NCBI RefSeq assembly: GCF_000820845.2 | Contig: NZ_CBXV010000008.1 | Span: 313,001 to 377,000, forward strand | Source of the DNA: Pyrinomonas methylaliphatogenes | GTDB taxonomy: Bacteria; Acidobacteriota; Blastocatellia; Pyrinomonadales; Pyrinomonadaceae | Direction of reading: 5' to 3' | Length of the DNA stretch: 64,000 bases | Shown: positions 1 to 64,000 of the stretch, piece by piece | Numbering within the stretch: position 1 is the first letter of the stretch | How the letters are laid out: each line of letters starts with the position of its first letter | Translations under genes and position numbers: made by a program | Notes under the pieces: model-generated | What the model was told of the DNA's origin: nothing | Databases searched by the model: none | Seen by the model: the letters and a program-made list of their open reading frames with translations, nothing else

Positions 1-145
1 GCTCTTCAAACGAAGCTGTACAGATGACGCGCGTTTGCCCCATCTCGATCAGCGCCGAGCCTTCCGCATAAGGCATGAAGTCGGGTGTGATACGGACGGG
101 GCGCAGTTGATCAGCGCGTCTTCCATCGGTGCGTGTGTAGCTCAT
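1..145 (-). CDS. rph: RNase PH, N-terminal part (cut by window edge)
   Basis: Only the first 48 residues are inside the window; the gene runs off the left end. The translation opens [16 protein letters not shown] and continues with [11 protein letters not shown] and [11 protein letters not shown], the conserved N-terminus of RNase PH, a phosphate-dependent 3'-5' exoribonuclease that trims tRNA 3' ends. The ATG is at 143-145. It lies 132 bp downstream of murI on the same strand, so the two may be co-transcribed. The catalytic core is not visible. Identity rests on the N-terminal motif alone, which is distinctive for this family. Confidence 0.85.
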
Positions 146-277
146 CGGCTTCCTCGATCGAACCCATAAAGTTGAACTGCTCGGCAGAAGGACAATGGTC
201 AGATCTCTTGCTCAACCCCCTGAAGCGTGCGCCCTCAAAATTAACTGAGATGAGATGCTGAAAGCCAGCGCGATCTA

Positions 278-1102
278 CTATATCTCCACAGCCTCCAGCA
301 CCTTCGGGGCGCGGCCCAAGAACCGCTCGGCGACGCGCGCAAAGCGTTCAGCGGCATCGGTGACGTAGAAATGGTCCAGATCATCACACAAGCTTCGCGC
401 GCGCTTTTCCACGGGAGCGTGCGCGAGCCCCTCTTCCTCCAAGAGCCGCGCGACCTGTTCGGCCACCGCTTCGCCTGACTCGATGATACGCACCGTCTCT
501 CCCATCACGCTCTGAATTGTTCGGCGTAGAAGCGGATAGTGTGTGCAACCGAGCACCAGCGTGTCGATCTCAGCCAAGCGCAGATCGCGCAGGTATTCTT
601 CAGCCACCATCCGCGCCACCTCCGTATCGGCCCACCCCTCTTCCGCGAGCGGGACGAAGAGCGGACAGGCGCGCTCCAAAACTTCAGCTCGAGGGGCGAG
701 CTGCAAAATAGCGCGCGTGTAAGCCCGGCTTTTGACCGTCGCCTCGGTCGCGATGACGCCGATCCGCCCATGGGGCGATGACTGGACCGCAGCGCGCGCG
801 CCCGGTTCGATCACCCCGATGACTGGCGCTTCGATCGCGCGACGCACTGCTGGGAGAGCTAAGGCCGACGCCGTGTTGCAAGCGACGACGAGCAATTTGA
901 TGCCATGACGCGCGAGGAATCGCGCGTTTTCCACGGCATAGCGCTCGACCGTCGTCAGCGATTTCGTGCCGTAGGGCACGCGCGCCGTGTCGCCCAAATA
1001 GACGAACTTTTCGTTCGGCAAGCGCTCATGGAGCGCGCGGTAGACGGTCAGACCGCCAACGCCGCTATCGAAGATGCCAATCGGTAGCTCTCTCTTCGCC
1101 AT
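278..1102 (-). CDS. murI: Glutamate racemase
   Basis: Interconverts L- and D-glutamate to supply D-Glu for peptidoglycan; cytoplasmic. The protein opens MAKRELPIGIFDSGVGGLTV. The two catalytic cysteines sit in VACNTASA and LGCTHYPLL, and the LGDTARVPYG substrate loop is present. At 274 aa it has the usual family length. An upstream in-frame ATG would add 38 residues, but the ATG at 1100-1102 has a GGAG ribosome site a few bases before it, and the family normally starts just ahead of the GIFDSG motif. It precedes rph on the minus strand and is divergent from the TonB-dependent receptor. Confidence 0.95.
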   Translation of the reverse strand: MAKRELPIGIFDSGVGGLTVYRALHERLPNEKFVYLGDTARVPYGTKSLTTVERYAVENARFLARHGIKLLVVACNTASALALPAVRRAIEAPVIGVIEPGARAAVQSSPHGRIGVIATEATVKSRAYTRAILQLAPRAEVLERACPLFVPLAEEGWADTEVARMVAEEYLRDLRLAEIDTLVLGCTHYPLLRRTIQSVMGETVRIIESGEAVAEQVARLLEEEGLAHAPVEKRARSLCDDLDHFYVTDAAERFARVAERFLGRAPKVLEAVEI

Positions 1103-1413
1103 CGCTCCTCGCCGACAAATTGAGATCCCGCCAACCTCGAGAGCCGAGGCTCGTGCAAGCTTACAATCCCCGATCCGCAACCGCAAAGGGCCAACGGGAA
1201 CCATTTGGGAATCCATTTTTTTGAAGAGGAATCCGAATTTTTGGATTCACTCTGCCCCCACCATGCGCGCTGCGGGGGTCACTTTGTCAGTTAACCATTC
1301 GCCCCACAATGAGATGAGCAAAGGCGCGTGGGCTTGGAATGGGATTTGCTTAAGGTTTAAGAGAAGCTCGCTTAATCTTTTCACAACGACCTGAAAATTC
1401 GGAGGAGATCCAC
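1103..1413. promoter_or_regulatory. Divergent intergenic region with GGAATCC inverted repeat
   Basis: This 311-bp gap separates murI (minus) from the receptor gene (plus) and must hold both promoters. No convincing -35/-10 pair was found. It contains GGAATCC at 1209-1215 and again at 1228-1234, followed by the inverted GGATTC at 1243-1248; the last two arms flank an AT-rich GAATTTTT loop. This could be an operator or a weak hairpin. The receptor's ribosome site (GGAGGAG) lies just before its ATG at 1414. Confidence 0.35.
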
Positions 1414-4400
1414 ATGCGAACGAAAGCGATCTGCTATCTCTTAGTGTCACTCTTCGCGCTCTCCATGCTAGGGGAGGCCCAAACGGGCACTTCCTCAATC
1501 CGAGGCATCGTCACCGATCCACAAGGCAACGCCGTCACAGGGGCCACCGTCACCTTGAGCAACGAGGCTCGGAATTTCGTTCGAACGGCGACCACCAACG
1601 AGTCAGGCGTCTTTGCCTTCGATCTGCTTCAACCCGGCACCTATCAAGTTGAAGTCGAAGCGACTGGCTTCAAAAAAGCCCTAATCAGAGAGGTTCGAGC
1701 GCTAGTCGCCAAACCGACCGAGATCACCGTACAACTTGAGATCGGTCAGATCACCGAAGCGGTGACCGTCCAAGCGGCGGGCGAGATACTTCTTAACACT
1801 CAAGATGCGAGCCTAGGCAATAATTTCGTTTCGCAACAGATCATACAGCTTCCGCTCGAAGCGCGTAATCCGATTTCGCTGCTCACGCTGCAACCGGGCG
1901 TCACGCCAGACGGCAACGTGACTGGGGCGCGCAGCGATCAATCGAACATCACGCTCGATGGGGTAGACATTAATGAGGCGCAAACCAACTCGATCTTCAA
2001 TCCAGTGCTTCGTTTGAATACCGAAGCCGTTGAGGAGTTCCGCGTCGTGACGAGCAACGCTAACGCCAGCTATGGGCGTTCGTCAGGAGCCCAAATCTCT
2101 TTGATTACACGCAGCGGGACCAATCAACTACATGGCGCCCTTTTCGAGTATCACCGCAATACCGTGACCACGGCCAACAACTTCTTTAACAACCGGAGCG
2201 GCATTCCGCGCCCCAAACTTTTACGCAACACCTTCGGCGGGAGAGTGGATGGCCCAATCGTCAAAGACCATCTCTTTTTCATGTACAGCTATGAAGGACG
2301 CCGCGATGCCAGCCAAGCGGCGGTCGGCCCGCGGGTCGTTCCACTGCCGAGCCTCGGTCAAGGCGAGGTGAAGTTTTTGGGTTGCGAACCCGGAGTGGTC
2401 TGCACGCCGGATAAGGTCAAGGTGATCACTTTGACGCCAGCCCAACTCAATTCCCTCTTCCCGCAGGTCGGGCTGAATCCGGTCGCCCTTGCGGCTCTTG
2501 CCGAGGCCGCGCGCAAATACCCAGCTAACGACTTAAGGGCAGCGGGTGACGGATTGAACACCGCCGGGTTTCGCTTCAATGCTCCAACGCGCGTCAATTT
2601 CAACTCTCACGTTTTGCGCTTGGACTGGAACATCAACAGCAAGCACTCGCTCTTTTTCCGCGGCACCTATCAGAACGACACGCAACCGACAAGTTTCACT
2701 AATCCCCAACAGTTCCCAGACACACCGATCGTCACGCGCTGGTACCATCCTTATGGCTTTGCCGTCGGCCATACGTGGGCGATCAGCGGGACTAAGACCA
2801 ACAGCCTGCGCTACGGCCTCACACGCCTTGCCCTCAGCGACCAAGGCGATTCGGATCAGAACTCCATCATCTTTCGTTTCGTCTTTCAACCGCGCCTCTT
2901 CCAGCGCACATTCAGCCGCGTTAATCCGGTGCACAATATCACGGACGATTTCTCTTGGATCACCGGTAATCACACGTTACAGCTTGGGACTAACATTCGC
3001 ATCGTCCGCAATCGAAGGTTGGATTTCGGCCCCGCCTACGACAACGCGGTGGCCAATCCGTTCTTCTACCAATCTTCCGGCAACGTGTTGCTTACGCCCA
3101 TACGCAACGCGGGCTATACCATCACCGGCAACCCCGACGATTTGAAGTCAGCGCTTACAGCGGTGATCGGGCGATTCTCGCAGTATACGGCGAATTTCAA
3201 CTTCGATCTCCAAGGCAGCCCGCTGCCCCAAGGCCAAGGCGTCTTTCGCGACTTCGCCACCGAGGAATACGATTTCTACGCGCAAGATATCTGGAAGATC
3301 CGTCCCAACCTGACCTTGACCTACGGCTTGAGGTACGGGTTGAGCCGTCCCGTCTACGAAACCCAAGGTTATATGGCTATCCCCACGCCATCGTTGGGCG
3401 AATACCTGCAACGGAGGATCGAAGCGGCGAGTCGAGGAGTCAATTATACTGATCCGATCCGCGTCGATCTCGGCAAACGCTTCTACAATTGGGACAAGAA
3501 CAATTTCCAGCCTCGCGTCTCAGTCGCGTGGTCGCCCAATGTTAAGCACGGGTTGCTCGGCTTTATCTTCGGCGGCGAAGAGAAGTCGGTGATCCGCGCT
3601 GGCTTCGCCATCACCAACGACTACTTCGGTCAACAGTTGGCCGTGACCTTCAACGCGCAAAACCAGCTCGGGTTCTCATCGGCGCAAACCATTCCGGCCA
3701 ACACTTACAATGTGACGACCCGCCCGGCGCCGCTCTTTACCGGATTCAACCAAAGCATCCGCACATTGCCCGGGATCACCATTCCGCCGCGTTTGACCTT
3801 CCCGCAACAGCAACCCGCCGACAATCGGCGACGGATCGAAAGCTCGCTCGACAGCAACCTCGTCTCACCGATCAATTACAGTTGGAACCTCTCGTTCCAA
3901 CGGCAGTTGCCTGCGGGGATGATCCTCGAGGTGGCCTATGTCGGGCGGGCGGCGCGAAACCTACTGGCTGGGCGCGACGTCGTTCAACCGAATCTCAATT
4001 TCACCGATCCAAAGTCTGGGCAGACCTGGACCCAAGCGGCGACGATCCTCGAGATGCTGCGCGCAAGCAACACGCCGATCGCTAACGTCCAACCCCTTCC
4101 GTTCTTCGAGAACCTTTATGCTCCGGGATCGCTCGGCCCGATCTTCTTCGGCGTCTCGACGTTGACCAACACGCAAGCCGTCTATGCGATGGCGGCGGCG
4201 ACGGCACCAGGGTGTGCGACCGTCGGATGTTATGAGATCGGCAATGACTGGACCACGATTCAGGATCTCCTCGACGGCTTCTCCGGCAAGCGATATTTCT
4301 ATCAACCGCAATACGGTGCGCTCGCCGTCTACAGCACGATCGCCTCTTCTGACTATCACGCTGGGACGTTGACGCTGCGCCAACGCTTCAGGAACTCGCT

Positions 4401-5127
4401 CAGCGTCGATTTCAATTACACGTTCTCGAAATCGATGGACGACGTCTCAGGGCTGCAAACGGATGCGCCGTTTACGCCGTTCATCCTGAACGCGGTCAAC
4501 CTTAAACAACAGCGTTCCGTCTCCGACTTCGATATCCGCCACATTATCAACGCCAACGCCATTTGGCAACTTCCCTTCGGACAAGGTCATGCTTTCTTAG
4601 GCAACGTTTCCAAATTGGCCGAGGCCTTCATCGGCGGGTGGCAGCTTTCGATGATCTTCCGTTGGAACACTGGGCTGCCCGTCGATGCGCCGCTCGATTT
4701 CGGCGGCTGGCCCACCAACTGGAATCGTCGCAGTTATACGGTGCGCATCCGTCCTCTTGAAGCCAATCCGAACCGTGGCGGCGCGAACCCGCCGAACCTC
4801 TTCTCCGATCCGCAAGCGGCATATCAGTCATTCCGCAGCGCGCGCCCTGGCGAGCGCGGCGATCGCAACATCCTGCGTTACCCCGGTTATGTCGTGCTCG
4901 ACGCGGGCCTGTCTAAATCATGGACGATGCCGTGGAGCGAGAATCATAAGCTGCAGTTCCGTTGGGAAGTCTTCAATGTCACCAATACCCAACGCTTGAC
5001 CTCCGTAGACGGCTGGGTTCAAGGGCTCGATCCCTTCAATTCGACCAAGAACCCGACCTTCGGCAACTTGACGGCCATCCAAGGGACGCCTCGCGTCATG
5101 CAGTTCGGCTTACGCTACTCCTTCTAA
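1414..5127 (+). CDS. TonB-dependent receptor, Oar-like, with carboxypeptidase-regulatory domain
   Basis: Predicted outer-membrane beta-barrel transporter of 1237 aa. Residues 1-22 form a signal peptide ending near GEAQ. Residues about 26-105 form a carboxypeptidase-regulatory-like fold (SIRGIVTDPQGNAVTGATV, then GTYQVEVEATGFKK). A plug-like region follows with LDGVDINEAQTN and the SNANASYGRSSGAQI stretch, then a long barrel that ends in the aromatic FGLRYSF expected for outer-membrane insertion. Acidobacteria encode many such Oar-like proteins; the substrate cannot be inferred, and no clear TonB box was recognised. The start has a strong GGAGGAG ribosome site. It is followed by a strong intrinsic terminator, so it is probably monocistronic. 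Confidence 0.9.
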   Translation: MRTKAICYLLVSLFALSMLGEAQTGTSSIRGIVTDPQGNAVTGATVTLSNEARNFVRTATTNESGVFAFDLLQPGTYQVEVEATGFKKALIREVRALVAKPTEITVQLEIGQITEAVTVQAAGEILLNTQDASLGNNFVSQQIIQLPLEARNPISLLTLQPGVTPDGNVTGARSDQSNITLDGVDINEAQTNSIFNPVLRLNTEAVEEFRVVTSNANASYGRSSGAQISLITRSGTNQLHGALFEYHRNTVTTANNFFNNRSGIPRPKLLRNTFGGRVDGPIVKDHLFFMYSYEGRRDASQAAVGPRVVPLPSLGQGEVKFLGCEPGVVCTPDKVKVITLTPAQLNSLFPQVGLNPVALAALAEAARKYPANDLRAAGDGLNTAGFRFNAPTRVNFNSHVLRLDWNINSKHSLFFRGTYQNDTQPTSFTNPQQFPDTPIVTRWYHPYGFAVGHTWAISGTKTNSLRYGLTRLALSDQGDSDQNSIIFRFVFQPRLFQRTFSRVNPVHNITDDFSWITGNHTLQLGTNIRIVRNRRLDFGPAYDNAVANPFFYQSSGNVLLTPIRNAGYTITGNPDDLKSALTAVIGRFSQYTANFNFDLQGSPLPQGQGVFRDFATEEYDFYAQDIWKIRPNLTLTYGLRYGLSRPVYETQGYMAIPTPSLGEYLQRRIEAASRGVNYTDPIRVDLGKRFYNWDKNNFQPRVSVAWSPNVKHGLLGFIFGGEEKSVIRAGFAITNDYFGQQLAVTFNAQNQLGFSSAQTIPANTYNVTTRPAPLFTGFNQSIRTLPGITIPPRLTFPQQQPADNRRRIESSLDSNLVSPINYSWNLSFQRQLPAGMILEVAYVGRAARNLLAGRDVVQPNLNFTDPKSGQTWTQAATILEMLRASNTPIANVQPLPFFENLYAPGSLGPIFFGVSTLTNTQAVYAMAAATAPGCATVGCYEIGNDWTTIQDLLDGFSGKRYFYQPQYGALAVYSTIASSDYHAGTLTLRQRFRNSLSVDFNYTFSKSMDDVSGLQTDAPFTPFILNAVNLKQQRSVSDFDIRHIINANAIWQLPFGQGHAFLGNVSKLAEAFIGGWQLSMIFRWNTGLPVDAPLDFGGWPTNWNRRSYTVRIRPLEANPNRGGANPPNLFSDPQAAYQSFRSARPGERGDRNILRYPGYVVLDAGLSKSWTMPWSENHKLQFRWEVFNVTNTQRLTSVDGWVQGLDPFNSTKNPTFGNLTAIQGTPRVMQFGLRYSF

Positions 5128-5149
5128 GCCGCATAACGCTAGATCTCAC

Positions 5150-5190
5150 GCGAAGGGAGTTAAATTGCGCTTAACTCCCTTCGCCTCTTT
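5150..5190 (+). terminator. Intrinsic terminator after the receptor gene
   Basis: A perfect 14-bp stem (5150-5163 pairing with 5171-5184; left arm GCGAAGGGAGTTAA) closes a 7-nt loop. It is followed by CTCTTTCCCC rather than a clean U-run. It starts 22 bp after the stop codon at 5127. Confidence 0.75.
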
Positions 5191-5226
5191 CCCCACACAC
5201 ATCAGAATCGCCCAACGTCACCTCGC

Positions 5227-5338
5227 TCTCGAATCGCTCCGCGCCGCTCAGATAGTTCGATCTAAGAGAAGCTCAAATAGCGTCTGCGCGAGACTCTTTA
5301 TCTCGAACCGCTCGGCACCGCTCAGATAGTTCGACCTA
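5227..5338. repeat. Intergenic direct-repeat pair A (38 bp, period 74)
   Basis: Copies at 5227-5264 and 5301-5338 match at 34 of 38 positions and share the core CCGCTCAGATAGTTCGA. They are separated by 36 bp of unrelated sequence. This lies between the receptor terminator and the HD-domain gene. It is one of eight such locus-specific pairs in the window. Confidence 0.8.
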
Positions 5339-5439
5339 CCGGCCCGGCGTTCCCTCCGCTCCTGGGGGATGATCAGCACCTTGAATGGGATTCGCTCTTC
5401 CATCCTTACCATCCGCCCTGATGTGCTAGACTCTCAGAT

Positions 5440-6723
5440 ATGGCGGAGAGGATCTATCGCGACCCGCTTCATAACATCATCCGCCTTCGCACCGATTCCG
5501 CGGAAGGCCGATTGATGGTGCAGCTCGTGGATTCATTCGAGTTTCAGCGCCTCCGCCGCATCAAACAACTCGGTCTTGCGCTCTACACTTACCAAGGTGC
5601 GGAGCATTCGCGCTTCGCCCATTCGCTCGGCGTCCTGCATCTGATGACGCGCGTCCTCAATCGCTTGCAGGAGACTCACGAGATATGCGAAGCGGACCGC
5701 ACGGCGGCGCGCGCCGCCGCTTTGCTTCACGACATCGGCCATGGTCCTTTCTCCCACGTCATGGAGAAGGTGCTCGGCTTCCACCACGAGGATCTGACGG
5801 TCGCCGCCGTTTTGAGCGATGAGACGGAGGTCGGGCGCATCTTGCGCGAGTATGACGCGCGCTTGCCAGAGCGCGTCGCGGCGCTCATCAAAGGGAGCTT
5901 CAAACCGGCTTTTCTCGCTCAGTTGGTCTCGTCGCAACTCGATGTCGATCGCATGGACTATCTATTGCGCGATTCGCTGATGACCGGGGCGAAATATGGC
6001 ATCTACGATCTGGAGTGGATCATCAAGGCGTTGGCCGTCGATCCGCAGAACGATCGCATCTACGTCACAACGCGCGGTCTGTACGCCGTTGAAGAGTATT
6101 TGCAAGCGCGCTATTACATGTTTCGTCAGGTCTACTATCACCGGACCTTGCGCTCCGCCGAAGTCGTCCTTCGCGCCACGTTGCAACGCGCGCTCGAACT
6201 GACCGAGCGCGGCGTAGATATCTGGCGCGCGCCCGACACGGCTTTCGAGAAACTGCTTCTGCGTAAACCGCTCACCTTGCGCGATCACATGGAGATGGAC
6301 GATTCCGATGTCCTCTTCCACATCAAGCAGTGGCAACGAGCAGGGGATCCGATCTTGCGCGATCTCAGTCGGCGCTTCATCGGAAGGCGCTTGTTCAAAG
6401 CGATCGATCTGGATATGCCGGAAGAGGAGCGCGGACGCTTCCTCGAAGCGGCGCGCGAATTGGTCATCCGCGCTGGCTTCGACCCGCGTTACTACTTCAT
6501 CGAAGATCAAGCGAGCGATCTTCCCTACGGCTTTTACACCGGCGAAGGCGATGAACCAAAGGCCCACATCTATGTCGAAGACGGCTACGCGCGCCCGCGC
6601 ATACGTGAGATCTCGGAAGTGAGCCAAGTCGTGCGCGGTCTACAACGGGCCTACCGGATCCACCGCGTCTGCTTCCCGCCGGAGGTCAAAGAGGGCGTCT
6701 ATGCGCTCTACCACGGACTTTAA
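5440..6723 (+). CDS. HD-domain phosphohydrolase (SAMHD1/YdhJ-like)
   Basis: 427-aa cytoplasmic metal-dependent phosphohydrolase of the HD superfamily. It opens [10 protein letters not shown], typical of the SAMHD1-like branch. The metal-binding set is visible: H61 in [11 protein letters not shown]97-D98 in [15 protein letters not shown], and an aspartate in [13 protein letters not shown] near residue 170. Relatives hydrolyse dNTPs or other nucleotides, but substrate specificity cannot be read from sequence. The ATG at 5440 has only a weak ribosome site. A small gap (24 bp) separates it from the next gene on the same strand, suggesting an operon. Confidence 0.85.
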
Positions 6724-6747
6724 AACTGGACCAGAAAGCTTCAGCCG

Positions 6748-7638
6748 ATGGGCATGCGCACCCTCGCTCTTTACCGTTTGCTCCTGGTGCCGATCACAAT
6801 CGCGCTCCTTTGGCTGCCCAACCTCGCCGCAAAGCCGCGGGTAGCAATACTCGACTTCGGCGAGACCGCAACCGGAAAGCGCGTCGCAGACGAGCTTCAC
6901 GGATCGTTCATGGCGACCGGACTTTTTACGCTTCTCGACCGCGCGCTCGTCCGCTCCGCCGCCAAAGGCATCGGCTATGCCGGTTCGCTCAACATGTCGC
7001 TCGACGAAGCGCGCGATCTCGGCGCGGCGATCGGTTGTGATTTCTTCATCATCGGAGACGCGCAAACGCTGCGCCGTTCACCATCGAGCGGCACCTATTT
7101 TGAATCCTACGCCTCGATCTTCATCGTCAACGCGCAAACCGGCGAACTGCTATTTTGGGATCGGCCCGATCTTCAAGCTTCGACGCCATCCGAAGCGGAA
7201 AAAGGGCTGTTGAAAGAACTGGACCGTCGAGCGGCCCATTATGCCTCGCTGATCGAAAGAGCGCACGCGGCCAAGCTCATGCGAGCTCCAGATCGATCCG
7301 ACAGCGATGAGGGCGAAGATTTCCTCGTCCTTCCGGACGAAGACGCGCCCGACGCGCGCCATTTCAGTCCGCCACAACCTTATCGCCGCCTGCAACCTAA
7401 CTACCCGGAAGAGGCGGCGCGCGCGGAAGCTGAGGCGACGGTCGATGCCCTCGTCTGGATCGGGACGGACGGCGAAGTCAAAAAGGTCAAGATCGTTCGC
7501 TGGGCCGGTTTCGGATTAGATGAGGCGGTCAGCGAAATTATTCGGAAGATGCACTTTCGTCCAGCGCTTCGGGATGGCGCTCCAGTGAACGTGCGCGTCC
7601 TTCTGCGCTACAACTTTCGCCGCCGCCCAAACGACTGA
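6748..7638 (+). CDS. CsgG-like/TonB C-terminal domain fusion protein
   Basis: 296-aa exported protein. Residues 1-25 are a hydrophobic signal or anchor (YRLLLVPITIALLWL). Residues about 30-150 resemble the curli-assembly (CsgG) or penicillin-binding activator (LpoB) type of fold: VAILDFGETATG, then LLDRALVRSAA, GCDFFIIGDAQT and an IFIVNAQTGELL strand. Residues about 200-296 form a TonB C-terminal module (LQPNYPEEAARAEAEATV, KMHFRPALRDG). The family assignment of the first half is from pattern only. The combination suggests an envelope protein rather than a classical energy transducer, because no proline-rich spanning region separates the parts. A second start (ATG two codons later) is possible. 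Confidence 0.7.
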   Translation: MGMRTLALYRLLLVPITIALLWLPNLAAKPRVAILDFGETATGKRVADELHGSFMATGLFTLLDRALVRSAAKGIGYAGSLNMSLDEARDLGAAIGCDFFIIGDAQTLRRSPSSGTYFESYASIFIVNAQTGELLFWDRPDLQASTPSEAEKGLLKELDRRAAHYASLIERAHAAKLMRAPDRSDSDEGEDFLVLPDEDAPDARHFSPPQPYRRLQPNYPEEAARAEAEATVDALVWIGTDGEVKKVKIVRWAGFGLDEAVSEIIRKMHFRPALRDGAPVNVRVLLRYNFRRRPND

Positions 7639-7655
7639 CGCGCGCTCCGAGCCGA

Positions 7656-8636
7656 TCACAAGCCGCTGCGCACGATGTCGTGCAAGCGAATCAGTCCGAC
7701 GCAAACACCATCCTTATCGACCACCGGCAAGACGGAGATCTGCGAGGGGCGATCCTCCATCAGACGGAGCGCGTCGTAGGCGAGCAGATCTGGCGAAGCG
7801 ACGATCGGCGTGCGCGTCATGATCGCGGCGCAGCGCAACTCTTCCAGATCGCTGAGGCGGCTTCGCTCGATGGTTCGGCGCAGATCGCCATCCGTGATGA
7901 GGCCGACGAGGACGCCGCGCTCGTCGACGACATTGACGGCCCCCAGTCCGCCCCGCGTGATCGCCCGCACGACTTCAAGCAACGTCGCGTCAGGCGAAAC
8001 GGTCGGATTCCGCTCGCCGCTGTGCATCAGATCGCCGACACGCAGCGTCAAGCGTTTGCCCAGTTTGCCCGCCGGATGGTTGAGCGCGAAATCCTCGACG
8101 GTCAGCCCCTTGGTCTGCATCAAGGTTAAGGCCAATGCATCGCCGATCGCTAGGGCGACGGTCGTGCTCGCCGTCGGCGCGAGATTGAGCGGGCACGCCT
8201 CTTGATCGACGCTGGCATCGAGCGCCACATCCGCGCGGCGCGCGAGAGTCGAATTTAGATCGCCGACGATCGCGATGATCGGCACCTCACGCCGCTTCAA
8301 CGAAGGAAGGACGGCGATGATCTCATCCGTTTCGCCGCTGTTGCTAACGATGAGCACAAGATCATCGCGCGCGACGATGCCCAAACCGCCATGGAGGGCG
8401 TCGGACGGATGCAAATAGAAAGCCGGCGTCCCCGTGCTCGTCATCGTCGCGGCGATCTTCTGCGCGACGCTGCCAGACTTTCCAACCCCCGTCGTAATCA
8501 CCTTCCCTCGACAGGCGAGCAGCAGGGCCACGGCCCGCTCGACCGCTTCGCCGGTCAACCGTCCGGCTGCCCGCGCGACGGCTTCCGCTTCGAGAAGCAA
8601 GAAACGTTTCACTTGCGAGAAGTGCTGTCCATCCAT
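7656..8636 (-). CDS. kdsD: Arabinose-5-phosphate isomerase (KpsF/GutQ family)
   Basis: Converts ribulose-5-phosphate to arabinose-5-phosphate, the precursor of Kdo in lipopolysaccharide; cytoplasmic. The 326-aa protein has an N-terminal SIS domain (VITTGVGKSGSVAQKIAATM and LIVSNSGETDEI) and two C-terminal CBS repeats (VGDLMHSGERNP... and AAIMTRTPIVAS...). This is the full KpsF/KdsD architecture at normal length. TSTGTPAFYLHPSDALHG is the conserved active-site segment. It implies a Kdo-containing outer membrane. The gene is convergent with the CsgG/TonB-like gene (18-bp gap) and divergent from the metallophosphoesterase. Confidence 0.93.
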   Translation of the reverse strand: MDGQHFSQVKRFLLLEAEAVARAAGRLTGEAVERAVALLLACRGKVITTGVGKSGSVAQKIAATMTSTGTPAFYLHPSDALHGGLGIVARDDLVLIVSNSGETDEIIAVLPSLKRREVPIIAIVGDLNSTLARRADVALDASVDQEACPLNLAPTASTTVALAIGDALALTLMQTKGLTVEDFALNHPAGKLGKRLTLRVGDLMHSGERNPTVSPDATLLEVVRAITRGGLGAVNVVDERGVLVGLITDGDLRRTIERSRLSDLEELRCAAIMTRTPIVASPDLLAYDALRLMEDRPSQISVLPVVDKDGVCVGLIRLHDIVRSGL

Positions 8637-8826
8637 CGCCGATTCCCGGAATTTTACGGACTGGTTTAAGCCCGCATCATATGCGCGAAACTAAATTTTC
8701 GCCAAGCGTCGCCCCGAGCGGTTGCGCGAACGGCCCCCTGTGGCTATAATCTCTGCCCGTTCGCCGACAAAACCCCATTTCCTTCGCTGTGCGCGTTCGA
8801 AGCGAAGAAAAAGCTTTAAAAGCCTA

Positions 8827-9672
8827 ATGGCCGAACAGATCTGGCGGAGAACAGCGCGTCCCATGACGCGCCAGAATCTTTGGCGCGCGCTGGCGACGAG
8901 CGCCATTCAGATAGCGCGCACCGCGCTAGCCGAACCCCATAGCTTGACGATCGAACACTGCCCCATCGGCTTGCGCCGTCTGCCCGCGCCGCTCGATCGT
9001 TTCCGCATCGTCCATCTTTCCGATTTCCATCACAGCCCGCTTACGGGCCGCGAACAGATCGAGCGCGCCGTCGAGATCGCCAACAGCCTGAATCCTGATC
9101 TGATCGCCTTGACAGGCGATTACGTCTCACACGAGCGCGAATATGCCGCCCCTTGCGCGGAGATTTTGGGGCGACTGCGCGCACGCTTCGGCGTCTACGC
9201 CGTACTCGGAAACCACGACCACTGGACCGATGCGCCGCTCATCAGCGACATGTTGCGCGCCGAAGGGATCAAAGTTCTGGTCAACGAGGGGATGCGCTTT
9301 GAAGCGCATGGCGCCTCTTTCTGGCTCGCTGGCGTCGATGATGCGATGGTCGGGCTCGAAGATCTGCCGCTCGCGCTCGCCGGATCGCGCGAAGACGAGA
9401 TGAAATTGCTGCTCGCCCATAATCCGACCGTCCTCCGCCGCGCATCGCGCTTGGGCGTCGATCTCGTGCTCGCCGGTCACACGCACGGCGGCCAGGTCGC
9501 TTGGCCGCGCCGACGCCCGCCGCGCCGCCTTCGCCAAGGGCTAGGACGCCACGGAGAGACGCAGATCTACGTCACGCGGGGCATCGGCACGGTTGTTCTC
9601 CCGATACGCTACGGATGCCCACCGGAGATCTCACTGCTCGAACTCCATTGCGCGCCCTCTCCCCACGCCTGA
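8827..9672 (+). CDS. Metallophosphoesterase (YkuE/YaeI-like)
   Basis: Calcineurin-like phosphoesterase of about 281 aa. All the metal-binding blocks are present in order: HLSDFHH, LTGDYV, LGNHDHW, LLAHNP and AGHTHGGQ. Relatives (YaeI, YkuE) act on membrane-linked substrates such as lipid A or lipoteichoic-acid intermediates. It lies just ahead of pgsA on the same strand, which fits a phospholipid role, but this is inference. The first ATG in the frame (8722) would add 35 residues of unusual basic composition, so I chose the ATG at 8827; an ATG at 8863 is also possible. No strong ribosome site precedes any of them. Confidence 0.82.
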   Translation: MAEQIWRRTARPMTRQNLWRALATSAIQIARTALAEPHSLTIEHCPIGLRRLPAPLDRFRIVHLSDFHHSPLTGREQIERAVEIANSLNPDLIALTGDYVSHEREYAAPCAEILGRLRARFGVYAVLGNHDHWTDAPLISDMLRAEGIKVLVNEGMRFEAHGASFWLAGVDDAMVGLEDLPLALAGSREDEMKLLLAHNPTVLRRASRLGVDLVLAGHTHGGQVAWPRRRPPRRLRQGLGRHGETQIYVTRGIGTVVLPIRYGCPPEISLLELHCAPSPHA

Positions 9673-9713
9673 GGCTTCTGCTTCTAAGGAGTTCGTCTGA
9701 ATTTTATCGACTT

Positions 9714-10307
9714 ATGTCTGCACGCATCGTCACGTTGCCCAATCTGCTCACGGTCCTACGCATGATGCTCATCCCGGTCTTCGTCTCGCTCCTCTTCTAC
9801 AAGATGTACGCTTGGGCGCTCTTCGTCTTCATCATCGCGGGAACGACCGACGGGCTCGATGGGCTTTTTGCCCGCCGCTTCGACCAACGCTCATCCCTCG
9901 GCACGATCCTCGACCCGATCGCCGATAAACTCCTGCTCGTCACATCGTTCGTCGTCCTCTCGATGCCCAACATCTACCCACAACCGCTGCCGCGCCATCT
10001 GCCCATCCCATTCTGGACGACGGCGCTCGTCATCAGCCGCGACGTCTTCATCCTGGTCGGGGCCGCCGCAATTCATCTGGTCACCGGTTTTCGTCGCTTC
10101 CGCCCCTCTTGGCCCGGGAAGTTGAACACGACGATTCAAATCCTCTCCATCATCTACATCCTCAGCGCCGCGCATTTGACGACCTTGACCGGATATCTGC
10201 CGGGCGTCTACTCGCTCGTCGGGGCTTCCGCCTTCTTCTCCGGCATCCACTACATCTTCTTCGCCTCGCGCCTTCTCGCCGAGGAGCGGCGCGAATTCGA
10301 CGTTTAA
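9714..10307 (+). CDS. pgsA: CDP-diacylglycerol-glycerol-3-phosphate 3-phosphatidyltransferase
   Basis: Makes phosphatidylglycerol phosphate from CDP-diacylglycerol at the inner membrane. The 197-aa protein starts MSARIVTLPNLLTVLRM, the classic PgsA N-terminus. It has the CDP-alcohol phosphotransferase signature (DG, AR, then G and two spaced Asp) from DGLDGLFARR to LDPIADK. Several hydrophobic segments follow. The open frame extends upstream through the end of the phosphoesterase, but only the ATG at 9714 gives a family-like start. An AAGGAG lies unusually far upstream (about 20 nt). Confidence 0.92.
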   Translation: MSARIVTLPNLLTVLRMMLIPVFVSLLFYKMYAWALFVFIIAGTTDGLDGLFARRFDQRSSLGTILDPIADKLLLVTSFVVLSMPNIYPQPLPRHLPIPFWTTALVISRDVFILVGAAAIHLVTGFRRFRPSWPGKLNTTIQILSIIYILSAAHLTTLTGYLPGVYSLVGASAFFSGIHYIFFASRLLAEERREFDV

Positions 10308-10359
10308 CCCAAACTTAGTCTTTTCAACGTCTTAAGCCCGAAGCGCGCGCCCCAGAAGA

Positions 10360-10388
10360 TTGACAATGGAACGCTCAAGATTTATACT
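10360..10388 (+). promoter_or_regulatory. Promoter of dnaK-dnaJ-hspR
   Basis: TTGACA (10360-10365), a 17-bp spacer and TATACT (10383-10388) give a near-consensus housekeeping promoter 60 bp before the dnaK ATG. Such a strong promoter fits an operon controlled by repression rather than by an alternative sigma factor. Confidence 0.8.
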
Positions 10389-10403
10389 AACGATGCGTTC
10401 AAG
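10373..10403 (+). promoter_or_regulatory. Possible HspR half-sites around the dnaK -10
   Basis: GCTCAAG (10373-10379) and GTTCAAG (10397-10403) flank the -10 box in direct orientation, 24 bp apart. They resemble one arm (ACTCAAG) of the HAIR element bound by HspR. The canonical element is an inverted repeat, CTTGAGT-N7-ACTCAAG, which is not present intact. The hspR gene in this operon makes the idea worth testing. Confidence 0.35.
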
Positions 10404-10447
10404 ACGAAGGGCCCCAATCCCAAAGCGCGATTCTGGAGAATTTCGCA

Positions 10448-12364
<1,917 letters not shown>

Positions 12365-12395
12365 GTGACGAGCGCGGTCGCTCGTTACGGCGAGC

Positions 12396-13535
12396 ATGAC
12401 GACGAAGCGAGAAGATTACTATCAAATACTCGGCATCAAACGCGATGCCAAGCCGGAAGAGATCAAGAAGGCCTACCGGCGGCTGGCCCGCAAGTACCAT
12501 CCGGACGTCAACCCGGGCGACAAAGCGGCGGAAGAGCGTTTCAAACTGATCACGGAGGCTTACGACGTCCTTTCGGATCCAAAGAAGCGGGCCATTTACG
12601 ATCGTCACGGCTACTATTCGGAGAATTTAAGCGGGACGGCGGCGGGCGCGTCCAAATCTCGCGCCAGCGGTTTCGATTTCAGCGGCTTCGACTGGGGCGG
12701 ATCCTCTTCGGGTGGGACGAGCTTCCGCGACATCTTCGCAGAGCTTTTCGGGGGCGGCAAACAGGAGCGCGAACCGCCTCGTCCGCAACCTACGCGCGGC
12801 GCGGACATTGAAATGCCTCTGGCCTTAAGCTTTGAGGAAGCGGTCAAAGGCTTGACGACCAACATCACGGTCAATCGCTCCGAACAGTGTCCCCGCTGTC
12901 AAGGGGCTGGCGACATGGGCGGGCCGCTCATCGTTTGCCAGACGTGCAAAGGGTCCGGTCAAGTTGCGCGCGCTGGCGGGCGACTCCGCTTCTCGCAACA
13001 ATGTCCCGATTGCGCCGGCACCGGCAAGCGGCGTCCACCGTGCCCCGTCTGTAACGGCCAAGGGACGGTGCCGAAAACGGAGACGGTCAAGGTGCGCATT
13101 CCAGCAGGCGTCGATACGGGCTCGCGCGTGCGCGTCCCCGGCAAAGGTCATGGCGGACGACTCGGCGCCCCGCCGGGTGATCTTTACATCATCACGAACG
13201 TTGGCAGTCATCCCTATTTTACGCGCAAGGGCGACAATATCTACGTCACCGTCCCCGTAACCGTCCCGGAAGCGGCGCTCGGGGCCAAGATCGAGGTGCC
13301 GACGATCGAAGGCAAAGCGATTTTGCGCATTCCGCCCGGCACGCAATCCGGACAGAAGTTCCGTTTGCGCGAGCGCGGGGTGCCGAGTTTGCGCAATCCG
13401 CAAGCGCGCGGCGATCAGTTCGTCGAAATTCAAGTGACGCTGCCGAAAGTCATCTCCGAGGAGACTAAAGAGTTGCTGCGCCGTTACGCACAGATCAACC
13501 CGGAGAACCCGCGCGTCGCGATGGGACTTGAATGA
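12396..13535 (+). CDS. dnaJ: Co-chaperone DnaJ (Hsp40)
   Basis: Type I DnaJ, 379 aa. The J-domain at residues 5-70 carries the HPD motif ([10 protein letters not shown]). A Gly/Phe/Ser-rich linker follows ([15 protein letters not shown]). The four CxxCxGxG zinc repeats are [24 protein letters not shown] and CPVCNGQG. The C-terminal substrate-binding domain is complete. It stimulates DnaK ATPase and hands over substrates. It starts 31 bp after dnaK and precedes hspR by 66 bp. Confidence 0.97.
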
Positions 13536-13601
13536 GGCTCGCGTGGCAACCCAATCGGGTCCGTCGTAGCTCTTTAACTATAGAATCGGTATCGAGCTCC
13601 C

Positions 13602-13994
13602 ATGAAACGCAAAGAGCGCACATACACGATCAGCGCCGTCGCCGCGCAGTACGACGTTCACCCGCAAACGTTGCGCCTTTACGAGCGCGAAGGGTTGCTC
13701 AAACCATCGCGCTCGCGGGGCAACACGCGCCTTTACACGGATGCCGATCTCGAACGGCTCGAATTGATCCTTTCGCTCACGCGCGAACTCGGCGTAAACC
13801 TCGCCGGCGTGGCCATCATCCTCGACATGCGCGAGAAGATGGAACAGATGCGGCGCGAATTTGAGCGCTTCTTCGAGTATCTGCAAACCCACATCCACGA
13901 ATTCGCCCAGCACGCTGGGAAGGAACCTTCCGACGCGCTCGTCCCTATCTCGCGCGCAGCGGTCATCCGTCGTCATGAAGACGGACAACAGTGA
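13602..13994 (+). CDS. hspR: MerR-family heat-shock repressor HspR
   Basis: 130-aa MerR-type regulator. The winged-helix region reads YTISAVAAQYDVHPQTLRLYEREGLL with RLYTDADLERL and GVNLAGVAIILDMR, which matches HspR more than metal-sensing MerR proteins. A coiled coil follows (EKMEQMRREFERFFEYLQ). No metal-binding cysteines are present. In actinobacteria HspR represses its own dnaK operon with DnaK as co-repressor; the same autoregulation is inferred from its position as third gene after dnaK and dnaJ. It converges with the heme O synthase gene. Confidence 0.88.
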   Translation: MKRKERTYTISAVAAQYDVHPQTLRLYEREGLLKPSRSRGNTRLYTDADLERLELILSLTRELGVNLAGVAIILDMREKMEQMRREFERFFEYLQTHIHEFAQHAGKEPSDALVPISRAAVIRRHEDGQQ

Positions 13995-14016
13995 TAACCA
14001 TCCCTTTTCACGAGTT

Positions 14017-14952
14017 TCAGCGCGCGTCGAGCATCATCAAGATGAAGAGTATGGGCAGGTAGAGGACCGATGCCAGCAGAACGTGCCGCGCGTGGCGATT
14101 CGAGAGCGTGAGCGCGGCGCGCACGCTGGTCCAGAGATAGAAAGCGCTGAGCGCGATGGCCCCCCAGAAGTAGAGCATCCCGGTCAAACCGACGATCGTC
14201 GGAAGTAGACTCACGGGCAGGAGCGCCAGCGAATAGACGACCATCTGTCTGCCCGTCGAACGCCCGTCGGGTTCAACCACCGGCAGCATGCAGATCCCCG
14301 CGCGCGCATAATCTTCGCGGCAGATCCAAGCGATGGCGAGAAAGTGGGGGAATTGCCACAAGAAGAGGATGGCAAAGAGTATCCACGCTTCGATGCTGAG
14401 CGCGCTCGAGAGTTTGAAACCGGCGTTCGCCGCGGCCCACCCGAAAAGCGGCGGCATCGCCCCGGGGAACGCGCCGACCACCGTAGACAGCGGCGTGCGC
14501 GTCTTCAGCGGCGTGTATAGCAAGATGTACCCGACGATCACCCCGAGGCCGAGCAACGCCGTCAGAGGGCTGACGAAGACCGCCAGATGGAGTTCGGCGA
14601 GCCCCGTCAAACTCGCCCCGAAGATGAGCGCTTGCCGCGGCGTTATCCTTCCCGAAGGGATCGGGCGGTTGGCCGTCCGGCGCATCGCGCGATCGCGCTC
14701 GCGCTCGACGTATTGATTGAGCGTCGCAACGCCCGACGAAAGCAGGCAGACGCCCCAGAGCGTGTGAAAGAAGAGCGCGTAATCGAAGGGGAAGCGCGCG
14801 CCGAGATAGAAGGCGGCGGCGGCGACCATCACGACCATGAACGTGATGCCCGGTTTGGTCAATTCGAAGAAGGCGGCGATGCGCTCACGCGCCCCGGTTT
14901 CGCTCGCCGTCTGCGGTGAGTTGAGCTCGACGCTGATGCTTTTAGCTATCAC
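14017..14952 (-). CDS. ctaB: Protoheme IX farnesyltransferase (heme O synthase)
   Basis: Adds a farnesyl chain to heme B, giving heme O, the precursor of the heme A needed by the oxidase encoded upstream. The 311-aa membrane protein has the UbiA-family aspartate-rich motifs: NQYVERERDRAMRRTANRPI and, in the second half, YARAGICMLPVVEPDG. About seven to nine hydrophobic segments are visible. It begins with GTG at 14952, preceded by AAGGGG. It is the last gene of the respiratory cluster. Heme A synthase (ctaA) was not found in the window. Confidence 0.95.
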   Translation of the reverse strand: MIAKSISVELNSPQTASETGARERIAAFFELTKPGITFMVVMVAAAAFYLGARFPFDYALFFHTLWGVCLLSSGVATLNQYVERERDRAMRRTANRPIPSGRITPRQALIFGASLTGLAELHLAVFVSPLTALLGLGVIVGYILLYTPLKTRTPLSTVVGAFPGAMPPLFGWAAANAGFKLSSALSIEAWILFAILFLWQFPHFLAIAWICREDYARAGICMLPVVEPDGRSTGRQMVVYSLALLPVSLLPTIVGLTGMLYFWGAIALSAFYLWTSVRAALTLSNRHARHVLLASVLYLPILFILMMLDAR

Positions 14953-15001
14953 GCTGCTTATTTCCCCTTGCGTTGTTTAATTCGACCCGCCGCCCTTATT
15001 C

Positions 15002-15316
15002 TCACTGCGCCGAGATGCTGACGACCGGGGCGAGCAACCCTCGCGTCACATAGTCGCTCGCCGTCAACACGAGCATGATGACTAACCAGAAGATGCCCGC
15101 GACGACGACGACCTGCGTCAAACGCGAGCTATATCGCACGTGCATGAAATAGAGGACGACGAGCGTCGCCTTGGTGACGGCGATCGTCAACGCCACGACG
15201 ATGTTCAATATCCATGGCAGATCGAACCGCGCGACAAACACGGTGATCGCCGTCAGCGCCATCAAGGCTCCGAAGACGGCGTAATAGGTCTTTTTGGGAA
15301 CGATGTGCTCAGACAT
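15002..15316 (-). CDS. Cytochrome c oxidase subunit IV (prokaryotic type)
   Basis: 104-aa membrane protein with three predicted spans (YYAVFGALMALTAITVFVA, IVVALTIAVTKATLVVLYF, VVVAGIFWLVIMLVL). It matches the small COX4_pro family found after subunit III in caa3 and bo3 oxidases, where it helps assembly or stability of the CuB site. It starts one base after the coxC stop codon, with the ribosome site inside the end of coxC, so translation is probably coupled. Confidence 0.82.
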   Translation of the reverse strand: MSEHIVPKKTYYAVFGALMALTAITVFVARFDLPWILNIVVALTIAVTKATLVVLYFMHVRYSSRLTQVVVVAGIFWLVIMLVLTASDYVTRGLLAPVVSISAQ

Positions 15317-15317
15317 G

Positions 15318-16001
15318 TCACCCCTTCACATGAAAACCGACTAGATAGAGCAACGGGAAGAGAAAGATCCACACGATATCGACGAAGTGCCAGTACAGCC
15401 CCGAGATCTCGACCGGCGAGTGATATTCAGGCGAATAGCGTCCGCGCCACGCGAAATAGATCAAGAAGGCGAGGATGCTCACGCCGATTATCATGTGAAG
15501 CGCGTGCAGACCGGTCATCGCGAAGTAGAGCCAGAAGAAGATCTGAGCCTGTTGTGGGTGCGGGCCCTCATAGTGGAAGTGTATTCCGGGGATCAGGCCA
15601 TCGTGAAACTTGTGCGAGTATTCGATGACCTTGATCCCCAAAAATGTCAAACCGAGCAGCATCGTCAAGATGAGGAAGAGGACGAGCTTCCCTCGATTGC
15701 CGACTTGCGAATGGTAAACGGCTAGCGCCATCGTCAAGCTGCTCGTGATCAGGACGACCGTATTGATGCCCCCGAGCAAGATATCCAAATGGTGACTCGC
15801 CTCGGCGAAGACCTGTGGGTACCAAGAGCGGTAGATCGAATAAGCGAGAAAGAGACCGCCGAAGAACATGATCTCCGTGATCAGAAAGACCCACATCCCG
15901 AGGGTGCTCGCCTCGCGCTGCTGCTCCATGTTCTCAAAATGATGGGCGAGCGCCGGATGGTGTGCGATCGCATGCTGCGCTGTGACTTCGCTCTGTGCCA
16001 C
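15318..16001 (-). CDS. coxC: Cytochrome c oxidase subunit III
   Basis: Seven-helix core subunit of the heme-copper oxidase, about 227 aa. Recognisable blocks are [39 protein letters not shown] and [18 protein letters not shown] at the C-terminus. A TTG at 16022 would extend it by seven residues, but AAGGAG sits between that TTG and a GTG at 16001, so I use the GTG. It lies between coxA and the subunit IV gene on the minus strand. Confidence 0.94.
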
Positions 16002-16058
16002 GACCCTTCTCTCCTTTTTCAACTTAAAACTCGAGTGGCATTGCCCTTCCCCTCTCGA

Positions 16059-17729
16059 TCATTCCCCGGTCAAGCTCGACGCATCGGGCTTGCCGCCTCC
16101 GATCACCTCCGCTTCCTCCTGCGGTCGGAACTCATAAGCGTTCCAAGTGACGATCGGCGTCCGCTCGAAGTTCTCTGGCGGCGGCGGCGAACTCGTGCGC
16201 CACTCCAGCCCGGTCGCCAGCCACGGATCAGCCGGCGCGATCGGCCCCTTCTTCAAAGACCAGAGCAGATAGATGGCCGGCAGGATGAACCCTACGGCCA
16301 GAATCGAGGCGCCCGCCGTCGAGAGCACGTGCAGCAATTGAAATTCGGGCGCGTAGGTGTAGTAACGGCGCGGCATCCCCAAGTAGCCGAGGATGAACTG
16401 CGGGAAGAAGGTCAGGTTGAAACCGACGAAGACGACGAGCGCCGCAAAACGCGCCCACCCTTCCGGATAAAGCCGTCCCGTCATCTTGGGCCACCAGTAA
16501 TGCATCGCGCCGAGGTAGGCGAGCAGCGCCCCGCCGACCATGATGTAGTGGAAATGTGCGACGACGAAGTAGGTGTCATGCACGTGAACGTCCAAACCCA
16601 AGGCGGCGAGGAACAGTCCCGTCAATCCGCCGATCAAGAACAATCCGATGAATCCCAGAGCATAGAGCATCGGCGCATCATACGAGATCGAGCCGCGATA
16701 AAGGGTCGCCGTCCAGTTGAAGACTTTGATCGCCGACGGGATGGCCACCGCATAGCTGAGGAGCGAAAAGAGCATGCCTGCATAGACCGATTGGCTCGAC
16801 GTGAATAGGTGATGGCCCCAAACGAGAAAGCCGACGATCGCGATCGCCAAGCTTGAGAAAGCGACGAACTTGTAGCCGAAGATCGGCTTACGCGAAAAAG
16901 TGGCGATGATTTCGCTCACCACGCCCATCGATGGCAGAACCATGATGTACACCGCCGGGTGGGAGTAGAACCAGAAAAGATGCTGGAAGAGCACGGGGTC
17001 GCCGCCCAGACGCGGGTCGAAGATGCCGATCCCCACGGTTCGCTCCAACGCGACCAACAATAGGGTGATCGCCAGCACCGGCGTCCCTAAAATCTGGATG
17101 AGGCTCGTCGCATACTGCGCCCAAACGAAGAGCGGCAATCGGAACCAGGTCATGCCGGGCGCGCGCATCGTATGGATCGTCACGATGAAGTTGAGCCCCG
17201 TCAAGATCGAGGAGAAGCCAGCGATGAAGATTCCCAATCCGGTCGCGATCACATACGTATTCGCGTAGTTGGTGCTATAGGGCGGATAGAAAGTCCAGCC
17301 CGTATCGACGCCGCCAGCGAACATCGCGTATGAGGCGAAGAGCGCGCCCGTCATGAAGACGTACCAACTCAGCAGATTCAATCGCGGGAAAGCGACGTCC
17401 TTGGCGCCGATCATGATCGGCAACAGGAAGTTCCCGAACACCGCTGGGATCGATGGTATCAAGAAGAAGAAGACCATCGTGATCCCATGCTGGGTGAAGA
17501 GCTTGTTGTAGGTCTGCGCCGAGACGAGATCTCCCTGTGGCGTCAATAACTCCAAGCGGATCAACGTCGCATAGATGCCGCCGACCAAGAAGAAGAAGGT
17601 GACTGAGATAAGATAAAGAATCCCGATCCGCTTATGGTCGAGCGTCAGAAGCCACGACTTCAACGTCTGCCCAGCATTCAGATAGGTCGTGCGCGGTTTC
17701 GCTTCAACGGGTATGACTGCGGTGCTCAT
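16059..17729 (-). CDS. coxA: Cytochrome c oxidase subunit I, A2-type
   Basis: 556-aa, twelve-helix catalytic subunit that reduces O2 and pumps protons. Ligands are visible: H81 in [10 protein letters not shown] (heme a), H257 of the CuB site with Y261 of the His-Tyr cross-link in [10 protein letters not shown]306-H307 in WGHHLF, and H392 and H394 in [11 protein letters not shown]. The segment FYSHPAVY has Tyr-Ser in place of the Gly-His-Pro-Glu form, which marks an A2-type oxidase lacking the D-channel glutamate, as in Rhodothermus and Thermus caa3 enzymes. A GAGGAGG ribosome site precedes the ATG. It lies 3 bp after coxB. Confidence 0.97.
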
Positions 17730-17732
17730 AAC

Positions 17733-18752
17733 TTACCTCCTCTGCCCATTCGGGCTGCTAGCCGCCTGAGCGGCGTTGGCGCTCGTCATCGCCGCGTTGC
17801 CGCTCTGCGGCGATAACGACTTGATGTACGCGATCAACTGCAGAAGCTGCTCTTCGCTCACCTGCCCTTGATATGTTGGCATGATGGCCGAATATCCGGC
17901 AACGATCTTCGCGCTCGGATTGAGGATCGATTCGCGCAAGTAGTTCTCATCGGCGACCACGGTTTGCCCGCCCTCGAGCTGCACTGGTTTACCGAAGATG
18001 CCGGCAAGTTGCGGTCCGCGCCCGCCGGCATCGCGCCCGCCGTTCAGATGGCAGGTCGTGCATCCCAAAGTCTGGAAGAGTTGCTCGCCCTGTTGCGCTG
18101 GCGAAAGCTGGCTCGTGTTGCCGCTCAGCCACGCTTGGTACTCATCGGGACGCATGACGATGACCGTCCCGGTCATCCGCGAGTGATTCATCCCGCAGTA
18201 TTCGGCGCAGAAGAGATGGTACCTGCCGGGCTTCGTCGCCTCGAACCACATCTGCGTGTAGCGGCCCGGCACCACATCCATCTTGACGCGGAAATCGGGG
18301 ATGTAGAAGCTGTGGATGACATCCTCGGTCGTCATCGTCAGGCGGATCTTGCGCCCCATCGGGACGTGCAGTTCGTTGATCTCGCGCTGCCCGGTCGGGT
18401 GCTGCATCTTCCACATCCACTGCTTGCCGACGACGTAGATGTCGAGAGCGTCTTTCGGGATGCGATATTGCGCGAAATAGACCTTCGCGCCCCAGACGAA
18501 GAGCGACATCGCGATCAGAAACGGGATCACGATCCAGATCGTCTCGAGCTTCATCGAACCGAAGATGGGGCGCGGGATCTCGCCCGGGGCCCGCCGCCGA
18601 TACTTGACGACGAAGAGGATGATGGCCGCAACGATGAGTACGGTGAAAAACAGCGTGATGCCAAGCCAGTAATAGAACAGCGCATCCACCTGTTGGGCGA
18701 TAGTGGAAGCCTGTTCGGGCATCAATTTAAGCTCTGATGGAAACTGCTGCAT
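17733..18752 (-). CDS. coxB: Cytochrome c oxidase subunit II with fused cytochrome c (caa3-type)
   Basis: 339-aa subunit that receives electrons. Two N-terminal spans (about residues 28-50 and 70-88) precede the CuA domain with H147 in HSFYIPDFRVKMD and C182, C186, H190, M193 in FCAEYCGMNHSRM. A C-terminal cytochrome c domain follows, with heme motif CTTCH at residues 231-235 and a distal Met probably in SAIMPTYQG. The fusion identifies a caa3-type oxidase, able to take electrons directly from ACIII or a small cytochrome. The ATG has only a weak ribosome site. Confidence 0.96.
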   Translation of the reverse strand: MQQFPSELKLMPEQASTIAQQVDALFYYWLGITLFFTVLIVAAIILFVVKYRRRAPGEIPRPIFGSMKLETIWIVIPFLIAMSLFVWGAKVYFAQYRIPKDALDIYVVGKQWMWKMQHPTGQREINELHVPMGRKIRLTMTTEDVIHSFYIPDFRVKMDVVPGRYTQMWFEATKPGRYHLFCAEYCGMNHSRMTGTVIVMRPDEYQAWLSGNTSQLSPAQQGEQLFQTLGCTTCHLNGGRDAGGRGPQLAGIFGKPVQLEGGQTVVADENYLRESILNPSAKIVAGYSAIMPTYQGQVSEEQLLQLIAYIKSLSPQSGNAAMTSANAAQAASSPNGQRR

Positions 18753-18758
18753 ATGCTC

Positions 18759-19646
18759 TTACGTGACCCCTCCTGTTGCGCGCTGCGCGCGACGGCTTTC
18801 GCGCCACCATAGCACGAACAACAAAACGCCCAATCCCAGCACCGTGGCCGCCCCTGCTAGCTTGACGATGTTCAGTACGACCGGACCATATTTCCCAGCA
18901 ACCGGATCGTAGTGGAAGCAATAGAGCAGGAGCTGGTCCACGGGAGATCCGATCTTGTTCTCTGACGCTTCGACTAAGCCGAGGCGCAGATCCCGCGGTT
19001 CGTACTGTATGCCGTAGAAGTACCTGTCAACTCTCCCCTGCGGCGTCAAAAGGATGATCCCGCTCGCGTGCGCCCACTGCCCCGTCCGCTGATCGAAGGC
19101 GTAATGGAAACCGACCGCATCGGTCAAACGCCGGATCTCATTCTCATCACCGGTGAGAAAATGCCAGCCCTGCTCGGCATCGGGACGCACGTAACGGATC
19201 ATGTACGACTTCTTCTTGGCCGCCGCTAATTCCGGCTTTTCGCGCGGATCGAAACTGACGATCAAGACTTCGAAATCGCGCCCCGCCGTAAGCGAGATCG
19301 TATTCAAACTTCCGAGCAATCCGTTCAGCACCTGACTGCAAAGCATCGGGCATTCGTAATAGACGAGCGCAAGGATCGCCGGTTTGCTCCCGAAGTACTT
19401 GCCGAGCTGCACGAGCTGCCCCGTCTCATCGCGCAAGGTGATGTCCAAAGGCACCTGCTCGCCCAAACGTTGCTCGATACGCACGTTCTTCAGCGCTTCG
19501 GGGACGCCCGTCTCCTGTCGCCCGATATCCGGAGGACGGCTATAAAGGCCACCGCCGCTTTGCGCTCGTACTTCGCCGCCAACTGAGATCGCCAGCAGAA
19601 GCATCGCGCTCAACTTCACAGCCAAAGGCTTCTTCGATCTTTTCAT
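18759..19646 (-). CDS. SCO1/SenC-family copper chaperone
   Basis: 295-aa periplasmic thioredoxin-fold protein that delivers copper to the CuA site or maintains its cysteines. It has a signal peptide at residues 1-29, the CPMLC copper motif (C99 and C103 in YYECPMLCSQVLNGL), and the distal His in QWAHASGIILL. A C-terminal membrane span (VLNIVKLAGAATVLGLGVLLF) anchors it, which is common in ACIII-linked SCO proteins. The stop codon is 6 bp before the coxB start, so it is in the same operon as the enzyme it probably metallates. Confidence 0.92.
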   Translation of the reverse strand: MKRSKKPLAVKLSAMLLLAISVGGEVRAQSGGGLYSRPPDIGRQETGVPEALKNVRIEQRLGEQVPLDITLRDETGQLVQLGKYFGSKPAILALVYYECPMLCSQVLNGLLGSLNTISLTAGRDFEVLIVSFDPREKPELAAAKKKSYMIRYVRPDAEQGWHFLTGDENEIRRLTDAVGFHYAFDQRTGQWAHASGIILLTPQGRVDRYFYGIQYEPRDLRLGLVEASENKIGSPVDQLLLYCFHYDPVAGKYGPVVLNIVKLAGAATVLGLGVLLFVLWWRESRRAQRATGGVT

Positions 19647-19712
19647 GATTCACCGCCTTTCCGAGCGATCTGCAGCCTTCACGCCGGACGATCCCCAAAG
19701 ATCAAATCTTCA

Positions 19713-20285
19713 TCAATATCCGAGAGGTCTTTCCTGCACCCTCTTATCCATCGCGCGCCCGGAACTCTGTTGCGCGGGGACGAAGACCCCTTCTTCCGCA
19801 TCACGCCTTTGACCATCGGGCAAAACCGGCAAACCGCGCCGAACGAGCAGCTCTTTAGCCCGCTCGATCGGGATATGAACGATCCCGGCGTTACGATCCA
19901 CCCATCCGTAACTGTGCAGCAAAGCGTCCTCATCGGCGCGCAACCGTTTCAAATCATCGAGCGGATGGATCTCATGACCGGGCGCAAGCTGTAGGCGCGG
20001 TTCCGGCGGCAGGCGCTCCTCCCCTTCGCGCCGCAGCGTTGGCATCGTAGCTGCCTCGCGCCGTTCTTCGCTCACCTGGAAATATTTGAACATGACGACC
20101 ACGATCAGAAAGCAGAGCGCGGTTGCCGCAATCAGCCATCCGATGAACTTCAGGATCGCGCCCGTATTGACGTCGCTCCGTTCATACGAGACGTCAACGT
20201 TACGGATGTAGGAGACATCGGGCGTTTCGGTGATGTGCTCTTCGCCGTGCCCGTTCTTCCCGTTGCCATGATGACCGCCGATCAT
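19713..20285 (-). CDS. ACIII-cluster single-span membrane protein
   Basis: 190-aa protein without a recognised catalytic domain. The N-terminus is His-rich (GGHHGNGKNGHGEEH). One membrane span lies at residues about 43-66. The C-terminal part outside the span contains DLKRLRADEDALLHSYGWVD followed by IVHIPIERAKELLVRRGLP. A strong GAAGGAG precedes the ATG. It sits between actF and SCO on the same strand. By position it could be an accessory subunit linking ACIII with the oxidase or an assembly factor. Proteins of this kind recur between actF and cox genes in related clusters; the function is inferred from position. Confidence 0.75.
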   Translation of the reverse strand: MIGGHHGNGKNGHGEEHITETPDVSYIRNVDVSYERSDVNTGAILKFIGWLIAATALCFLIVVVMFKYFQVSEERREAATMPTLRREGEERLPPEPRLQLAPGHEIHPLDDLKRLRADEDALLHSYGWVDRNAGIVHIPIERAKELLVRRGLPVLPDGQRRDAEEGVFVPAQQSSGRAMDKRVQERPLGY

Positions 20286-20311
20286 ACCTTCGCTCCTTCG
20301 AACTCAACCTC

Positions 20312-21508
20312 TCAGTGATGCGCTGGATGGAAAGCCTTCTCGAGCAGCGTATCGTGCCGCGGCAGCAGCGGACGACGGCCCAATTGCCAAGCGAAGAACG
20401 CGATCCACAATCCGCCGATCCCCAACGGCGCGACCAGATCCAACCAGTGAAGATGGAACGCGCTCCGATACTCTTCCCGGTGCGCCTCGGGCGCAACCAA
20501 CCACACGACATCGAGCCACCGCACGGCGAGCAGGAAGAGCGCGATGGCGACCAATCGCCGCGGATTGCGCTTGATGTCGCGCGACAAAAGGAGCAAGAAC
20601 GGGAACGCGAATTGAAACAGCACCAATCCCAAAGAGACATACTGCCAGCCGCCGCTCATCCGCCGCAAGTACCACGGGATCTCTTCAGGCAAATTGCCCG
20701 ACCAGATGAGCAGGAACTGCGAAAACGATAAATAAGACCAGAGCATAACGAACATCAGCATGAACTTGCCGAGGTCATGCAGATGCGCTGGGAGCACCAC
20801 CGCACGCAGCGGTTCGGTTTGGCGCAAGTAAATGAAGATCGTGACGGCGAAAGCGAACGCGCTCATCCCCCAAGCCGTCGCCATGATCAAACCGAAGATG
20901 GTCGAATACCACTCGGGATCGAGCGACATGATCAGATCGAACACGGCGAACGTCACCGTCAAGAAGAAGAGGATCAGACCGGGCCCACTTATGCGCTGCA
21001 TCCGCCCTTCGAGCGCGCGCGTCTCCGCCTGCGCGTCCTGCTCCGCCGACCACTTGTTGAGCAAGTAGGCGAGGACGAGCCAAACGATGAAGTAGACGGC
21101 GAAGCGCGCGAGGAAGAACGAAACGTTCAGGTAAGGCGCTTTGTGCTGCAACAGTTCGTTGGCAGCCATCGCCTCTTCATGTGACCACTCGTAAAGCTGA
21201 TGAATGCCGAACGCAATCGGGATGAACAACACCAACATCAGCGGGATCGTGCGCGTCGCCGCTTCGAGGATGCGCCTGATGACCAAAGTCCACGCCCCGC
21301 CCGCGACGTGATGGACCATGAGCAACCCCAAAGATCCGACCGCCACGCCGGTCCAGAGGACGTACCCGATCAAATAGGAGAAGAAGAACTGCCGCGTATC
21401 CAGAACGGCCCCGAGCGCGGTCAGAGCCGCACCAATAATTCCGACGATTAACGCGACATTGCGCAAACGCCCCAATTCAGGCGGCGCCGCTTCCATCCTT
21501 TGAATCAT
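20312..21508 (-). CDS. actF: Alternative complex III subunit F (quinol:cytochrome c oxidoreductase)
   Basis: 398-aa polytopic inner-membrane protein, about ten predicted spans, homologous to ActC/NrfD-type subunits that bind quinol. Characteristic pieces are DTRQFFFSYLIGYVLWTGVA, LGLLMVHHVAGGAWTLVIRR and SLDPEWYSTIFGLIMATAWG. Its ATG overlaps the actE stop by 4 bp (ATGA), showing translational coupling. With ActC it forms the membrane core of ACIII, which oxidises menaquinol or another quinol and passes electrons to cytochrome c. Confidence 0.93.
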   Translation of the reverse strand: MIQRMEAAPPELGRLRNVALIVGIIGAALTALGAVLDTRQFFFSYLIGYVLWTGVAVGSLGLLMVHHVAGGAWTLVIRRILEAATRTIPLMLVLFIPIAFGIHQLYEWSHEEAMAANELLQHKAPYLNVSFFLARFAVYFIVWLVLAYLLNKWSAEQDAQAETRALEGRMQRISGPGLILFFLTVTFAVFDLIMSLDPEWYSTIFGLIMATAWGMSAFAFAVTIFIYLRQTEPLRAVVLPAHLHDLGKFMLMFVMLWSYLSFSQFLLIWSGNLPEEIPWYLRRMSGGWQYVSLGLVLFQFAFPFLLLLSRDIKRNPRRLVAIALFLLAVRWLDVVWLVAPEAHREEYRSAFHLHWLDLVAPLGIGGLWIAFFAWQLGRRPLLPRHDTLLEKAFHPAHH

Positions 21509-22215
21509 CGCTGCCCTCCATTCCCTCCTGCGGCCTCTAATTTGCCCCGTTCTTCGGGCGGCACATCGTTGATGCTCGCATTACGACTCAATTGCAACGC
21601 GCGTATGTAGGCGATGATCGCCCACCGATCGCGCGGCGGGATCACCCAACCGTAAGCGGGCATCGTCCCCCACCCATTGGTGATCACATCGAAGAAATGG
21701 CCGACCGGCGCCTGCCGCAATCGCTCTTCGTGATAGGAGGGCGGACGCCGATAGCCGCGCCTGACGATCATCCCGTCCCCATCGCCGGTGCGCCCATGGC
21801 AGACCGAACAGTAGATGTTGTACCGTTCTTCGCCGCGATCGACTATCTCTTTTGTCACAGGGAAGGGGAAAGCGTCGACCAGCGACGGATCGTACTGCAC
21901 GCTCTGACCGCCGCTCGCGCTCCCGACGCTTGCATTCGTGTTTGTCGCGCCGGCGCGCTTGCCCGTATAAAATTCCGCATCCTCACGCAGATAACCGCGC
22001 GCCACCGTCCCTTGCACGAGCGGACGCACGCTTGCGCCGTCGCCGAAGAAATCGCTCTTCCTGTACGGCTTGTAGCGCGGTTGATCCTGCATGTCCATGC
22101 GACAGCCGACGCCGAAGAGGGCTGCGGCAAACGTCAACGCGAGCGCGGCGACGCGCCACCTCCCGCTTCCACCGGAGACCATCTTCGATTCCCTTCTGGT
22201 CAAAAGACCTTGCAT
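21505..22215 (-). CDS. actE: Alternative complex III subunit E, monoheme cytochrome c lipoprotein
   Basis: 236-aa exported cytochrome. The N-terminus has a hydrophobic segment ending in a lipobox (ALFGVGC, C38), so it is probably lipid-anchored on the outer face of the inner membrane. One heme c site, CSVCH, is followed by GRTGDGDGMIVRRGY, the usual ActE context. GAGGAG precedes the ATG at 22215; an in-frame ATG eleven codons later also has a purine-rich site. In the complex it carries electrons from ActA toward the oxidase. It overlaps actF by 4 bp. Confidence 0.92.
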   Translation of the reverse strand: MQGLLTRRESKMVSGGSGRWRVAALALTFAAALFGVGCRMDMQDQPRYKPYRKSDFFGDGASVRPLVQGTVARGYLREDAEFYTGKRAGATNTNASVGSASGGQSVQYDPSLVDAFPFPVTKEIVDRGEERYNIYCSVCHGRTGDGDGMIVRRGYRRPPSYHEERLRQAPVGHFFDVITNGWGTMPAYGWVIPPRDRWAIIAYIRALQLSRNASINDVPPEERGKLEAAGGNGGQR

Positions 22216-22254
22216 CTGCTCTCCTCGATCACTTAACGACTTTCCGTTGCCCCC

Positions 22255-22806
22255 CTAGGGCTCGACCTCGAAGACCTCGCGCGCGTTCAACCCCCAGAGG
22301 AAGCCCGCCGTCTCTTCGCGATCGAACTTCGGATCGGTCGCCTCGATGAGCAGGAAGAACCGATCGCGACTCGCTAGCTCGAAACGCGGGACGTTGAAAA
22401 CCGGATGATATGGACGCGGCAATCCGTTCCGTCCGAGCATCCCGAGAAAGGCGGAGAAGGCGGCGAAAAGGACCGTCATCTCAAAGGTGATCGGCACGAA
22501 AGAGGGCCAGCTGTTGAACGGGCGCCCGCCGACGTTGATCGGATAATCGATCGCCGACGTGTAGTAAAGCAGCAGATAACCGGAGAGGCCGCCGATCAAA
22601 CCGCCGAGGAAGATCAAGATGGGGAGCCGCGTCCGCCGAATGGCCAACGCCTCGTTCAATTCTTCGATCGGATAGGGCGAGAAGGCATCAACGTGCCGGT
22701 AGCCCGCCGCTCGCGTCCGACGCGCGGCCTCCACCAACTCGGTCGGCGTTTCAAATTCCGCGATCACGCCGTAGATTTCGGGTCGTTCCTGCTCTGTGTG
22801 CGCCAT
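22255..22806 (-). CDS. actD: Alternative complex III subunit D (DUF3341)
   Basis: 183-aa DUF3341 protein with two membrane spans (RLPILIFLGGLIGGLSGYLL and FVPITFEMTVLFAAFSAFLG) and a soluble N-terminus containing YGVIAEFETPTELVEAARRT and DAFSPYPIEEL, the family hallmark. It carries no cofactor. In known ACIII structures ActD packs beside ActC. It begins 10 bp after actC ends, in the conserved actCDE order. Confidence 0.93.
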   Translation of the reverse strand: MAHTEQERPEIYGVIAEFETPTELVEAARRTRAAGYRHVDAFSPYPIEELNEALAIRRTRLPILIFLGGLIGGLSGYLLLYYTSAIDYPINVGGRPFNSWPSFVPITFEMTVLFAAFSAFLGMLGRNGLPRPYHPVFNVPRFELASRDRFFLLIEATDPKFDREETAGFLWGLNAREVFEVEP

Positions 22807-22816
22807 CTCTCACCTC

Positions 22817-24220
22817 TCAATCATGCGCTGCCGCTTCGGCTTTGGATTGCACGCGCGATTGCGGCAGAAGCATCCGGACTTCGAAGATCGGGATCATCGG
22901 AAGCAATCTGATGAAGAGGAACATCATGAAGAGGAAGAACCCGATCGTCCCGAAGAACATCGTGAAGTCCCACAACCGCGGCGCATACATCCCCCACGAA
23001 GACGGCAAGAAGTCTCGATACAAGCTCGTCACGATGATGACGAACCGTTCCAACCACATCCCCACGTTGATGATAATCGAAACGATGAAGAGCACGAGCA
23101 TGTTCTCGCGCACGCGCCGCGACCAGAGAAGTTGCGGCGTGATGATGTTGCAAAGGATCAACAGCCAGTATGACCAAGCATATGGGCCGAACATGCGGTT
23201 GCGAATCATGAACCATTCATAACCGCCCGCATACCAACCGATGAAAGCCTCCATCAGGTAGCCGTAGGCGACGATCAACCCGGTGGCGAGCATGACCTTG
23301 CCCATCTGGTTCATGTGACGCAGCGTGATCATATCTTCGAGCCCGTAGAACTTGCGGATCGGGATCAGCAGCGTCAAGACCATCGCAAAGCCCGAATAGA
23401 TCGCTCCGGCGACGAAATAGGGCGGGAAGATCGTCGTATGCCACCCCGGGAGGATAGAGACGGCGAAGTCGAAGCTCACCACCGTGTGGACCGATAGGAC
23501 GAGCGGCGTCGAGAGCCCCGCCAAGATCAAATAGGCTGTCTCATACCGGTGCCAGTGACGCGCCGAACCGCGCCACCCCATCGCGAGCACGCCGTAAATT
23601 TTCTTCACCAGCGGATGGCGCGCCTGATCGCGCATGGTCGCCAGATCCGGAATCAACCCCGTAAACCAGAAGAGCAGCGAGACGGTCCCGTAGGTCGAGA
23701 CGGCAAACACGTCCCACATCAAGGGGCTGCGAAATTGCGGCCACATCCCCATCGTGTTCGGATAGGGGAAGAGCCAGTAGGCGAGCCACGGACGCCCGAC
23801 GTGAAACAGCGGAAAGAGCCCCGCGCACGCGACAGCAAAGAGCGTCATCGCCTCTGCCGCGCGATTGATCGAGGTGCGCCAGTCCTGGCGAAACAGCAGC
23901 AGGATCGCCGAAATCAACGTCCCGGCGTGGCCGATGCCGATCCACCACACGAAGTTGATGATGTCGAACGCCCAAGCGACCGGAATGTTGTTTCCCCAAA
24001 TCCCGATCCCGGTCAACACCAAGTAGGTGATCGTGTACAGCAACATCATCACCATCACGAAGGTGATCGTGGCGCCGATGACCCATCCGAAAGGGGTGCG
24101 CCGCGATAAGACGATGCTGGCGATCTTCTCCGTGACGGAGATGAAGTTGTGGCCCGGAGCGATCACCGGATGGTCTTGACCGATCATCTCTTGCTGACGC
24201 CCTGACGTAATCGTGCTCAT
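22817..24220 (-). CDS. actC: Alternative complex III subunit C (NrfD-like quinol-binding subunit)
   Basis: 467-aa inner-membrane protein of the NrfD/PsrC family with about ten spans. It contains [40 protein letters not shown] and [20 protein letters not shown], the conserved quinol-side region, plus [18 protein letters not shown]. It binds quinol and interacts with the iron-sulfur subunit ActB. The stop of actB is 5 bp upstream, so the genes are tightly packed. Confidence 0.95.
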
Positions 24221-24225
24221 TCGGT

Positions 24226-27200
24226 CTATGCTCCCTGCAGTTCCGGATTAGGATTGCGAAGCGCGGCGAGATAGCTCGTGCGCGGTCGCGTGTTCAATTC
24301 GCCGAGCAGCGCGAAGTTGCGCTTTTCAGCCTTCAATTTCGCGACCCGGCTACTTGGATCGTTGAGATCACCGAAGATGATCGCTTCGGTCGGACAGACC
24401 GCTTGACACGCGGTTAGGATCTCGCCATCGCGCACGCGCCGCCCATCCTTCTCCGCTTCGATCTTGGCCGCTTGAATTCGCTGCACGCAATAGGTGCACT
24501 TCTCCATCACGCCGCGCGAGCGGATGGTCACCTCCGGATTGCGCATCAGCTTATAGGTCGGTGTGTCCCAATCTTGATAGAGCAGATAGTTGAAGCGCCG
24601 CACCTTGTACGGACAATTGTTCGAGCAATAGCGCGTGCCGACACACCGGTTGTAGACCATGTCGTTCAGCCCTTCGGCGCTGTGCACGGTCGCATTGACC
24701 GGACAGACCACTTCGCACGGCGCCACTTCGCACTGCTGACATGGGATCGGTTGAAAATACGTGGTCGGGTTCTCGGGCGCGCCCTCGTAATAGGTATCGA
24801 CGCGCAACCAGTGCATCTCGCGGCTGCGCGCCACCTGCTCCTTGCCCACTACGGGGATGTTGTTCTCCGCTTGGCAAGCGACGATGCAAGCGTTGCAGCC
24901 GATGCACGCGCTGACATCGATCGCCATCCCCCAACGATAACCATCGTACTGGTACTGCGGGTATAGCGATAGATCCTGCGGCGGCTGGTGATCGCGCTTA
25001 TGCACCGTCTCCGGATCGCGCAAATACTCCTCGAGCGTGGTGGCGCGCACCAGATCGCGCCCCTCCATCAAGAAATGGAGTTGCGTCGAAGCGAGCTGAT
25101 ACTCTTGGCCGGTCCTGACGATCTCACCTCCAGCCCCGCTCCACATCGCATCCGCGGTGCGCACGGCGAAAGCGTTATAGCCGATCTTATCGCCAACGCG
25201 CCCGGCCCGCTCGCGCCCGTAACCGAAGAAGACCGTGACGCAATCATCAGGATGCCCCGGCACGAGGTAAACGGGACCGCGCACGCTCCGCCCTTTGAAG
25301 CGAAATTCGACGATCTCTGACCAGATCTCGCCGCCGCGACTGCCGACGACTCGATCGAGTCCCATCCGTTCCGCCGTCCGCGGGCTCATGTAGATGACGT
25401 TGTCCCACGTGAGCTTAGTGAGCGGCTTCGGCAACTCCTGCAACCAGCCCAGATTGGCGAAACGCCCGTCGTAGACCGACGGATCGGGACGGAAGACGAC
25501 CTCGAACCCTCGCGCCGGCTGGTTCACCGCCTGAGCCGGGAATTCCGCCCGCGGCGTCAGCGTGCGCGTCTGGAAAGCCGTATCGCGTATGATGCCGTCG
25601 TGTAACGCGCGCCGCCACCACATCTCGAAATCGCCGCCGCTGTGCTGCCGTTGCCAATAATCGCGCACGACATCATATGAGGTTCGATCAGGTTGATCGT
25701 TTAGCACAGCCAAGATCTCATGGGCCGTCTTGCCCTGATAAAGCGGCGCGATCAACGGTTGGATGATCGAAACCGTCCCATCATACGCGCGCGCATCGCT
25801 CCACGACTCGAGGTAGTGCGCCTCGGGGACGTGCCAGTGGCACAGATCCGCCGTCTCATCCCGATAAAGCCCGAGATGCACGCGCAACGGGACCCGCTCC
25901 AAAGCCGCACGGAACGGGATATCGGCTGGCGCATTGTAAACGGGATTCCCGCCGAGGATCACAAGCATCTCGACGCGCCCCGCTTCCATATCGGCCACAA
26001 GCTCGCGCAAACTCTCCGTTTGAATGGCCGGATTGGCCTCTATCGGATCGGTATAGAGGACGGTCCGCCCGACGTTTCCGAGCGCGGCGTTGATCGCGTG
26101 CGCAAGCGCGTGGATGATGGGCGGCTGCTCATCGCCGACGATGACGATCGAGGAGCCGCGATGCTGCTGAAGATCGCGCACGACGGCGCTGATCCAAGAG
26201 CCGTACTTCGCATTCGCCGCCTCGCCCCCAGCACCGCTGACCCCGACGCCCGACGCGATGGCGCGCGCTAGCGATTCCATCTCGCTCGGCTTGACTGGCA
26301 GACGATGATCGGCCACCGCTCCCGTAATCGTCGGCGAAGTCTCGACCACATAGAGCCGGTTCATGTCCCTCTGCGTGGCAACGACGCGCCGCCGATTGGC
26401 GAAATCGCGCGCATAACGCAAATGGCCCGGGCCGCGGAACAGGAAATCGGCGTCGAGCGAAAGCACACGCGCCGCTTGATCGAAACGGTAGATCGTATTG
26501 ACCGGTTGACCGAAAGCCATCTGCGCTCCCAGCCGCACGTTGTCGCGCGTCACCGGTTCATACTGATGCCATTTGGCGGCAGGGTATTTTTGCAGGAGAG
26601 TCCTGATTTGATCGGCCAGCGTCGGCGAAATGACCGTCTCGGTCAGCAAGCGCAAACCCGCCCCGCGCTTTCCATCCTGCTCGACCATCGCCGTCCGGAT
26701 GGCGCTCAAAAATGCCGACCAAGACGAGATGTCGCCGAGATAGAGGAGCGTGCGCGAGCGATCCGGATCATAAAGTTGCAAGATCGAAGCTTGCGCCCAC
26801 AGGTCGGTCGCGCCGAGGCTTCCGGGATGCTCCGGATTGCCTTCGATTTTGGTCGGGCGCCCTTCATTGCTGCGCACCAGCAGGCCGATCGCTTCGCCGG
26901 CAAAGGGCATCGCCGTGGCGAAGAAGAGCGGTTTGCCCGGCACGATCTCCTCTGGCTGGCGCACATATGGGACGATCTGCTCCTGCGGCTGATAGACGCA
27001 ACCGCTCAATCCGGCGAGCGCTAGCGAAGCGCCCATCAGCTTCAAAAAGCGCCGCCGCCCGACCGGATCGTTCCACTCCGCAGCCCCGTGCGGGAACTCG
27101 CGTTGAAGATATTCGAGAAACTCCGGCGTCTCGCTCAACTCTTCCAGAGAGCGCCAGAAGCGGCGTCCCCGCTCCTGTTGCGCCTTGTGAAGGAGCGTAC

Positions 27201-27252
27201 TAAGGCGCGGACGAATCTGCACTAATTCCTGAGGCGTCGCTTCTTTAGCCAT
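24226..27252 (-). CDS. actB: Alternative complex III subunit B (molybdopterin-like plus iron-sulfur)
   Basis: 1008-aa fusion of a molybdopterin-oxidoreductase-like part (residues about 50-720) and a four-cluster ferredoxin-like part (about 760-980). A twin-arginine-type signal, [20 protein letters not shown], lies near residue 45, unusually far from the N-terminus, as in other ActB proteins. Cysteine blocks are [35 protein letters not shown], and CTYC with CQAVC. In characterised ACIII the first part lacks the molybdenum cofactor; I assume the same here. It links quinol oxidation to the ActA hemes. Confidence 0.96.
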
Positions 27253-27270
27253 AATGAACCTTTCCGCTAA

Positions 27271-27930
27271 TTAGCGATGGCACGTCGAACAACTGGTCAA
27301 CACCGCTGGGCTTTTGATGTCGTAGGCCTTAACCAACTCGCGCCCCTTCTCTTCCTGGTCCGGCCCCGGTTGCCATTCCATGTTGAAGATCTGGTCACGC
27401 GGGCGCACGAACTTTTCGGGCGCGCGATGACATTGCAGACACCATTCCATCTGCAACGAGGCCACCTGCCAGACGACCGGCATCAGATCGACGCGTCCAT
27501 GACAGGTCGAACATCCGATGCCTTTGTTGACGTGGATGCTGTGGTTGAAGTAGACGAAATCGGGCAGATCGTGCACCCGATTCCATTCGAGCGGACGTCC
27601 CGTGCGCCAACTTTCACGAACTGGCTCAAGATAAGGGCTGTCAGCCCAAATCTGCGAGTGGCAGTTCATGCACGTCTGCGTCGAAGGCATGCCAGCCGAG
27701 GCCGAAACCTCGACCGACATGTGACAGTAGCGGCAATCGATGCCATCGTCACCGACGTGATGCTTGTGACTGAACTGCACGGGTTGCTCGACTTCGACGT
27801 ATGCCTTCGTAATGTAAGATGAGCGTTGGAACGCGATGACGAGGAAGATGGCTGAAGCGATGATGAAGACGGCACCGAATATGCTTATCCTCGCAATCGA
27901 GTTCGCGCTCGGACGAAATAGCTGCGGCAT
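27271..27930 (-). CDS. actA: Alternative complex III subunit A, pentaheme cytochrome c
   Basis: 219-aa periplasmic protein anchored by one N-terminal span (ISIFGAVFIIASAIFLVIAF). Five heme c motifs are present, starting at C66 (CRYCH), C87 (CMNCH), C140 (CSTCH), C164 (CLQCH) and C214 (CSTCH, two residues from the end). This equals the pentaheme ActA of Rhodothermus ACIII. It is the first gene of the minus-strand respiratory operon that continues through actB to ctaB, over 13.9 kb. The divergent 2Fe-2S gene lies across a 352-bp gap. Confidence 0.95.
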   Translation of the reverse strand: MPQLFRPSANSIARISIFGAVFIIASAIFLVIAFQRSSYITKAYVEVEQPVQFSHKHHVGDDGIDCRYCHMSVEVSASAGMPSTQTCMNCHSQIWADSPYLEPVRESWRTGRPLEWNRVHDLPDFVYFNHSIHVNKGIGCSTCHGRVDLMPVVWQVASLQMEWCLQCHRAPEKFVRPRDQIFNMEWQPGPDQEEKGRELVKAYDIKSPAVLTSCSTCHR

Positions 27931-28282
27931 TACCTCACCTTCTCGCTTGTCTCAAAACCACTTAACGAGCGACCTTGAAAGATCGTAGACCTAGCCGAAC
28001 GTCTCGACAACACCGCCGAGTTTATGCAACTCGCACACACTGTAACGTGAGACTCCGCTAGCGGAGCACTCTACTCATACTACATTTTTCACTCGCGGAG
28101 CAAGTTATCGGCTACAATTTATCTTATTTTTTAAGCATTCTAAATTTTTCAACCGTTCTAATCTAGCCTCGCCCGGATTTGGCTCCGCGCCCGTTCTCGG
28201 TTAAACTTATGCGCTTTCTGCCCTCTCACGTCGCCAAGCAAACGTCGTTTAGAGTTCAAATTCGGACGGGCATCGAAGGACG
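27931..28282. promoter_or_regulatory. Divergent control region between actA and the 2Fe-2S gene
   Basis: This 352-bp gap is visibly more AT-rich than its flanks. It includes a perfect 14-bp palindrome, CTCCGCTAGCGGAG, at 28053-28066; GCGGAGCA from its right arm recurs near 28095. A TACAAT at 28113-28118 could be a -10 box for the plus-strand gene, but no good -35 precedes it. The palindrome is a candidate operator for coordinated control of both transcripts. Confidence 0.5.
27982..28010 (-). promoter_or_regulatory. Possible promoter of the ACIII-caa3 operon
   Basis: Read on the minus strand, TTGTCG (28005-28010), a 17-bp spacer and TACGAT (27982-27987) form a moderate housekeeping promoter about 50 bp before the actA ATG. 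Each box matches consensus at four of six positions. Confidence 0.35.
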
Positions 28283-29365
28283 ATGGAAGAGATAGTTTTT
28301 CATCAAGCCGAGAGACCAAACCTACCGGCGCATCCTTTCGAAGCTTTCCTTCATGAGCAGAGCGAAGAGGATTGGGCGCAGGCTATTGCCGCGCTCTTAC
28401 CGCACATCCACAAAGTGGACCAAAACGCCACGCGCATTTGGTTTCACTTCTTCCCGCTCGCTTTAGCGCGCGCGCTTGAGCGCGCCCCCGACCCGGAACA
28501 GCTTGCGCGCGAGCTGCTGCTTCAGGGCCGTTACCGTTTGCGTGATCAGATCGACGAGTCTCATTACTTCCTGTACGGCCATCGTTACTGGCCCACGATC
28601 AAACGCGCGGTGATCGAGTTTGCGGAGCGTTTCTCCACCGGGAACGCCCAGCTTTCGCTCGCCGAGCAGATCCGTGAGGTGGCGCGTCGCGCTTCGCGCG
28701 ATCTCGGTGTGGCTGAAGCGCTCACCATCGGCATTACCGCCGTCGCCTTCATGACCGTCCGCCAAGCGGGTTTGGAAGCGGTCAAACGCGCGCCGGGCAC
28801 GATACGACTTAGCGAATGGGCGCTTCGGCGCACGCCGGAACAGGTCTTGAAAGCGCGCGCGCGCGATGATCGGCAAGGGCTTTTCGGTTTTCTTCGGACA
28901 GAGGATAAGGTTTGGACGGTCACATTCAACGAGAACGATCCCGAAGCTCACTTCAAGCTGGTCCACACGCAGGAGATCGCCTGGGCCGCGGCTTCGGACA
29001 AGCGTCCGTGGCATTTGCGCGATCCGCGCTGCGTGGCGGGCGAAGGGCCGATCCCGGTCCAGTGTCGTTCGGCAGCCTGCGGCACATGCTGGGTTGGGGT
29101 ATTGGGTGGAGCGGAGAAGCTCTCCGAGGTCGGCAAGCTCGAAAGGCGTATGATGCCGCGTTTCGGTTACATCGACACGGATGAGCCGCGCCCGATCATC
29201 CGCCTTTCATGCCAAGCGAAAGCTTATGGCGCGGTCTCCATCGTGATCCCACCGTGGAACGGTTACTTCGGCAAACTCCTCAAAGGCGAAGCGGCGGATG
29301 CGCCCAAGGATGGAGCGGAAGATAGCGGCGATCGGATCATCGAATCGTCCAATCTCAGCTCTTGA
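28283..29365 (+). CDS. 2Fe-2S ferredoxin-domain protein with large novel N-terminal region
   Basis: 360-aa protein without signal peptide. The C-terminal part (about 205-325) is a plant-type ferredoxin fold: WTVTFNENDPEAHFKLVHT opens it, and the cluster cysteines are C261, C266 and C269 in VQCRSAACGTCWVG and C310 in RLSCQAKAYG. Residues 1-200 show no domain I recognise; they are helical with several conserved-looking aromatics (RIWFHFFPLALA, ESHYFLYGHRYWP). It is divergent from actA, so it may feed electrons to, or sense the state of, the respiratory chain; this is inference. The ATG has no obvious ribosome site. Confidence 0.8.
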   Translation: MEEIVFHQAERPNLPAHPFEAFLHEQSEEDWAQAIAALLPHIHKVDQNATRIWFHFFPLALARALERAPDPEQLARELLLQGRYRLRDQIDESHYFLYGHRYWPTIKRAVIEFAERFSTGNAQLSLAEQIREVARRASRDLGVAEALTIGITAVAFMTVRQAGLEAVKRAPGTIRLSEWALRRTPEQVLKARARDDRQGLFGFLRTEDKVWTVTFNENDPEAHFKLVHTQEIAWAAASDKRPWHLRDPRCVAGEGPIPVQCRSAACGTCWVGVLGGAEKLSEVGKLERRMMPRFGYIDTDEPRPIIRLSCQAKAYGAVSIVIPPWNGYFGKLLKGEAADAPKDGAEDSGDRIIESSNLSS

Positions 29366-29428
29366 GCGAGGGGTTTTGGCGCGTTATTTCGCCTTGACGC
29401 GCCGGCTTTTGGAAGACTACGGATTCGA

Positions 29429-30286
29429 TCAAGTCCGGCGCGCGCGCGTTGCCATCCAGATCCTGTAAGCCTCATCGCGTTTCAACCCGAGTTCGCGCGC
29501 CGCGCGCTTTAACGCCGCACGATGGTCCATCCCCTCATCCTCGAGCTGCGAGATCTTCCGCTCCAATGCTGCAGCCAAATCATCATGCCGGGAGAGCTCC
29601 TCTTCGGTCGCCGCTTCAGCTCGATCTATGACGAGGACGATCTCGCCGCGCGTTTTTTCCCGGCTGAAACGCTGGGCCAGCTCGCTCAAACTGCCGCGCG
29701 CGATCTCTTCATGGAGTTTGGTCAATTCGCGCGCCACGGCGGCTTGGCGCTCGCCGAGTATCGCGCGCGCATCGGCGAGCGACGCGGCCAGGCGGTGCGG
29801 CGCTTCGTAGAAGATGAGCGTCGCCGCAAGCGCGCGTACTTCCATCAAACGCGCGCGCCGCGCATGGCTCTTCGCGGGCAAGAAACCGCCGAAGAAGAAC
29901 TGATCGGTCGGCAGTCCCGAAGCGACGAGCGCGGCGACGAAGGCCGCCGGACCGGGAACGGGCACGACCTTCAATCCGCGCGCCAGACACTCGCGCACCA
30001 GACGATAGCCGGGATCGCTGATCGCGGGCGTGCCCGCGTCAGCGACAAGCGCCACTTGTTCGCCCGCCGCAATGCGATCGGCGATCTGTTCGGCGCGTTC
30101 GCGCTCGTTGTGTTCGTGATAACTGATGGTCGGTCGTTCGATTCGGTAGTGCGCGAGCAGTTTGCGCGTGTGGCGCGTGTCTTCGCAGGCGATGAGATCC
30201 GCTTCCGCCAACACGCGCAAGGCCCGCTGCGTGATGTCTTCAAGATTGCCGATTGGCGTCGCGACGACGTAGAGCGTTCCGGACAT
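29429..30286 (-). CDS. rsmI: 16S rRNA 2'-O-ribose methyltransferase RsmI
   Basis: Methylates C1402 of 16S rRNA using S-adenosylmethionine. The 285-aa tetrapyrrole-methylase-fold protein begins MSGTLYVVATPIGNLEDIT and contains ACEDTRHTRKLL, SYHEHNE, VALVADAGTPAISDPGY and PGPAAFVAALVASGLP, all family signatures. A C-terminal helical domain with a Lys/Arg-rich end (YRIWMATRARRT) completes it. Cytoplasmic. It lies downstream of a hypothetical gene on the minus strand and converges with the 2Fe-2S gene. Confidence 0.96.
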   Translation of the reverse strand: MSGTLYVVATPIGNLEDITQRALRVLAEADLIACEDTRHTRKLLAHYRIERPTISYHEHNERERAEQIADRIAAGEQVALVADAGTPAISDPGYRLVRECLARGLKVVPVPGPAAFVAALVASGLPTDQFFFGGFLPAKSHARRARLMEVRALAATLIFYEAPHRLAASLADARAILGERQAAVARELTKLHEEIARGSLSELAQRFSREKTRGEIVLVIDRAEAATEEELSRHDDLAAALERKISQLEDEGMDHRAALKRAARELGLKRDEAYRIWMATRARRT

Positions 30287-30475
30287 GTCAACGAGATGGC
30301 GAACTTCGCAAAGCTTTCGTCGCCGTCTTCGACGGGCAACTGCCGCTGCGCCCCTTTGAAGCTTTAACTCGCGGCGATTTCGTGGCGGCTCGAACGCGCA
30401 TCGCCACAGCGCGATCGCTTCTTCCCCGGGAATTTCGACTCGCTGCGCCTTTGCGGCGATCAGTTCGAGCGCCCT

Positions 30476-30994
30476 TCATCGTTCGAGCAAAGCTTCGACG
30501 TGCGCGCGCAGGCGTTCAACCGTAAACGGGTGCAGGCGCCCCATGTGGTCGCGCGCCATCCAGCGCGGCGCGCCCTGGCGTTCGCAGACGAGGACGAGTT
30601 CTTCGCTCGCCGGACTGCCGAAGCGCCTGAGCTGCGCGCAGGCCAATCCGCCGCGCACGATGCCATCGCGCGGACTGCGCGGCCATCCGGCTTCAACCGT
30701 CAGCGCGCGAAAGCCTGCGCCGCGCACCGCTAACCGCACGCCGGTCATGGTCGCGCTCCCGACCTTGAACCTATGCTCTTCGGCGCGTTCGAGAGCGAGA
30801 CCGCCCCCGGCGCGATTCAGTTCGGCGACGATTCCGCTCAGTTCGCGATCGAGCCATTCGATGCCGGCCTTGCGCAGCCGATCGTTCGAGGCGCGTAAGA
30901 CGATATACTCGAGCACTTCGCTCGCCCCCTCGCGGCGCGCCCGTTCGAGAGCCTCTTCCAACAAACGTTCGTATGATTCGCGATCTTCGGCCAT
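30476..30994 (-). CDS. Hypothetical protein
   Basis: About 172 aa; no family recognised. It begins MAEDRESYERLLEEALERAR, a helical N-terminus, and the middle has beta-rich segments (HRFKVGSATMTGVRLAVRG, FRALTVEAGWP). It ends ...HPFTVERLRAHVEALLER. No membrane segment or signal peptide. A GTG six codons upstream is an alternative start. The codon pattern (GC-rich third positions) matches the neighbouring real genes, and no better frame exists on either strand. It is followed by rsmI after about 190 bp. Confidence 0.55.
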   Translation of the reverse strand: MAEDRESYERLLEEALERARREGASEVLEYIVLRASNDRLRKAGIEWLDRELSGIVAELNRAGGGLALERAEEHRFKVGSATMTGVRLAVRGAGFRALTVEAGWPRSPRDGIVRGGLACAQLRRFGSPASEELVLVCERQGAPRWMARDHMGRLHPFTVERLRAHVEALLER

Positions 30995-31138
30995 CGCCAG
31001 CGATGGTAACACTTCCGACCGCCGAGGTTAATGCCGATCGCCGCTTTCGCGCGGAGAGTTTGAACTTGTCGCGCCGCGCCCGCACGTGATAAGTTGCCAA
31101 GCTCTTCACGTTTGAACGCGAGCTAGGGATCGACGATC

Positions 31139-32233
31139 ATGGGTGACACGGTGCGAATTGGCATCATCGGCACGGGGTTCGCCCGCACAACGCAGATTCC
31201 GGCCTTTCTCGCCTGCGAAGGCGCGCGCGTGGTCGCCATCGCGAGCGGCCATCGCGAAAACGCCGCGCGAGTGGCGCAGACGTTCAACATCCCGCACGTC
31301 GCGGATGATTGGCGTGAGCTGGTCGCGCGCGATGACCTCGATCTGGTGAGCATCGTCACGCCGCCCGCGACGCACATGGAGATGGCGCTCGCCGCGCTGG
31401 ATGCAGGCAAGGCGGTGCTCTGCGAAAAGCCGATGGCGATGAATGCCGATGAGACGCGGCGCATGGTCGAGCGCGCCGAACGGACCGGAGCCTTCGCGCT
31501 CATCGATCACGAACTGCGATTCTTGAACGGGCGGCGACGGATGCGCGAACTGGTCCAGAGCGGCGAGATCGGCAGAGTAACCCACATCAAAATCTTCTTT
31601 CGCAACGCGACGCGCGCGCGCCCAGACCGCCCGTGGAACTGGTGGTCGGATGCGAAGCAGGGCGGCGGCGTGCTCGGCGCCATCGGCTCGCACGCCGTGG
31701 ATTCGGTCCGCTGGTTGCTCGGGACGGAAGTCGAAGAAGTCTGCTGCTCGCTTGCGACGCACATCAAAGAGCGGCGCGACGCGCAGACGGGCGCGATGCG
31801 GCCCGTAACGTCCGATGACGAAGCGCTCCTTCTGCTGCGACTAGCGAAGACGGACTTGGTGGAGGACGCGACCGGATTGATTTCGCTGTCGGTGGTCGAA
31901 GCCGGACGGCAGGATCATTTCACCGAGATCTTCGGAACGCGCGGCGCGCTGCGCATCGAAGAGCGTGGCGAGCTTTGGCGCGCGGAACCCAGCGGAGATC
32001 GGTGGGAGATGGTGCCGGTCGAGCCGACCGATCTCGCGCCCGGCTTGCTAGACAACGGCTGGTCGCGCGGTTTTACCGCGTTTGCGCGCGAGATCGTCAA
32101 AGCGTTGCGCGAAGGCCGCCGTTCGGTCGAAGGGGCGGCAACGTTCGCCGATGGGCATCGCGTGCAACTCGTGCTCGACGCGGCGCGGCGCGCGCACGAA
32201 AGCGGCTGCTGGACCAGCGTGAACGGCTCATGA
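31139..32233 (+). CDS. Gfo/Idh/MocA-family NAD(P)-dependent oxidoreductase
   Basis: 364-aa dehydrogenase. The Rossmann fold at the N-terminus reads VRIGIIGTGFARTTQIPAFL, and the family EKP motif is in AVLCEKPMAMNADETR. The C-terminal alpha/beta domain contains GGGVLGAIGSHAVDSVRWL, in which the His is the usual catalytic-site residue. These enzymes oxidise or reduce sugars, inositols and related compounds; the substrate cannot be assigned. Its TGA overlaps the ATG of the hyuA-like gene by 4 bp (ATGA), so the two are translationally coupled. Confidence 0.9.
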   Translation: MGDTVRIGIIGTGFARTTQIPAFLACEGARVVAIASGHRENAARVAQTFNIPHVADDWRELVARDDLDLVSIVTPPATHMEMALAALDAGKAVLCEKPMAMNADETRRMVERAERTGAFALIDHELRFLNGRRRMRELVQSGEIGRVTHIKIFFRNATRARPDRPWNWWSDAKQGGGVLGAIGSHAVDSVRWLLGTEVEEVCCSLATHIKERRDAQTGAMRPVTSDDEALLLLRLAKTDLVEDATGLISLSVVEAGRQDHFTEIFGTRGALRIEERGELWRAEPSGDRWEMVPVEPTDLAPGLLDNGWSRGFTAFAREIVKALREGRRSVEGAATFADGHRVQLVLDAARRAHESGCWTSVNGS

Positions 32234-34299
32234 GCTTAGCTTTTGATCGAAAAGATCGAAAGTTGAACCGCATGCCGAAACTCCCCGCTCGCCAGCCGAA
32301 AAGGCCAAGACGTGGCATCGTTCGCGTGGGCGTCGATGCGGGCGGGACTTTCACGGACTTCATCTACAGCATCGGGAACGAAATCCGCATCTTCAAACTC
32401 CCTTCGACGCCGCACGACCCATCGCGCGCCGTGCTCGAAGGCGTGCGCCGCATCTGCAGTGAGTTGCAGCTTGCGCCCGATGAGATCGAGGTCGTGCATG
32501 GAACGACCGTCGGCACCAACGCGCTCCTTGAAAGGCGCGGCGCGCGCGTCGCGTTCGTCACCACGCACGGGTTCGAGGACCTGCTCATCATCGGGCGGCA
32601 AGCGCGCCCGCACCTCTACGATCTCAACGTCACGCGACCGCAACCGCTCGTCGCCGACGGGTTGAGTCTCGGCGTGCGCGAGCGCACGGCGGCAGACGGC
32701 ACGACGCTCGAACCGCTCGATGATGACCAAGTGAAAGAGATCGTTCGCCGTTTGCGCGAAGCGAAGGTTGAAGCGGTGGCCGTCTGCTTGCTCTTCTCTT
32801 TCGCCAATCCAGCGCACGAACGGAAGATCGCCGCCGCTCTATCCGCACTCGGCGTGCCGCTCTCCGTCTCGCACCGGATCTTGCCCGAGTACCGCGAGTA
32901 CGAACGCGCTTCGACGACGGTGGCTAATGCCTATCTTCAGCCTTTGATGAGCCGTTACATCGAACGGCTCGGGCGCGACGTGCCGCGCTTGCGCATCATG
33001 CAATCTTCGGGCGGAAGCATCGGCGCCGAGACGGCAGCAACCGAACCAGTGCGCACGGTGCTCTCTGGTCCAGCGGGCGGCGTAGTCGGTGCGCTTCATG
33101 TTGCGCGACCGATAGGCGCGCGCGACATCATCACCTTCGACATGGGCGGAACTTCCACCGACGTGGCGCTTTGCGCCGATGGCGAAGTGCACACCACGCG
33201 CGAGATGGTCGTCTCCGGCATCCCCATCGCCATCCCCTGTTTCGAGATTCACACCGTGGGAGCGGGCGGCGGATCGGTCGCGCGCGTGGATCGCGGCGGC
33301 TCTTTGCGCGTCGGTCCAGAATCAGCCGGAGCCGATCCCGGCCCGGCTTGCTACGGGAAGTCGGATCTGCCGACGGTGACCGATGCGAATTTGGTCCTGG
33401 GCCGTTTCGGCGATGGCGCGCTGCTCGGCGGAGCTTTCCCGCTCGATGTCGGACGCGCGCGCTCCGCCATCGAAGCTCTGGCGCGTGAGCTGAGCGCAGC
33501 GGCGAGCCGTAAAGTGAGCGTGGAAGAAGCCGCGCTCGGCATCCTGCGCGTCGTCAACGCGAACATGGAGCGCGCCATTCGCGCCGTCTCCGTGGAACGC
33601 GGCCATGATCCGCGTCGCTTTACGCTCGTCACCTTCGGCGGCGCGGGCGGCCTTCATGCGGTCGCGCTCGCGCGCGCTTTGCGCATCCCGCGCGTCATTG
33701 TGCCGCGCGATCCCGGCGCGCTTTCGGCCTTTGGCGTGCTCGCCGCTGATGTCGTGCGCGAGCAGACACGTACCGTCATGCTCTGCGAAGAGCGCTTCGC
33801 AGACATCGAAGCGCTCTTCCGTGAACTCGAAGAACAGAACGCGCGCGCGCTGGAACGCGAAGGCTTCGCGCGACAAAAGCACACACGCTTCTTGGCCGCG
33901 CGGTACCGCGGACAGTCCTTCGAACTCGAACTTCGTTGGCGTCCGAAGATGAACCCAGCGAAGACCTTCCATCGCGCGCACGAGATGCGCTATGGCTACG
34001 CGCGACGCGGAAGTCCCGTTGAGATCGTAAGCGTGCGCGTGCGTTCCGTTGGAATAGTCGAAAAGATCGCAGAACAAAAAGCGAAAAGGATGCGGGCACG
34101 TCGCGCCAGCGCGCAGCGCGTCAACGTGATCTTCGACGATGGGGCGCGCCCCTGTAACCTTTATCGTCGGGAAGATCTTTCGCCGGGCGCCCGACTTGTC
34201 GCGCCGTGCATTGTCACGGAATACTCTTCGACGACGCTCATCCCCGCGGGCGCGCGCGCGTATGTGGACCGGTTCGGCAATCTCGTCATCGAGCCTTGA
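32230..34299 (+). CDS. hyuA: Hydantoinase/oxoprolinase subunit A
   Basis: 689-aa ATP-dependent amidohydrolase subunit. The N-terminal domain carries VGVDAGGTFTDFIYS and the VVHGTTVGTNALLERRGARV motif. The central domain has the ASKHA-type phosphate motif ITFDMGGTSTDVALC and GPAGGVVGALHVA. Relatives cleave 5-oxoproline or N-methylhydantoin, or carboxylate acetone or acetophenone. The true substrate is unknown. The ATG at 32230 overlaps the previous stop; an ATG at 32272 is possible. It is followed by subunit B after a 217-bp gap that holds a direct-repeat pair. Confidence 0.92.
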   Translation: MSLAFDRKDRKLNRMPKLPARQPKRPRRGIVRVGVDAGGTFTDFIYSIGNEIRIFKLPSTPHDPSRAVLEGVRRICSELQLAPDEIEVVHGTTVGTNALLERRGARVAFVTTHGFEDLLIIGRQARPHLYDLNVTRPQPLVADGLSLGVRERTAADGTTLEPLDDDQVKEIVRRLREAKVEAVAVCLLFSFANPAHERKIAAALSALGVPLSVSHRILPEYREYERASTTVANAYLQPLMSRYIERLGRDVPRLRIMQSSGGSIGAETAATEPVRTVLSGPAGGVVGALHVARPIGARDIITFDMGGTSTDVALCADGEVHTTREMVVSGIPIAIPCFEIHTVGAGGGSVARVDRGGSLRVGPESAGADPGPACYGKSDLPTVTDANLVLGRFGDGALLGGAFPLDVGRARSAIEALARELSAAASRKVSVEEAALGILRVVNANMERAIRAVSVERGHDPRRFTLVTFGGAGGLHAVALARALRIPRVIVPRDPGALSAFGVLAADVVREQTRTVMLCEERFADIEALFRELEEQNARALEREGFARQKHTRFLAARYRGQSFELELRWRPKMNPAKTFHRAHEMRYGYARRGSPVEIVSVRVRSVGIVEKIAEQKAKRMRARRASAQRVNVIFDDGARPCNLYRREDLSPGARLVAPCIVTEYSSTTLIPAGARAYVDRFGNLVIEP

Positions 34300-34397
34300 T
34301 CGCGTCCGAGAGTCGAAAAACGAACTCCGATTTCGGAGAAAGGCTCGAAGCAGCGCGAAGGCATGACCACTCGAAGCGGTTCGCTTCACTGAGGCCC

Positions 34398-34497
34398 GAT
34401 TCGAGCGCAAACGATCCGCGCTCACAGGAAGCAGTCCACGCGCGGTGAGCCCTGCGGGAGCGCAAAGTCGATTCGAGCGCAAACGATCCGCGCTCAC
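34398..34497. repeat. Intergenic direct-repeat pair B (29 bp, period 71)
   Basis: Two identical 29-bp copies, 34398-34426 and 34469-34497, start CGATTCGAGCGCAAACGATC and end CGCGCTCAC. The 42-bp spacer contains a partial third copy (GAGCGCAAA at 34458-34466) and GTGAGC (34445-34450), an inverted match to the GCTCAC end of the first copy. It sits between hyuA and hyuB. Confidence 0.85.
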
Positions 34498-34516
34498 GGA
34501 GAACGGCGAAGGTCAG

Positions 34517-36127
34517 ATGAAGAATTTCGATCCAGTGACGCTTGAAATCTATCGCGCGCTCTACACTTCGGTCGCCGAAGAGATGGGCGCGGCGTTGCGG
34601 CGCGCCGCTTATTCGCCAAACATCAAAGAACGGCGCGACTACTCGTGCGCCATATTTGACGCGCGCGGGCGCGTCATCGCGCAGGGCGATCACATGCCGG
34701 TCCATCTCGGTTCGATGCCGATGGCCGTTGCCGCCGCGCTCAGAGAGAGTGCAATCGAGCCGGGCGACGTGGTTGCGCTCAATGACCCGTTCGCCGGCGG
34801 GACGCATCTGCCCGACATTACGCTCGTCATGCCTGTTGTCGGTGCAAGCGAAGATGGTCGCCGCACTCGAGCGAAGAGCCATCGAACGCTCTTTTACGTC
34901 GCCAATCGCGCGCATCATGCCGATGTCGGGGGCGCGTCGCCGGGGTCGATGGGCGTGGCGGCGGACATCTACGGCGAAGGCGTGCGCATTCCGCCGCTGA
35001 AGATCGTAAGGGGCGGATGGCTCAACGAAGATCTGTTGAAGTTGATCTTCGCCAACGTGCGCGCGGCGGATGAACGGCGCGCCGATCTCGAAGCGCAGAT
35101 CGGATCACTTCGCACCGGAGCTGCGCGCTTGCGCGAAATCATCGGAAGAAACGGCGCGCGCGAAGCGCTCGATTACGCCGAACACCTGATCGCTTATGGC
35201 GCGCGGCTGATGCGCGCAACGATCGCTGCCATCCCCGATGGCGTTTACTGCGCGGAAGATCTTTTGGATGGTGATGGATTGAGTGATGATCCGATTCCGA
35301 TTCGCGTGCGCATCGAGATCCGTGGTGAACGGGCGACGGTCGATTTCACGGGGAGCGCGCCGCAGGTTCGCGGTCCGGTGAATGCGGTCGAAGCGATCAC
35401 GGTCTCCGCCGTCGCTTACGTCTTCCGTTGCTTGATCGAAGAGCGGGACGTGCCGATGAGCGCCGGATTGATGGAGCCGATTCGCGTCATCGCGCCGCGC
35501 GGAACGGTGGTCAACGCCGGTCCACCAGCAGCGGTCGCCGGCGGCAACGTCGAAACGTCGCAGCGCATCGTCGATGTGTTGTTCAAAGCGCTCGCGCAGG
35601 CTCTTCCGGAAAAGATCCCGGCGGCGAGCCAAGGGACGATGAACAACTTGACGATCGGCGGCATGGACCCGCGAACCGGCGCGGAGTTCAGCTACTACGA
35701 GACGATCGCCGGCGGCATGGGCGCGCGCCCGACGCTCGACGGCCTCGATGCCGTGCACACGCACATGACCAACAGCTTGAACACGCCCGCCGAAGCTTTG
35801 GAGTACGCTTATCCGCTGCGCGTGCGCCGCTACGGCGTGCGGCGCGGTTCGGGCGGACGCGGGCGACAGCGCGGCGGCGATGGCGTCGTGCGCGAGATCG
35901 AACTGCTCGCGCCGGCGCGCGTAAGTTTACTGGCCGAACGTCGCCGTCTAGCTCCTTACGGTCTGCGCGGCGGCGAAGATGGCGCGATCGGGCGCGATGT
36001 GATCGTGCGGCGCGATGGCCGCGAAGAGCCGATCGAGGCCAAAGGCACATGGCAACTTGAAGCGGGCGATCGCGTGCGCATCGAAACGCCGGGCGGCGGC
36101 GGATACGGCGAACCTTCCGCTCGATGA
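34517..36127 (+). CDS. hyuB: Hydantoinase/oxoprolinase subunit B
   Basis: 536-aa partner of HyuA. It begins MKNFDPVTLEIYRALYTSVA, the usual HyuB opening. Further motifs are RRDYSCAIFDARGRVIAQGD, GDVVALNDPFAGGTHLPD and ANRAHHADVGGASPGSM, which contain metal-binding and active-site residues, and the closing GGGGYG turn. Together with HyuA it should form an ATP-dependent ring-opening enzyme. An upstream ATG at 34445 would extend into the repeat pair and is rejected; GAAGG precedes the chosen ATG. Confidence 0.93.
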   Translation: MKNFDPVTLEIYRALYTSVAEEMGAALRRAAYSPNIKERRDYSCAIFDARGRVIAQGDHMPVHLGSMPMAVAAALRESAIEPGDVVALNDPFAGGTHLPDITLVMPVVGASEDGRRTRAKSHRTLFYVANRAHHADVGGASPGSMGVAADIYGEGVRIPPLKIVRGGWLNEDLLKLIFANVRAADERRADLEAQIGSLRTGAARLREIIGRNGAREALDYAEHLIAYGARLMRATIAAIPDGVYCAEDLLDGDGLSDDPIPIRVRIEIRGERATVDFTGSAPQVRGPVNAVEAITVSAVAYVFRCLIEERDVPMSAGLMEPIRVIAPRGTVVNAGPPAAVAGGNVETSQRIVDVLFKALAQALPEKIPAASQGTMNNLTIGGMDPRTGAEFSYYETIAGGMGARPTLDGLDAVHTHMTNSLNTPAEALEYAYPLRVRRYGVRRGSGGRGRQRGGDGVVREIELLAPARVSLLAERRRLAPYGLRGGEDGAIGRDVIVRRDGREEPIEAKGTWQLEAGDRVRIETPGGGGYGEPSAR

Positions 36128-36147
36128 AAATGCGCGCGTGATGGAAC

Positions 36148-36235
36148 TGCGAGCGTCAAACCATCTATCGCGGCGAACGCGGCGCGGCAAGCGAAGCTGC
36201 GTTTGATATGCGAGCGTGAAACCATCTATCGCGGC
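36148..36235. repeat. Intergenic direct-repeat pair C (27 bp, period 61)
   Basis: Copies at 36148-36174 and 36209-36235 differ at one base (TGCGAGCGT then C or G, then AAACCATCTATCGCGGC). The spacer is 34 bp. It lies between hyuB and nadE, both on the plus strand. Confidence 0.8.
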
Positions 36236-36348
36236 ACACCCTCGTTGCCGCCAAGAGACTGTTCTGTTCGATTCTTTCTCGCGCTGCGCTTTTTGGATGG
36301 CCGCGCGCCCTTCGTGCTATGCTGCAAGAAAGAGGAGCGATTCCGAAG

Positions 36349-38004
36349 ATGCGCGTCACCATCGCCCAGATAAACACGACCAACGGCGATTACGAAGGCA
36401 ACACCGAGCGGATCATCCGCGCCATCGAACAGGCCAAGCGCGAAAAGTCGGATCTCGTCGTCTTCCCCGAAGTCTGCGTGCAAGGCTATACATCGCTCGA
36501 CTGGTTCCTCGATCCAGACATCGCGCGTTCGGCGCTGCGCCCGCTCGAGCGGATCATTCCGGTCACCGAAGGCATCACGGCCATCGTCGGCACGGTACGC
36601 CCGACCGGCGAAAGCAACGGGCGCAAGCTCTTCAACTCGGCTGCCGTGATCCGCAACCGCGAGCTATTGGGTTTCGCCGACAAAACGCTTCTTCCCGAGT
36701 ACGACGTCTTCGACGATCCGCGATATTTCGAGCCGGCACGCGAACGACGGCTCTTCGAGATCGACGGCACTCCGGTCGGCATCGCCATCTGCGAGGATTT
36801 CTGGAACGACAAGACCTTCTGGCGCGAGCGCCTCTACGACGAAGACCCGACCGATGAACTCATCCGCATGGGAGCGCGGCTGCTCGTTGCGATCAACGCG
36901 TCGCCGTTCAACAAAGGGAAGATGGGCATACGCTGCGCTATGGTTACGCATCGCGCGCGCTTGGCGCACCTGCCGGTCGTCTTCGTCAATCTCGTCGGCG
37001 GCAACGACGGCATCATCTTCGATGGCGCGAGCCTCGTCGTGGACCAGCATGGCGAAACTATCTTGCAAGCTCCGCCGTTCGAAGAGTTCATCGGTACGGT
37101 CGATCTCGATTCCGGCGTGCGACACGAGCGTTGCTTGACGGGCGACGACATCGAGACAGTTCATCAAGCGCTCGTGCTCGGCATACGCGATTACGCGCGC
37201 AAGAATCGCTTCGAGCGCGTCGTCATCGGCATTTCGGGCGGAATAGATTCGGCGGTGGTCGCCGCGCTCGCGTGTGAAGCCGTCGGTCCGGAGAACGTCC
37301 TCGGCGTGATGATGCCGTCGCCCTTCTCTTCGCGCGGCAGCGTCGAAGACGCGCGCGAGTTGGGCCGCCGTCTAGGGATGGAGACGCGCCTTCATCCGAT
37401 CAGCGAAGCCTTTGAAGTGTTGGTGCGCGAATTGAATTTGAAACGCCCGACGCGCGGCGGCGAATCGCTCGCCGCGGAAAACCTTCAATCGCGCCTTCGC
37501 GGTTGCATTCTGATGACCATCTCCAACGCTGAAGGGAGATTGCTCCTTTCGACCGGCAATAAGTCGGAACTAGCGCTCGGTTACTGCACGCTCTACGGAG
37601 ACACCAACGGCGGTTTGGCCGTGCTCGGCGATGTGTTGAAGACGGAAGTCTATGCGCTTGCGCACCACATCAACCGCGAACGCGAATTGATCCCGCGCGC
37701 GATCATCGAAAAGCGCCCGTCAGCGGAGCTTGCGCCGGACCAGTTCGATGATCAAAGCTTGCCACCATACGACAAGCTCGATCCCATCCTGAAGCTCTAC
37801 TTCGAACAGCGCGCGACGCCCGAGGAGATCATCGCCGCAGGCAACGACGCGCGGTTGGTTTACGATGTGCTCAATCGCGTGGAATCGCCGGCCAACGAGT
37901 TCAAGCGGCGACAGCTTCCGCCGACGCTGATCATCTCGCGCAACGCGATCGGCATCGGACGCAGGCGACCCGTCACGCACCGCTATCGCCGCGTGATGGA
38001 ATGA
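36349..38004 (+). CDS. nadE: Glutamine-dependent NAD+ synthetase
   Basis: 551-aa two-domain enzyme for the last step of NAD synthesis. The N-terminal nitrilase-type glutaminase domain has the catalytic Glu in LVVFPEVCVQGY, Lys in ADKTLLPEYDVF and Cys in GIAICEDFWND. The C-terminal synthetase has the PP-loop VIGISGGIDSAVVAAL and SNAEGRLLLSTGNKSELALG. I start at the ATG 36349, preceded by GAGGAG and giving MRVTIAQINTTNGDY; the ATG at 36319 would add ten residues that the family lacks. It stands downstream of hyuB after repeat pair C. Confidence 0.97.
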   Translation: MRVTIAQINTTNGDYEGNTERIIRAIEQAKREKSDLVVFPEVCVQGYTSLDWFLDPDIARSALRPLERIIPVTEGITAIVGTVRPTGESNGRKLFNSAAVIRNRELLGFADKTLLPEYDVFDDPRYFEPARERRLFEIDGTPVGIAICEDFWNDKTFWRERLYDEDPTDELIRMGARLLVAINASPFNKGKMGIRCAMVTHRARLAHLPVVFVNLVGGNDGIIFDGASLVVDQHGETILQAPPFEEFIGTVDLDSGVRHERCLTGDDIETVHQALVLGIRDYARKNRFERVVIGISGGIDSAVVAALACEAVGPENVLGVMMPSPFSSRGSVEDARELGRRLGMETRLHPISEAFEVLVRELNLKRPTRGGESLAAENLQSRLRGCILMTISNAEGRLLLSTGNKSELALGYCTLYGDTNGGLAVLGDVLKTEVYALAHHINRERELIPRAIIEKRPSAELAPDQFDDQSLPPYDKLDPILKLYFEQRATPEEIIAAGNDARLVYDVLNRVESPANEFKRRQLPPTLIISRNAIGIGRRRPVTHRYRRVME

Positions 38005-38122
38005 AAAATCGCCCCGAAGTTCGGTCCGGCAGGTGCGAGCAATCGTCGCATGATCGAAGACGATCCCCGCCTCGGCGCGCACGCAGGCGATCAGATCAAC
38101 CGAAGACGCGCCAAACCGTCGC

Positions 38123-38233
38123 CTGCCGTTCCTCGCTTGCTCTTCGCGCGCGCCGCAGCTAGGCCGCACTGACGGCGGAACATCTTTGATGCGCACTGCC
38201 GTTTCTCGCTTGCTCTTCGCGCGCTGCAGCTAG
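38123..38233. repeat. Intergenic direct-repeat pair D (about 39 bp, period 73)
   Basis: Copies at 38123-38162 and 38196-38233 share CTCGCTTGCTCTTCGCGCG and end GCAGCTAG; they differ by two substitutions and a 2-bp gap. The spacer is 33 bp. It lies between the convergent nadE and ttcA genes. Confidence 0.78.
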
Positions 38234-38234
38234 C

Positions 38235-39092
38235 TCATCTGCTCAACTGGGCCAGTTCGGTAGCCCCCTCTTCGTTGAGGCCGAGCGCTGCGTCGAGCTC
38301 GGCTTCGATGTCTCCGGTGACGGGAGCGAACCGTTTGAAATCGTAGAGTTTGGTGTCGAGAAGATGCGACGGCGTGACGTTGCCGAGCGCCGTCAGCATC
38401 GAGCTGCGGATGTGCGGGATCTCGCGCTCGAGTTCGCCGATCAGGCGCTTGATGCGCGCGCGCTTCAAATTCTGCTGCGAGCCGCACAGGTCGCACGGGA
38501 TGATCGGGAAGTTCTTCTCGGCGGCGAACTCGGCGATGTCGCGTTCGCGGCAGTAAGCGAGCGGGCGGATGATCGTGTTTCTGCCGTCATCGGAGCGCAG
38601 CACGGGCGGCATCGCTTTGAGTTGCCCGATGAAGAAGAGGTTGAGCAAGAAGGTCGTGATGATGTCGTCGGCATGATGGCCCAGCGCGATCTTCGAACAA
38701 CCCTCTTCCACCGCCGTTTGATAGAGGATGCCGCGCCGCAGGCGCGAGCAGACCGAACAATAAGTTTTGCCTTCGGGCACGAGCCGCTTGACGATCGAGT
38801 AGGTGTCACGTTCGACGATGCGAAAGGGCACGCCGCGCGCGCTCAAGTACTCGGGAAGCACGTGCTTGGGAAAACCGGGCTGCCCCTGATCGAGATTGAC
38901 GGCGAGGATGTCGAACTTGACGGGCGCGCGCTTCTGTACGTCGAGCAGCAGATCGAGCATCGTGTAGCTGTCCTTGCCGCCCGACAGGCAGACCATCACG
39001 CGGTCGCCCGACTCGATCATGTTGAAGTCTTCGATGGCTTCGCCCATTTGGCGAAGCAGCTTGGTTTTGATTTTGCTTTCGACGAACATCAC
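38235..39092 (-). CDS. ttcA: tRNA 2-thiocytidine synthetase TtcA
   Basis: Thiolates C32 of some tRNAs using ATP and an iron-sulfur cluster. The 285-aa protein has the PP-loop [17 protein letters not shown], the first cysteine pair in [14 protein letters not shown], and the [12 protein letters not shown] motif typical of Ttc[20 protein letters not shown] is the conserved ATPase-side block. Cytoplasmic. The start is [16 protein letters not shown] is the only purine-rich stretch upstream. Repeat pair D lies just beyond its stop and pair E upstream of its start. Confidence 0.95.
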
Positions 39093-39160
39093 ACTGCCTT
39101 TCGGAGCCTGCGCTCCAACACAAGATTTTGTCGGAGAAGCGCGCGCAAAAGCAACCCGGC

Positions 39161-39259
39161 GACTGCACGGATGCGAGGTGCGATCAGCATCAATCTAAGC
39201 TAACCTGAAGCTGGATGCTTTGTAAGCCGACTGCACGGATGCGAGATGCGACCAGCATC
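39161..39259. repeat. Intergenic direct-repeat pair E (31 bp, period 68)
   Basis: Copies at 39161-39191 and 39229-39259 match at 29 of 31 positions (GACTGCACGGATGCGAG then RTGCGAYCAGCATC). The 37-bp spacer includes GGATGC, inverted to the GCATC end of the first copy. It lies between ttcA and the dienelactone hydrolase gene. Confidence 0.82.
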
Positions 39260-39316
39260 CCGTTTGGAAGTTGCTCGCTTACCAAGATAGGAGATGGCTG
39301 GTCGCTCGAAGTGATC

Positions 39317-40006
39317 TCAAGCTTTTTGTTGCAGATGCCGACGGAAGAACTCGATGGTGCGCCGCCACGCATCTTCCGCCGCCTCGCGGTTGTAGACTTC
39401 GGGGCGATCGTCGTTGAAGAAGGCGTGATCGGCGTCCTTGTAGATGTGGATCTCAACCTGTTTGCCGAGCTCTTTCAAGCGCCGTTCGAGCTCGCGCGCC
39501 GCTTCCGGCGTGACGAACGTATCGCGCTCGGCATATAGCCCGAGCATCGGCGCCTCGAGCTTTTCGAGTTCCGGTTTGACGTTAGGATGGCCGCCGTAGA
39601 AGACGACGCACGCGCCCACTTGCGGGTTCTTCGTCGCGGCGTAGAGCGAGAGCGCGCCGCCCATGCAGAAGCCGACGGTGCCGACCTTGCTGCTCGTCAC
39701 CGCCGGATGATTGAGCAAGTACGAGATCGCGCCGCGCAAGTCCTTCTCCGTTTCGGCGATGTTCATCGCCATCATCAGTTTGCCCGCTTCGTCGGGCGAT
39801 TTCGTCGTCTTGCCGTGATAAAGATCGGGCGCGAGCGCGACGAAGCCCTCTTCGGCGAAACGATCGGCCACGCGCTTGATGTGCGGCACAAGCCCCCACC
39901 ACTCTTGAATGACGATGACGCCCGGCCCTTTGCCCGAAGCCGGGACGGCTAAGTAGCCTTCCGTCTGTTTGCCGTTGCTTTGAAACTGGACCATCTCTCC
40001 TGCCAT
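39317..40006 (-). CDS. Dienelactone hydrolase-family protein
   Basis: 229-aa alpha/beta hydrolase. The nucleophile Cys lies in VGFCMGGALSLYAA, the usual dienelactone-hydrolase replacement for Ser. The catalytic Asp is in GLYAERDTFVTPEAA and the His in YKDADHAFFNDDRPE. IQEWWGLVPHIKRVADRFAEEG is the family oxyanion-side block. Many such enzymes have promiscuous carboxylesterase activity; a role in aromatic degradation cannot be inferred without partner genes. GGAGG is 5 bp before the ATG at 40006. A TTG four codons upstream is an unlikely start. Confidence 0.92.
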   Translation of the reverse strand: MAGEMVQFQSNGKQTEGYLAVPASGKGPGVIVIQEWWGLVPHIKRVADRFAEEGFVALAPDLYHGKTTKSPDEAGKLMMAMNIAETEKDLRGAISYLLNHPAVTSSKVGTVGFCMGGALSLYAATKNPQVGACVVFYGGHPNVKPELEKLEAPMLGLYAERDTFVTPEAARELERRLKELGKQVEIHIYKDADHAFFNDDRPEVYNREAAEDAWRRTIEFFRRHLQQKA

Positions 40007-40165
40007 AGCTTCCTCCAAAAGTCGAACGGTTTGACTGCCAAAGGTGTCCTGCGCAAAACTTCAAGCTTCTACTGTCGCGCTCTCATGCGGCGCTCGCGAC
40101 GAGCGCGGCCAGAGCACGGCTAGGCTCACGGAATTATTGAACAAACAAACTTCCATCGAGGTCAA

Positions 40166-41116
40166 ATGACGGACAGGATCGTCTTCTTGGATCGCGGCAC
40201 GATCAAAGCGGAGATTCGCCGCCCAACCGTTCCGCACGAATGGATCGAGTACGAGGCGACCGCGCCCGATCAAGTCGTGCAGAGGTTGCGCGGCGCGCAC
40301 ATCGCGATTACGAACAAGGTTCCGATCCGAGCAGACGCGATCGCGGCGCTTTCGGATTTGAAGTTGATCGTCGTCGCCGCAACGGGCGTCGATAATATCG
40401 ATCTCGAAGCTTGCAAAGAGCGCGGCATTCGGGTCGCCAACGCGCGCGACTATTCGCGCCACTCGGTCGCCGAGCACGCCCTTATGTTGATGCTCGCGCT
40501 TCGCCGCAATCTCATCCGTTATCACGAAGAGGTGCGCGACGGCGCTTGGCAGCGCGCGACGCATTTCTGCCTGCTCGATTATCCAATAGAAGATCTGCAA
40601 GGCGCGACGCTCGGCATCGTCGGGATTGGAGCCATCGGGCGCGAAGTGGAACGCCTGGCGCTCGCCTTCGGGATGAACGTCCTTCGCGCCGAACGGAAGG
40701 GGGCGCGCGAAGTGCGGGCCGGACGGACGCCGTTTATCGAAGTGCTACGCCGAAGCGACATCGTAACGTTACACGTGCCGCTCACGCCCGAAACGCAAAA
40801 CCTCATCGGTCGAGAGGAACTCGCCCTGATGCGCCCGGATGCGATCCTAATCAATTGTGCGCGGGGGCGCCTCGTCGATGAACAGGCGTTGGCCGAAGCG
40901 CTGCGCGAAGGGCGGCTCGCCGGAGCCGGGATAGACGTTCTCAGTCAAGAGCCTCCGCGCGAGATGAATCCGCTGCTCGCCGCGGACATCCCGAACCTGA
41001 TCGTAACGCCGCATAACGCTTGGGCCAGTCGAAGAGCCGCGCAAAATTTGGTCGAACAGATCGTCGAGAACATCGAAAGCTTCGCCCGCGGCGAACTGAA
41101 GAACGCTATCGTCTGA
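40166..41116 (+). CDS. D-2-hydroxyacid dehydrogenase (glycerate dehydrogenase-like)
   Basis: 316-aa NAD-dependent enzyme of the D-isomer family. The Rossmann motif is LGIVGIGAIGREV. The catalytic Arg lies in INCARGRLVDEQALAEAL, Glu in DVLSQEPPREMNPLL and His in VTPHNAWASRRA. The HNAWAS form (instead of HIAWAS or HIGYAT) is close to glycerate dehydrogenases. It reduces hydroxypyruvate or glyoxylate-type substrates; the exact one is not determined. GAGGTC precedes the ATG. It converges with a small hypothetical gene. Confidence 0.92.
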   Translation: MTDRIVFLDRGTIKAEIRRPTVPHEWIEYEATAPDQVVQRLRGAHIAITNKVPIRADAIAALSDLKLIVVAATGVDNIDLEACKERGIRVANARDYSRHSVAEHALMLMLALRRNLIRYHEEVRDGAWQRATHFCLLDYPIEDLQGATLGIVGIGAIGREVERLALAFGMNVLRAERKGAREVRAGRTPFIEVLRRSDIVTLHVPLTPETQNLIGREELALMRPDAILINCARGRLVDEQALAEALREGRLAGAGIDVLSQEPPREMNPLLAADIPNLIVTPHNAWASRRAAQNLVEQIVENIESFARGELKNAIV

Positions 41117-41130
41117 GATTCGATGAGGCC

Positions 41131-41382
41131 TTACTGCGATGTCGTTTCGGCATCTTCGGTCGTATCCGGCGTGTAGTGGCGCAGTATCTCACGCCCCAGC
41201 CGCGAACGCGGATCGATCGTGCGCAAGTGTTTGCGCCCCTTCATCTCCCAGATGGCCGTGACCTGTCCATCTTTCTCGACGGCGTGATAAGTGATCTCCT
41301 CCGTCTCCGCTTGAGCTTCGGCGCCTTGAGATGTCTCCGCATCAGGCGCGCTCGTTGGCGCGGTCATGTTCTCTTCTCGCAT
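41131..41382 (-). CDS. Small hypothetical protein
   Basis: 83 aa, acidic, Thr/Glu/Ala-rich at both ends (TSAPDAETSQGAEAQAETEE and TPDTTEDAETTSQ) with a central folded-looking piece, ITYHAVEKDGQVTAIWEM, then KGRKHLRTIDPRSRLGREIL. No family was recognised. GAGAGGAG directly precedes the first ATG, and a second ATG (codon 6) also follows a purine-rich site. It is the only open frame in the gap between the dehydrogenase and the subtilase and is likely genuine. Confidence 0.55.
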   Translation of the reverse strand: MREENMTAPTSAPDAETSQGAEAQAETEEITYHAVEKDGQVTAIWEMKGRKHLRTIDPRSRLGREILRHYTPDTTEDAETTSQ

Positions 41383-41505
41383 CTCCTCTCTTCGTGTGAT
41401 CCAGATTTTTCACGCAATAAAGGTGTGCTTGCCGGTTAGCCGCTCGATTGTCTCACAGCTTCGTCGGGACTGTCCAGCCAAGCGCGACTCCCATCCTCTT
41501 AAGCA

Positions 41506-42840
41506 TCAGCGACGAAGCGCGAGCGCCGCTTCGATCGCGCGCCGTGGTGCGATGACGCCCCAGCCTTGACGATCGACTTCCACAGTCGGCACGCGCTCGG
41601 CCGTGTCGATCAAGATTCTTTTGACCTGCTGCGGCGTCAATGTCGGATTGGCTTCAAGCATGCAAGCGACGAGCGACGTGACGATCGGCGCAGCAAACGA
41701 AGTGCCGTCTACGTGCTTGTAGTGCTCGTTGATGACGTTCCCTTCGCGCAGCTTGATCGCGATCAATTGACGGAGCAGATAGGCGGGCAGCGTGCGCGCT
41801 TCAAAGAGTTCTCTGTCCACTTCGGCGTTTCGTTCGATGATCGCCCGCAGTTCGTCATCCGATGCGCGATCAAGCATGGCGTAAAGCTCCGCTTCGGCAG
41901 CCGTCGGCGTGCGCGGCAGGATTGGGGCGGCGACCCAGATGCCGGGCGCGATCACTTCGGGCTTTTGCAATCCATCGATCGTCGGTCCGTAGGATGAACG
42001 GTAGATGCCGCGCCGCGCGCGGTCGGGCGAATTCTGATCGTCGAGTCCGCCGACGGCGATGCACGAAGGCGCGCTCGCCGGCGGATAGACCGGATGGTTC
42101 GGTTGCAGGCCAGCGTTGCCGACGGCGCAGACGACGACGAGTCCGGCGCGCACGGCCCGTTCGACCGTTTTAGAGAGCGCGTTGTGAAGATATGAGGCTT
42201 CGCGGTCTCCGCCTGCCGAGATGTTCACGATGCGTATGCCGTACCGCTCGCGATTGGCGAGCACCCACTCCAAGCCGCGCCGGATGTTGCGCTCCGGGAT
42301 GCGTCCGGCGTCGCTGATCTTGACCAGAACGAGGCTCGCTTCCGAAGCCAATCCGCGATAGAGCCCGCCGGAGAGCGCGCCGTTACCGCACGCGACGACC
42401 GAAGTCATCATGCCGTGCCAGCTTGCGACGTCCGCACTCTCCAGCGATGATGCGTCGTGCGGGATGATGCTGTGATAAGCGACGATGCGGTTGCGCGGCG
42501 TAGTCAGATCCGGATGCGCGTAGAAGCCAGAATCGAGAAAGGCGATGACGATGCCACGTCCGGTGAAACGTTCATCGGCATCAAGCCGCAAGTGGATCGG
42601 CAAAACCGCGCCCCCCTGTTCGAAGATGGCGGCGTGCGTGTGGAGCTGCCGTTCAGCGCGTGCAAAAAGGCTCGCACAGCGCGCACACAACGATGCGACG
42701 GGGCCGACATTAGCGATCACCAGCCGCTGCAACGAATCCGCGAGTGATTCGAGACGAACATGCCCGGCCGCGCTCGGTCGGCGGCAAACCGGGCAGGCAT
42801 GTCCGATCATCTCGTCCGTAACGATCGTTTCGGTGGACAC
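41506..42840 (-). CDS. Subtilisin-like serine protease with N-terminal Cys4 motif
   Basis: 444-aa S8-family peptidase without signal peptide, hence probably cytoplasmic. The triad is D103 in IAFLDSGFYAHPDL, H142 in WHGMMTSVVACGNG and S381 in DGTSFAAPIV; the oxyanion Asn is in AVGNAGLQP. The N-terminal 60 residues hold two pairs of cysteines, C16-x2-C19 and C52-x2-C55, that look like a zinc ribbon wrapped around a helix. This arrangement in front of a subtilase is unusual. The start is GTG at 42840; an ATG ten codons later would still keep both Cys pairs. It is divergent from a hypothetical gene. Confidence 0.88.
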   Translation of the reverse strand: MSTETIVTDEMIGHACPVCRRPSAAGHVRLESLADSLQRLVIANVGPVASLCARCASLFARAERQLHTHAAIFEQGGAVLPIHLRLDADERFTGRGIVIAFLDSGFYAHPDLTTPRNRIVAYHSIIPHDASSLESADVASWHGMMTSVVACGNGALSGGLYRGLASEASLVLVKISDAGRIPERNIRRGLEWVLANRERYGIRIVNISAGGDREASYLHNALSKTVERAVRAGLVVVCAVGNAGLQPNHPVYPPASAPSCIAVGGLDDQNSPDRARRGIYRSSYGPTIDGLQKPEVIAPGIWVAAPILPRTPTAAEAELYAMLDRASDDELRAIIERNAEVDRELFEARTLPAYLLRQLIAIKLREGNVINEHYKHVDGTSFAAPIVTSLVACMLEANPTLTPQQVKRILIDTAERVPTVEVDRQGWGVIAPRRAIEAALALRR

Positions 42841-43025
42841 CGCCCTTCAGATCTCGACCCGAACGGGCCAGGGCAGCTATGATGCCTGAGGCGAGCGAAC
42901 GAAAGCAAGACTTTCCTCGACCGGCGGCTCGCCAGGGCGCTTCACATGTCGGTTCTCAGCCTCGTCGATTCTGAAGTTGAGCTTCACACGGCGAACGTGT
43001 AACTTATCTTCTGGGAGCGAAAAAG

Positions 43026-43457
43026 ATGAGCACTCAACCGACCGTTGCCGACATCTTTCGTCGCGCGCAAAGTTTGTGGCGCGAAAACCCGAACCTATCG
43101 CTCAAAGATTTAAAGCAGCGACTGCTCGAAGAGTACCGCGGATCGCCTTTTCCGCCAGCGGATAAACTCGCCATCCCGGAACAGGATGCGCGCGCGCCTG
43201 AAGAGGATTGGTCCGCTGGCTTGGCGATCGCCTTGCGCGGCATACAACGCCAAGACTGGAGCGAGATCATCGACGGCATCCTGATGAGCTTAGAGCAGAC
43301 CGAACGGTACGAGCGCGAGCGCGGACCGCTCGGCAGCGCCGATCGTTGGCACGATCGGAGCAAAGGGATCCGCACCGCGCTCGAGCAGGGTTTAAGCAAA
43401 TGGCTGCCGGCAGAACTTCTGGCTGCCGCCGAACGCGCCGGACGAAAAGAGCGCTAA
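43026..43457 (+). CDS. Hypothetical protein
   Basis: 143-aa soluble, mostly helical protein without recognised domain. It begins MSTQPTVADIFRRAQSLWRE and contains LKDLKQRLLEEYRGSPFPP and DWSEIIDGILMSLEQTERYE. Lys/Arg-rich C-terminus (AGRKER). GGGAGCG precedes the ATG. It is 31 bp upstream of the molybdopterin oxidoreductase gene on the same strand and may be in its operon, but there is no functional link visible. A real gene is supported by the codon pattern and the clear ribosome site. Confidence 0.6.
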   Translation: MSTQPTVADIFRRAQSLWRENPNLSLKDLKQRLLEEYRGSPFPPADKLAIPEQDARAPEEDWSAGLAIALRGIQRQDWSEIIDGILMSLEQTERYERERGPLGSADRWHDRSKGIRTALEQGLSKWLPAELLAAAERAGRKER

Positions 43458-43488
43458 TGGGCCTTCGGTTCGCGGCAAGGAGCGACGC

Positions 43489-44181
43489 ATGAGCTTTTTG
43501 AGTAACCTCTTCGAAGATCCTTACTACCAGCGGGGCGAGCCGCGTCGCCCTGAAGAGCTGAACGATCCCGATCTGATCATCAGCCCGGACACGCGGCGCG
43601 AGAACCGTCTGCCGCCAGGACAGACGCGCACGCGCAAATGGCCCGTCCTCGACGCGCACGGCACACCGCACATAGATCTGGCGAACTGGACGCTCGAAGT
43701 TAACGGCCTAGTCGAACGTCCACAGCGTTGGACGCTCGCGGAATTCATGAGCTTGCCCGCAGTCCGCGTCTACGCCGATTTCCATTGCGTCACGCGCTGG
43801 TCCAGACTCGATAACATCTGGACCGGCGTCGCGACGCGCGAGATCGCTCGGCGCGTCGGCCTCAGACCGGAAGCCCGCTTCGTCTTCGTCACCGCTTACG
43901 ACAATGGCTGGACGACCAATCTTCCGCTCGAATACTTCTTGGCGGAAGATTCCCTCTTCGCTTGGGAGCACGATGGCAAACCGATCCCGCCCGAACATGG
44001 CGGGCCAGTGCGATTGATCGTGCCGCGGCTTTACGCTTGGAAGTCGGCCAAGTGGGTCAAGAGCATAACGTTTCTCGAACGCGATCGACCGGGCTTCTGG
44101 GAAGAGGGCGGCTATCACATGCGCGGCAACCCGTGGGTCGGGCCGGATGGCGAAAGGTTCCGCGAACGGGGCGAAGGATAG
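43489..44181 (+). CDS. Sulfite-oxidase-like molybdopterin oxidoreductase
   Basis: 230-aa protein with the sulfite-oxidase molybdenum-cofactor fold (YuiH-like). The molybdenum-ligating Cys lies in YADFHCVTRWSRLDNIWTGV. Other blocks are LEVNGLVERPQRWTLAEFM, FVTAYDNGWTTNLPLEYFL and GGPVRLIVPRLYAWKSAKWV. There is no signal peptide and no heme or dimerisation domain, so it is the short cytoplasmic type whose substrate is unknown. Its end lies 31 bp before the MscS-type gene start. Confidence 0.9.
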   Translation: MSFLSNLFEDPYYQRGEPRRPEELNDPDLIISPDTRRENRLPPGQTRTRKWPVLDAHGTPHIDLANWTLEVNGLVERPQRWTLAEFMSLPAVRVYADFHCVTRWSRLDNIWTGVATREIARRVGLRPEARFVFVTAYDNGWTTNLPLEYFLAEDSLFAWEHDGKPIPPEHGGPVRLIVPRLYAWKSAKWVKSITFLERDRPGFWEEGGYHMRGNPWVGPDGERFRERGEG

Positions 44182-44212
44182 CGGCGATCAGCTCACGTCT
44201 TCCCGCTCAATC

Positions 44213-45130
44213 ATGTGCATCGCTCTCGATCTCGTTCTCATGTGGCAACAGATCATCTTCCTGCCCGAATGGTTGGAACAGGTGGTCACGCAAATCCGCG
44301 CGCGGCTGCTGGCCGCCATCCCCGGCTTGCTCACCGGATTGATCATCCTGCTCGTCTTCTTTCTCATCGCACGCGCCGCACGCAATCTGATCCAATCCGT
44401 CGTCCCGCGCGTACACGGCGACGTCAACATCATGTTGCTGCTTTCGCGCATCTGCTACTACGGCATCCTCATGCTCGGATTGTTCACGGCGCTGCCCAAA
44501 ATGGGCCTCGACATAACGGCGCTCATCACCGGTCTCGGATTGACCGGTTTCGCGCTTGGCTTTGCGCTCAAAGACGTGCTGTCGAACCTGATCTCGGGCA
44601 TCATGCTCCTCATCTACCGCCCGTTTCAGATCGGCGATCAGATCGCGATGGGCACGTATGAAGGGAAGATCGAAACCATACGCATGCGCGATACGGTGTT
44701 GCGCGGTTACGATGGGCGGATGATCATCATCCCGAATTCGAAGCTCATTACGGAGGTCGTCATCAACAACCGCAGCGTGCAACTCGTGCGCGAGGCGATC
44801 GAAGTCGAACTCAGCGGCAGCGACAGCACGGAAGTTGCTCGCGGGCTACTCGCGCAGGCGCTCGCGCAGATACCTTCACTGGCGGGCCGCGTCGAACCTC
44901 AAGTTACGGCGCGCCTCAGGGGCGACAAGCTTCAACTGCTGGCCCACTTCTGGCGCGACCCGCAACGGATCGATGCGACCGAAATGGAGAAAGAGGTCGC
45001 TCAAGCGGTTCGCAAACTCTTCGCAGGAGCGGGCCTCAACGTCACGACGGTCGCGCTCAAGCGGGCGACGCCGGAAACCAAGGAGGAAACGGAAAAAGAG
45101 AGCGCCCCAGTGCCACCAACAGAAGATTGA
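44213..45130 (+). CDS. MscS-family mechanosensitive ion channel
   Basis: About 305-aa inner-membrane channel. Three spans are visible: LLAAIPGLLTGLIILLVFFL, IMLLLSRICYYGILMLGLFT and GLDITALITGLGLTGFALGF. The last is the pore helix, followed by ALKDVLSNLISGIMLLIYRP and FQIGDQIAMGTYEGKIETIR, which form the beta domain, then MIIIPNSKLITEVVINN. It gates under membrane tension to release solutes. The frame is open upstream of the molybdopterin gene's end, but the family N-terminus fits the ATG at 44213 or 44240; neither has a good ribosome site. Confidence 0.9.
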   Translation: MCIALDLVLMWQQIIFLPEWLEQVVTQIRARLLAAIPGLLTGLIILLVFFLIARAARNLIQSVVPRVHGDVNIMLLLSRICYYGILMLGLFTALPKMGLDITALITGLGLTGFALGFALKDVLSNLISGIMLLIYRPFQIGDQIAMGTYEGKIETIRMRDTVLRGYDGRMIIIPNSKLITEVVINNRSVQLVREAIEVELSGSDSTEVARGLLAQALAQIPSLAGRVEPQVTARLRGDKLQLLAHFWRDPQRIDATEMEKEVAQAVRKLFAGAGLNVTTVALKRATPETKEETEKESAPVPPTED

Positions 45131-45175
45131 CGCCTGACTGCGGATCGAATCGTGCCGCAATCTGACGTGCGCTTT

Positions 45176-45271
45176 GTATCGCTACTTCGGATGTCGGATC
45201 AGCTTCAGCCGACGCCGCCGCTTCGTTCGTCTCGACTCTCTCTCGTATCGCTACCTCGGATATCGGATCAA
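45176..45271. repeat. Intergenic direct-repeat pair F (27 bp, period 69)
   Basis: Copies at 45176-45202 and 45245-45271 match at 24 of 27 positions (GTATCGCTAC then YTCGGATRTCGGATCAR). All three differences are transitions. The spacer is 42 bp. It lies between the convergent MscS and transglutaminase-like genes. Confidence 0.8.
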
Positions 45272-45314
45272 CGCGACCTGCTGGAAAACGCGCAGAGATC
45301 TGTTTCAACCTCAC

Positions 45315-46964
45315 TCATCTGCTGGGCCGCCGCGCAAGGCGCGAAGCGATGCGTCTTTCGCGTGGCCCAGCTTCAGCCGTCTCTTCGCCAACGGGGTGAT
45401 CGAAGCGCGGGACCTCGCTGACGATCACCTCGAGCACGCGCAGCGCGCCGCCTTCCGGAAGCTCGAAGGCGACTTCGAGTTGACCGTTGCGACTCGTGAT
45501 CACGTCGGAAACGATCTCGCTAATGCGTTCAGGTTCGCACTCTCCGACTGCGCTTTCCCGCTCGTTTCCCGGCTCGCTGAAGATCCAACGCACTCGATTG
45601 GCCGGCACATTGACCTTGGCGTAAAGCAGGTAACTTTTGCCCGGCTCGACGCTCACGCGCTGCCACAATCGAGCCCCTGCGCGTCCAGCCAATCCTTGAC
45701 CGCCGAGCGCAGCCATCCCCTCCACCGGTCCGGAGATCGACCACCCCTCGGCCAGCGCACCCGATTCGCCCAACTGATGAAAGGAACCGTTCGAGACGTA
45801 GTTCCGACCGGCGAAGACGCCGAGTTCCGCCGCCCGCTGGTGCTCGTAAGCGCAGGCTTTGACTGGACCGCTTGACGAGCGAACGCGAATGCCGCGCACG
45901 CCCTGGCGCCGGTCGCGCACGAAAAGCCCGCCCCGAATGATCTGCACGAAGATTCCCGGAGCGATCTCCCCGCGCTGGTCCACAACCACGTTGCCTTCTA
46001 AATCCAATCGCCTGATCGCCTCCGGATCATCGGTCTGAATCCAGTTGGGATCGGAAAGATGGGCCGGCTCCAACCGCGGATCGGCAAAATGGAGGACCGT
46101 GCCGCCAATTTTGTATTCGTAGTAGATGTAGCGGAAGTAGAGACGCGGATCGATCGTCGTCTGATCGATCAGGCCGCTGATCTCCCTCCCGCGCGGTCGC
46201 AATTCGATCGGACGCTTGGCGAGAAGAGCTTCATGCAGTTCGAGCGCGCTTGCCGGTTTGCCATCGACCTCCCAGTAGCAGTTGAACGTCGGATCCTGAT
46301 AAACCCATCCGCCCAGTTCTGGAATCCAGACCTCTGCGCCGACATGCGTATCACGCCCGAAATCGCCGTTTCGCACGAGCAGGCTCATGCCGACGGTGCG
46401 CGCCGCCAACCCCGCCGCCTGGCAAGCGGCGACGTAGATCTCGGCGAGATTAGCGCAAAGGACCGGCTCACCGGCAAGCATCTGCAAGTAGGCTTCACGC
46501 GCATGGCGCGTCGCAAGGCCCGGAACCGAGATGCGATGCGGTAGGCGCGCGAGCCACTCGCGAATGGCGTTCGCTTTGTCCCACACCGATGCCTGCATGG
46601 GGAAAAGACCGAGCATCTCCCGACGAAAGAAAGCGGCATCACCTTCACTGACAGGTTCGCGCGGCGGTATGCGCACGACCCGGCGAGGCACGCCCAAGAT
46701 CTGATCCCCACGACGTTCGATCGTCAATTGAGCGATCGGTTTCGCGCCGTGGCGCGGGTCCGAAACGGTGACGACAGTCACCCCTTCGGGAAGATCGATG
46801 CGGTAGTCGCTAAAAGGCACGGGAGAAGAGGCCGCGCGTTGAAGCGACCAGAAGTAGACGACGCTATAGCTGAAGATCGAAAAGAAAGAGATCAGCAGAA
46901 AGAACCATCCGTTTCGCGCTACTTCGCTCCGCTGCAAGACACGTGGTCGCAAGAGAAAGATCAT
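45315..46964 (-). CDS. Membrane-anchored transglutaminase-like protein
   Basis: About 549 aa with one N-terminal span (WFFLLISFFSIFSYSVVYFW), so the rest is probably periplasmic. A transglutaminase-like domain lies around residues 145-250: Cys in GEPVLCANLAEIYVAACQ, His in DTHVGAEVWIPELGGW and Asp in VYQDPTFNCYW. The C-terminal third is beta-rich (GKSYLLYAKVNVPANRVRWI) and resembles a carbohydrate-binding jelly roll. Such proteins may cut or remodel envelope polymers; no substrate can be inferred. The ATG at 46964 follows GGGGGTGA; a GTG four codons upstream is less likely. Confidence 0.82.
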   Translation of the reverse strand: MIFLLRPRVLQRSEVARNGWFFLLISFFSIFSYSVVYFWSLQRAASSPVPFSDYRIDLPEGVTVVTVSDPRHGAKPIAQLTIERRGDQILGVPRRVVRIPPREPVSEGDAAFFRREMLGLFPMQASVWDKANAIREWLARLPHRISVPGLATRHAREAYLQMLAGEPVLCANLAEIYVAACQAAGLAARTVGMSLLVRNGDFGRDTHVGAEVWIPELGGWVYQDPTFNCYWEVDGKPASALELHEALLAKRPIELRPRGREISGLIDQTTIDPRLYFRYIYYEYKIGGTVLHFADPRLEPAHLSDPNWIQTDDPEAIRRLDLEGNVVVDQRGEIAPGIFVQIIRGGLFVRDRRQGVRGIRVRSSSGPVKACAYEHQRAAELGVFAGRNYVSNGSFHQLGESGALAEGWSISGPVEGMAALGGQGLAGRAGARLWQRVSVEPGKSYLLYAKVNVPANRVRWIFSEPGNERESAVGECEPERISEIVSDVITSRNGQLEVAFELPEGGALRVLEVIVSEVPRFDHPVGEETAEAGPRERRIASRLARRPSR

Positions 46965-47325
46965 CTTCACCCCCACTACAGATGAGGATCATTGCGGGGC
47001 CAAAGCAATCAGCAAGAATCAGAAGTCCGTCGGGATGATCAACACCAGCACATCGAGGACCGCACGAACTTTCGCACTTCCCTTCCGTGCCGAAGAAGTT
47101 AGCAATCGCTGTGCCTCGCCACCTAGAGCATCTGTTGGCGAGCGCCGGTCTTTTTCCGAGCTCTTAAGACGCTCCGAGATGTAAAAAAGTTGAAAGATTT
47201 TCTTCCGGCAAAAACGCAGCAAAAAGCCGACGGGTGTGGGCGAGATTTTTCCGTCGGCAACTCGATCGATCGTCGCGATGCGAGTAGAATATGAAGCAAC
47301 TTCAACTCGAAAGGAGGAGCGACGA

Positions 47326-47649
47326 ATGAGCGCGTTGGCCGATCGCAAGTGCGTGCCCTGCTCGGGCGGCGTGCCGCGACTGCGCGGCGAAGAGATCGAG
47401 CGCTACCGAACCGAGTTGCGCGATTGGGAGGTAGTGGATGAGCATCACCTTCAGAAGCGCTTCAAGTTCGATAACTTCCGCGAGGCGCTCGCCTTCGTCA
47501 ATCGCGTCGGCGACCTGGCCGAAGAAGAAGGACACCATCCCGATATCTGCTTCGGTTGGGGATATGCCGAGATCAGAATCTGGACCCACGCGATCGATGG
47601 ACTGAGCGAGAGCGATTTCATCCTAGCGGCTAAAATAGATCGCCTCTGA
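47326..47649 (+). CDS. Pterin-4a-carbinolamine dehydratase
   Basis: 107-aa enzyme that dehydrates 4a-hydroxytetrahydropterin and regenerates the pterin cofactor. The family signature is complete: EEGHHPDICFGWGYAEIRIW then THAIDGLSESDF, with the paired His and the later His/Asp. The N-terminus CVPCSGGVPRL is typical of bacterial members. The ATG at 47326 follows AAGGAGGAG; the longer frame beginning at 47236 lacks a ribosome site. No aromatic amino-acid hydroxylase gene is seen in the window. Confidence 0.94.
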   Translation: MSALADRKCVPCSGGVPRLRGEEIERYRTELRDWEVVDEHHLQKRFKFDNFREALAFVNRVGDLAEEEGHHPDICFGWGYAEIRIWTHAIDGLSESDFILAAKIDRL

Positions 47650-47656
47650 GAGGCTC

Positions 47657-47686
47657 AGCGCGCCGTCGCGTGGCGCTTTGTCTTTT
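47657..47686 (+). terminator. Likely intrinsic terminator after the pterin dehydratase gene
   Basis: AGCGC (47657-47661) pairs with GCGCT (47673-47677), with extra possible pairs in the GC-rich interior, followed by TTGTCTTTT. A small palindrome (CCTCTGAGAGG) lies just before it. Confidence 0.5.
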
Positions 47687-47826
47687 GCGCCGTTTCGGTG
47701 TTATATCTCTAACTTTCGTGTAGGTGCTTGAGCGAAGGGCGATAATGCGACTTGACACTTGATTCGCGCTTCGCTCCCGTTCTACTCATTCGATACTCTT
47801 AACACAGAAAGGCATCGAGATTAGAG

Positions 47827-49281
47827 ATGGCACAGAAGACTCCAATTACAGTCGCATACGGCGACGGCATCGGTCCTGAGATCATGGAGGCGACGCTCCG
47901 CATCCTCGAGGCGGCGGGCGCGCAACTCGAGATCGAAACGATCGAAATCGGCGAGAAAGTCTACCTGCGGGGCAACACTGCAGGCATAGACAAGAGCGCT
48001 TGGGATAGTTTGCGCCGGACCAAAGTCTTCCTGAAAGCGCCGATCACGACGCCGCAGGGCGGCGGCTACAAGAGTTTGAACGTGACGGTGCGCAAAGCGC
48101 TCGGTCTGTACGCCAACGTTCGTCCATGCGTTTCTTATCATCCGTTCGTCGAAACGAAGTTCCCTGGCATGGACGTGGTGATCGTGCGCGAGAACGAGGA
48201 GGATCTTTACGCCGGCATCGAGCACCGCCAGACCGATCAAGTGGTCCAGTGCTTGAAGCTGATCTCGCGCCCCGGCTGCGAGAAGGTCATCCGCTACGCT
48301 TTCGAGTACGCGCGGCGCAACAACCGGAAGAAGGTCACCTGCTTCACCAAAGACAACATCATGAAGATGACCGATGGCCTCTTCCATAAGATCTTCGATG
48401 AGATCGCCGCCGAATATCCGGACATCGAAAACGAGCACTGGATCGTCGACATCGGCGCCGCAAAGCTCGCCACCTCACCCGAGAGCTTCGATGTCGTCGT
48501 ACTGCCGAATCTTTACGGCGATATCTTGTCGGACGTCGCCGCACAGATGACCGGCTCGGTCGGGCTCGCCGGTTCGGCCAACATCGGCACCGAGTGCGCT
48601 ATGTTCGAGGCGATTCACGGGTCGGCGCCGCGGCGTGCTGGACAAAATGTCGCCAATCCGTCGGGGCTGCTGCTCGGCGCCGTCATGATGCTGGTCCACA
48701 TCGGGCAAGCGGAGGTCGCCGAACGGATCCACAACGCTTGGCTGCGGACGCTCGAAGAGGGGATTCACACTTACGACATCTATCGCGAAGGGACGAGCCG
48801 CCAGCGGGTCGGGACGCGCGAGTTCGCCGATGCGGTCATCCAGCGGCTGGGCCAGAAACCCGAACAGCTTAAACCCGTCAGTTACAAAAAGGGAGGCGGC
48901 GAAGCTTTCACGACGGCTACGCTCGTGCGCGAGCAGCTCCCAGCGAAGAAGGAGTTGGTCGGCGTGGATATGTTCCTCGATTGGCGCGAAGGGACGGCGG
49001 ACCAGTTGGGCGAACGGCTGCAACGGATCAACGGCGACGGATTGAAGCTCAAGATGATCACCAACCGCGGCGTCAAGGTCTGGCCCGACGGCTTGCCGGA
49101 GACTTTTTGCACGGATCACTGGCGATGCCGCTTCATCTCCGAAAGCGGCGGGACGATCACGCACGCGCAGATCATCTCGCTCCTCAAACGCGCTAGCGAA
49201 GCCGGATTCGATTTCATCAAGACCGAGAATCTCTACACCTTCGACGGTGAACGCGGCTATTCGCTCGGCCAAGGCGAGTAG
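47827..49281 (+). CDS. icd: Isocitrate dehydrogenase (Thermus-type, with C-terminal extension)
   Basis: 484-aa TCA-cycle enzyme that decarboxylates isocitrate to 2-oxoglutarate. The first 330 residues form the conserved core: [63 protein letters not shown] and [11 protein letters not shown]. The remaining about 140 residues are the extension seen in Thermus-type enzymes. The cofactor-loop residues after HGSAP are Arg-Arg rather than Lys-Tyr, so NADP or NAD use cannot be fixed by inspection. It is preceded by the TTGACA-like box at 47752, without a clear -10. Confidence 0.92.
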
Positions 49282-49299
49282 ATCTTTCTGACCATTTCG

Positions 49300-49355
49300 T
49301 CGCACTCTTCCGCAATCGGGCTGCGCAAGCGAGGCCCGGTTGCGGAAGAGTGCGA
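49300..49355. terminator. Long hairpin between icd and purE
   Basis: A 22-bp stem (49300-49321 with 49334-49355, left arm TCGCACTCTTCCGCAATCGG) has one G-T wobble and a 12-nt loop. It begins 18 bp after icd and ends 21 bp before the purE ATG. No U-run follows in either direction, so it may be a rho-assisted terminator, an attenuator or an mRNA-stabilising element. Confidence 0.65.
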
Positions 49356-49376
49356 AGCGATCCCACGTCCACAGCG

Positions 49377-49892
49377 ATGGAAGAGCAGACGAAGGATTCA
49401 CCAAGCAGTTCGCCGCTCGTCGCGGTCATCATGGGAAGCGCATCGGATTGGGAGACGATGCGCCACGCGGCGACTCTGCTCGAGGAGTTCGGCGTGCCGC
49501 ATGAATGCCGCGTCGTCTCGGCCCATCGGACGCCGCGCATGATGGCCGAATACGCCACCGAAGCCGAAGGGCGCGGGATCGAAGTGATCATCGCAGGCGC
49601 TGGCGGCGCGGCGCATCTGCCCGGCATGGTCGCTGCACATACAGTGCTTCCTGTGCTCGGCGTCCCCATCAAAAGCAAAGCCTTGAAGGGCATGGACTCG
49701 CTCCTTTCGATCGTGCAGATGCCAGCAGGCGTGCCCGTCGGCACGCTCGCCATCGGAGAGGCGGGGGCGAAGAATGCCGCGTTGTTGGCCGTCGCCATCC
49801 TCGCCAACAAACGACCGGAGCTGCGCGCGAAGTTGCATCGCTTCCGCGAAGAACAAGAACGGAAGGTGCGCGAAGCTCAGCTCGCCCGATGA
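49377..49892 (+). CDS. purE: N5-carboxyaminoimidazole ribonucleotide mutase
   Basis: 171-aa class I PurE of purine synthesis, converting N5-CAIR to CAIR. Signatures are [35 protein letters not shown] and [21 protein letters not shown], then [17 protein letters not shown] start at 49350 would overlap the hairpin at 49300-49355; I prefer the ATG at 49377. It is followed by purK 95 bp later, the usual bacterial order. Confidence 0.96.
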
Positions 49893-49987
49893 TCGGCCAA
49901 TCCCCTTCGACAAGTTCTTCGGGATAGCCGCCGTCACGCGCGAGGTTGACTTGACGGGCGTCCGGAATTTCTCGCATCCTCATCACG

Positions 49988-51139
49988 ATGAGCGTGAGAG
50001 AATCGATCCTACCAGGCGCGACGATCGGCGTTTTAGGCAGCGGTCAACTGGGCCGCATGTTCGCCATCGCCGCGCGGCGCATGGGTTATCGCGTTCACAC
50101 CCTTTCGCCCGACTCCGACACGCCAACGGGCCAAGTCGCAGATCATGAAGTCGAAGCTTCATACGATGATCTTGACGCGGTCAGAGAATTCGCGCGGCGC
50201 GTTGAAGTCATCACCTTCGAGTTCGAGAACGTTCCCGCCGCAACCGTCGAGGCCGCAGCACAGATCGTCCCCGTCCGACCGAGCGGCATCGTTCTGCACA
50301 CGACGCAGAACCGTCTGCGCGAAAAGACCTTTCTCGAAAAGAACGGCTTTCCCGTGACGCGCTTTCGTTCTGTCCGCTCGTTGGATGAACTGCGGATGGC
50401 GCTGTCTGAGCTCGGCTTACCCGCCGTCTTGAAAACAGCCGGTTACGGCTACGACGGCAAAGGGCAATCGAAGATCGAATCGGTCGCCGACATCGAACGC
50501 GCGTGGCAAGCGGTCGGCGAGCAACAGGCGATCCTCGAAGCCTTCGTCGAGTTCGAGCGCGAGGTTTCGGTCGTCGCGGCGCGCGGGCAAGATGGAAGCT
50601 TTGCCCATTACGGCGTGATCGAAAACGAACATCGCCGCCATATCCTCGACGTTTCGGTCGCGCCCGCGTCCGTCTCGGAGAAGATCGCGCGCGAGGCGAT
50701 CGAGATCGCGCGCGACATACTCGAAACGCTCGGTGTCGTCGGCGTCATGTGCGTCGAGTTCTTCTTGACGCGCGATGAGAGGCTTCTGGTCAATGAACTC
50801 GCGCCACGCCCACACAATTCGGGCCACTTCACTTTCGACGCCTGTCTGACCAGTCAATTCGAACAACAGCTGCGCGCCGTCTGCCTGCTTCCGCTCGGCT
50901 CGACCGAACAGTTGAGACCGGCGGCGATGGCGAACCTTTTGGGAGATCTGTGGGCCGAAGGCGAGCCCGACTGGACCGCCGCTTGCTCTTTCCCCGACGT
51001 CAAACTCCACCTCTACGGTAAACTCGAAGCGCGGCGCGGACGCAAGATGGGCCATCTGACGGCTCTCTCGCCATCGACCGTCGAAGCCAAAAGGCGCGTG
51101 CTCGAAGCGAGAGCAGCTCTTGCGCGCGCGAAGCGATGA
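49988..51139 (+). CDS. purK: N5-carboxyaminoimidazole ribonucleotide synthase
   Basis: 383-aa ATP-grasp enzyme acting just before PurE. The N-terminal domain has IGVLGSGQLGRMFAIAARRM; the ATP-grasp part has PAVLKTAGYGYDGKGQSKIE; and VNELAPRPHNSGHFTFDACL with SQFEQQLRAVCLLPLG is the diagnostic PurK block. Together with PurE it forms a two-gene purine unit. No strong ribosome site is seen at the ATG. Confidence 0.96.
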   Translation: MSVRESILPGATIGVLGSGQLGRMFAIAARRMGYRVHTLSPDSDTPTGQVADHEVEASYDDLDAVREFARRVEVITFEFENVPAATVEAAAQIVPVRPSGIVLHTTQNRLREKTFLEKNGFPVTRFRSVRSLDELRMALSELGLPAVLKTAGYGYDGKGQSKIESVADIERAWQAVGEQQAILEAFVEFEREVSVVAARGQDGSFAHYGVIENEHRRHILDVSVAPASVSEKIAREAIEIARDILETLGVVGVMCVEFFLTRDERLLVNELAPRPHNSGHFTFDACLTSQFEQQLRAVCLLPLGSTEQLRPAAMANLLGDLWAEGEPDWTAACSFPDVKLHLYGKLEARRGRKMGHLTALSPSTVEAKRRVLEARAALARAKR

Positions 51140-51268
51140 AGCCCATTGACAAAAAGAGCCATGCGCCATCGAACGGCTGGTTGTGCCCACCGATCTCGCG
51201 CTCGTAAAACGAGCCGAAGACCGCGCCGCCACGGACTCCCAAGAAGAGTGCGGACGACTGGCGTTACG

Positions 51269-51298
51269 TTGTCCCGCAACCTAGCGAAAGGTTAAAAT
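51269..51298 (+). promoter_or_regulatory. Possible promoter of the rhodanese gene
   Basis: TTGTCC (51269-51274), an 18-bp spacer and TAAAAT (51293-51298) precede the rhodanese ATG by 33 bp. The -35 matches consensus at four and the -10 at five of six bases. Confidence 0.4.
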
Positions 51299-51331
51299 CT
51301 TTCCGCACTTTCAAGCGAAAGGAGGTTTTCG

Positions 51332-51823
51332 ATGAGACGGCAACCTATCCTCGCGCTCATCATCTGTTTCGCCTCGTGTTCGTTGGCGAAAGCGCAGCAG
51401 GGCGCGCCACCGAGGGAGATGGCGCCGCAATCCGACCAATCCGCTCAAACGGCGCCGAAGAGGCCGACCAAGCCCTCAGAAGTCGAACGCATCACGGTCG
51501 AAGAGTTGAAAGCGAAACTGGCCAAAGGCGAACCGCTCACTATCCTCGATGTGCGCGTCGGTCCATCGTACGAAGCGAGCGATCAAACGATCAAGGGCGC
51601 AATCCGCATCGCGCCCGACGAGATCGAAAAGCACCTGTCGGAGCTTCCCAAAGATCGCGAGATCGTCACCTTCTGCACTTGACCGAATGAAGGCACAAGC
51701 GCCCGTGTGGCGCTGACGCTCATCAACAACGGCTTCACGCGCGTGCGCGCGCTCAAAGGCGGATGGGATGCCTGGGTCGCCGCTGGCGGACCAGTCGAAC
51801 CGAAGAAGAAAGAACAACCTTAA
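51332..51823 (+). CDS. Exported rhodanese-like selenoprotein (in-frame UGA = Sec117)
   Basis: 163-aa frame containing one UGA at 51680-51682. It has a strong AAAGGAGG ribosome site and a signal peptide (QPILALIICFASCSLAKA, cleavage near AKAQ or a lipobox at the Cys). The rhodanese fold runs from ITVEELKAKLAKGEPLTILD to GGWDAWVAAGGP. The active-site loop reads EIVTFCT-UGA-PNEGTSARVAL, whereas common relatives have CTCPNEATSARVAL; UGA thus replaces the sulfur-accepting Cys. Codons on both sides stay in frame to a TAA at 51821. A SECIS-like hairpin follows, and selA is 6 kb downstream. A simple nonsense mutation is the alternative but is unlikely. The mer cluster begins 324 bp further on. Confidence 0.85.
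51680..51714 (+). promoter_or_regulatory. SECIS-like element of the rhodanese selenoprotein
   Basis: After the UGA (51680-51682) a perfect 6-bp stem, AGCGCC (51698-51703) with GGCGCT (51709-51714), closes the 5-nt loop CGTGT. The loop starts 21 nt after the UGA and has G at position 2. Bacterial SECIS hairpins recognised by SelB have a short apical loop with a G in the first two positions, within about 16-37 nt of the UGA. Confidence 0.8.
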
Positions 51824-51845
51824 CGACAAAACAGGAGGCTCAGAA

Positions 51846-51938
51846 ATGGGCCGCAAGACCTCTGGCGATGTCGGGAGCGTCATTCGCGCGTCGCCTCGAG
51901 GATCGATCCTCTCATACATCATCTTCGCCCTCGATTGA
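51846..51938 (+). CDS. Possible small ORF after the rhodanese gene
   Basis: A 30-codon frame starts 22 bp after the rhodanese stop with a good ribosome site (CAGGAGG, 7 bp before ATG). The product begins MGRKTSGDVGSVIRASP and ends in a hydrophobic ILSYIIFALD. It also ends in UGA. The second half of the frame overlaps the first copy of repeat pair G, so it could be a decayed remnant. No homology is claimed. Confidence 0.3.
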   Translation: MGRKTSGDVGSVIRASPRGSILSYIIFALD

Positions 51939-51993
51939 TCGAGCGACGCGGCGTTGGTCTCTTTCGAGCGATCTTCTCACGCATCATCTTCGC
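51901..51993. repeat. Intergenic direct-repeat pair G (29 bp, period 64)
   Basis: Copies at 51901-51929 and 51965-51993 match at 25 of 29 positions and share CATCATCTTCGCC. The spacer is 35 bp. It lies between the selenoprotein and merR. Confidence 0.75.
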
Positions 51994-52106
51994 CGCCGGG
52001 AGATCAAGCGGCCCCCTGCACGCTTTATATCACCGGCCCCCTGTGCACTCCGGCAGTCACCAACGCTAACCGCCTTGGCTCGCGCTTGCCACCGAGAACA
52101 GAGGGC

Positions 52107-52138
52107 TTGACTCTGGAGTCCGGTCGAGGGTGTAAACT
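52107..52138 (+). promoter_or_regulatory. merR-type promoter/operator with 20-bp spacer
   Basis: TTGACT (52107-52112), a 20-bp spacer and TAAACT (52133-52138). The spacer and flank hold ACTCTGGAGT, the left half-site of ZntR/PbrR/CadR operators, followed by a degenerate right half ending GGGTGTA. Overlong spacers are the hallmark of MerR-activated promoters. The -10 ends only 9 bp before the merR ATG, so the transcript should have almost no leader. Confidence 0.78.
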
Positions 52139-52147
52139 CGCTCCCTG

Positions 52148-52612
52148 ATGAAGAGGGGTGGATCTGCATCGGAGCTCTTGATCGGAGAGGTGGCCGTTCG
52201 CGCTGGCGTGAGCGTAGATACGATCCGCTACTATGAACGGCGTCGGCTGTTGCCGCCCGCCCCACGCACGGCTGGAGGTTATCGCGTCTTCAGTCCCGAT
52301 ACGGTCGCGCGCGTGCGCTTCATCAAACAAGCGCAGAGCGTCGGATTTTCGCTCAAAGAGATCGCCGCTCTGCTCAATGTCAATCCCCCAAACGGCATCT
52401 CGGAGTGCCAGCGAATGCGCGAATTGCTGCTCGCCAAATTGGAAGAGGTCGAAGCGCGCCTCAGCGAGCTACGCCAATTTCGCCGCACACTACGCCACTA
52501 TCTCGCCGAATGCGACCGTGAGCTTCGGCGACACGGCGCCGCTGCCGAATGCCCGGTCGTGGATGAGATCGCTCGACCGAAAAGGTTAAGGAGAGAGGAG
52601 AGGAGGAGGTGA
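52148..52612 (+). CDS. merR: MerR-family mercury-responsive regulator
   Basis: 154-aa regulator. The DNA-binding part reads LIGEVAVRAGVSVDTIRYYE followed by RRRLLPPAPRTAGGYRVF. A long helix follows. Three cysteines, C87 (ISECQRM), C122 (LAECDREL) and C135 (AAECPVV), occupy the places of the three Hg(II) ligands of Tn501 MerR (C82, C117, C126); the first interval (35 residues) is identical, the second is four residues longer. It should activate the operon when Hg(II) binds, using the overlong promoter just upstream. Its TGA overlaps the GTG of the next gene. Confidence 0.88.
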   Translation: MKRGGSASELLIGEVAVRAGVSVDTIRYYERRRLLPPAPRTAGGYRVFSPDTVARVRFIKQAQSVGFSLKEIAALLNVNPPNGISECQRMRELLLAKLEEVEARLSELRQFRRTLRHYLAECDRELRRHGAAAECPVVDEIARPKRLRREERRR

Positions 52613-53640
52613 AAACGCCGGATCGTGAAAAAATCTTCGCTTTCGGTTCGGTCGTCGCCGCCGTTGCGGCTAGCCTGTGCTGTCTTGCGCCGCTACTGTT
52701 TGCCCTCTTCGGGCTTGGCGCATTCAGCGCCGCTGTCACCTTTGAAGCCGCGCGGCCATATTTTCTAACACTTGCTGCGCTGCTTTTAGCGGGCGGATTC
52801 CTCTACAGCTTTCGGTCGCGTAAAACCGCCTCTGAAAAAGCCGACGGTTGCTGCGCGACTGGACCGAAGGGATCGACTCATCTCGGATTGTGGCTCGCCA
52901 TCTTGGCCATGATTGCAGCGGCGCTTGCGCCCTACTATGCCGGCGCGCTCTTCCACCGATTGAAGATCGGAGAGAGGCGCAATTCGCTATTGCAAGCGAG
53001 CGCCGGAGGGCCTTCTGCCGCCGCGCAAGATTCTTGCTATGCGACCACGCGCCAAGCCGAACTCGAAGAGCAGACCGTCACATCATCCGATGCTTGTTGT
53101 GCAACTACGCGAAAAGGAGAGGCATCCGTGACCCAATCATCCACCGCCATCAGCTACTCGAAGGACTTGACAGATCTTAAAGAGGAGTTCAACCGCGACA
53201 AAGGCAAGATCAGGCTCGTCGCGCTGCTTTCGCCGACTTGTCCGGGATGCGCCGGACGCGGAGCAAGCGAACTGCGCGACAAAGTCCTTGCGAAAATCAA
53301 GAGCGAAGATCTGCGAATCTACGTCGTGTGGGAGCCGTGTCTTCCGACCGACGATGAGATGAAAGTCCCGGCAGCAGCAGCCCGTTTGAATGACGCGCGC
53401 GTGCGCCACTACTGGGACGCGCGCGGCGAATTGAGAGGCGTCTATCAGCGGTTGATGAAGATGAGCGAGCCCGCGTGGGACGTTTACTACGTTTACGACC
53501 GCGACGTTGAATGGCGGGCGGAGCCGCCGACGCCGAACCATTATATGCACCAACTTTGCACGCTGCCACCGGAGCTTCTGCTCGACGGCGACCGACTTGC
53601 AGCAAAAGTAAACGCGATGCTTCAAGAAGGAGCGCGCTGA
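52609..53640 (+). CDS. MerT-like mercuric transporter fused to a thioredoxin-like domain
   Basis: 343-aa membrane protein. The MerT-like part (1-118) has spans near 11-37, 50-66 and 92-115, with the vicinal pair C24-C25 in ASLCCLAPLLFALFGLG. A linker follows with three short Cys repeats: DGCCATGPKG (79-88), DSCYATTRQA (141-150) and DACCATTRKG (161-170). The C-terminal thioredoxin-like domain (about 185-340) has C211-x2-C214 in LLSPTCPGCAGRG. MerT imports Hg(II); the linker cysteines and thioredoxin domain may hand the metal on or keep thiols reduced. The GTG start lies in a GGAGGAG run and overlaps merR. Confidence 0.82.
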   Translation: MKTPDREKIFAFGSVVAAVAASLCCLAPLLFALFGLGAFSAAVTFEAARPYFLTLAALLLAGGFLYSFRSRKTASEKADGCCATGPKGSTHLGLWLAILAMIAAALAPYYAGALFHRLKIGERRNSLLQASAGGPSAAAQDSCYATTRQAELEEQTVTSSDACCATTRKGEASVTQSSTAISYSKDLTDLKEEFNRDKGKIRLVALLSPTCPGCAGRGASELRDKVLAKIKSEDLRIYVVWEPCLPTDDEMKVPAAAARLNDARVRHYWDARGELRGVYQRLMKMSEPAWDVYYVYDRDVEWRAEPPTPNHYMHQLCTLPPELLLDGDRLAAKVNAMLQEGAR

Positions 53641-53699
53641 AGCGTCTTCGCTTGAAGCAGTACGCCGACTGAAGAAGCATGAAAGGAGGATCAAACAAG

Positions 53700-54071
53700 A
53701 TGCGACCGAAGATAGTTTCGCTCGCATTGCTGACTTTACTTTTCTGTGTGGCGACCGCCGCGAGCAATCAAGGCGATCAACACAATCAACAAGGCGGTCA
53801 GATTGTCGTCAAGACGAGCCGTGACCACGCGGTGATCCAATCGGATCGTTTCCGTTGCCCTTCTTGCCTGAAGCGCGTGGTTGACGCGCTCAAATCCGCG
53901 CGCGGCGTTAACGACGTTCGCATGGAAGGAAGCGAACCGCCGAACGTCGTGGTGCAATTCGATTCGCGCAAGATCAATGCGCGGCGCATTGGCCTCGTCG
54001 CCAAACGCGCGCTTGAGGCTGAGCCTCACAACCGCGCACCCGTGAAAGTCAAATACGAAAAAGGGGGATGA
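53700..54071 (+). CDS. Exported heavy-metal-associated (MerP-like) protein
   Basis: 123-aa protein with signal peptide ([18 protein letters not shown]) and one ferredoxin-like HMA fold. The metal motif is C53-x2-C56 in [20 protein letters not shown], followed by [19 protein letters not shown], the HMA strand order. The role fits a periplasmic Hg(II) scavenger that passes the ion to the MerT-like protein. The ATG at 53700 follows AAAGGAGG; an upstream ATG at 53679 contains that ribosome site inside its codons and is rejected. It follows the MerT-thioredoxin gene after 59 bp. Confidence 0.82.
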
Positions 54072-54079
54072 TGACCTAA

Positions 54080-54107
54080 GGGAGCCTCTCTGCGATGAGG
54101 GGCTCCC
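54080..54107 (+). other. Hairpin inside the mer operon, before merA
   Basis: An 11-bp stem (54080-54090 with 54097-54107, GGGAGCCTCTC with one G-T wobble) closes a 6-nt loop. It lies between the merP-like stop and the merA ribosome site. No U-run follows. It may set the relative amount of merA mRNA by termination or protection. Confidence 0.55.
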
Positions 54108-54150
54108 CCGTCATCCTCTTTCACCCGATTTTCCGAATGAGGAGGGAATA

Positions 54151-55587
54151 ATGGCCGAAGAACCATCTTATGATCTCGTGATCCTCGGTTCAGGTTCGAC
54201 CGCCTTCGCCGCCGCATTGCGCGCGCAAGAACTCGGCAAAACCGCCGTCCTGATCGAGGAGCGGACCACCGGCGGCACGTGCGTCAATCGCGGCTGTCTG
54301 CCATCGAAAAATCTGATCGAAGCGGCGCGCATCGTTCACGAAGCATCGCATCCGCGCTATCCCGGATTGAAACCAGCGAAACTCGAGTTTGATTTCGAGC
54401 AACTGATCGCGCAAAAGGACGAGATCATCCGCGATTACCGACGCAAAAAATACGAAAGCCTCGTCGGCGGGAAGATCGCCATCGAACACGGGCATGCTGA
54501 ATTCCTCGATCCACAGACGATCATCGTCAACGGCCAAAAGCTGCGCGGCGCGCGCATACTCATCGCCACGGGATCGCGCCCGGTCATTCCCGACATCGAA
54601 GGGCTCGACCGCGTCCCGTATCTGACGAGCGATCTACTGACGAGCGACGAACCCTCGGAGCTGCGCTCTCTTCCGCGCTCTCTCATCATCATCGGCGGCG
54701 GCTACATCGCGCTCGAACTGGGCCAGATGTTCCGCCGTTTCGGCGCGCGCGTGACCATCCTCGAACAAAGCGCGAAGCTGCTGCCGCGAGGTTTTGAGCC
54801 GGAAGTTGGGCCAACGATCCAGCAGATCTTCGCTGAAGAAGGCATTGACGTTGTAACAGGCGCGCGCGCCCTGTCGGTTGAGAGACTCGATGACGGAGTG
54901 CGAGTTCTGGCGCGCGTCGGCGGCGAAGGACGCGCGTTTTGCGCCGAAAAGCTTCTTGTCGCCACGGGCCGGCGCCCAAACACCGATCGTCTCGCGCTCG
55001 AGCGCGCCGGCGTCGCCGCAGATGAGAGCGGCCAAATCATCGTCAATGAATATTTGCAAACCAGCGTGCCGCACATCTTCGCCGCCGGCGACGTCATCGG
55101 CGCGCAACGCGGAAGTCAGATGGCGACTCCCGTCGGCAGTCATGACGGCGGCATCGCAGCCCACAATGCGCTGGCGGTTGGTCCGATGCGCACGGTGGAC
55201 CATCGCGTGATCCCGCGCGCGATCTTCACCGATCCGCAAGTTGCAACCGTCGGGCTGACCGAAGAGGAAGCCCGCAAGGCCGGACATCGTTGTTGGTGCG
55301 GTCTGGTGCCGATGTCGCTCGTGCCGCGCGCCGGGATCATCCGCGACGCGCGAGGCTTCATCAAGATGGTCGCCGATGTCCAGACCGGGGAAGTCCTCGG
55401 CGTGACGATGGTGGGCCACAACGCGGGCGAAGTGATCCACGAAGCGGCGATGGCGCTCAGATTCAGAGCCAAGCTCGATGATTTTGTCGATCTACTTCAC
55501 GTCTACCCGACCATGGCCGAAGCGCTGAAGATCGCGGCCATCTCGCGCCGCAAAAATCCGGCTAAGCTTTCATGCTGTGCTGAATGA
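54151..55587 (+). CDS. merA: Mercuric reductase-like flavoprotein disulfide reductase
   Basis: 478-aa FAD/NAD(P) oxidoreductase. The FAD site is [17 protein letters not shown]; the redox pair is in [23 protein letters not shown](P) binding is [18 protein letters not shown]; and [13 protein letters not shown] and [15 protein letters not shown] follow. The C-terminus carries the vicinal pair in KLSCCAE that hands Hg(II) to the active site in MerA. It lacks the N-terminal HMA domain of longer MerA proteins; the separate exported HMA gene upstream is periplasmic and not a substitute. GAGGAGG precedes the ATG. Reduction of Hg(II) to Hg(0) is the inferred role; other thiol reductases of the family remain possible. 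Confidence 0.9.
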
Positions 55588-56183
55588 CGCTAGTCGCATT
55601 CGGCCAGCAAGCGAAATCGTCAGCAACATCAGGTCCCTCATTCGAGGAGCGGCTTAGAGATGATCCCCTCCTCAAGCTCGCGCCTTTGCCCCGCCTTTCC
55701 GCGCGAGGGGAAAACGAGTTTATAAGCATCGAAGAAAGATTTATCGAAGCTCCCGTCATAACGCGCATCCAATCTCGCGGCAAGCTTACGCGCAAGCCGA
55801 TCGTTGCGCGAGATGAGTTGACCCTTTTCGCAAAACCAAATAATCTTCAAAGTTGAAAAGATAAAGGCGAAAACGCTTGATAGCTGACTCTTCGCTCGGG
55901 ATTCGAGAGCGTTCTGGACGATGCGGCCATATCGAGAGATCAACTTGCCAATCCGCGACGTGATCCTTCCTCCGCCGCTCGCGCGGCAGAGTAAGCTTGG
56001 CAAACGAACGCTCATGCCTTAATCGTTCGCGGACGCAGTACGGGGGTTGGCAGATCGCGCTGTTTCTTCGATCCGCAAGCGGCGCGATTCGATCATCCCC
56101 GGGGCGAACTGTTTTTAGGGTCGGCACGCGGCGAAGTTCTGTAAAAAGCACGAAGATCAGATCCGCTTGAAACAAAAGCTTCC
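55588..56183. other. Non-coding or degenerate gap after merA
   Basis: 596 bp with no recognised gene. Frames exist on both strands (one begins with an ATG overlapping the merA stop), but their translations show no motif, no good ribosome site and poor codon pattern. Parts are clearly more AT-rich than the surroundings, for example near 55840-55890. It probably contains the promoter of the ROK gene and perhaps a decayed gene. Confidence 0.5.
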
Positions 56184-57440
56184 ATGAAAGACAGGAAAAG
56201 ACAGAAGACCGAGAAAGCAGAGCGAAACGTTGAGACGACTGCGGGTTCTGATAAGACCATGACGCGCACGCTGCTCAAACTCGTGCGGGCGGCGCAACCC
56301 ATTTCGCGCGCCGAACTGGCCCGGCGCTTAGGGTGCAATCGAAGCACGGTCACCGGCGCGGTCCGCCCGCTCATCGAATCCGGCGTCTTGACGGAGACCT
56401 CGCAACTGATCACACGCACGGTCGGGCGCCCGCCGATCGGGCTGCGCTTGTACGCCGAAGGCTCATTGCTTATCGGCGCCAACATCGGCGTGCGACAGAC
56501 GCAAGTCGGCATCGCGCGCGTCGATGGGACGATCCTGCGCGAAGAGGCGTTCGATACCCCGAACGATCCGCTCAAGGAGTTGAATGAGATCAGCGAAAGC
56601 ATCAAACAACTGCGCGCGCATTTCGCTGAACACAAGATCGAAGCGATCGGCATCAGCGTGCCTGGACCGGTCGATCCGGAACGGCGCACCCTGCTTTACG
56701 CCCCCCACCTAGGCTGGCAGGATGTCGAGATCGCCGCCGCGTTGCGTTTTCATCCATCGCGTGCGAGCAAATCGCTCGTCCCCGTCATCGTCGAAAACGA
56801 TGCGACCGCCGCCGCGATGTTCGAAGCGTCGCGCCGCTTGAAAGACGATAAATCCGGCATCTGGCGCGACTTCATCCTCGTCCGCGCCGGCACCGGGATC
56901 GGCATCGGCGTCGTTCGCGATGGCGAGATCTATCGCGGCGTCGGCGCGAGCGGCAATCTCGCCGGCGAATTCGGTCACATGACGATCGTCGCCGGCGGGA
57001 AGCTCTGCGTCTGCGGCAACCGCGGCTGCTGGGAGCGCTACGCCTCGGCGACGAGCGCCGTTGCGCTCTACTTGGGCGATCGCGCGCCCACGAGCGGTCC
57101 TCCCCCGATCCGATACGCGGAGATCGTCCGGCGCGCTGAAGCCGGAGAGATCCGCGCGCAGAGGACGCTCGAACAGACGGGCGAGTATCTCGGCATCGGC
57201 ATCGCCAACGTCATCAGCGGGCTCGGCATCGATCGCGTCGTCGTCTCCGGGCGCATCGTTTTAGGCTGGCAATTCATCCGCGAGCCTTTGCAGATGGCCG
57301 TGCGGCGTGCGCTGGCCGGACGTTTGGTCGATCCGATCATCGAAGCCGGTTTGGTTACAGGCTCGGGATTGGGCGGCGCCATGGAGGTGGCGATCGATTA
57401 CTACCTGACGCACGTAGCGGAACAGACCAAATCGGGCTAA
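56184..57440 (+). CDS. ROK-family transcriptional regulator/sugar kinase
   Basis: 418 aa. An N-terminal winged helix (TRTLLKLVRAAQPISRAELA then GCNRSTVTGAVRPLIESGVL) precedes an ASKHA kinase-like fold with LIGANIGVRQTQVGIARVDG, EAIGISVPGPVD and VENDATAAAMFEA. The ROK zinc motif is intact (GKLCVCGNRGCWERYAS), and GEFGHMTI supplies its His. It resembles NagC/XylR repressors that bind a sugar. The first 25 residues are highly charged and poorly conserved-looking; an ATG at codon 26 is an alternative start. No sugar genes lie next to it. Confidence 0.9.
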   Translation: MKDRKRQKTEKAERNVETTAGSDKTMTRTLLKLVRAAQPISRAELARRLGCNRSTVTGAVRPLIESGVLTETSQLITRTVGRPPIGLRLYAEGSLLIGANIGVRQTQVGIARVDGTILREEAFDTPNDPLKELNEISESIKQLRAHFAEHKIEAIGISVPGPVDPERRTLLYAPHLGWQDVEIAAALRFHPSRASKSLVPVIVENDATAAAMFEASRRLKDDKSGIWRDFILVRAGTGIGIGVVRDGEIYRGVGASGNLAGEFGHMTIVAGGKLCVCGNRGCWERYASATSAVALYLGDRAPTSGPPPIRYAEIVRRAEAGEIRAQRTLEQTGEYLGIGIANVISGLGIDRVVVSGRIVLGWQFIREPLQMAVRRALAGRLVDPIIEAGLVTGSGLGGAMEVAIDYYLTHVAEQTKSG

Positions 57441-57466
57441 CTTCGCGACGAATGGGACGAACGGTT

Positions 57467-58867
57467 TCATGCGACCTTCAGCAAGGCGTTGAACAGATTT
57501 ACCTCTTCGTCCGCAGCGACGGTACGAAGGTCGAGCATGACCTTTTCGTCGCTGACGCGCGCGATGATGGGCGGATCGCTTTGGCGTAAAGCTCTTTCGA
57601 TCTCCGCCGCCGAATGCTCCTCGTGCTCGAGCGCCACGAGACTGGTCGGCAGATTCGCCATTGGAGCCGCGCCGCCGCCCACCGCCGATTGTCCGGCAAT
57701 CACTTCGACGCGAAGTTTGGGTGCGCTCGCGCGCAAACGCGACGCCAAAGAGAGCGCGCGTCGTTCGAGCTCTTCAGGCGTGACCGCCAGCATCCGTAAG
57801 GCTGGCACTTGATCGAGATGATGCCCGCGCCGGTAGATTTCGAGCGTGGCTTCCAGCGCGGCCAAGGTCAGTTTATCGACGCGAAGCGCGCGATAGAGCG
57901 GGTGACGACGCAATCTTTCGACGCATTCGCGCCGCCCGACGATCAATCCGGCTTGAGCGGCTCCAAGGAGTTTATCGCCGCTGAAGGTGACGACGTCCGC
58001 CCCTTTTTCGAGCGATTCACGGATGATCGGCTCGCCGTCGATCCCGCATTGACGAAGATCGACCAGAGCGCCCGAACCCGCGTCCTCATAGAGAAACAAC
58101 CCATGCGCGTGCGCAAGCGAGGCGAGCTCCTCTAGACTCGGCGCATGCGTAAAACCGATGATACGGTAGTTCGACTGATGCACGCGCGCGATCAGGCGTG
58201 TGCGCGCGTTGATGGCGCGTTCGTAATCGACTAGGCGCGTGCGATTGGTCGTCCCGACCTCAACCATCGTTGCGCCGGATTGCGCCATCACGTCAGGGAT
58301 GCGAAAATCGCCGCCGATCTCGACCAGTTCGCCGCGCGAGATGATGACTTCGCCGTCACGCGCAAGCGCGCTTAAGACGAGCAAGGTCGCCGCCGCACAG
58401 TTGTTCACCACGAGCGCCGCTTCCGCCCCTGTCAATTCCCCCAACAGACGCTCGACCCGTGCGCCGCGCCGCCCGCGTTTGCCCGTCTCTAGATCGAATT
58501 CGAGCGCGCAGTAACGCGACGCGCGCGCCATCGCCTCGACCGCCACGTCGGCAAGCGGCGCGCGCCCCAAATTCGTATGCAGCACGACGCCGGTCGCGTT
58601 TATGACGCGCCGTTGAAGAGAGGAAGCGCGTTCACGCTCGACGCGCGCACATAGACGCGCCGCCGCTTCGACCAAAAGGTCGGACCGTGGAGCGGAAGAC
58701 TCCTGCCCCAGAAGTTCGGCGCGCAGTTCGCCGATGACCTCGCGCGCCAACGCCGTCAAACGCTCGGCGCTCAATGATGCGCGCAACGACTGGACCAGCG
58801 GTTGATGCAAAAGGGCGTCGACCGAAGGAAGCGCGCGCAGTTTCGAATGAACCTGCTCTTCATCCAT
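57467..58867 (-). CDS. selA: L-seryl-tRNA(Sec) selenium transferase
   Basis: 466-aa PLP enzyme that converts Ser-tRNA(Sec) to Sec-tRNA(Sec) with selenophosphate. Signatures are RRVINATGVVLHTNLGRAPL, YCALEFDLETGKRG, VNNCAAATLLVLSALA and the PLP-lysine segment VTFSGDKLLGAAQAGLIVG. The N-terminal helical tRNA-binding domain (LRALPSVDALLHQP) is present. The length is normal. selB, selC and selD are not in the window. Its presence shows that this genome uses selenocysteine and supports reading UGA in the rhodanese gene at 51332 as Sec. It converges with the ROK regulator. Confidence 0.97.
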   Translation of the reverse strand: MDEEQVHSKLRALPSVDALLHQPLVQSLRASLSAERLTALAREVIGELRAELLGQESSAPRSDLLVEAAARLCARVERERASSLQRRVINATGVVLHTNLGRAPLADVAVEAMARASRYCALEFDLETGKRGRRGARVERLLGELTGAEAALVVNNCAAATLLVLSALARDGEVIISRGELVEIGGDFRIPDVMAQSGATMVEVGTTNRTRLVDYERAINARTRLIARVHQSNYRIIGFTHAPSLEELASLAHAHGLFLYEDAGSGALVDLRQCGIDGEPIIRESLEKGADVVTFSGDKLLGAAQAGLIVGRRECVERLRRHPLYRALRVDKLTLAALEATLEIYRRGHHLDQVPALRMLAVTPEELERRALSLASRLRASAPKLRVEVIAGQSAVGGGAAPMANLPTSLVALEHEEHSAAEIERALRQSDPPIIARVSDEKVMLDLRTVAADEEVNLFNALLKVA

Positions 58868-59041
58868 GGCGTCGCATCAAGTATAGAACTCGACGCGCCG
58901 GGGCCGGAAGAGGCCTCGAATTTGCTCTCGCCATCAACAAATCCCTCCCCGGACGCTTTCAAGGGCAAATTGACCGCAGACTTCGAATCGACCTAAACTG
59001 CTTTGTGGCGTCGGCCCCGCGCCGAAAGGAGAGGCATAAGG

Positions 59042-59362
59042 TTGAATCCCCATCGTTTCCAGACGCCCAAACGCGCCGCCCACATGCAGATCGACGAACA
59101 ACTCAACCGTTTGGAAGAAGATATCCGTCGGCTCAAGATCGAGTTCGACATCTTCTTCAACGGCGGAGCCAAGCGCCCGCCCTACGACACGAAGAATCGC
59201 GTCGAGACGATGATCAAGCGTCTGGGCGACGATCGCACGCTCAACTTCACGCAGCGCTACCGCTACAACACGCTCGTTTCGCGCTATACGGCCCTTCGTG
59301 AACTGTGGCGTCGAACGCTGCAAGAGCGCGAAGAGGGTCCGCACCGGCCCCTGTTGAGATGA
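59042..59362 (+). CDS. Conserved-looking hypothetical protein, charged helical
   Basis: About 106 aa with a coiled-coil-like centre (MQIDEQLNRLEEDIRRLKIE) followed by FDIFFNGGAKRPPYDTKNRV, METMIKRL-type helices and a basic end. No named family. The start is uncertain: AAAGGAG lies 8 bp before a TTG at 59042, which I use; the ATG at 59084 is a second choice, and the TTG at 59003 lies before the ribosome site. The even spacing of FFNGG and YDTKNR suggests a specific small fold rather than a random frame. It converges with the cold-shock gene. Confidence 0.65.
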   Translation: MNPHRFQTPKRAAHMQIDEQLNRLEEDIRRLKIEFDIFFNGGAKRPPYDTKNRVETMIKRLGDDRTLNFTQRYRYNTLVSRYTALRELWRRTLQEREEGPHRPLLR

Positions 59363-59443
59363 AACAAGACCGGCGCTCCAAAGACTGAAGCGCCGGGGCA
59401 AAATCAATCGTTGCTGGCCTGAAGCGGCGCTTTCAAGCGCCGA
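59362..59443 (-). terminator. Tandem hairpins between hypothetical gene and cspA
   Basis: Stem 1: CCGGCGCT (59370-59377) with AGCGCCGG (59389-59396); read on the minus strand it is followed by TCTTGTTT, an intrinsic terminator for cspA. Stem 2: CGGCGCTT (59426-59433) with AAGCGCCG (59436-59443), loop TC, without U-run. Confidence 0.65.
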
Positions 59444-59472
59444 CCAACCTCGGACTGGTTCTGCGAATGGAT

Positions 59473-59679
59473 CTATAGCTTGACGACGTTCTCCGCCTGT
59501 GGGCCCTTCGGTCCCTGCGTGACCTCGAACTCAACCGTTTGGCCCTGCTCCAAGGTCTTAAAGCCTTCGCCCTGGATGGCGCTGTAGTGGACGAAGATGT
59601 CGGAAGAGCCAGGCTGTTCGATAAAGCCGTACCCCTTCGCGTTGTTGAACCATTTGACTTTACCGGTAATTCTAGGCAT
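59473..59679 (-). CDS. cspA: Cold-shock domain protein
   Basis: 68-aa OB-fold RNA chaperone. RNP1 is [17 protein letters not shown] and RNP2 is DIFVHYSAI; the rest ([20 protein letters not shown]) is standard for CspA-family proteins. It melts RNA secondary structure. GAGGAGG lies 10 nt before the ATG. A likely promoter about 280 bp upstream implies a long 5' leader, as in cold-inducible csp genes. Confidence 0.97.
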
Positions 59680-59958
59680 AGCGGACGATCCTCCTCACCA
59701 AAATCTCCTCTTTTGCCGACGCACGAAGGCGCCGGAAATCTTAGGCGCAGGCGGCGACCGGACAAGCGCTTCCGGCCCACCTTCGCCGAGAAGATGACGA
59801 GAAAGCCCATGTGTGGCGAATTAGTTGCGGAACGCGCTTGATCACCACACATGAACACCCACTGTGAACAAACGAACCATACGCTTTAAGCGTCTTGGTT
59901 GACACGATGCGGCCGGGGCGGATCAGGCCCCATCTGCCTTGTCTGGAAGCGAGCGCGC

Positions 59959-59988
59959 ATACTATGCGAAAAAAACTGGCGCTGTCAA
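59959..59988 (-). promoter_or_regulatory. Probable cspA promoter
   Basis: On the minus strand: TTGACA (59983-59988), an 18-bp spacer with a run of seven T, and TAGTAT (59959-59964). The -10 lies within the inverted repeat CGCATA-C-TATGCG (59956-59968). Confidence 0.55.
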
Positions 59989-60003
59989 GTGGAAATTTTT
60001 CCC

Positions 60004-60033
60004 GCAAAACAGAAGGCCGCCTCGAAGGCGGCC
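60004..60033 (-). terminator. Intrinsic terminator of the small membrane protein gene
   Basis: GGCCGCC (60015-60021) pairs with GGCGGCC (60027-60033) around a 5-nt loop. On the minus strand it is followed by TTCTGTTTT. It lies 28 bp after the stop codon at 60062. Confidence 0.75.
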
Positions 60034-60061
60034 CAGTCAACCGTTCGCCGATCCGAGAGGA

Positions 60062-60283
60062 TCAGAGCTCTTCGGCTTCGCGGCGCCGACGTCGCTGCCT
60101 TTCGCGCAACGTCGCCAAGATGACGAGCACCATCAACCCGACGAAAGCGGCGACCACAGCGAACTTGATGATAAAGATCAGCGCTCCGACGAGCGCGATC
60201 AACTGTCGCACGAGGGCGATCAGAAGCAATATAAGCGTTAGCAGTCCGCCCCACCTACCTAAGATCTTAAGCATTCCCATCAT
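60062..60283 (-). CDS. Small membrane protein
   Basis: 73 aa, almost entirely two long hydrophobic stretches (LLTLILLLIALVRQLIALVG and FAVVAAFVGLMVLVILATL) followed by a basic/acidic tail (RERQRRRRREAEEL). No family was recognised. AAGGAG is 8 bp before the ATG at 60283; a longer frame from 60325 lacks this. It has its own intrinsic terminator. Located between cspA and a zinc-finger membrane protein gene; no function is assigned. Confidence 0.7.
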   Translation of the reverse strand: MMGMLKILGRWGGLLTLILLLIALVRQLIALVGALIFIIKFAVVAAFVGLMVLVILATLRERQRRRRREAEEL

Positions 60284-60361
60284 GGTCGGATCTCCTTGGT
60301 GAAATATCTGCCGATCCCAGCCCACCTTTTGTGAGCAAATATAACAAATCGATCCGCGCGA

Positions 60362-61111
60362 TCAATAGCCATCGCGAGCTTTGATCTCATCGCGCACCCC
60401 TCGCCCCAATTCCCGATCGAAGCGCATGGTGCGATCTTCGGTGATCGAAGGCGGCGCGCTCCAATCGAACCGCGATTCGCCCGCACGCCTTCCCCTCTTC
60501 CACCGATCGTAGATCAGATATGTGCCAAGCACGATGAGAACCGATGGCAGGATGATGCGCATCTGAAGCAGCCAACCGAAGACCGTTTGCAACAAGAAGA
60601 GCGTGCCCAAACAGAGCAGAGTGATGCCCCAGGCTACGGGATGAGCGATCAGATGGCGCGCGATCGCGTCCGATTCCGTATCCGGCAACAGCCCGGCGCG
60701 TATCAACCTCGCCGTGCGATAGGCATCGAGCGCCGCATAGAACCAGATACCGATGCCGCCGAAGACGAAGATCGGCGCGCCGTTGGTCGCCGTCGCCAAC
60801 TGAAAGAGACTGGCGAAGATGACGAAGTGGACCAGCGCCTTGGCCGTCTGCCCGTTGTAGGCCGCGCCGAGTCCGGGAACGATAAACGATAGCAGCATCG
60901 CGCCAAAAGGCGACACCTTAGTATACGCCGTGATCGGATGGCGCTGGCTCGCTCGCCTCTGGCGCAACAGCTCAACTCCGGCAACGATGCAATCTTGGCA
61001 GTAAGGGAAACCACGCACCCTGTGATCGCACGCCGGACAGAGCGGTCGCGCGCATGCGCTGCACTGCGCGTAGGCCGGATTTGATGGATGGAAGGCGCAA
61101 CAGTTTCTCAT
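60362..61111 (-). CDS. Zinc-finger membrane protein (B-box-like)
   Basis: 249 aa. The N-terminal 45 residues form a B-box-type zinc finger: CCAFHPSNPAYAQCSACARP followed by LCPACDHRVRGFPYCQDC, giving Cys/His pairs. Four hydrophobic spans follow, including FGAMLLSFIVPGLGAAYNGQ and WGITLLCLGTLFLLQTVFGW, then a basic tail. The combination is common among uncharacterised bacterial proteins. The start is the ATG at 61111; two in-frame upstream ATGs (one giving MGSVVNDG) are possible. It follows the ECF sigma/anti-sigma pair on the same strand, so it may belong to that regulon. Confidence 0.72.
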   Translation of the reverse strand: MRNCCAFHPSNPAYAQCSACARPLCPACDHRVRGFPYCQDCIVAGVELLRQRRASQRHPITAYTKVSPFGAMLLSFIVPGLGAAYNGQTAKALVHFVIFASLFQLATATNGAPIFVFGGIGIWFYAALDAYRTARLIRAGLLPDTESDAIARHLIAHPVAWGITLLCLGTLFLLQTVFGWLLQMRIILPSVLIVLGTYLIYDRWKRGRRAGESRFDWSAPPSITEDRTMRFDRELGRGVRDEIKARDGY

Positions 61112-61270
61112 CTCAATACGAAGCCCGTCGTTTACAACCGACCCCATCCCACAGCGTCTCAGATCCGATCGAAGTTTCGCCAAACGGTCCCTTGTAGCGC
61201 CGCGCTCGATTCGGTCAGAACATTCAGCGCATCAGCTCGAGGCGAGCGCCGACGCTCAAGCGATTTTGCC

Positions 61271-62014
61271 TCATGTGCCGTTGATCGCGCCGGTGACTTT
61301 TTTGAGATCCCCGGTCGTCATCCGCGCCGCCGTATTCGCGCCAAGGGCATAGGTCTGCGCCGCAAGACGCCAACTGGTGCGATACACATCGCCGATCGTC
61401 CCATCCTTTGAAAGCGTTGAGCCGATGAGCACGGCCACCAAAAGGACCACCGCCACGGTGGCGAGCTGCGGCGAGATGGTGACCGCCTGTAGCTCGCCCC
61501 ACAGCGCCTCCAACCAAGCGCGCAAACGCAGGACGAGCGATGGGCGAAACGCGCGCGCATCCGCCGCGCCTAGCGTCGCGCATAGGATGCGGCTATGCAA
61601 ATCGGCGGGGACCGGCAACTCCTCGGTAAGCAGACTATAGCAGGCCCCTATCGCCCGCACGACATCGCCGGGCAGATCCGTACAGCGCGGGCATAGGGCG
61701 GCATGACGTTCCCAACGATGATAAAGCGGCGCCGGAAGAAAACCATCAAGGTAATCCGTCAGATGCTCTTCGAACTCCTCGCACGTCATCATCGCTTCCG
61801 GCACGGTACGCGCGATGATGCGCGCTTCGAGCCCGAGGGGAGGCTCTGCCACCGGCAACGATCGGCAGGCTGCCATGGCGTTGCGAACCTCATTGAGAAG
61901 GTCGTGACAGACCGGACATGAAAGCGCATGTTGCGCCATCGCTTGGTTTGCCTCGGCAGCGAGCGCGCCTTCGATGTAGTCTGTCAACCGCTCCTCAAAT
62001 TCAGCGCATCGCAT
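61271..62014 (-). CDS. Anti-sigma factor with two zf-HC2 domains
   Basis: 247-aa membrane protein. Residues 1-73 and 77-150 are an internal duplication: MRCAEFEERLTDYIEGAL versus MTCEEFEEHLTDYLDGFL, with zinc ligands H29-C33-C36 and H104-C108-C111. A membrane span lies at about 183-200, and the last 45 residues would be outside. Zf-HC2 domains sequester ECF sigma factors; the partner is the sigma gene 12 bp upstream. Two domains in tandem are unusual and could bind two sigma molecules or give cooperative release. Confidence 0.88.
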   Translation of the reverse strand: MRCAEFEERLTDYIEGALAAEANQAMAQHALSCPVCHDLLNEVRNAMAACRSLPVAEPPLGLEARIIARTVPEAMMTCEEFEEHLTDYLDGFLPAPLYHRWERHAALCPRCTDLPGDVVRAIGACYSLLTEELPVPADLHSRILCATLGAADARAFRPSLVLRLRAWLEALWGELQAVTISPQLATVAVVLLVAVLIGSTLSKDGTIGDVYRTSWRLAAQTYALGANTAARMTTGDLKKVTGAINGT

Positions 62015-62026
62015 GTCGTTCCTCTT

Positions 62027-62656
62027 TCACCCCCTTGATCGAGATTTTTCGGACAACTGTCCGTCGGCGCCGATGACGCGCATTCGACGCAGGATCTTCG
62101 CCAGCTCGATACGCCCACGGTTGATGCGCGACTTGACGGTCCCTTCCGGGATCTTCAAAAGCTCGACGATCTCCTGATAGCTCAACTCCTCGATATCACG
62201 CAGAATGACGCAGACGCGCAGATCGGGCGGCAAACGGTTGATGGCAGCCTGCACCTGCGCGCCCAACTCGTCGCGCTCGATCTCTTCCTGCGGCGATCTT
62301 CCGGCAGCGCGCAAGTGATACATGTGGGTTTCGAGATCCTCGGCCTGCGAATCATGTGGCACCCGCTCGCGCCGCCGGTAATCATCGATGATCAGATTTC
62401 GCGCGAGCCTCATCAACCAGTTCTGCAGATCCCCTTGTCGTGGATCATATTGATCGAGCGAGCGATAGAGACGGACGAAGACCTCTTGCGTCAAATCCTC
62501 CGCCGCATCGGCGCGCGCCGTGAAGCGATAGGCCAGATTGTAGATGCGCCGCGAATAGGTCGCCACGATCTCCTCCCACGCGGCGCCATCGCCGGCCCGC
62601 GCGCGTCGCACCAGTTCGGCTCCATCGCCGATCGCCAAGGCTTTCGTCGCCCCCAC
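62027..62656 (-). CDS. ECF (RpoE-type) RNA polymerase sigma factor
   Basis: About 209 aa. Region 2 is visible in YRFTARADAAEDLTQEVFVR with WLMRLARNLIIDDYRRRERV; region 4 is PPDLRVCVILRDIEELSYQE then IVELLKIPEGTVKSRINRGR. This is an ordinary RpoE-like ECF sigma. I start at the GTG 62656, just after an AGAGG; a GTG at 62719 would add 21 residues and is possible. It is co-transcribed with the zf-HC2 anti-sigma gene. The signal it responds to is unknown. Confidence 0.93.
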   Translation of the reverse strand: MGATKALAIGDGAELVRRARAGDGAAWEEIVATYSRRIYNLAYRFTARADAAEDLTQEVFVRLYRSLDQYDPRQGDLQNWLMRLARNLIIDDYRRRERVPHDSQAEDLETHMYHLRAAGRSPQEEIERDELGAQVQAAINRLPPDLRVCVILRDIEELSYQEIVELLKIPEGTVKSRINRGRIELAKILRRMRVIGADGQLSEKSRSRG

Positions 62657-62753
62657 TGTTGAGCCTCTAATTCGCTGATTCGCCGCCAGCGGACTTTCTG
62701 CGGGCGAAACCTCCCACACTTTAGAATACGACCCGTATCTTTGAAAAGTTCCT

Positions 62754-62842
62754 CGCCCACAGAGAGCGCTTTGCGCCGCTCATCGAGCACGCATCGACCG
62801 CGCCGCTCGATCATCCCCCGCCCACAGAGAGCGCCTTGCGCC
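62754..62842. repeat. Intergenic direct-repeat pair H (24 bp, period 65)
   Basis: Copies at 62754-62777 and 62819-62842 differ at one base (CGCCCACAGAGAGCGC then Y then TTGCGCC). The 41-bp spacer itself holds two GCCGCTC pieces. It lies between the divergent ECF sigma and flippase-like genes, in or near their promoters. Confidence 0.8.
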
Positions 62843-62876
62843 CCCGGTCAATTTGTAGTAGTGTGTTCTCACGATA

Positions 62877-62891
62877 CAACATATTGTGTTG
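62877..62891. promoter_or_regulatory. Short palindrome upstream of the flippase-like gene
   Basis: CAACA-TATTG-TGTTG (62877-62891), an inverted repeat with 5-bp arms in an AT-rich stretch, about 40 bp before the start codon of the plus-strand gene. Possible operator or promoter part. Confidence 0.35.
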
Positions 62892-62932
62892 GGGGGCTCA
62901 AAGCGCCCTGAATCCAGCTTGAAATCTACGGG

Positions 62933-64000
62933 TTGAAGGCCAACGCATTGCGACGGAAGTTTAGCCTTTTCATCTTCACTCTGCTGGCGATCGTGGCCCT
63001 GTGGTGGTTTGGGCGGCGGTTAGACTGGGGGGTTGTGCGCGCTTCGCTCAACGCTGCCGATTGGCGGCTCGTGGGCGTAGCCGCGCTCTTCATCTGCGCG
63101 ACTTACGTCATGCGCGCCTTCCGCTGGCAGGCGCTTCTAGCGCCGCTCAGACCGACGCGGTTTCATGATCTTTTCGCCGCGACGACCGTCGGCTTTGGCG
63201 CCATCTTCACGATCGGGAGGACGGGCGAGATCCTCCGCCCAGCGTTCCTTTCGCTGCGCGACCAGCGCGTGCCGCCGACCGCGTCATTTGTCACGATCGG
63301 CGTCGAACGGATCTACGATATGACGACGATCGTGCTGCTGTTTGCCGCGAACCTTCTGTGGTTCGACCCGCCAGCTTTTTCCGTCGCGCGTTACCGGCAG
63401 ATCAAGATCGCCGGTTTGATTCTGCTCCTCAGCGCCACGTTAGGGATCGTCGGCCTGATCGCCTTCAAGCGACTCTCGTCGCGCGCGATCGGTCAAATAG
63501 AGAGCGCCTCGCGGAACTGGCCGCGCTTTTTACGTCACGCGGCGCGGGTCATCACCCACTCGATGGAGCAGCTTGCGCGCGCGCTGGGAGTGCTGACGAA
63601 CAAGCGCGATCTGCTCGTCACCGCCGCCTGGACGGCTTTTCTGTGGGGCGCGATCACCTTCGCCGATTGGCTGGTCCTGCGCGCCTTCGGTCTCCGATTC
63701 GGCCTGAGCGAGACGATCTTCGTCATGGGCTGGGCGCTAGTTGGCTCGATGGTGCCGACGCCCGGTGGGGCCGCCGGGGCGTTTCACGCCGCGACAGCCG
63801 CGGGTTTGATCTTCCTCGGAGTCGAACGCGAGCAAGCGGCTGCCGTCTCCATTGTGATGCATCTAGTTCTTTTCGGTCCGGCGCTCTTCTTCGGCCTTTA
63901 CTACTTTCTGCGCAGCGGTACGGATCTAGCGCGCCTGTGGGATACGGCGGAACGAGAGGCCGAAGAGGCGCAAAATTCCCAATCGATCGCCCACACGCAA
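62933..64000 (+). CDS. Flippase-like/LPG-synthase transmembrane-region protein (partial)
   Basis: 356 codons are visible; the gene runs off the right edge without a stop. It is a polytopic membrane protein of the UPF0104/lysylphosphatidylglycerol-synthase TM family: RRKFSLFIFTLLAIVALWWF, VMRAFRWQALLAPLRPTRF, FGAIFTIGRTGEILRPAFLS, VERIYDMTTIVLLF and MVPTPGGAAGAFHAATAAGL are diagnostic. Relatives move or modify lipid-linked molecules. An in-frame stop at 62909-62911 limits the start; I use TTG at 62933, although its ribosome site is weak. Confidence 0.85.
   Translation, partial: MKANALRRKFSLFIFTLLAIVALWWFGRRLDWGVVRASLNAADWRLVGVAALFICATYVMRAFRWQALLAPLRPTRFHDLFAATTVGFGAIFTIGRTGEILRPAFLSLRDQRVPPTASFVTIGVERIYDMTTIVLLFAANLLWFDPPAFSVARYRQIKIAGLILLLSATLGIVGLIAFKRLSSRAIGQIESASRNWPRFLRHAARVITHSMEQLARALGVLTNKRDLLVTAAWTAFLWGAITFADWLVLRAFGLRFGLSETIFVMGWALVGSMVPTPGGAAGAFHAATAAGLIFLGVEREQAAAVSIVMHLVLFGPALFFGLYYFLRSGTDLARLWDTAEREAEEAQNSQSIAHTQ

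Follow-up and report, generated by a model that had tools for sequence, protein, structure and literature searches.

A Direct Repeat Pair between hyuA and hyuB of Pyrinomonas methylaliphatogenes K22, a Probable Product of Off-Target CRISPR Spacer Integration

Introduction

How does a pair of identical direct repeats come to lie in an unusually long gap between hyuA and hyuB, two subunit genes that are usually close together? The question was raised by an earlier note on a stretch of 64,000 nucleotides of the Pyrinomonas methylaliphatogenes genome (hereafter the window; contig NZ_CBXV010000008.1, positions 313,001 to 377,000). The note described a 29-bp repeat pair, here named pair B, and read in it signs of repeated copying and of a recent origin. 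The pair is analysed below together with the other repeat pairs of the window and of the genome, with the sister genome G001 (besides K22 the sole representative of the genus in the comparison) and with more distant organisms.

Materials and Methods

The genome of P. methylaliphatogenes K22 has 3,788,560 bp in 16 contigs, of which a sample of 1,217,952 unmasked bases (32%) was analysed. In the window, local direct repeats without gaps were sought over all distances d of 20 to 400, and the genome sample was scanned in the same way with a score cut of 18. Canonical CRISPR arrays (L048 15200-18850 and L050 from 15700), overlapping tandem repeats and a lysine-rich repetitive gene (L025 8900-9200) were dropped before counting. 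Within this last region the segment L025:8971-9103 is a lysine/alanine-rich repetitive stretch, which was taken, from the DNA, for a histone-H1-like tail. The pair at L300:15752 (repeat 58, spacer 5) is unlike the form described here and was omitted where n = 127. Counts of intergenic location and of hairpins and the first count of end motifs refer to the first 818 kb only. The hyuA-hyuB gap was compared by tblastn on 22 loci, 10 of which allowed both genes to be located.

Results and Discussion

The hyuA-hyuB Intergenic Region and Pair B

The hyuA stop (34299) and the hyuB ATG (34517) are separated by 217 bp. The same distance is found in the window's genome and in G001 (two of ten loci). Of the other eight loci, five have a gap of -4 (two of the five probably come from one contig), and the remaining three have gaps of -1, 2 and 104. 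Among the ten readable loci the 217-bp gap is peculiar to the genus Pyrinomonas and is thus unusual, as the other eight loci have gaps of -4 to 104 bp. The comparison of this gap in close relatives, which the earlier note had proposed, did bring the answer, but at the neighbouring pair 36148, whose site is empty in G001 (see below).

Sequence comparison in the window defined pair B as two identical 29-bp copies (Table 1) with a start-to-start spacing of 72 bp and 43 bp between the copies. The pair described earlier is thus real, with its start one base upstream of the position first given (34397, not 34398). Its 21-bp core has exact matches at two places in the genome, both in pair B, and three further places match with 3 mismatches. 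No local direct repeat with a score of at least 16 was found in 239 kb of first-order Markov sequence derived from 10 loci. Because of this absence and of the restriction of the core to its two copies, pair B is beyond chance. The original duplication was probably about 36 bp long; outside the 29 bp the two copies agree at 4 of 7 positions if G001 bases are used (a count made by eye and suggestive only).

Table 1. Coordinates of genes, repeat pairs and a spacer source in the window.
Feature	Position	Strand	Remarks
hyuA-like gene	32326..34299	+	start approximate; ORF, coding model, tblastn to relatives
hyuB-like gene	34517..36127	+	ORF; 31/40 relatives match
Pair B, repeat copy 1	34397..34425	+	29 bp identical; d=72 class
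Pair B, inserted spacer	34426..34468	+	length about 36-43 bp, as the border is uncertain
Pair B, repeat copy 2	34469..34497	+	end 19 bp before hyuB ATG
61-bp-class pair	36148..36235	+	27-bp repeats 36148-36174, 36209-36235; spacer 34; empty in G001
72-bp-class pair (d=73)	38123..38224	+	29-bp repeats; G001 not alignable
66-bp-class pair (d=68)	39160..39259	+	32-bp repeats; probably empty in G001
72-bp-class pair (d=74)	5227..5338	+	38-bp repeats; window scan
Pair d=69	45176..45270	+	26-bp repeats; window scan
Pair d=65	51904..51994	+	26-bp repeats; score 17, under the cut of 18 for counts
Pair d=65	62754..62842	+	24-bp repeats; window scan
Chromosomal source of a C5 spacer	53034..53071	+	36-of-38 copy at L048:14551-14588

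The spacer of pair B does contain the two nested elements reported before, GAGCGCAAA at 34458-34466 and GTGAGC at 34445-34450, but the nesting of a repeat fragment in the spacer is at the chance level. The 9-bp partial third copy taken alone has a P of about 0.008. Among the 127 pairs with a repeat <50 bp, common words of repeat and spacer of at least 9 were found in 2 pairs (0.82 expected) and of at least 8 in 3 pairs (4.2 expected). Since such words are at the chance level, nesting is not a feature of the pair set, and the succession of copying events that had been read from it finds no support, the partial third copy lying within chance. That a copying event made pair B stands. Its identical copies had been taken for a sign of recent origin; this is contradicted by G001, which has the same repeat-spacer-repeat arrangement, with a spacer of 95% identity and two copies that differ from each other at 2 positions. 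As G001 carries it, pair B predates the split of K22 and G001, unless the whole region was exchanged later.

Folding of the RNA from 34380-34516, a check also put forward in the earlier note, yielded no structure above shuffled sequences (z +0.91; 160 of 200 shuffles fold at least equally well). An RNA structure was rejected as the role of the gap because shuffles fold equally well. A hairpin GAGCGC/GCGCTC is present within the repeat. Neither a source of the spacer elsewhere in the own-genome sample (1,217,952 bases) nor a match of the pair with its flanks (301-bp stretch) to phage records was found. Pair B has neither the many copies of one common repeat nor the adjoining cas genes of a canonical CRISPR array; its neighbours are hyuA and hyuB.

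Repeat Pairs across the Genome

The window scan returned eight pairs with a score of at least 17, all with d 61-74, spacers of 34-44 and different sequences. The own-genome sample contained 159 non-overlapping repeats at d 20-300, of which 128 have d 55-76. These correspond to 119 sites, or 98 per Mb, and extrapolate to about 370 in the whole genome. Nearly all of the 128 pairs have their own individual repeat sequence. The two copies are identical in 28 pairs and differ in the rest; judged from this, insertions of different ages seem to be mixed. For the first 71 pairs, a simple coding model places 59 between genes, 9 across the edge of a gene and 3 within coding sequence; random 100-bp segments are intergenic in 10.6% of cases. 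Three to five repeats are present at a few sites (L066:4248-4512, L023:9931, L048:19207).

The other genomes sampled fall well short of this density. Twelve relatives, sampled at about 100 kb each, have 8 pairs in 1,197 kb versus 128 in 1,218 kb of the own genome. The pairs of relatives were distributed as 5 in 400 kb (four genomes without cas1), 3 in 697 kb (seven genomes with cas1) and 0 in 100 kb of G019 (cas1 present; its true array, L252 11000-15000, was removed). More distant organisms have 10 pairs in 1,311 kb (77 loci). The presence of cas1 as a sufficient cause was rejected, as eight cas1-bearing relatives do not show the pattern; Pyrinomonas must therefore differ in some further trait.

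Size Classes and Resident CRISPR Systems

A mixture fit of 127 periods gave three components at 60.9, 66.7 and 72.4. The main peaks of a four-component fit are at 61.0, 66.5 and 72.5; its BIC is lower, partly because one component collapses on exactly 61. The median repeat length is 29 at d 60-62 (11 high-scoring pairs), 30 at d 63-69 (42 pairs) and 36 at d 70-75 (26 pairs), the last two groups being different with P=3e-7.

Two cas1 genes are found in the genome, each beside cas2 and an array. The C5 locus carries the genes of Csm1 to Csm4, a Cas4g/Cas1g fusion gene and cas2, followed by a type III-A array in which a 36-bp repeat occurs 49 times with a mean period of 72.52 (sd 1.06, 48 periods). 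The C9 locus codes for Cas6, Cas7, Cas5, Cas3, Cas4, Cas1b and Cas2, followed by a type I-B array; a Cas8b-like protein of the same gene run is under the family cut-off. The I-B array, which continues at the start of C5, has a 30-bp repeat and a mean period of 66.5 (10 units). As the ectopic 66.5 and 72.5 classes equal the I-B and III-A periods, two of the three classes copy the resident repeat plus spacer lengths. The canonical I-B (C9 end) and III-A (C5) arrays share both periods and repeat lengths with the ectopic pairs, but have common repeats, a leader and adjoining cas genes, all three of which the ectopic pairs lack.

No resident integrase was found in the genome for the 61-bp class, as there are only two cas1 genes and no Cse1; a lost CRISPR system must therefore be assumed. 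The third class, with its repeat of 28-29 and spacer of 32-33, has the lengths of type I-E. The five-repeat mini-array at L066:4248-4512 (G000 C2:64248-64512), which has repeats of about 29 bp, mostly 61-bp periods and one spacer with a 31-of-32 self match, is perhaps a record or remnant of the lost I-E-like system. Pair B, with its period of 72, would fit the III-A integrase with the Cas4-Cas1 fusion. Its 29-bp identity, shorter than the 36 bp of the III-A repeat, counts against this assignment; decay would have reduced an original repeat of about 36 bp to the 29 bp that are still identical.

Empty and Filled Sites in the Sister Genome

If the repeats were generated by insertion, the repeat should pre-exist as a single-copy target at an empty site. 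This is exactly the situation at 36148, where G001 has one repeat, no spacer and exactly the 61 bp of repeat plus spacer missing, with 97% identity over the stretch. The site 39160 is probably empty too: a single copy resembling the repeat is present in G001, with a 6-bp difference, and 62 of 68 bp are missing. As the ungapped match (18/32) is not above the shuffled maximum, this site is counted as probable only. For 19 pairs compared with G001, there is one exact empty site, one probable one (39160), one filled site (pair B), seven sites with alignable flanks but an unalignable gap, and nine without colinear flanks. The pairs of L019 and L023 were rejected as empty sites and left uncounted, as the G001 gaps are 103 to 462 bp shorter but unalignable. 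In G001 itself, loci that overlap in part and amount to 200 kb contain 4 pairs at d 55-80, one of which is pair B.

The identity of G001 to the window is about 95-97% over most of 31131-40016 and about 76-88% on either side. Such a block suggests, from sequence identity, a recent exchange or a strong constraint.

Origin of the Spacers and Target Signals

Chromosomal matches elsewhere of at least 31 nt were found for 7 of the 128 spacers, and an eighth spacer matches end to end (32/36), with 32% of the genome searched. In these 8 of 128 cases the spacer is a fragment of other DNA cut to spacer length, and the self-derived matches stop at the repeat borders. The search of the spacers against the own sample gave matches for only 9 of 128, each to a different place. 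One self-derived spacer belongs to a 72-bp-class pair between cas1 and cas2 on C5, and its source lies in the window (53034-53071). Neighbouring control segments had a match in 10 of 489 cases; the four control matches of at least 34 nt all link L024 with L052 through a single duplicated stretch. The self-derived sources were too few for a protospacer-adjacent motif to be read from them. For the 47 true III-A array spacers, the first 818 kb contained no match over 18 nt apart from the array itself. A foreign source was found for no spacer in a very small search, in which one spacer core gave 0 matches against IMG/VR.

The sequence GAA[AG] is found at the repeat ends of 30 of 118 sites (12.5 expected; the largest of 1000 controls is 24), and the canonical repeat ends carry a similar signal (GATTGAAAC, TTGAAGG). 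A search for a common target motif by EM found nothing that exceeded the controls in the 66- and 72-bp classes. In the 61-bp class the score was 10.99 versus 7.77 in controls with n 12, but three of these members are units of one mini-array. Hairpins were rejected as a target signal, since stems of at least 6 occur in 2 of 61 sites versus 3.6 expected.

Origin of the Repeat Pairs

In normal adaptation Cas1-Cas2 joins the prespacer ends to both strands at the repeat edges, and fill-in duplicates the repeat. We regard it as very probable that pair B is an ectopic CRISPR-like unit, generated by off-target spacer integration by Cas1-Cas2, which is encoded in the genome. The integrase would have captured some 36 bp of DNA and placed them between hyuA and hyuB rather than at the leader end of its CRISPR array. 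The two strands would have been attacked at positions staggered by about 36 bp, and filling of the gaps would then have turned a single-copy target into two direct repeats around the new spacer. The same type of event, carried out by the resident integrases, would have taken place at about 98 sites per Mb in three size classes. Most insertions may be neutral scars that survive where they are harmless, i.e., between genes, and the intergenic enrichment would reflect this survival bias. It is also likely, though we hold this with less assurance, that the CRISPR adaptation machinery of Pyrinomonas is promiscuous by nature and works as an insertional mutator throughout the genome. Over a long time, two resident integrases and one that has since been lost would have put several hundred neo-CRISPR units into intergenic DNA, and some of these units would have grown into small multi-spacer arrays with their own repeats.

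Local replication slippage or template switching, by which a nearby stretch is duplicated with copies about 70 bp apart, would explain the direct orientation, the short distance and the 9-bp fragment inside the pair B spacer. It would not be expected to produce distances in fixed classes that agree with the periods of the resident arrays, spacers that come from distant places or unrelated DNA inserted at an empty site; moreover, comparable genomes are without such pairs and the words common to repeat and spacer are at the chance level. The self-derived spacers and the class lengths largely refute slippage, to which we give a very slim chance. An insert flanked by a duplicated target and the finding of an empty site are also what a small mobile element (a MITE, a casposon remnant or similar) with a long target-site duplication would leave. 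However, the inserts share no common sequence, the few spacers with a match each leading elsewhere, no transposase acting on them was seen, and casposon target duplications are about 14-15 bp long versus 28-36 bp here, which makes the chance of such an element slimmer still.

The CRISPR-like lengths of repeats and spacers, and the few sites with three to five repeats, could point to decayed CRISPR arrays acquired horizontally from many systems. This origin is very unlikely in view of a repeat sequence that differs at nearly every site and of the "repeat" at 36148, which pre-exists as ordinary intergenic DNA in G001. For pair B alone, a regulatory role in the hyuA-hyuB gap, as a tandem operator or an attenuator, might be seen in its end close to the hyuB start and in its conservation in G001. 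Its folding is not above shuffles, most relatives have no such gap, and the same architecture recurs with unrelated sequences at more than 100 unrelated places, so that we consider the probability of a regulatory element to be close to nil.

Comparison to Known Systems and Significance

Nivala, Shipman and Church reportedly described in 2018 the "spontaneous CRISPR loci generation" by off-target ("non-canonical") integration by E. coli Cas1-Cas2, and are said to have discussed natural examples as well. Spacer insertion into non-array regions of E. coli was found with overexpressed Cas1-Cas2 (PMC11788318). The pairs of Pyrinomonas are like off-target integration in E. coli in that spacer-sized DNA lies outside an array and a genomic target is duplicated as a new repeat. 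They differ by an unmanipulated genome, about 98 sites per Mb, many old insertions and size classes that correspond to two resident systems and a third one. Cas1-Cas2 of S. thermophilus carries out off-target half-site integration in vitro at sites like the leader-repeat junction, and a distance ruler places the second attack (PMC6895254). Such a ruler predicts class-specific repeat lengths, which matches the Pyrinomonas pairs. The S. thermophilus system is a type II-A, studied with a plasmid in the test tube, while I-B, III-A and an absent third system would have acted on the Pyrinomonas chromosome. Ectopic spacer acquisition is reported in Streptococcus CRISPR arrays (PMC7999890, PMC5338259); there the site is unusual too, but lies inside an existing array, and in Pyrinomonas it is unrelated chromosomal DNA. 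The K22 genome paper lists 15 "CRISPR repeats" and considers that the CRISPR abundance may have contributed to scaffold junctions, and ectopic units are not mentioned in the excerpted text of that paper (PMC4644332).

A literature search that left most subscription journals outside it found no natural genome with such insertions by the hundred. Off-target integration itself is known from experiments; its scale of hundreds in a natural genome is the new part within the literature searched. If the proposed origin is right, a single genome holds more than 100 natural off-target integration events of three CRISPR systems whose lengths, targets and, in part, donors can be read. Such a genome may be a natural record of CRISPR integration errors, and it would be a fossil record of the birth of CRISPR arrays and of the targets and donors that Cas1-Cas2 accepts in nature. 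The fidelity of spacer integration in the wild, what confines integration to the array, the start of new arrays from such errors and the reasons why self-derived spacers are tolerated would then become testable. Odd intergenic repeat pairs, otherwise taken for regulatory elements, would be explained. It would also call for caution with short "CRISPR arrays" predicted by software, as these may be scars of integration without an immune role.

Further Observations

Convergent-gene gaps are over-represented among the intergenic pairs (15 of 55, versus 28 of 233 gaps of at least 150 bp, in 818 kb). In the III-A locus itself, the stretch from cas1 to cas2 contains two ectopic pairs (L048:14378-14590). 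Shortly past the III-A array, at L048:19085-19400, several related repeats (ACTTTCAACCTA...) with periods of 57-67 are perhaps a young neo-array. Between the csm genes and Cas4g/Cas1g, the stretch L048:4743-12661 (G000 C5:104743-112661) codes for a 1008-aa protein with no NCBIfam match and for a 1634-aa helicase with weak similarity to DpdJ and DECH helicases. This part of the III-A locus may be a defence module that has gone unrecognised.
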